Positions 1-20,123 of a stretch of DNA of 20,123 bases are shown piece after piece. The notes under the pieces were generated by a model. That model saw only the letters and a list, made by a program, of their open reading frames with translations. It was not told the origin of the DNA and ran no database searches. Position 1 is the stretch's first letter, and each line of letters starts with the position of its first letter. This stretch comes from a virus, in the IMG/VR virus record IMGVR_UViG_3300029319_000296, positions 10,782 through 30,904 of that record, one strand, 5' to 3'. The translations under genes and the position numbers were made by a program.

Positions 1-1
1 C

Positions 2-340
2 GATCTATCTTTTTCTTCCAATGTGTTGCATATAAACGGCGGTTTAAGATTAAGAAGAGTACATACGTCGGCGTCCTTAACAGCCTCTGTGTCGGACTAC
101 TATATAGGAGTCAACTCTTCACAAGCACCGGTGAGCATTCAGTTGCCCAGTGCAGGCGCCCTTAGCGATGGTCAGACATATGTTGTTAAAGACGAGGGCG
201 GCGCTTCAAACACTAATAATATCACGATTTCAGCCTCTGGATCGCAAGAAATTGATGGTCAAAATACGGTAATTTTGGAGTCACCTTACGCATCGATCCA
301 GCTTTATTCAAACGGCGCCGATAGATTCTTTATTTTCTAA
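2..340 (+). CDS. Tail fibre-like protein, C-terminal end only (5' truncated by window edge)
   Basis: The reading frame is open from the window edge, so this is the 3' end of a larger gene. A GTG codon at 23 is in frame but has no ribosome binding site and the frame continues upstream of it. The visible ~112 residues form a beta-rich domain with a Leu-Pro-Ser-Ala-Gly segment, a 'VVKDEGG' segment, an Asn-rich 'NNITIS' strand, 'QEIDGQ', and a final aromatic 'RFFIF'. The same pattern ends the three complete fibre-like genes downstream (464-2068, 2400-3524, 3554-4672), so this is probably the first member of a tandem adhesin cluster. Domains of this kind usually sit at the distal, receptor-facing end of phage fibres; that role is inferred here. 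No terminator hairpin is visible after the stop codon. Confidence 0.75.
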   Translation, partial: DLSFSSNVLHINGGLRLRRVHTSASLTASVSDYYIGVNSSQAPVSIQLPSAGALSDGQTYVVKDEGGASNTNNITISASGSQEIDGQNTVILESPYASIQLYSNGADRFFIF

Positions 341-463
341 AATTTTTAGACATTTAATGTGCTAATTATAAGCGAGTCCGTCGTATCTATTTGGAACTAA
401 TTTGGATAGGTGCGTCTGGCTCCTTGCTATATTACAAAACTATTATATGGAGGGTTTTTAAAC

Positions 464-2068
464 ATGGCTTACAAATTTCAATTAGGTGCTGCCGTTATGT
501 CAGGCTCACTAGAACAAGAAGGTAGTGTTGACATTACCGATTCTGGTGTGCTCAAGATCGCTGGTAGTACTCTCGCGGACGCTTCGCGAAACCTTACAGC
601 TGCTCAGGTTTCTGGTTCTGGTAACTTGTTAATTGGTGGTACAGTTCGTTTTGACGGTGCTGTTGACGCTGCAATGGTGGCCACTGATGGTATGTATTTC
701 TTGGATTCCGATGGAATCATGAAAAGAGACGCTGCATCAGATGTGCGTGACTTGTTCTTCTCAGCTGTTAGTGGCGACGCTACCGTCGCTTCTGGTGGTG
801 CTCTCACCATCGCTGCCGCTGCTGTTCACCACGGTATGCTTAACGATGACATCATCTCCGGTCAAGACGAGTTGGCTCACGCTGACATCGCTGATGCCGA
901 TGAGTTGATGATCTCTGACGCTGGTACTGTTAAGAGAGTGGGCGTTGATAGCCTTCGTGATCACTTCTTCGGTGTTGTTAGCGGTGACGCTACAGTTGCC
1001 GATGGTGGTGCTCTCACTATTGCTAACGATGCTGTTGAGCAGGCTATGATTGCAGACGATGCAGTCGGCGCCGATCAGCTAGCCGCTAACGCAGTTGTCA
1101 ACGCTTCTGTTGTTGACGGTGCTCTTAAGGCCGACAAGCTTGACTTCGACGGTTCTACCGATATCGGTGCCGATCTGGTCGATGCTGATCTCTTGCTTGT
1201 TGATGATGGTGCAACCGGTACAAACCGCAAGTCCACACTAACACGCGTGAAGAAGTACATCTACAGTGCTATGAGTGGTGATGCTACCGCTTCCGATGCT
1301 GGTGCTTTGACAATTGCTAACGATGCTGTTGAAAGCGGAATGCTCAACGACAACGTTATCTCTGGTCAGACTGAGTTGGCTCACGCTGATATTGTTGACG
1401 CTGATGAGTTGCTGATTTCTGATGGCGGCGTGCTGAAGAGAGTTGGCGTTGATAGTCTTCGCGATCACTTCTTCGGTGTTGTTAGCGGTGACGCTACAGT
1501 TGCTGACGGTGGTGCTCTCACCATTGCTGCTAACGCTGTTCAGGATTCTATGCTTCACGATGATGTTGCAACCGGTCTTGCTGGTGCTGGTCTCAGCGCT
1601 GCAAGTGGTGTTCTAGCTCTTGACCTCAACGAACTTACTGCTGAGTCTATTGCTTCTGGCGACTTCTTGCCTTTCGAGGATAGCACAGACAATGGTAGCC
1701 ACAAGATTACTATTGACAACTTAGCTGCCTTCATGGCTGGTGATGGTGTCGATGCTTCTGGTGGTAAGCTTAGCGTTGCTGGTTCAACAGTTTCTGCTAC
1801 TGGTGATGATGATGCCACTCTCATCGAAGGCTTCAACTACCAGAGCGCAACATTGACTGCTGACCGCACCTGGACTCTACCAGCCCCTGGTGGTCTAGAT
1901 GCAGGCAGTGTCGTTCGCGTTAAGGCAGGTAACCTTGATGGCAACAAGATCACTGTTGCACGTAACGGCGCCACTATTGATGGCGTTGCTACTGACCTTG
2001 AGCTTGAAGCTAATGGTGCTGCTATTTCACTAATGTACATTGGTAGCAGTTCCTGGCAGATCTTCTAA
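464..2068 (+). CDS. Repeat-containing tail fibre / receptor-binding-like protein (534 aa)
   Basis: The start is ATG 464, preceded by GGAGGG at 449-454; an in-frame TTG at 410 has no such site. The product begins MAYKFQLGAA, matching the MAY start of two neighbouring fibre genes, a possible virion-attachment motif. The body holds five copies of a ~47-residue module with the pattern D-x(3-4)-D-x-L-x(2)-D ... SLRDHFF ... SGDATV-x-DGGALTIA (residues about 71-117, 141-187, 237-285, 309-355, 394-439), joined by linkers such as NDAVxxxMIADDAV. Such Gly/Ala/Asp-rich beta repeats are typical of trimeric phage fibres. The last ~90 residues match the C-terminal domain of the other fibre genes (TWTLPAPGG, NKITVARNG, final WQIF). 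Codon choice (GCT, GGT, CTT, AAC) resembles the capsid and sheath genes, which fits high expression. A strong terminator follows directly. Confidence 0.8.
   Translation: MAYKFQLGAAVMSGSLEQEGSVDITDSGVLKIAGSTLADASRNLTAAQVSGSGNLLIGGTVRFDGAVDAAMVATDGMYFLDSDGIMKRDAASDVRDLFFSAVSGDATVASGGALTIAAAAVHHGMLNDDIISGQDELAHADIADADELMISDAGTVKRVGVDSLRDHFFGVVSGDATVADGGALTIANDAVEQAMIADDAVGADQLAANAVVNASVVDGALKADKLDFDGSTDIGADLVDADLLLVDDGATGTNRKSTLTRVKKYIYSAMSGDATASDAGALTIANDAVESGMLNDNVISGQTELAHADIVDADELLISDGGVLKRVGVDSLRDHFFGVVSGDATVADGGALTIAANAVQDSMLHDDVATGLAGAGLSAASGVLALDLNELTAESIASGDFLPFEDSTDNGSHKITIDNLAAFMAGDGVDASGGKLSVAGSTVSATGDDDATLIEGFNYQSATLTADRTWTLPAPGGLDAGSVVRVKAGNLDGNKITVARNGATIDGVATDLELEANGAAISLMYIGSSSWQIF
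674..1780 (+). repeat. Five degenerate ~47-codon modules inside the fibre gene
   Basis: Units lie at about 674-814, 884-1024, 1172-1318, 1388-1528 and 1643-1780. The shared protein pattern is an acidic 'DADELLISD' strand, a basic residue pair, 'SLRDHFF', then 'SGDATVADGGALTIA'. Units 2 and 4 are nearly identical, including their upstream flanks (MLNDxxISGQxELAHADI), and lie 504 nt apart, which points to a recent internal duplication or conversion. Unit 5 is the most diverged. A single related module occurs in the neighbouring fibre gene 2400-3524 ('NDLLLVSD ... SLKNLYDNYI'). Confidence 0.8.
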
Positions 2069-2101
2069 GATTATCTTAGCAGTCAACAGGACAAAACATT
2101 T

Positions 2102-2135
2102 AGATGCCCCTCCTTGTGGGGGGCATCTTTTTTTT
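2102..2135 (+). terminator. Rho-independent terminator after the repeat fibre gene
   Basis: Stem AGATGCCCC (2102-2110) pairs perfectly with GGGGCATCT (2120-2128) around a short loop, followed by a run of eight T (2128-2135). It separates the highly biased fibre gene from the small Smr-like gene. Confidence 0.9.
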
Positions 2136-2136
2136 G

Positions 2137-2150
2137 TACTATTTATAGTA
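2137..2150 (+). promoter_or_regulatory. TACTATTTATAGTA motif (candidate phage late promoter or regulatory site)
   Basis: A 14-nt near-palindrome (TACTAT-TT-ATAGTA) lies between the terminator and the ATG at 2153. Related sequences with the core CTATTTA occur in most other intergenic gaps of the window. The start codon is only 3 nt beyond the motif and there is no Shine-Dalgarno sequence, so if this is a promoter the transcript would be leaderless or nearly so. The reverse complement contains TATAAATA, the classical T4 late-promoter word, so the orientation of any promoter is unclear. Confidence 0.4.
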
Positions 2151-2152
2151 TA

Positions 2153-2371
2153 ATGAAGATATTAGATTTGCACGGCACCAAGCATCACGGGGTGGAGATT
2201 CAAGTAACAAATTTTGTTTTAATGAACGAGAGGCCATTAAAAATAATAACCGGCGATTCAGACGCAATGCGCAAAATAGTGTTTGGAATCCTTGACGAGT
2301 ACGGATTCGAATACCATCCTGAATTTTATACAAATTATGGCGCGTTTATTATCAGAGATAAAACAAATTAA
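2153..2371 (+). CDS. Small Smr-like domain protein (72 aa)
   Basis: The start is ATG 2153. A longer reading from TTG 2114 would run through the terminator and is rejected. The product opens MKILDLHGTKH: the hydrophobic-DLHG signature marks the Smr domain (C-terminal domain of MutS2 and small stand-alone Smr proteins), often a nuclease or nucleic-acid-binding fold. It is followed by a helix (VEIQVTNFVL), a strand ending in 'IITGDS' where Smr proteins usually carry an HGKG-like loop, a helix (AMRKIVFGILDEYGF), and a last strand (GAFIIRD). The canonical HGxG is thus replaced by TGDS, so activity cannot be assumed. At 72 aa it is near the minimum for the fold. It lies among fibre genes, an odd place for a nucleic-acid enzyme. 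Domain recognition is by eye. Confidence 0.65.
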   Translation: MKILDLHGTKHHGVEIQVTNFVLMNERPLKIITGDSDAMRKIVFGILDEYGFEYHPEFYTNYGAFIIRDKTN

Positions 2372-2375
2372 TTGC

Positions 2376-2389
2376 CTATTTATGAGGTA
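2376..2389 (+). promoter_or_regulatory. CTATTTATGAGGTA motif upstream of fibre gene 2400
   Basis: This is a member of the recurrent intergenic motif family (core CTATTTA). It lies 24 nt before the ATG at 2400. It overlaps a weak Shine-Dalgarno region (GAGG at 2384-2387 and AGAGGAA at 2389-2395), so the site could also just be an AT-rich ribosome-binding context. Confidence 0.3.
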
Positions 2390-2399
2390 GAGGAAACAA

Positions 2400-3524
2400 A
2401 TGGCATATAATATACTAAAAGGAACCATTGACGGCTCAGTTGATCAGCACGGAGATCAAGAGATTGATGGCATTAAAATATTCAAAAACACAATAAGTGC
2501 TAGCGTTTTTTATGATACCGACGCACAAAGCGCATGTGCTACCATGAAGGATGTCGCAATTGTAAAGATTAATGGTGGCTCTAAAAATAGTGTATTGTTA
2601 TATGAGGGCAATGCAGTAGCCCGCACACATCATGATTTAGTTTATGATTCTGGTGTTTTGCATGCCAAAAAGATAAAAGCCGACACAATCCAGGCATCTG
2701 CTGGGTTGCTCACTGACGTTCCGGCTGATAAGTTTAACGGCACCATTCCAGCAAATTTTATCAAAACAGGGGTTGGGCTGACAAATGTGCGCGGCCACCT
2801 TCAAATTAGCGCTGGTCCCGGCTTGCTGTGTGAAGATAAGCTTGAATTAAACATTAGCTCGCAATCTGGTCTTGCAATAAAGAATAACAAGCTGCAAGTT
2901 GATGTGGCAAAGTCTGAAAAGATCAACGTACACGGACAAAACCTTGCCGATAATGATCTACTATTAGTTTCGGACACATCAAGAGGGATGTCGCTCAATA
3001 CAAGTTTGAAAAATCTTTATGACAACTACATCAATGTAAAGGTACCGCACGCTGCCGGCAGCACAGGGCAGATACAATTTAAGTCTTCAAGAGAATTTGG
3101 CGCTTCTGAGTTGCTGACATACGATTCCGCGACAAACACATTGAATGTAGAAGGTACAGCTAAATCAATCGTCAGCAGAATTCAGCAAAAGCTTGTGTGT
3201 GAGGGTGCTGTTCACCACAATATTAAAAAAATAAATACGCCGATATACGATATTTGTTCAGAAGATTATACAATCTTGTGTGATGCTGCGGATCACAAAG
3301 TGAAAGTTAATTTACCAGCCGCAATCAACAACCGTGGTAGGGTGCTGATAATCAAAAAAACAAACACAGATAAATATAAGCTCACATCTAATGTTGTTGA
3401 AATTGCATGCGAAGAGGGCCCCATTGACTTAGGCGAAAGCTGTATCATAAAAATGAATTATTCCACAAGAACGCTCCAATCTGATGGAGAAAATTGGTGG
3501 ATTATTGGAAGCAAAGGTAGTTGA
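2400..3524 (+). CDS. Tail fibre-like protein (374 aa)
   Basis: Starts at ATG 2400 after an AGAGGAA site. The N-terminus MAYNILKGTI parallels the MAY starts of 464 and 3554. Visible parts in order: an N-terminal segment with 'SVDQHGDQEIDG'; a variable middle; one copy (about residues 178-215) of the 'DNDLLLVSD...SLKNLYDNYI' module that is repeated five times in the 464 gene; a 'GSTGQIQFKSSREFG...LLTYDSATNTLNV' element also found in the 3554 gene; and the shared C-terminal beta domain (KVKVNLPAAINNRG, VLIIKKTN, final NWWIIGSKGS). Codon use is more AT-rich than in the 464 gene. Most likely a virion adhesin or fibre subunit; which tail part it attaches to is unknown. Confidence 0.75.
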   Translation: MAYNILKGTIDGSVDQHGDQEIDGIKIFKNTISASVFYDTDAQSACATMKDVAIVKINGGSKNSVLLYEGNAVARTHHDLVYDSGVLHAKKIKADTIQASAGLLTDVPADKFNGTIPANFIKTGVGLTNVRGHLQISAGPGLLCEDKLELNISSQSGLAIKNNKLQVDVAKSEKINVHGQNLADNDLLLVSDTSRGMSLNTSLKNLYDNYINVKVPHAAGSTGQIQFKSSREFGASELLTYDSATNTLNVEGTAKSIVSRIQQKLVCEGAVHHNIKKINTPIYDICSEDYTILCDAADHKVKVNLPAAINNRGRVLIIKKTNTDKYKLTSNVVEIACEEGPIDLGESCIIKMNYSTRTLQSDGENWWIIGSKGS

Positions 3525-3525
3525 G

Positions 3526-3540
3526 TCTACTTATAATAGA
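3526..3540 (+). promoter_or_regulatory. TCTACTTATAATAGA motif upstream of fibre gene 3554
   Basis: A dyad (TCTA...TAGA) with an AT-rich centre resembles the other intergenic motifs and sits directly before the Shine-Dalgarno sequence CAGGAGA (3541-3547) of the gene starting at 3554. Confidence 0.3.
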
Positions 3541-3553
3541 CAGGAGAAATTAA

Positions 3554-4672
3554 ATGGCCTATAACAGCAACAAAGGCAACCAACATATGGGGGATGTCCA
3601 ATACGAGGGCGACCCAAACGACGTACAAATTGATTTTGAAAATGACTTTATCGCATTAAAAACAAACGGCCAGCAAAGACTTATCGTTTCTGGCTCTGCG
3701 ATCACCTCGTCAGTGCTGCTATCAGGCTCTCAAGGCATTATTGGCAATTCATTGTCCACAGCCACTACTACTATTGACGCCACACACATTTCAAGCTCTC
3801 TTAATATTTCCGCATCAGCTTTTTATGGGGATGGTAGCAATCTAGAGGGTGTTGGCGGCGGCACGCCTGGGGGCTCAAATACTCAAATTCAATATAACGC
3901 TGATGGAGCTTTTGGCGCAGACTCTGATTTTACATGGGCTTCTGGCAGCAACACACTTACCGTTACGGGCGACATTAGTGCTTCAATTAATATTTCTGCA
4001 TCAGCTTTTTATGGGGATGGTAGCAATCTAGAGGGTGTTGGCGGCGGCACGCCTGGGGGCTCAAATACCCAAATTCAATATAACGCAGATGGGGCTTTCG
4101 GTTCAGACGCTCAGTTTACATGGGCTTCTGGCAGCAACACACTTACCGTTACGGGCGACATTAGTGCTTCAATTAATATTTCTGCTTCTAACTTTTACGG
4201 TGGTGGTGCAAACCTAACAAGCTTAAATGCTTCTAACGTTTCTGCCGGCACGCTTGATAATGCTAGGCTTCCGGCCACAATTAGTGTAACAAACGTCACA
4301 GCAAGTTCACTTGTGTCGGCCAGTTTCCTTTATGGTGATGGAAGTAATCTAACAAATGTTGGCACTGCAACATCGGCAGCTATACACAGTTCAAGTTTTA
4401 CAGCTTCTGCCACATCTGATATTTTAGCAATAAACTCTTCTGGTAGTGTTATAACTGCCTCTCTATTGGCGGCAAACTCTTACGACGCTGGATATCGTCT
4501 CAGCTTTAAAGACGTTCAAGGATATGCCGCTACAAACAATATTTTAATTAAGCCGTCTGGTTCAGAAAGTATAGATGGATCTAACTCGGGGATACTTATT
4601 ACCACCAATCATGGCTCTGTGGAGATATTTTCCAATGGCGTAAACTCTTATCACATATTGAGTACGAATTAA
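3554..4672 (+). CDS. Tail fibre-like protein with duplicated GDGSNL module (372 aa)
   Basis: ATG 3554 follows AGGAG at 3542-3546. The N-terminus MAYNSNKGNQ matches the motif shared by the fibre cluster. The middle contains three 'FYGDGSNL/FYGGGANL' elements, then a fourth 'FLYGDGSNLTNVG' near residue 256. This short motif recurs in many phage fibre proteins. Between the first copies are two near-identical 'GGSNTQIQYNADGAFG...FTWASGSNTLTV' modules produced by a 186-nt tandem duplication. The last ~75 residues are the shared C-terminal domain (LSFKDVQG, NNILIKPSGSESIDG, final SYHILSTN). It is probably an adhesin subunit. Its stop codon is one base before the next ATG, so the next gene is probably translationally coupled. 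Confidence 0.75.
   Translation: MAYNSNKGNQHMGDVQYEGDPNDVQIDFENDFIALKTNGQQRLIVSGSAITSSVLLSGSQGIIGNSLSTATTTIDATHISSSLNISASAFYGDGSNLEGVGGGTPGGSNTQIQYNADGAFGADSDFTWASGSNTLTVTGDISASINISASAFYGDGSNLEGVGGGTPGGSNTQIQYNADGAFGSDAQFTWASGSNTLTVTGDISASINISASNFYGGGANLTSLNASNVSAGTLDNARLPATISVTNVTASSLVSASFLYGDGSNLTNVGTATSAAIHSSSFTASATSDILAINSSGSVITASLLAANSYDAGYRLSFKDVQGYAATNNILIKPSGSESIDGSNSGILITTNHGSVEIFSNGVNSYHILSTN
3801..4215 (+). repeat. 186-bp tandem duplication in fibre gene, with partial third copy
   Basis: Unit 1 is 3801-3986 and unit 2 is 3987-4172, with very few differences (for example the TTTCC/TTTCT change near each unit start, and a small cluster near the 'GADSDF' versus 'GSDAQF' codons). A third copy starts at 4173 and loses similarity after about 40 nt. 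The unit is 62 codons, so the frame is kept. This looks like a recent slippage or recombination event in an adhesin gene. Confidence 0.92.
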
Positions 4673-4673
4673 A

Positions 4674-5360
4674 ATGGGAAAACTTAAATTAGTTGACGGG
4701 CAATGGGTAGTGGGAGATGAGCCTCCAAACACATGGATAACTGCCGATTTAAGCCAATTCACAAAAACTGACTCAAATAGTCTTCTCACGGCAGCAGGCA
4801 CAACATTGGGTGTTGAAAGCACCCTTGTGTTAGATGGCACTAATCATGGCAGAATTGATTCTGCTATGGACGGTCTATTTTTTACACTTCAATTAACTAG
4901 TTTTTCTCGTACAATCCATTACTCCGTTGCGATTAGGGCAGTTTGGGGCAATACATTGACTGGAACGTGGGAGATGTATCTTGGAGTGGGCAACGAAGCA
5001 TCCCCATCTAGCAATAGGGGTGTCTACTTTTCAACGCAATTGGATTCCAGCGCTGTTGCGGGCGGAAACGACTATGGCGCCACGCCTAACACCCAACAGA
5101 GCGTTACTGATGCTCGCTATCTTGCGGGCGCAGTTAATTATAAATCAGATCGACAAGATGGCTCCGTCGGACAAGTCGCGAATGAGGCTAGGGATGACCG
5201 GGGTGGACAAGTTCGTTCCACTGACCCTGCTAACGCTATGTCGAGCGATGCTCAGTTTTTAATGGTAGGCTTTGGTAATCAAAACACAACAGATACTCAG
5301 ACACTAACAGGTCTAAAAATCCAATATCAATTGCTGGCTCATTATGGCTTAGATACTTAA
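4674..5360 (+). CDS. Virion-associated protein of unknown function, paralog A (228 aa)
   Basis: ATG 4674 lies one base after the stop codon of the fibre gene and has no clear Shine-Dalgarno sequence, suggesting translational coupling. The product is a soluble, beta-rich-looking protein with no signal peptide or membrane segment. Landmarks: 'DGQWVVGDEP' near the N-terminus, 'DLSQFTKTD' (residues ~25-33), 'GLFFTLQLT', 'GTWEMYLGVGN', 'VTDARYLAG', 'SDRQDGS', and a conserved end 'GLKIQYQLLAHYGLDT'. It is a clear tandem paralog of the next gene. I do not recognise the family. Position next to the adhesin cluster suggests a capsid- or tail-decorating or receptor-recognition protein, but this is inference. 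Confidence 0.65.
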   Translation: MGKLKLVDGQWVVGDEPPNTWITADLSQFTKTDSNSLLTAAGTTLGVESTLVLDGTNHGRIDSAMDGLFFTLQLTSFSRTIHYSVAIRAVWGNTLTGTWEMYLGVGNEASPSSNRGVYFSTQLDSSAVAGGNDYGATPNTQQSVTDARYLAGAVNYKSDRQDGSVGQVANEARDDRGGQVRSTDPANAMSSDAQFLMVGFGNQNTTDTQTLTGLKIQYQLLAHYGLDT

Positions 5361-5384
5361 GACTTATTTGGAGAATACAATAAA

Positions 5385-6074
5385 ATGTCAAAACTTACTC
5401 TAGAGGGCGACCAGTGGGTATTGAGCGACGATCCCTTGACAACTTGGACAGATGTTGATTTAAGTCAATTTACAAAAACTGACGATAATGGGTTGTTTAC
5501 ATCAGTAGGCTCAACATTAGGCACCGAAAGTACTATTGTATTAAATGGCTCTGTTCATGGCAGAATCGGAAATGGCGCCCTAGATGGCCTCTTCTTTACG
5601 TTTCAACTAACCGATTTTGACAGAGAAAAACATTGGGGCGTAACAATTAGGGCAGTTTGGTCCAATACGCTTGATGGAACGTGGGAGATGTATCTTGGAG
5701 TGGGTAACGATTCATCTCCTGTGGCTGACGGTGGTGTCTATACTTCGACGCAGTTGCGGGAAGCGGCCTCCGTCGGCGGAAACGACTATGGTGCGGTACC
5801 GACTAACAATGAGAGCGTAACTGACGCTCGCTATCTTGCGTGCGTGATCAACTACCGCAGCGACCGGCAGGATGGCAGTCATGGGCAGAGTGCCACCTCT
5901 GACAGAACATCAAGAGCCGGCCAAAACCGTACAGTCAACCCAGGCACGGCTATGTCTGACAATGATCAGTTTTTAATGATAGGCTTTGGCAATCAAAACA
6001 CAACAGATACTCAGACACTAACAGGTCTAAAAGTTCAATACCAATTGCTAGCTCATTACGGTCTTGACACATAA
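5385..6074 (+). CDS. Virion-associated protein of unknown function, paralog B (229 aa)
   Basis: ATG 5385 with GGAG at 5370-5373. It aligns along its whole length with the preceding 228-aa product, with the same landmarks ('DLSQFTKTD', 'GLFFTFQLT', 'GTWEMYLGVGN', 'VTDARYLA', 'SDRQDGS', 'YQLLAHYGLDT'). Two blocks are identical at the DNA level (30 nt at 4961-4990 and 5675-5704; 42 nt at 5277-5318 and 5991-6032). The main differences fall after 'GVGN' and after 'DRQDGS', which could be exposed loops. Function unknown. A recent duplication, possibly with ongoing gene conversion, is the simplest reading. Confidence 0.65.
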   Translation: MSKLTLEGDQWVLSDDPLTTWTDVDLSQFTKTDDNGLFTSVGSTLGTESTIVLNGSVHGRIGNGALDGLFFTFQLTDFDREKHWGVTIRAVWSNTLDGTWEMYLGVGNDSSPVADGGVYTSTQLREAASVGGNDYGAVPTNNESVTDARYLACVINYRSDRQDGSHGQSATSDRTSRAGQNRTVNPGTAMSDNDQFLMIGFGNQNTTDTQTLTGLKVQYQLLAHYGLDT

Positions 6075-6135
6075 AAAGTAGTCGCACTAAGTCCACGAAC
6101 ATCTGATTTAAAAAATGGTGTTTTGGTGGGCGATA

Positions 6136-6150
6136 TACTATTTATTTTGA
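6136..6150 (+). promoter_or_regulatory. TACTATTTATTTTGA motif upstream of scaffold gene
   Basis: Located 27 nt before the start of the scaffold gene, in the 102-nt gap after paralog B. It shares TACTATTTAT with the site at 2137. This gap has no other recognisable signal apart from AGGAGA at 6165-6170. Confidence 0.4.
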
Positions 6151-6176
6151 ATAATTGTCATTTTAGGAGATAAGAC

Positions 6177-7517
6177 ATGTCAAATTTGCTTAAAGAAGCT
6201 ATTGTTGATGCAAAAGCATTGAGAGACTCGGCACTTAAGAATGCGGAAGCCACCATTATTGAAAAATATTCCCAAGAAGTGAAGAATACCGTGGATCAGC
6301 TACTTGAGCAGGATGAAGGTTTAATGGGAGAAGAGGCTGGATCTGATGAGACAGTTGCCAAGAACATCCCGTTAGCTGCAACCGACGGTCTGTCTGAAGA
6401 AGAAGGCGACATTCCCAATAATATGAACGAAGAAGGCGAAGAAGTTCCCGTAACCATCGACTTGCAGGCTCTACAAGAGGCAGTTGCAGAACTTAGCTCC
6501 GAAATGAACGAAGACGACACAGAAGAATCTCCACTCTCAGAAGCAGACGATGAAGAAATCGAAATCACCGAAGAGGCCCTCGCCGCAATGCTTGAGAGCG
6601 ACGAGGAGATTATCGAAGAAGAAGATGATGTCAAGGGCGAAGAGGGTGAAAGTAAAGCTGAGTCCTCTAGCGATCAGGACGAGGCCGCTATGCGGGGTAT
6701 GGAAGAAGCAAACCTAGCGCAGAGACTAAAGACAGCCTTTGGCTTTGGTGGTGAGAGCAAGGCAGAGCGGGACAAAAGACTGGCTCGCCACGCCGCCGCC
6801 GAAAAAAGAGAAAAAGAAGCACTGGCAAACCAGGAAGCGCGCCGCCGAGCCGAAGAAGAAGAAGAACGACGCCGGGAAATCGCGTACCTGAACGCCACAG
6901 GCGGTGGACTCCCCGGAGACTACAACCCCTACATGTACGAAGAAAATCTTGATACTGATGCGCTTGTTGATGCCATCATGGAGAAACTTACCGTTGATAT
7001 GGGCGCCGAACTGGCCGGCTGGGCAGGAAGATCCGCCGATGACCAGAAGTTCCAAATGGAAAAAGAATTAGCCCGTCGTCGTAGTACAGACGTGGCAGAA
7101 GAATTAGAGACTTTAAAGAAAGCTCAGGAAGAGTTAGTTTTTGAGAATAAACAACTTACTGAGAAACTTTCTAACTACGAGGAAGCTGTCGGACAACTAA
7201 GAGAGAGTTTGCAAGATGTGAACCTTTCTAACGGCCGCTTACTCTACACGAACCGTGTGCTTAGGAATCCCTCCTTGAATGAGCGACAAAAAGAAAAGAT
7301 TGTCGAAGCTATTTCTAATGCTGGTTCTGTAACAGACGCGAAGGTTATTTATGAAACCCTTCAAAGCGCAGTGGAGACAAAGCCCAAGCAAAGTCCAAAA
7401 ACACTGAGCGAAGCTATCAGCAATAAACGAGCACCTGTTATTCGCGCTACTCGTAAAGAGAGCGCACCCTCTGATCCTTTACAAGAAAGGATGAAGAGGC
7501 TAGCTGGTATTAAGTAA
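6177..7517 (+). CDS. Prohead core / capsid scaffolding protein (T4 gp22-like, 446 aa)
   Basis: ATG 6177 follows AGGAGA at 6165-6170. Order of parts: an N-terminal helix 'MSNLLKEAIVDAKALRD' typical of T4-like prohead core proteins; a very acidic stretch at about residues 45-172; a charged Arg/Glu/Ala helix at about 196-235; a coiled coil at about 291-350; then 'NGRLLYTNRVL' and 'NERQKEKIVEAIS', and a basic C-terminus ending ERMKRLAGIK. Scaffolds of this type fill the procapsid, guide capsid protein assembly and are degraded by a prohead protease; the protease gene is not in the window. Its place directly before the major capsid gene supports the call. It is longer than T4 gp22 (about 270 aa), mostly because of the acidic part. 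Confidence 0.8.
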   Translation: MSNLLKEAIVDAKALRDSALKNAEATIIEKYSQEVKNTVDQLLEQDEGLMGEEAGSDETVAKNIPLAATDGLSEEEGDIPNNMNEEGEEVPVTIDLQALQEAVAELSSEMNEDDTEESPLSEADDEEIEITEEALAAMLESDEEIIEEEDDVKGEEGESKAESSSDQDEAAMRGMEEANLAQRLKTAFGFGGESKAERDKRLARHAAAEKREKEALANQEARRRAEEEEERRREIAYLNATGGGLPGDYNPYMYEENLDTDALVDAIMEKLTVDMGAELAGWAGRSADDQKFQMEKELARRRSTDVAEELETLKKAQEELVFENKQLTEKLSNYEEAVGQLRESLQDVNLSNGRLLYTNRVLRNPSLNERQKEKIVEAISNAGSVTDAKVIYETLQSAVETKPKQSPKTLSEAISNKRAPVIRATRKESAPSDPLQERMKRLAGIK

Positions 7518-7520
7518 TAC

Positions 7521-7537
7521 AATATTTATAAGGAGGT
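7521..7537 (+). promoter_or_regulatory. AATATTTATAAGGAGGT: strong ribosome binding site of the capsid gene, overlapping the AT motif
   Basis: AAGGAGG (7530-7536) is the strongest Shine-Dalgarno sequence in the window and is 10 nt from the ATG. It is fused to an ATATTTATA element similar to the intergenic motif. This fits the very high expression expected of a major capsid gene. There is no terminator between the scaffold and capsid genes, so they are probably co-transcribed. Confidence 0.55.
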
Positions 7538-7546
7538 ATTTTAAAA

Positions 7547-9358
7547 ATGGCTAGTATTATTGAAAGATTGACCGAAGGTGTTGTCAATCGTGATATGCGC
7601 GCCGAAGGTCACGCTTTGTTAACAAAGTGGGAGCGCACAGGTCTTCTAGAAGGACTTGATAGTGACCGTAAGAAGCAGTCTATGGCTCGTCTCCTAGAGA
7701 ATCAGGCCAAGGAACTACTTCGCGAAAGCACCAGCATGAGCGCTGGTGACGTTGAGGGTTTTGCCGCAGTGGCTTTCCCAATCGTTCGTCGTGTTTTCGC
7801 AGGCTTGATTGCTAACGATCTCGTTAGTGTTCAGCCAATGAGTCTCCCAAGTGGACTCATCTTCTTCCTAGATTTCGTGTTCTCACCTGATCTAAATGGT
7901 GTTGCACAGACTGGTGATCGTCTGGGCAATGTTTACGATAAGTCAATTTATGGTACAGATCAGGTTGGTTCCCAGATCACCGGTGGTGTTGATCTTGTTA
8001 ACGCTGACGGTGTTGGCTTCGGTGGTCCTCGCACAGCTGGTGCTCGCGGTTATGCCTATGGTTCTCCAACAGGCACGGTTGAGGTCGCGCTAGCTAACTA
8101 CGATCTTCAGGCTTTTGACCTTGATAGTGCATCTGCAGCGCAGAAAAAGCTTATTCAGTATGATCCAGATCTCTTAGCTTTAAGTGGCTCTGGTACTGCT
8201 TATGCTGTAGCTGTTTTTGCTGTTGCTGAAGCCGGATATACTGGTAACCAGATTGATTTTGAGAATACCTCTGGTATTGTTCTCAATGATGTCACCATTA
8301 CACAGCAGTCCGGTATCGGCGGCTCATTAACCTCTGCTGCCAACTTAGTTCGTCGTTTGACACGTCGTGCTTCTGCTGCTGATGTTGCCACTGGCCTTGT
8401 TTCTGCAGATGAGCTTATCTTTACTGTTGTCGCCACTTCTGGTACCACCGCTGATGACATTAACACCGGCGGCGTTGCCGAGGCAACCGGCCTAACAGCT
8501 TCTTTCGCACAGAAAGACAACATTACCGCCGGTAATGCTGCTGGCTCCGTTGTTGGTGCTGCTACTTGGGGTCTTGAGGGTAACGCTGATATCCCCGAGA
8601 TCGACATCAAGGTGGACAGTATCGCTGTTACCGCTCAGACCAAGAAGCTCAAGGCCAAGTGGACCCCAGAGCTTGGTCAGGATCTCAACGCATACCACAA
8701 CTTGGATGCTGAGGTCGAACTTACTTCAATTCTCTCCGAGCAGATTGCTCTTGAGATTGACCGTGAGATCCTTGCTGACCTTGTTAACGGTGCTACTGCT
8801 GAGACACGCTACTGGTCACGCGCCCCCGGACTCTTCGTTGATTCTACCGGCGCTGAGATTGGTGCTAGCACCAAGGCTCCCGACTTCACTGGTACTGTCA
8901 GTGAGTGGTACGAGACACTCGTTGAGACAATCAACGACGTTTCTGCTGCTATCCACCGTAAGACTCTTCGTGGTGGTGCCAACTTTGTGGTCTGTGGCCC
9001 CGAAATTGCCAACATCCTTGAGTTCACCGCTGGATTCCGTGCGAACGTCACTGCTGACGCAGAGACAGGTTCAATCGGTGCTGTTGCAGTTGGCTCACTA
9101 AGCAAGAAGTTTGATGTCATTGTTGACCCATACTTCCTACGCAACGTGATCCTCGTTGGTCGTCGCGGCTCCTCTTTCCTAGAAAGCGGATACGTATACG
9201 CTCCATATGTCCCACTGCAGACCACACCGACCATCTTTGGTCCCGAAGACTTCGTGCCCCGTAAGGGCGTGATGACTCGCTACGCCAAGCAGATGGTTCG
9301 TCCTGATATGTACGGTCTAGTTGTCGTGCGCGGTCTACTTGGTGAATCTGGCGCTTAA
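7547..9358 (+). CDS. Major capsid protein, T4 gp23-like (603 aa)
   Basis: The product forms the hexamers of the phage head. Family landmarks: N-terminal 'LLENQAKELLRE' (residues ~49-60), 'VRRVFAGLIANDLVSVQPM' (80-98), 'QTKKLKAKWTPELGQDLNAY' (~364-383), 'LSEQIALEIDREIL', 'NFVVCGPEIANIL', and near the C-terminus 'VPLQTTPTIFGPEDFVPRKG' followed by a 'MTRYAKQMVRPDMYGLVVV' strand. All match the HK97-fold gp23 group. At 603 aa it exceeds T4 gp23 (521 aa). The extra length lies between residues ~170 and ~345, where gp23 carries its insertion domain. Codon use is strongly biased. It is preceded by the scaffold gene and followed by a strong terminator. In T4 the N-terminal ~65 residues are removed by the prohead protease; a cleavage site here is likely but I cannot fix it. 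Confidence 0.93.
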   Translation: MASIIERLTEGVVNRDMRAEGHALLTKWERTGLLEGLDSDRKKQSMARLLENQAKELLRESTSMSAGDVEGFAAVAFPIVRRVFAGLIANDLVSVQPMSLPSGLIFFLDFVFSPDLNGVAQTGDRLGNVYDKSIYGTDQVGSQITGGVDLVNADGVGFGGPRTAGARGYAYGSPTGTVEVALANYDLQAFDLDSASAAQKKLIQYDPDLLALSGSGTAYAVAVFAVAEAGYTGNQIDFENTSGIVLNDVTITQQSGIGGSLTSAANLVRRLTRRASAADVATGLVSADELIFTVVATSGTTADDINTGGVAEATGLTASFAQKDNITAGNAAGSVVGAATWGLEGNADIPEIDIKVDSIAVTAQTKKLKAKWTPELGQDLNAYHNLDAEVELTSILSEQIALEIDREILADLVNGATAETRYWSRAPGLFVDSTGAEIGASTKAPDFTGTVSEWYETLVETINDVSAAIHRKTLRGGANFVVCGPEIANILEFTAGFRANVTADAETGSIGAVAVGSLSKKFDVIVDPYFLRNVILVGRRGSSFLESGYVYAPYVPLQTTPTIFGPEDFVPRKGVMTRYAKQMVRPDMYGLVVVRGLLGESGA

Positions 9359-9377
9359 TAGCTGATTAGCCAAATTT

Positions 9378-9416
9378 AAAAGCCCTCCCTGAATCCAGGG
9401 GGGGCTTTTATTGTTT
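9378..9416 (+). terminator. Strong rho-independent terminator after the major capsid gene
   Basis: A 14-bp stem (AAAAGCCCTCCCTG at 9378-9391 with CAGGGGGGGCTTTT at 9396-9409, one G-U pair) closes a 4-nt loop AATC and runs into TTTTATTGTTT. It ends the head transcription unit just 19 nt after the stop codon. Confidence 0.93.
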
Positions 9417-9420
9417 AATT

Positions 9421-9437
9421 AACTATTTAGAGTAAAC
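9421..9437 (+). promoter_or_regulatory. AACTATTTAGAGTAAAC motif after the capsid terminator
   Basis: It lies between a strong terminator and the next gene (ATG 9463), exactly where a new promoter is needed. It shares ACTATTTAnAGTA with the sites at 2137 and 12465, and AACTA...AGTAAAC with the site at 17187. Confidence 0.45.
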
Positions 9438-9462
9438 ATACCAAATAATATAGGAGATTGTT

Positions 9463-9684
9463 ATGGGTAAAAAATGGAAAAAGCTTTGGCTTTTAGAGAA
9501 GCGCGCCCAAGCCAGCGCGCCAGCCGCCGCCGAGGAAGTTAGCGCTGAAGTTAAAGTTGAAAAGGCACTTGACCCGGTTGTTGTAGAAGAACCAGTGGTG
9601 GAAAAGGCTGCGCCTGAGCCTCGCGTTAAAAAATCTGTTAAAAAATCAAGTTCAAGAAAAAAGGCCGCCTCCAAAGGAGACTAA
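9463..9684 (+). CDS. Small Lys/Ala/Glu-rich protein after the capsid gene (73 aa)
   Basis: ATG 9463 with TAGGAGA at 9450-9456. The N-terminus MGKKWKKLWLL is basic and amphipathic, followed by an Ala/Glu/Val-rich low-complexity middle with Pro, and a strongly basic tail of Lys, Ser and Arg (VKKSVKKSSSRKKAASKG) that resembles the tails of histone H1-like proteins. It has no recognisable domain. It stands alone between the capsid terminator and a second terminator, so it may be made at its own level. Possible roles are an internal head protein, a DNA-binding protein packaged with the genome, or a small capsid-associated protein; the sequence does not decide. Confidence 0.65.
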   Translation: MGKKWKKLWLLEKRAQASAPAAAEEVSAEVKVEKALDPVVVEEPVVEKAAPEPRVKKSVKKSSSRKKAASKGD

Positions 9685-9704
9685 ATATTGATCATTTCTG
9701 ATTT

Positions 9705-9733
9705 AAGCCCCCGATGCGTCGGGGGTTTTGTTT
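9705..9733 (+). terminator. Rho-independent terminator after the small basic protein gene
   Basis: Stem CCCCCGA (9708-9714) / TCGGGGG (9719-9725) with loop TGCG, extended by A-T and G-T pairs, followed by TTTTGTTT. Confidence 0.9.
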
Positions 9734-9738
9734 GTCTA

Positions 9739-9763
9739 ATTACTACTTAGTTAGTAGGAGGTG
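9739..9763 (+). promoter_or_regulatory. ATTACTACTTAGTTAGTA motif fused to AGGAGGTG ribosome binding site
   Basis: A CTAC...GTAG dyad resembles the intergenic motif family and is followed at once by AGGAGGTG (9756-9763). The strong Shine-Dalgarno sequence decides the start of the next gene as ATG 9770, 6 nt beyond it, rather than the GTG at 9761, which lies inside the binding site. Confidence 0.45.
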
Positions 9764-9769
9764 CAATAC

Positions 9770-11041
9770 ATGCCAACCAATTTGGAACCCAGTAGCACTA
9801 CTAGCGCTATCGTCTTAACATCAACCGGTAGCACTTCGGATGTAACGTCTTCCCTTCCATTCGGAATTTATACAAGCTCCGAAGAGTTCATTAGCGGAGC
9901 GTCTGCACAGGTTGCTTACGTTTATAAGAAACTAGGCGGCGATGTCGTTGATATTGAATTGACAAATTCCAATGTATATGCTGCCTATGAAGAAGCAGTA
10001 CTAGAGTATTCTTACATAGTAAACTTGCACCAAGGCAAGAACGTCTTATCATCCATTTTAGGGCAAGCAACGGGCACATTTGACCACAAAGGCGAATTAA
10101 CAGCAGGCCCGTCAGGTTCAAACCTAAAATACCCTAGGTTCTCGCTTGGTTATTCTCGTCGCGTCGGTGACGGAGCCGCTAGCGCCGCAGGTTTCGGCGG
10201 CACTATACCTATTTACTCAGCATCATTCGCCCCGGTCAAAAATCAGCAAGTGTACAACTTACAGGCCATTATCCAAGACGCGTCCACATCAGGAGTTGAC
10301 GACGGAGGTAACGCTGTGGATTATGCCGGCAAAGTAGGCGATAACAGGGTTTTAATTACACAGGTTTACTACAAATCTCCACGTGCAATGTGGAGGTTTT
10401 ATGGCTATTACGGCGGAATTGGTGTTGTAGGTAACTATTCAACATACGGTCAGTTTGCAGACGATTCAACGTTTGAGATTATTCCGACATGGCAGAATAA
10501 GATGCAGGCGATCATGTATGAAGACTCAATTTATACAAGAACATCGCACTATTCATACGATTTAATAGACAACAAGTTGAGGCTTTACCCGACACCCAGC
10601 GATTTTGGTATGGAGGGCCTAACAGATAGAATATGGTTTAGATTCCAAGTTGATTTAGAGCCGTTTGCTACAGGTTCTTATAATAGCGGTGTTGAGGGAG
10701 TCAACAACTTGAACACGGTGCCATTTGATAATCTCCCATACGAAAACATCAACTCAATGGGCAAGCAGTGGATTAGAAAATATTGCTTGGCACTGTGTAA
10801 GGAGATGCTAGGTCAGATTCGTGGTAAGTTTACTACGATGCCTATTCCGGGTGAAAGCGTAACACTAAACCATTCTGAGCTTTTATCGCAAGCTAAAGAA
10901 GAGCAGCAAGAATTAAAAGAAAAACTAAGAGAAATGCTTAAAGAAGTGGAGTACCCAGCACTTGCCAAACAGGATCAAGAGATATCAGAGGCTGCGTCAA
11001 ATGTGCTTAAAATTTCTCCATTGCCAATTTTTGTGGGGTAA
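9770..11041 (+). CDS. Neck / head-tail connector protein (probably T4 gp13-like, 423 aa)
   Basis: It starts at ATG 9770 (MPTNLEPSSTTS) after AGGAGGTG. Landmarks: 'EEFISGASAQVAYVYKKLGG' (residues ~41-60), 'NSNVYAAYEEAVLEYSYIVN' (~71-90), an aromatic region 'SPRAMWRFYGYYGGIGVVGN', 'NKLRLYPTPSD', and an acidic/basic C-terminal helix rich in Glu and Lys (~residues 365-400). The 'YAAYEEAVLEYSYI' helix and the place between capsid and sheath are features of neck and connector proteins of T4-like phages. It would join the portal vertex to the tail. T4 gp13 is 309 aa, so this one is larger. Assignment between gp13 and another neck component is uncertain. The next gene starts 6 nt after the stop. Confidence 0.55.
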   Translation: MPTNLEPSSTTSAIVLTSTGSTSDVTSSLPFGIYTSSEEFISGASAQVAYVYKKLGGDVVDIELTNSNVYAAYEEAVLEYSYIVNLHQGKNVLSSILGQATGTFDHKGELTAGPSGSNLKYPRFSLGYSRRVGDGAASAAGFGGTIPIYSASFAPVKNQQVYNLQAIIQDASTSGVDDGGNAVDYAGKVGDNRVLITQVYYKSPRAMWRFYGYYGGIGVVGNYSTYGQFADDSTFEIIPTWQNKMQAIMYEDSIYTRTSHYSYDLIDNKLRLYPTPSDFGMEGLTDRIWFRFQVDLEPFATGSYNSGVEGVNNLNTVPFDNLPYENINSMGKQWIRKYCLALCKEMLGQIRGKFTTMPIPGESVTLNHSELLSQAKEEQQELKEKLREMLKEVEYPALAKQDQEISEAASNVLKISPLPIFVG

Positions 11042-11047
11042 CAATGA

Positions 11048-11536
11048 ATGTCAGATGAATGGAAGAGGCCAGACGCACCACCCCCACCACTGTTTCTAGG
11101 TAAAAAAGAAAGAGATCTAGTAAAGCAGGTTAACGATGAACTTATTGAGAAGGTCATCGGCCAGCAGATATTATACTATTCTATTGATATGGAGACAACC
11201 AATTTTCACGATTTATACGGGGAAGCAATAGAGAAGACATATCTTCCACCTGTGCGTGTTTATGCGCTGGTCGAGTACACAACCTTTGCTACCGATTACA
11301 TGGAAGGCTTCGGTGTCGATAAGACATGGGAGATTAATGTGCATTTTCATCGCAGAAGAATCGAAGAAGATCAGAACATATATGTCCGCGAGGGTGATTT
11401 TGTTTTATACAATGATAATTACTATGAGATAGTTAAACTATCAGAGCCCAGACTGCTATTTGGCCAAAAAGATCAAGAATTTGAGATTGTGGCTACATGC
11501 AAGCGCTCCAGACAAGGACTATTTGATGCTACCTGA
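11048..11536 (+). CDS. Neck / head-closure-type structural protein (162 aa)
   Basis: ATG 11048; GGGGT at 11035-11039, overlapping the previous stop codon, can serve as ribosome binding site. An ATG at 11044 is in another frame and stops after four codons. The product has a proline run 'PDAPPPPLFLGKKERD', a helix 'LVKQVNDELIEKVIGQQILY', then beta strands 'LPPVRVYALVEYTT', 'WEINVHFHRRRI', 'VREGDFVLYNDNYYEIVKL' and 'EFEIVATCKRSR'. The compact beta fold and position between the connector and tail-completion genes suggest a head-closure or gp14-like neck protein. The family is recognised only loosely. Its last 11 nt overlap the next gene. Confidence 0.5.
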   Translation: MSDEWKRPDAPPPPLFLGKKERDLVKQVNDELIEKVIGQQILYYSIDMETTNFHDLYGEAIEKTYLPPVRVYALVEYTTFATDYMEGFGVDKTWEINVHFHRRRIEEDQNIYVREGDFVLYNDNYYEIVKLSEPRLLFGQKDQEFEIVATCKRSRQGLFDAT

Positions 11537-12407
11537 TAATTTTGATTTTGCAATGCTGCCGCCGGGCTCAAGCACGTTTACGCTTCAAGAGATGGGCATG
11601 TTTGCTTCGACTATCGAAGATATTGACTATGCTTTGACTTCGTGGCTTAAGAAGGATTTGGATCTTTATTGCATCACTAACGAGGGCCGTCGTAAGATAC
11701 CAGTCTTGTGGCAGGCTCCAGAAAGAGCATACCAAATAAAGAACAAGGTTGATCTTCGTGACGACAACAGCGCGCTTAAGCTGCCCCTTATAAGCATAGA
11801 GAGAACAGGAATTGTAAAAGATCCAGAACGTAAAGGGTCATTCCAGGCTCATTATTACTCTACGGACAAGAACGGCAGAGCCGGCCGCTTCGTAATTGCT
11901 AAAAAGATAGTGCAGGACAAGACAAGAAACTTTGCAGCGGTAGCCAATACAAGGAACAACACTTCAGGAAAAGATCAGCTATATTACCCGAGAAAGAACC
12001 ACAAAATAGTAATAAAGACCTTATCGATCCCGATCCCGGTATACGTAAATGCTGAATACAAAATTAAGATTGTCACTGAATATCAGCAGCAAATGAATGA
12101 TTTAGTCGCTCCGTTTATTACGAGAACAGGACAGATCAATGCCCTGTCGTTAAAAAGAAATGGACACAATTACGAAGTGTTTATTGATCAAAACTTTGCG
12201 CATACTAACAACGTATCAACGCTAAACGAAGACTCACGTATGTTTAACACAGAAATAAGCATTAGAGTTCTTGGGTATTTGATTGGTGAAGGCATTAACG
12301 ACGATCGGCCAATTGTGAGAGTTGACGAAAACACCGTGGAGTATCAATTCCCGCAAGAAAGTACAGTACCAACCGGCAACCTGACGTTATTTGAAGACGA
12401 TAAATAA
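11526..12407 (+). CDS. Tail completion / sheath stabiliser protein (T4 gp15-like, 293 aa)
   Basis: Start ATG 11526 is chosen because AAGGA (11514-11518) sits 7 nt before it and the upstream part of this frame is only out-of-frame reading of the previous gene. The genes overlap by 11 nt, which suggests coupled translation. Landmarks: 'LPLISIERTGIVKDPERK', then 'KNHKIVIKTLSIPIPVYVNA' and 'EYQQQMNDLVAPFITR'. This order (a 'PRxSxExTGIxxDxxRK' strand, then 'xxPYxxxxxxxIxxxxxxxxxQIVEQILPxF'-like helix) is the pattern of the gp15 tail sheath stabiliser family, which caps the tail and joins it to the neck. T4 gp15 is 272 aa, close to this length. Placement directly before the sheath gene supports it. 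Confidence 0.62.
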   Translation: MLPDNFDFAMLPPGSSTFTLQEMGMFASTIEDIDYALTSWLKKDLDLYCITNEGRRKIPVLWQAPERAYQIKNKVDLRDDNSALKLPLISIERTGIVKDPERKGSFQAHYYSTDKNGRAGRFVIAKKIVQDKTRNFAAVANTRNNTSGKDQLYYPRKNHKIVIKTLSIPIPVYVNAEYKIKIVTEYQQQMNDLVAPFITRTGQINALSLKRNGHNYEVFIDQNFAHTNNVSTLNEDSRMFNTEISIRVLGYLIGEGINDDRPIVRVDENTVEYQFPQESTVPTGNLTLFEDDK

Positions 12408-12434
12408 CTTCAGGAACTAAAACGGCGCTTTTAT

Positions 12435-12480
12435 TGATATCCTGATATCCTTTTGGGAACCAAAATACTATTTAAAGTAT
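12435..12480 (+). promoter_or_regulatory. Structured leader of the tail sheath gene: tandem 8-mer, hairpin and ATACTATTTAAAGTAT motif
   Basis: In the 119-nt gap before the sheath gene, TGATATCC is repeated in tandem (12435-12442, 12443-12450). A 6-bp hairpin TTTTGG-GAA-CCAAAA follows (12451-12465). Then comes ATACTATTTAAAGTAT (12465-12480), a near-palindromic member of the intergenic motif family. The sheath ATG is 46 nt further, after GAGGGA at 12513-12518. This is the most elaborate gap in the window and a good candidate for a strong late promoter with an upstream regulatory element. Confidence 0.4.
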
Positions 12481-12526
12481 GATTGAGGCATCAATTAATA
12501 CCATTTTATAACGAGGGAAGCCAAAT

Positions 12527-15370
12527 ATGTCAGTAAAAAGTTTTAAATTTGTATCTCCGGGGGTCTTTATCAATGAGATTGATAATTCTTTCATACCGAG
12601 ATCAGCCGACGAGATCGGACCAGTAGTAGTTGGTCGTGCGACTCGCGGACTAGCAATGCAGCCTATCAAGGTGCAGTCATACTCAGAATTCGTTGAAGTT
12701 TTCGGTGATACTGTGCCCGGTGGTGGTGGCGGTGATGTATCCAGAGATGGAAACTACCAGTCCCCAATGTACGGAACTTATGCTGCAAAGGCATTTTTGG
12801 CTTCAAACGTTGCTCCTTTAACTTACATTAGACTATTGGGCGAGCAGTCGGCCGACGCAACCGCAGCCGGTTCTGCCGGCTGGGAGACAGTCCATGATGC
12901 CAGCACAGCCTTAAACACCAACGGTGGCGCATATGGACTATTCCTGTTTACAAGCGCTTCTTACGATGCTGACGATATCGGTACCGGGCGATTAGCTGCA
13001 ACATGGTATGTTAACAAGTCCGCTTCAATTCAGTTATCGGGAACTTTAGTCGGCTCTGGTTCGGCGCGCCTCGCCCAAGGTGTTGGTAAAGTATTTGAGG
13101 TCGGCTCAGATGGTCTCATCACAGCCGTTGTTACTAGCTCAGTTGGTTCTTGGAACAAGAAGATTAAATTTGGTTTCGATGATAGTGCAGACACTTTCGT
13201 CCGCAAAGTCTTTAACACCAACCCACAGTTGGCGACTGGTCAAGGTGAGTTTTACCCTAGTGCTTCTTACACCCCATACTGGCTTGGCGAATCATATGAA
13301 CAAGAAGTTAGAGATGCAAGTCTAGAAACCGGCGTCAAGCGCGCCGTTATTCTTCCTTTGGCACTTAGTTCTTCCGCAACGACAGGCCCTCACAGCAAGA
13401 GAGTAGCGAGACAAGAGGCTAAGGCCGGCTGGTTTATTAGTCAGGATCTAGAAGGTGTCACCTCTGGATTCGACCCTTCTAGTCAGCCCAAGCTATTCAG
13501 ACTTATCGGTCGCGGCCACGGAGAGTGGCTACACAAGAACGTTAAAGTTTCAATTGAAAAGATTCGCGCCTCTACTACCACAACAACCGATTATGGTACA
13601 TTCTCGGTTGTACTTCGCAGACTTAACGATACAGACAACCGTGTCGAGATTCTAGAAAGATTCGATAACTGTACTCTAGACCCGGCTTCTCCAAATTTCA
13701 TTGGAAGAAAGATCGGTGACCAATACTCTGAGTGGGATTCAACCCAGAGAAGACTAAAGACATACGGTGATTACCCTAACCAGTCAAAATATGTTTATGT
13801 TGATTTGGATGAGGCAGTAAGAGAAGGTGCCATGACTAGTCATCTATCTCTACCATTCGGCTACTTTGGCGCCCCCCGCTACAGTTCAGTGGTCATCACA
13901 ACTCCGAGTGAAATTCCCTCTAATTCAATGATTCATTGGAATAGTGGATTATTAAGTGTGGATGCCGCCGGCCCACTAACATGTTCCGGCTCTGTGGCGG
14001 TTTCTGGAACACTTACATTCCCAGACGCAAGACTGCGTGTTAGCGCCTCAGATGGCGGCTTGGCTGACGCTAGAAATGCCTACTTTGGTATGTCTAACAC
14101 TCGCACAGCAGCTTCGACCCGCGCTGATTTAAGTGTGGGCGATGTGCACGGAATGCTCGATGCAAGATTCTTGCAGAGCGTAGATCACACTTCATCACCA
14201 CCCGCAGGCACCACTAACGCCGAAGTATTCACACTCGACAACGTGAAACTCGTAGGTAGCGCATACTCTTACGAGTCAGGCTCATTCGCAGCCGGTACTT
14301 CAGTAACAGCCGGCGGCACTTACAAGACACTGCTAGATGCGGGATACGACAGATTCACTGCTCCCTTCTACGGCGGATTTGATGGCCTTGATGTCCTTAA
14401 GCCAGATCCGTTCTACAACCAGGGTCTCTCAGGCGGAACCGAAAACGGCAACTCCGCTTACTACACTGTAAAGAGAGCAATTGACACAATAGCCGATCCT
14501 GAGTCACTCGACATGAACTTGCTATTGGTTCCTGGCCTAACAAATGACCCGCTCACAACACACATGATTAATGTTTGTGAAGAGCGCGCCGATGCCATGG
14601 CTCTTATCGACTTGTCAGATGTATACACCCCGTCACATGAGCAGTACCAATCATCGGCTTCTGCAAGACTCGGTTCTGGTGTCGATACTGTCGCCCAGGC
14701 TCTCAAGGATAGAAGAATTGATTCATCATACGGTGCGACCTTCTACCCATGGGTCCAGACTCGCGATGAGTCAACCGGTCGCCTCTTGTGGATTCCGCCT
14801 TCTGTCGCTATGCTCGGTGTTCTAGCTAGCTCACAGGCTGCTTCCCACCTATGGTTTGCGCCTGCCGGCTTCAACCGTGGTGGACTTTCCGACGGCGCTG
14901 CTGGTATCCCGATTACAAATGTAACCGAGAGACTAACTTCCAAGGAAAGAGACAAGCTATACGAGTCAAAGATCAACCCAATTGCCTCATTCCCCTCCAG
15001 TGGAATCGTCGCCTTTGGCCAGAAGACTCTACAAGAGCGCCAGTCCGCACTTGATAGAATCAACGTTAGAAGATTGGTTATTTACCTCAAGAAGCAGATT
15101 TCCGTTCTTTCAACCCAGGTGCTATTCGAACAGAATGTACAATCGACTTGGAACCGCTTCAAGTCACTTGTGGAACCATTCCTTGCGAACGTCAAGGTTC
15201 AGTTTGGTATTACAGATTATCGTCTAATTCTTGACGAAACAACAACCACTGCTGACCTAATTGACCAGAACATTATGTATGCAAAGATTATGGTTAAGCC
15301 CGCTCGCGCTATCGAGTACATTGCGATTGACTTCGTGGTTGCTTCTACCGGCGCATCATTTGATGACTAA
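12527..15370 (+). CDS. Contractile tail sheath protein (T4 gp18-like, 947 aa)
   Basis: ATG 12527 after GAGGGA. The N-terminus has the sheath signature 'VSPGVFINEIDNS' (residues ~9-21), followed by 'IGPVVVGRATRG'. A 'GGFDGLDVLKPDPFYN' segment begins at residue 616, and the C-terminal part carries 'FPSSGIVAFGQKTL', 'INVRRLVIYLKKQIS', 'EPFLANVKVQFGITDY' and 'MVKPARAIEYIAIDFVV', all typical of the conserved sheath core that builds the contracting helix. The length is well above T4 gp18 (659 aa). The excess lies between the N-terminal arm and residue ~610 and probably forms surface domains. Codon use is biased as in the capsid gene, which fits a protein made in hundreds of copies. The tail tube gene follows. 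Confidence 0.92.
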   Translation: MSVKSFKFVSPGVFINEIDNSFIPRSADEIGPVVVGRATRGLAMQPIKVQSYSEFVEVFGDTVPGGGGGDVSRDGNYQSPMYGTYAAKAFLASNVAPLTYIRLLGEQSADATAAGSAGWETVHDASTALNTNGGAYGLFLFTSASYDADDIGTGRLAATWYVNKSASIQLSGTLVGSGSARLAQGVGKVFEVGSDGLITAVVTSSVGSWNKKIKFGFDDSADTFVRKVFNTNPQLATGQGEFYPSASYTPYWLGESYEQEVRDASLETGVKRAVILPLALSSSATTGPHSKRVARQEAKAGWFISQDLEGVTSGFDPSSQPKLFRLIGRGHGEWLHKNVKVSIEKIRASTTTTTDYGTFSVVLRRLNDTDNRVEILERFDNCTLDPASPNFIGRKIGDQYSEWDSTQRRLKTYGDYPNQSKYVYVDLDEAVREGAMTSHLSLPFGYFGAPRYSSVVITTPSEIPSNSMIHWNSGLLSVDAAGPLTCSGSVAVSGTLTFPDARLRVSASDGGLADARNAYFGMSNTRTAASTRADLSVGDVHGMLDARFLQSVDHTSSPPAGTTNAEVFTLDNVKLVGSAYSYESGSFAAGTSVTAGGTYKTLLDAGYDRFTAPFYGGFDGLDVLKPDPFYNQGLSGGTENGNSAYYTVKRAIDTIADPESLDMNLLLVPGLTNDPLTTHMINVCEERADAMALIDLSDVYTPSHEQYQSSASARLGSGVDTVAQALKDRRIDSSYGATFYPWVQTRDESTGRLLWIPPSVAMLGVLASSQAASHLWFAPAGFNRGGLSDGAAGIPITNVTERLTSKERDKLYESKINPIASFPSSGIVAFGQKTLQERQSALDRINVRRLVIYLKKQISVLSTQVLFEQNVQSTWNRFKSLVEPFLANVKVQFGITDYRLILDETTTTADLIDQNIMYAKIMVKPARAIEYIAIDFVVASTGASFDD

Positions 15371-15396
15371 TAAAAATGCCGGGGTTTTTCCCCGGC
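15371..15396 (-). terminator. GC-rich hairpin after the sheath gene, with a U-tract only in the minus direction
   Basis: Perfect stem GCCGGGG (15378-15384) / CCCCGGC (15390-15396) with loop TTTTT. On the + strand it is followed by GCCACTAATT, with no T run. Read on the minus strand it is followed by ATTTTTATT, so as an intrinsic terminator it faces minus-strand transcripts. On + transcripts it could instead protect the sheath mRNA 3' end or lower read-through to the tube gene. Confidence 0.6.
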
Positions 15397-15399
15397 GCC

Positions 15400-15412
15400 A
15401 CTAATTAAAATA
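15400..15412 (+). promoter_or_regulatory. ACTAATTAAAATA motif upstream of tail tube gene
   Basis: A weaker member of the intergenic AT-rich motif family between the hairpin and the Shine-Dalgarno AGGAG (15420-15424) of the tail tube gene. Confidence 0.25.
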
Positions 15413-15434
15413 GATTAACAGGAGTACCCAAAAC

Positions 15435-16022
15435 ATGCCATTCTGGTCTGAAAATTTCGGAGAGAATTCCTCTCTAAACGATCCAAAAAGAAACTTTAGA
15501 TTTTCTGTAGAGTTTCAAGGAATTCAAGCTGCACAAGGAGGAGCCAAGCTTTGGTATGCGAAGTCTGCAACTAAGCCTTCATTCGCAATTAACGCTGCAG
15601 AGCACAAGTATTTAAATCATACTTTTTATTATCCAGGTAACGTTACATGGAACGAAATTACCGTTACCATGGTCGATCCTGTCGATCCCGATCTAACAGC
15701 AACACTTTCTGCTATTGTTCAGGGTTCTGGGTACACTCCCCCCACTGATTCCGAAACTTTAACTAGCATTTCTAAGGCTAAGTCTGCAGCCGCTCTCGGC
15801 ACAGTTATCATTACACAGCTAGACTCTGATGGCAACCCGCTAGAGACTTGGACCCTGTGGAACTCATTTGTTACCGAAGTTAAGTACGGTGATTCACTTG
15901 AGTACGGAAACGACGATTTAACTGAGCTTTCTGTTACACTTAGATACGATTGGGCTAAGGTCGAAACTGCTGGTACATCTGCTGCAACCGTCGGTGGTGG
16001 ACGAGAATTCTTTACAGTTTAA
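15435..16022 (+). CDS. Tail tube protein (T4 gp19-like, 195 aa)
   Basis: ATG 15435 with AGGAG at 15420-15424. The protein builds the inner tube through which DNA passes, inside the sheath. Landmarks: 'DPKRNFRFSVEFQGI' (residues ~16-30), 'KPSFAINAAEHKYLNHTFYY' (~47-66), 'PGNVTWNEITVTMVDPVDPD' (~67-86), and near the C-terminus 'SLEYGNDDLTELSVTLRYDW'. This is the T4_gp19-like tube fold, and the '(F/Y)YPG-x-xxW-x-x-ITVTxVDP' strand is especially characteristic. T4 gp19 is 163 aa, so this is slightly longer. Placement right after the sheath is the usual myovirus order. Confidence 0.9.
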   Translation: MPFWSENFGENSSLNDPKRNFRFSVEFQGIQAAQGGAKLWYAKSATKPSFAINAAEHKYLNHTFYYPGNVTWNEITVTMVDPVDPDLTATLSAIVQGSGYTPPTDSETLTSISKAKSAAALGTVIITQLDSDGNPLETWTLWNSFVTEVKYGDSLEYGNDDLTELSVTLRYDWAKVETAGTSAATVGGGREFFTV

Positions 16023-16059
16023 AAATCTTGTGATACAATAATAAAAAAAGAGGTGTATA

Positions 16060-16911
16060 TTGTCACGTAATAGAGATCGAATGGGGATCCCGACCCCACA
16101 AGATAATTCTACCCCTCCACAAGCACAACAGGAAACCGCAGGCTTTTCGTTTGTGGTTCCTACCGAATTTGTGGAACTTCCATCGGGAGGAAGATTTTAT
16201 CCTGAGACACACCCACTGTACGGTCAAACAACGATTGAAATAAAGCAAATGACCGCAAAAGAAGAGGATATGCTAACGTCCAGAACGCTTCTTAAGAATG
16301 GTGTCGCTATCGAAAGGGTAATTCAAAGTTTAATCATGGATAAGAGAATAAATCCAGATTCAATGCTTGTTGGTGACCGCAATGCGGTTATTATTGCTGC
16401 GCGCATATCAGGCTATGGAAGCGATTACAACACAAATGTTAACTGCCCTTCATGCGGCGCCACGCAAGAGTATGGTATTGATTTGCATGACGCTAATGTC
16501 CACAACGGCGAGATCCCAGATGTGCTTGGGGTTGTTGACAACGAAGATGGTACGTTTACCACGACTTTGCCAAAAACTCGCGTGCAAGTCGCATTTAGGC
16601 TTCTTAACGGTGCAGATGAAAAGAACCTTGTTTCTCAGCTAGAAAATGCTCGCAAGAGAAAACGCCCCGAACAGGCAATCACCACGCAAATACGGAATAT
16701 GGTTGTATCAGTTAACGGTGATGAGTCAATTCAGGCGTTAAACTATTTGATTGAGAATATTCCTTCTCTTGATGCACGACATTTAAGAGTTTGTTATAGA
16801 GAAGTCGCCCCAAACATAGATCTAACCCAGGTCTTTCAATGCGGTGAATGTGGCCACGAACAGGACATGGAGGTACCGCTCTCAGCGGACTTTTTTTGGC
16901 CTGACCGATGA
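16060..16911 (+). CDS. T4_baseplate-family protein (gp26/gp51-like; likely tail assembly chaperone role) with two zinc-knuckle pairs, 283 aa
   Basis: A TTG start at 16060 is supported by AAAGAGGTG at 16047-16055; the first ATG (16081) is too far from that site. Landmarks: 'VELPSGGRFYPETHPLYGQ' (residues ~38-56), 'IKQMTAKEEDMLTSRTLLK' (~61-79), 'DRNAVIIAARISGYGSDY', then CPSCG (Cys129, Cys132) and CGECG (Cys261, Cys264), which together could bind one zinc, and an end 'PLSADFFWPDR'. These are the marks of the T4 base plate protein family (gp26/gp51). In many myoviruses such a gene sits directly before the tape measure, the classical place of tail assembly chaperones. The stop codon is followed within 4 nt by a frame that continues the expected family sequence (next entries). 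Confidence 0.75.
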   Translation: MSRNRDRMGIPTPQDNSTPPQAQQETAGFSFVVPTEFVELPSGGRFYPETHPLYGQTTIEIKQMTAKEEDMLTSRTLLKNGVAIERVIQSLIMDKRINPDSMLVGDRNAVIIAARISGYGSDYNTNVNCPSCGATQEYGIDLHDANVHNGEIPDVLGVVDNEDGTFTTTLPKTRVQVAFRLLNGADEKNLVSQLENARKRKRPEQAITTQIRNMVVSVNGDESIQALNYLIENIPSLDARHLRVCYREVAPNIDLTQVFQCGECGHEQDMEVPLSADFFWPDR

Positions 16912-16918
16912 ATATATG
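16882..16918 (+). other. Candidate +1 frameshift or stop-start coupling site
   Basis: The gp26-like frame ends GAC TTT TTT TGG CCT GAC CGA TGA (stop at 16909-16911). The +1 frame is open across this stretch and continues as EYMENVYEQFFFLKYSGG to the stop at 17162. A +1 slip at CGA-TGA would give '...FFWPDREYMENVYEQF', which reads as a smooth continuation. A slip in the T7 run is another option. Without a shift, ATG 16916 begins 4 nt after the stop but has no Shine-Dalgarno sequence, so it would depend on reinitiation. Confidence 0.5.
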
Positions 16919-17164
16919 GAGAACGTCTATGAGCAGTTCTTCTTTTTAAAATATTCAGGCGGTTGGTCATTCTCAGAAGCTTATAATCTCCCAATTGGTC
17001 TTCGACTTTGGTTTGTTAAGAGGCTAATAAAGCAACTAGAAACAGAAAAAGAAGCAATGGAGAAGGCATCGAAAGGTAGAAAAGGCTCCCAAGAGTTGAC
17101 ACAGCACAACTCGCCTAGAATGCCGGCAGAACTATCCGAAAGGCTCAAGAGGCAAGGATCATAG
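16916..17164 (+). CDS. Short frame downstream of the gp26-like gene (82 aa if translated alone); probable second tail assembly chaperone segment
   Basis: From ATG 16916 the product starts MENVYEQFFFLKYSGGWSF, then 'EAYNLPIGLRLWFVKRLIKQ', a charged helix 'LETEKEAMEKASKGRKG' and a polar tail. The 'FxLxYxGGxSFxExYxxPIxLRxWFxxRLxKQ' style is what follows the 'FFWPD' end in fused or adjacent gp26-type proteins, so this is probably the C-terminal part of the same functional unit. The frame is open upstream to 16844, but that part has no family character before the 'FF' codons. No ribosome binding site precedes the ATG. The stop codon lies inside the terminator hairpin. It may be made only as a frameshift fusion, by coupling, or both. 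Confidence 0.6.
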   Translation: MENVYEQFFFLKYSGGWSFSEAYNLPIGLRLWFVKRLIKQLETEKEAMEKASKGRKGSQELTQHNSPRMPAELSERLKRQGS

Positions 17165-17180
17165 ATCCTTGTCTTTTTTT
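17151..17180 (+). terminator. Rho-independent terminator overlapping the preceding stop codon
   Basis: Stem CAAGGATC (17153-17160) / GATCCTTG (17164-17171), loop ATA, extended by GG/TC pairs, followed by seven T (17174-17180). The TAG stop of the short frame (17162-17164) lies in the loop, so ribosomes reaching that stop would cover the hairpin. Confidence 0.88.
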
Positions 17181-17186
17181 GTTATC

Positions 17187-17206
17187 AACTAATTATCTAA
17201 GTAAAC
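17187..17206 (+). promoter_or_regulatory. AACTAATTATCTAAGTAAAC motif upstream of tape measure gene
   Basis: Directly after a terminator and 17 nt before the GTG start of the tape measure gene. It shares AACTA-TTA and AGTAAAC with the site at 9421-9437, which has the same position relative to a terminator. Confidence 0.4.
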
Positions 17207-17222
17207 TTTGCGAGGGCTCATT

Positions 17223-19790
17223 GTGGCTGATTATACCCCAGAACAAATAGCAAAAATAAGAGAAGAAACTGAAAAATTAAACAAGCAGAAAGCTGCCGGC
17301 GAAGAATATGATAAACTTAAGCTCAAGATAAACCAACAGATACTAGACAGCCTTGTAAAGACCACGGAACAATTGAACGAAGAGATTGAGGCTCAGAAAA
17401 AGATTGTTGAAGGCTTGGGCCAGATAAGCGGTGGCCTTGACGCCAGCATATTAAAGCAAGAGAATATATTAGTCCTTCATGAAAAGGAATTAGGACTCTT
17501 AAAGAAGCAATACGAAGCAGGAGAGGGAAACCGCGACTTATTAAGCGCGCAGATCAAACAAAAGAAAGAGCAAATAGCACAAAGCGAAAAAATATTAAAA
17601 GCCCAACAAGAAATAAACAAGGAAGCAGAACTTAGTAGCGATTTTCAGAAAAAGATTACCGATCAAACCCTTAAACTAGCCTTAGCATCCAAGAGCGGCG
17701 CCGCCGGCATCACGGCCATGGCCGGCGGATTAAATAGAATGGCTGATTCAGCCGCCACATCAATGATAAACACACAAATAAGTTCGATTGACGGTCTTTT
17801 AAAGGCATATGATGGGGCAACAACATCATTTGAAAAACAATATGCTTTAGGAGAAGTCTACCAAGATCAGATTAAGGATCTATACAAAGAAACGAACGAA
17901 CTTGGTGCGTCTATCGAGGATGTTACCAAGGCTTATGGCGAATTGGCAACTGGTTTCACTGATTTTACGATGCTAGCAGAAAAGCAGCGCGAAGCAATTG
18001 CAGACACAGCCATAACAATGGAAAGAGCATACGGAATTGCTCAGGGTGACTTTGCAAAAGGCATGCAGAATGCGTCCAAGATGATGGGTATGACCGCTGG
18101 GCAAGCAGAGACCTATCAAAGAGAATTAGCAGCAACAGCAGAAGCATTAGGCGTACCGCCGGCACAACTTGCATCACAGTTTGCCTCAATGGGTCCACAG
18201 TTTGCCAAATTTGGCAATCAAGCCGGCAAGGCATTCAAGGATTTGGCGAGAATCTCCAAGATCACCGGTATGGAGTTGGAGAAAGTTCTAGCAATTACCA
18301 ACAAGTTTGATACCTTCGAAGGCGCCGCAGAACAAGCCGGTCAACTTAACGCCGCATTGGGCGGAAACTTTGTCAACGCTATGGATCTAATGATGGCAAC
18401 AGATCCGGCAGAGCGTTTTGAGATGATTCGCGATGCCATAATGAGCACCGGCCTCACGTTCGATGACATGTCATACTATCAGAAGCAGTTCTACACCAAT
18501 GCGCTGGGGCTTTCTGATGTTGGTGATTTGGCGCTAATGATGTCCGGTAATATGGATACGCTTGGTGGTGCGACAAACGCGACTGCCAAGGAACTTGTTG
18601 AGCAAAAGCAGCGCGCAGCCGATCTTATGACTATTCAAGAAGAACTAAATGCAGCATTCCTTGAAAATGCTGAGATCTTCTTAGAACTTATTCCGGCCTT
18701 AAAGTTTGTAGCAAAATACTTCAAGGAGATTGCCGGCGTCATCGGGCTCGCCGTTATAGCTTATAAAGGTATATCTCTCGTCGTCGCCGCTTATCAAGGT
18801 ATACAGTTAGCTTCTATAGCAAGAGGGGGAACCGAATTAACACAAGCTGCATCCATAACAGGCGCAAAAAAAGCACAAGCCGCTGCAAACCTTGAGTTAG
18901 CTGCCTCTCTTAAGGCTCTAAATGCAGCCCAAAAGAAATATGGCAATGCAATGAAGGGTGCTTCAAAAGGCGCCAAGGCGCTCCTTCCCACCTTAATCGG
19001 CCTTGGTATAGCAGCCGTAGGTATTGGTGCTGGTATTGGTCTCGCTGCCACCGGTGTGGCGAAGATGGCTGAATCTCTAAAAGAGCTAAATGGCGCGCAA
19101 TTATTCGCTTTTGTTGTCTCATTGAATGCTTTGACTGGTGCAATGGCTTTGATGGTGGGCACTATGGTACTATTAGCCGCTACTGGTGCCCTAGAGGTGG
19201 CTATAGCCGGCATGATAGCCTTTGGCGCAGCAGTGTTGCTTATCGGTGGCGGTGTTTACCTTGCCGCAGAAGGAATCGGAAAGATGGCAGAAGGTTTTAG
19301 CAAGATATCGCTTATTGATGGAGGGCTATATGGCTTTGCTGGAGGATTGGCTGCTGTGGCTGAATCGATCACATTGATTGCTGCATCGCTGGCCACGCTG
19401 GCCAATCCGTTGTCGTTTGCTGGTATGCACACATTGAAAGGGCTGTCTGAAATTATGTCTGCTATGGGCGATGTAACGGCAGAAGAGGCTGAACGCGTCC
19501 AAGCATCGTTTGTGGGGATTAAAAATGCAATCAACGACATAGATGGCGTAAAACTATCAGGCGTTGCTATGTCACTAGGAAAAATAAATGTAGACGTTGG
19601 GGTGCCCAATACACAAATGGCATATGCCCAGATCCCCGCCTTTACGCCCGCATCGCCGGGCAGAAACCAAGGCAGAATTGGCGAGATACTAATTAAGTTC
19701 AATAACGATATGTTTGAAGACAAGGTGGTCGATCTCGTACGGAACGAGCAAGGTGAATTTAGCATTAGAGCGGCTCAAGCGCTAGAATAG
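17223..19790 (+). CDS. Tail tape measure protein (855 aa)
   Basis: The GTG start at 17223 (MADYTPEQIAKI) is favoured by GAGGG at 17212-17216; the longer TTG reading at 17208 would start before that site. Order of parts: a charged coiled coil (residues ~5-140) rich in Lys, Gln and Glu; a helical Gly/Ala/Met-rich centre with 'GITAMAGGLNRMADS', 'FAKGMQNASKMMGMTAGQAE' and 'FDTFEGAAEQAGQLNAALGG'; and hydrophobic segments at about 488-527, 587-613 and 627-691, as expected for a protein that spans the tail lumen and can meet the host membrane on ejection. It sets tail length. At ~1.5 angstrom per residue of extended helix the upper bound is near 125 nm. It follows the tail assembly chaperone-like genes as in most long-tailed phages. 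Confidence 0.87.
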   Translation: MADYTPEQIAKIREETEKLNKQKAAGEEYDKLKLKINQQILDSLVKTTEQLNEEIEAQKKIVEGLGQISGGLDASILKQENILVLHEKELGLLKKQYEAGEGNRDLLSAQIKQKKEQIAQSEKILKAQQEINKEAELSSDFQKKITDQTLKLALASKSGAAGITAMAGGLNRMADSAATSMINTQISSIDGLLKAYDGATTSFEKQYALGEVYQDQIKDLYKETNELGASIEDVTKAYGELATGFTDFTMLAEKQREAIADTAITMERAYGIAQGDFAKGMQNASKMMGMTAGQAETYQRELAATAEALGVPPAQLASQFASMGPQFAKFGNQAGKAFKDLARISKITGMELEKVLAITNKFDTFEGAAEQAGQLNAALGGNFVNAMDLMMATDPAERFEMIRDAIMSTGLTFDDMSYYQKQFYTNALGLSDVGDLALMMSGNMDTLGGATNATAKELVEQKQRAADLMTIQEELNAAFLENAEIFLELIPALKFVAKYFKEIAGVIGLAVIAYKGISLVVAAYQGIQLASIARGGTELTQAASITGAKKAQAAANLELAASLKALNAAQKKYGNAMKGASKGAKALLPTLIGLGIAAVGIGAGIGLAATGVAKMAESLKELNGAQLFAFVVSLNALTGAMALMVGTMVLLAATGALEVAIAGMIAFGAAVLLIGGGVYLAAEGIGKMAEGFSKISLIDGGLYGFAGGLAAVAESITLIAASLATLANPLSFAGMHTLKGLSEIMSAMGDVTAEEAERVQASFVGIKNAINDIDGVKLSGVAMSLGKINVDVGVPNTQMAYAQIPAFTPASPGRNQGRIGEILIKFNNDMFEDKVVDLVRNEQGEFSIRAAQALE

Positions 19791-19802
19791 GAATAAACGA
19801 TT

Positions 19803-20123
19803 ATGGCAGACAAATTTTTTAACGCATTTAAATTAGGACAACTCGCTAAGCCGACTAGAAGAGACGCTGGCCGCATAGAAGAAAGTGCGAAACGTGCCGG
19901 CGAAGAGGTTGCAGAAATTTATACAGACGATCCTGGCGGGCCCCGAGCCGCCCAAAGAGCCGCCGAAACAGCGGCGCTTAGTTCTGTTGTAAATCAGCTA
20001 TATTATGTCGATGGCTCAGATGCCATGGCGAACCAAGGCTTTACGGTTAGCTTCATGCACGTGCCAAGTGGCAATTCTGTATTTTTTAAAGCTTTTATCA
20101 ACTCGTTTAACGAAACTTTTAGT
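19803..20123 (+). CDS. Probable baseplate protein, N-terminal 107 residues (cut by window edge)
   Basis: ATG 19803 lies 12 nt after the tape measure stop, with TAGGAA overlapping that stop (19788-19793). The frame is open to the window end. The visible part begins MADKFFNAFKLGQLAKP, has an Ala/Arg/Glu-rich helical stretch to about residue 60, and ends with 'GFTVSFMHVPSGNSVFFKAF' and further aromatic residues (from residue ~79). The last part is suggestive of tube-initiator or baseplate proteins (gp48/gp54-like), which usually follow the tape measure, but only the first part of the domain is visible. I would call it a baseplate component with limited confidence in the exact family. Confidence 0.55.
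   Translation, partial: MADKFFNAFKLGQLAKPTRRDAGRIEESAKRAGEEVAEIYTDDPGGPRAAQRAAETAALSSVVNQLYYVDGSDAMANQGFTVSFMHVPSGNSVFFKAFINSFNETFS

Follow-up and report, generated by a model that had tools for sequence, protein, structure and literature searches.

The 20,123-nucleotide stretch of viral DNA analyzed here (the window; positions 10,782 to 30,904 of IMG/VR record IMGVR_UViG_3300029319_000296) opens with a row of fibre-like genes, which raises the question of whether these genes encode several separate adhesins or the parts of one structure. The virus carrying the array is an uncultured virus of bacteria.

Fibre-like genes in the window and the contig

Four open reading frames were read at the start of the window (Table 1), and the three complete ones begin with MAYKFQLG (464), MAYNILKG (2400), and MAYNSNKG (3554), in agreement with the MAY starts noticed earlier. 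The first, incomplete frame is the 3′ part of the slot-B gene, which starts 403 bases upstream of the window (L005 10379, MAYNNLSG...) and is broken by 10 Ns (contig 10772-10781). Its C-terminal domain was assigned to the B type with 138.6 bits, versus 69.9 bits for the runner-up type. Since a fifth member, slot A (L005 9687-10358, MAFGWAYV...), lies upstream, the "four fibre-like genes" of the earlier note, correct for the window as three complete genes and one fragment, are a window effect, and the contig holds five (A–E). Directly 3′ of the last fibre gene, two paralogues of 228 and 229 aa, P5 and P6, occupy 4674-6074; comparison with relatives indicates that they belong to the fibre unit. 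The 186-nt repeats of slot E are a recent duplication. The first 45 residues of D are its most conserved part (median identity, 0.82), and the D N-terminus alone has no predicted structure (pLDDT under 50 for residues 1-51).

Table 1. Positions of array features in the window
Position	Strand	Feature
2-340	+	3′ part of slot-B fibre gene (5′-open); 5′ part at L005 10379-10771, past 10 Ns
62-337	+	C-terminal joint-type domain of B (gp9/gp10/gp34-like)
464-2068	+	Slot-C fibre gene, P0001, 534 aa, MAYKFQ N-terminus
764-1061 and 1268-1565		Slot-C shaft repeats, 298 nt, 77% alike
1820-2065	+	C-terminal domain of slot C, weakest member (profile, 9.6e-15)
2153-2371	+	Small ORF separating C from D; retained by several relatives, where it is Smr-like
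2400-3524	+	Slot-D fibre gene, P0002, 374 aa
2400-2534	+	N-terminal 45 residues of D, proposed docking segment (putative role)
3231-3521	+	C-terminal domain of slot D
3554-4672	+	Slot-E fibre gene, P0003, 372 aa, variable last segment
3554-3688	+	First 45 residues of E, retained across relatives, unlike the remainder
3801-4172	+	Two slot-E shaft repeats, 186 nt each, 95% alike
4385-4669	+	C-terminal domain of slot E, type preceding separate tip proteins (102.4 bits vs 57.3)
4674-5360	+	P5 (P0005), 228 aa, putative receptor-binding tip protein, encoded separately
5385-6074	+	P6 (P0006), 229 aa, P5 paralogue (66% identical), same putative role

Shared C-terminal domain and its fold

The common C-terminal domain reported earlier for the three complete genes and the fragment was recovered by profile searches. 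Leave-one-out profiles, seeded with the four other contig members, detected the 2-340, 3554, 2400, and 464 products at 4.6e-19, 4e-11, 0.0017, and 0.0012, respectively. A profile of 76 domains from the loci of other phages, for which the search started from the 2-340 domain and which itself contained no window sequence, detected 2-340, 2400, 3554, and 464 at 6e-33, 4e-22, 4e-21, and 1e-14, respectively; in its reversed-sequence control, the single listed match was the reversed 464 protein at 0.0057. Pairwise BLASTP of P0001 with P0002 and of P0002 with P0003 did not recover the shared ends as one block.

The domain is a phage fibre domain of the gp9/gp10/gp34 type. Predicted D residues about 270-374 matched this T4 fold structurally, and the model of residues 269-374 resembled CBA120 TSP4 (Z 11.2, rmsd 2.1, 93 residues aligned), a 9f4a chain (Z 10.5), T4 gp10 (Z 9.8), and T4 gp9 (Z 8.8). 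Sequence matches of the domain include proximal long tail fibre subunits, and P0001 weakly matched phrog_892 'tail fiber protein' (2.2e-5, residues 185-227). PF07880, the T4 gp9/gp10 N-terminal domain, matched 7 of 44 domain rows at E ≤ 0.01 (best, 7.3e-5), and P0004 (23.2 bits; its domain alone, 22.1 bits) stayed below the family cut-off of 25 bits. P0003 alone gave nothing convincing against the PDB (best E, 0.32). The D model also resembled the non-fibre proteins 6o38 (Z 8.6) and StcE (4dny, Z 7.7), below which the next rows reached only 3.3. In a viral-structure library, 169 matches at E ≤ 0.001 were obtained from uncultured phages and some giant viruses; the D fold is therefore widespread.

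Slot order, next-gene fit, and the variable end

Related loci were gathered by similarity to P0007, P0002, P0003, P0005, slot A of L044, and the tip gene of L024, with the P0007 search contributing its best 80 matches, and thus form a non-random sample. Near-identical arrays were removed at a scaffold identity over 0.97, leaving 44 complete arrays; the array of the window is outside this set because its A gene and scaffold gene are in different loci. Slots were labelled by profile thresholds together with a small set of start motifs (A*, C*, D*). An iterated slot-A N-terminal profile drifted onto other slots and was dropped, and shorter start-anchored profiles were used instead.

In related uncultured phages, the order A-B-C-D-E is kept, between the prohead protease and the scaffold/capsid genes. 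The 44 complete arrays comprised A-E in 19, arrays ending at D in 11 or at a D-like segment in 5, A plus C in 4, A alone in 3, and A plus separate proteins in 2, and no internal gap was seen. Proteins of slots A-D each carry a single copy of the domain, at the C-terminus, and its subtype was assigned correctly in 211 of 215 cases in cross-validation. The MAY start was found in 234 of 260 slot B-E genes versus 11 of 1450 other ORFs, a partly circular count, while slot A carries an M..FGWAYV.. start instead. Among 290 ORFs picked by the C-terminal domain, 191 had a MAY/MSY-type start, 63 an A-type start, and 36 neither, some of the latter being truncated or having variant starts; among 960 ORFs without the domain, 62 had a MAY/MSY start, 60 of them slot members. 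Across phages, the array genes are slot-specific orthologues, each with its own place and its own C-terminal subtype.

In the complete arrays, the C-terminal subtype fits the next gene better than the N-terminus of its own gene. The domain preceding B was of type a in 35/35, that preceding C of type b in 36/38, that preceding D or a D-like gene of type c in 34/35 (the exception, L031, has an intervening ORF), and that preceding E of type d in 19/19. Where A is directly followed by C, A bears a B-type domain in all four arrays (110-136 bits, versus 62-72 bits for the runner-up type, which is A in three and Dadh in L023). These four arrays differ in their A/B junctions, and the capsid-protein tree forces three changes for the four rows. 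The tip-type domain, which precedes separate tip proteins, was found on A-, D-like, and E-type N-termini. The exceptions were a c-type domain on B in L109 and L128 (in L128, the called start of the last gene hides its N-terminus, and the gene was taken as D on the basis of its domain), a tip-type domain with no tip gene in L153, and, in L136, a domain of weak assignment (54 bits) with an 895-aa ORF behind it. A domain and the start of the next gene adjoin in the DNA and could thus travel together by linkage alone.

The variable part of the array is mainly its end: the E C-terminus varies between phages, with about 45 N-terminal residues retained. The N-terminus of E is kept (identity, 0.64; residues 1-54 are up to 85% identical in relatives), whereas its C-terminal end is replaced (0.22 vs 0.19 for shuffled sequences), and 38 of 41 unique complete E genes have no C-terminal domain. 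The E protein of the window ends in the shared domain and is followed by the two separate proteins P5 and P6. Another ORF follows the tip-type last domain in 13 of 14 cases, versus 4 of 34 where the terminal gene is E or D-like and lacks the domain, in a test with hand-entered counts that is uncorrected for descent on the no-domain side and leaves out L136 and five rows in which the contig ends after the gene. Two records, in neither of which gp23 was found, encode proteins that share 71-72% identity with the P5 body and have other sequence in front. An AlphaFold2 model of P5 (mean pLDDT, 44) was discarded for the fold search, and no P5 fold is claimed. As in T4-type fibres, there is a variable distal piece or a separate tip protein, with E, P5, and P6 placed distally by presumption.

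A possible jointed fibre and its alternatives

The favoured reading from comparison of the genes is that the array may encode one jointed fibre of homologous pieces in proximal-to-distal gene order, to which we assign a probability of about 0.5. Slot A would attach the fibre to the virion, B, C, and D would be intermediate pieces, and E the distal one; each C-terminal domain would dock the MAY-type N-terminus of the following piece, and E and P5/P6 would form the receptor-binding tip. The observations behind this reading are the common domain, the ordered slots, the variable E end, and the fit between subtype and next gene. It is also supported by the differing end pieces, A having no MAY start and most E proteins no C-terminal domain, and by the domain relatives in gp34, gp10, and CBA120 TSP4, which belong to multi-part fibre or baseplate assemblies. 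Somewhat short of even odds is a fuller version for the host-recognition fibre of a class of uncultured T4-like phages: a sequence-readable subtype code in which each C-terminal domain names the next piece, the chain sits inside the capsid operon, pieces are lost or fused only with the joint kept, and the tip is at times built in and at times made of separate proteins that can be exchanged.

Several findings count against the jointed fibre. The domain is retained in arrays with no E that end at D (11), C (4), or A (3); a search for the E N-terminus was positive in 2 of 2 controls and in none of 6 D-ending records, the latter possibly fragments. According to PMC8825819, the branched tailspike complex of CBA120 (TSP1-4) is a multi-protein receptor-binding assembly with gp10-type domains, in which XD2 and XD3 are demonstrated docking domains and XD1, whose function is not fully understood, is taken as a spacer. 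The array domain is closest to XD1, its match being TSP4 residues 94-174, ahead of the XD1-XD2 linker (179-188), rather than to XD2 or XD3. In addition, the array is located among the head genes, a capsid spike shares its C-terminal fold, and this fold also occurs in non-fibre proteins.

Rather unlikely, in our view, is that the genes encode independent tail fibres, each N-terminus anchoring at the baseplate or neck, the domain being a trimer-forming cap, and E being the main receptor binder. The occurrence of the domain in gp10, gp34, and tailspikes agrees with this, a partnerless cap suits arrays ending at A, C, or D, and orthology alone would yield slot subtypes. However, it predicts neither the B-type domain before C even where B is missing (4/4) nor that shorter arrays lack distal members only.

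Decoration of the head by these genes, as capsid spikes or head fibres, is unlikely. It was kept as a rival because the C-terminal fold unexpectedly matched the C-terminus of the Pa223 capsid spike (9ny6 195-294, Z 9.5), and the position between the prohead protease and scaffold/capsid genes accords with it. On the other hand, tailspike, tail fibre, and baseplate proteins account for most of the better matches by fold and sequence, and the tail would lack obvious large fibres if these genes served the head alone. This second point comes from a composition screen of one relative (bases 1-99,000 of 130,761), which found only two fibre-like ORFs outside the array (277 and 334 aa) and is crude and misses slot D itself.

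The earlier note had proposed that modules are shuffled between paralogues, with middles exchanged and ends fixed. Of the two shared modules it described, that of 2400 and 3554 was confirmed (BLASTP, 2e-4; slot-D profile, 2.4e-6), whereas the DLLLVSD module of 464 and 2400 was not (BLASTP, 0.048; the slot-D profile found 1 of 69 slot-C proteins and missed that of the window). The slot-D module is present in 27/70 B, 8/70 A, and 8/53 E proteins, including the E of the window, and also in 35/1438 other ORFs, and is therefore a general shaft element. That paralogues swap middle modules among themselves to vary several adhesins is thus very improbable despite this shared module, because the slots are orthologous across phages, the D middle stays alignable (median identity, 0.38 vs 0.20 shuffled), and the part exchanged is the C-terminus of E. 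As for several adhesins on one virion, P5 and P6 may be such, but A-D rather resemble components of a single conserved structure. Two observations support the suggested fibre-like, host-recognition role: the variable end of E and the kinship of the domain to those of gp34, gp10, and tailspikes.

Relation to known fibres and significance

The T4 long tail fibre has the order gp34-gp35-gp36-gp37, with the tip within gp37 or, in relatives, on a separate gp38 adhesin. The jointed fibre would resemble it in that the domain matches proximal subunits and the receptor-binding end, judged from the genes, would be distal; PMC5537660 and PMC12892980 describe the T4 fibre as several proteins running from phage-proximal to distal, with distal receptor binding. 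Unlike in T4, pieces A-D all end in the same domain family, the genes stand in the head block, and no gp35-like hinge was identified in the array. In the baseplate-anchored tailspike complex of CBA120, the gp10-like domains of TSP4 and TSP2 are N-terminal, whereas the array domain is C-terminal. The host recognition cluster of pelagimyophages and cyanomyophages, placed between VrlC and gp14 (PMC7029224), is likewise a variable fibre island inside structural genes, of marine T4-like phages in that case; the present array differs in lying between the prohead protease and scaffold/gp23 and in having fixed slots. For the adsorption complex of RaK2 (Alcyoneusvirus), PMC10253068 describes many fibre proteins thought to be joined via gp10-like domains, five of them predicted in one protein, whereas the array has one per protein in a row of genes.

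Searching 50,697 phage records with the proteins gave no match at E ≤ 1e-3 for slots A and D, and one, two, and two records for B, C, and E, respectively, over 15-25% of the query; therefore, no close cultured model of the layout was found. The array was not found described in the literature searched on capsid spikes, fibre docking, and marine T4-like fibres, and no paper naming phage immuto was among the matches listed for its virion proteomics.

Changes in the last piece and its tip proteins are probably the means by which these viruses switch the surface that they grip. If the jointed reading is true, a genome would reveal the matching fibre pieces and the position of the receptor-binding tip, even for phages with no known host. 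With a fibre locus lodged among head genes, annotation by gene place alone could mislead.

Gene row and phage context

The source record, of which bases 10782-30904 form the window, comprises 30,904 bases of an uncultured virus, a T4-like phage. It contains a gp20 portal gene (PF07230, 262 bits), and ORFs upstream of the window were labelled terminase- and gp21-protease-like by eye and from the annotation of relatives. The gp23 gene is followed by genes for neck-type (phrog_211) and hub-type (phrog_150) proteins, and the size and order of further ORFs suggested sheath, tube, and tape measure proteins. The capsid protein matched 2,500 phage records, every one below 60% identity; those listed first were an uncultured 484-kb phage, Flavobacterium phage immuto, Microcystis phage Mel-JY01, and Rhodothermus phage RM378.

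Five fibre-like genes in a row (slots A-E) share a homologous C-terminal domain of the gp9/gp10/gp34 type, which matched a profile of 76 such domains from other phages at 6e-33 to 1e-14. Immuto, Mel-JY01, and RM378, each searched over its whole record, had no match to this domain at E ≤ 0.001; the 484-kb phage had one. Immuto and Mel-JY01 have just a few other ORFs between protease and capsid genes.

Features of the fibre-gene row and its surroundings (L005, upstream coordinates on the same contig)
Feature	Position	Remarks
Ribosomal protein S21 gene	L005 9003-9245	PF01165, 32 bits, cut-off 27
131-aa protein	L005 9288-9683	lies just upstream of A; retained in many of the relatives listed
Slot A	L005 9687-10358	
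Slot B	L005 10379 to window 340	runs across a gap of 10 Ns
Slot C	464-2068	
Small ORF	2153-2371	between C and D
Slot D	2400-3524	
Slot E	3554-4672	
P5	4674-5360	after E
P6	5385-6074	66% identical to P5
Scaffold-type gene	starts 6177	after P6
gp23 major capsid protein	7547-9358	PF07068, 6e-72; phrog_138, 2.6e-70

In some relatives another protein, roughly 150 aa long, stands in place of the 131-aa protein. Searches of PHROGs, Pfam, and 50,697 phage records at the chosen thresholds found nothing similar to the 131-aa protein, which could be an attachment partner of A. The S21 gene lies within the head gene block upstream of the window and at the same place (label o9003) in many of the listed relatives; phage-encoded bS21 is already known (PMC9723584). 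Counterparts in three relatives (L022, L072, and L078) of the small ORF amid the fibre row matched an Smr domain below the cut-off (4e-4 to 3e-3), and the same search gave no Smr match for the window copy.

Domain type and the following gene

Related loci (L006-L085, L090-L173, and L174-L211, with some contigs present more than once) were gathered with P0007, D, E, slot A of L044, P5, and the tip gene of L024. Among unique complete proteins from loci up to L173, the domain lay within 40 residues of the protein end in 55/55 A, 55/56 B, 53/54 C, 58/60 D, and 3/41 E. Each of seven long records (53-131 kb) contained it four times, clustered within 3.9-4.3 kb. A composition screen of bases 1-99,000 of a 130,761-base record flagged A, B, C, E, and two ORFs of 277 and 334 aa without a PHROG match as fibre-like, and missed D. 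A 3,714-aa ORF of a relative (L216 6954-18095; G001 46954-58098), downstream of a baseplate-wedge-type gene, likewise had no PHROG match.

Domain subtypes were slot-specific in cross-validation (58/58 A, 55/59 B with four taken for C, 53/53 C, and 45/45 D). We compared a gene's own N-terminus and the next gene as predictors of subtype in 44 complete arrays. The domain preceding B, C, D or D-like genes, and E was of type a, b, c, and d in 35/35, 36/38, 34/35, and 19/19 cases, respectively; by own N-terminus, type a was found on 38/44 A genes. The six exceptions are the informative cases: four A genes directly before C carried the B-type domain, and two A-type genes before separate proteins carried the tip type. 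The junction differs among the four A/B fusions, which require three changes on the capsid tree, possibly one gain and two losses, a count qualified by the possibility that array and capsid gene do not share a history. Directly before the scaffold gene, A (3/3) and C (4/4) kept their usual types, so the rule is informative only where another piece follows.

Terminal genes with a tip-type domain were followed by another ORF in 13/14 cases (exception, L153), against 4/34 terminal E or D-like genes lacking the domain (Fisher, 1.5e-7; 2.8e-5 after the 13 were collapsed by hand to eight lineages). Met1, Leu4, and Trp11 were common to 10 of 15 listed ORFs following such terminal genes and absent as a set from five.

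Conservation and predicted fold

Median pairwise identities of N-terminus, middle, and last 85 residues were 0.57/0.45/0.45 for A, 0.43/0.54/0.55 for B, 0.42/0.30/0.38 for C, 0.82/0.38/0.47 for D, and 0.64/0.33/0.22 for E, with shuffled controls at 0.20-0.27 (middles) and 0.19-0.21 (ends). The divergent middles described in the earlier note hold for C, whose middle does vary, being hardly above its control (0.30 vs 0.27). In E, it is the C-terminus that loses similarity; its endings in relatives are of several kinds and include ...TCVWEYD, ...TDTWKRVAISTW, ...YFNPS.DW, and ...EWAVLSYY. Two relatives (L139 and L141) have different fibre-like genes (LSRFRPSRN.. or MSRFRPSRN..) downstream of the protease, with shaft modules 71% identical to E within residues 73-305; gp23 was present in the record of L141, and that of L139, 14.3 kb long, yielded none.

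A D model built from 42 sequences had a mean pLDDT of 74.4, with block means of 74-93 for residues 271-370. Residues 1-51 were under 50 although they include the most conserved part of D, which is compatible with, though not proof of, a segment that needs a partner in order to fold. Among fold matches of the C-terminal domain, a tailspike depolymerase (24qj, C-terminus, Z 12.0) ranked first, followed by CBA120 TSP4 (11.2), a chain of 9f4a (10.5), T4 gp10 (9.8), the Pa223 capsid spike (9.5), T4 gp9 (8.8), 6o38 (8.6), and StcE (7.7), after which Z dropped to 3.3. By sequence, the profile matched proximal long tail fibre subunits (6.8e-7 and 2.2e-5), TSP4 (9e-5), and gp10 (1e-4).

A proposed jointed fibre and its tip

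We hypothesize, with good comparative support from sequences, that the pieces are linked end to end. The shared ends would be the two halves of a joint, explaining why the same ends accompany different middles: the first piece lacks the MAY N-terminus (the start motif of B-E), the last usually lacks the domain, middle pieces carry both, and the domain subtype would name the next piece. In CBA120, receptor-binding proteins are assembled by gp10-type domains, as described in PMC8825819; the CBA120 domain nearest to ours is XD1, taken there as a spacer, and the joint therefore stays hypothetical. Independent fibres and capsid spikes are less likely alternatives.

In the jointed fibre, E with P5 and P6 would form the tip. 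Two relatives of P5 in L027 were 89% and 69% identical to it; those in L207 and L208 shared 71% and 72% of residues with it. In the latter two records, P5-like bodies (L207 5001-5645 and L208 5001-5624) are preceded by different sequence and their true start is uncertain; gp23 was not found in these records, which may be fragments. Exchange of the P5 body between different phages is as expected of a receptor-binding protein, the function that P5 would have.
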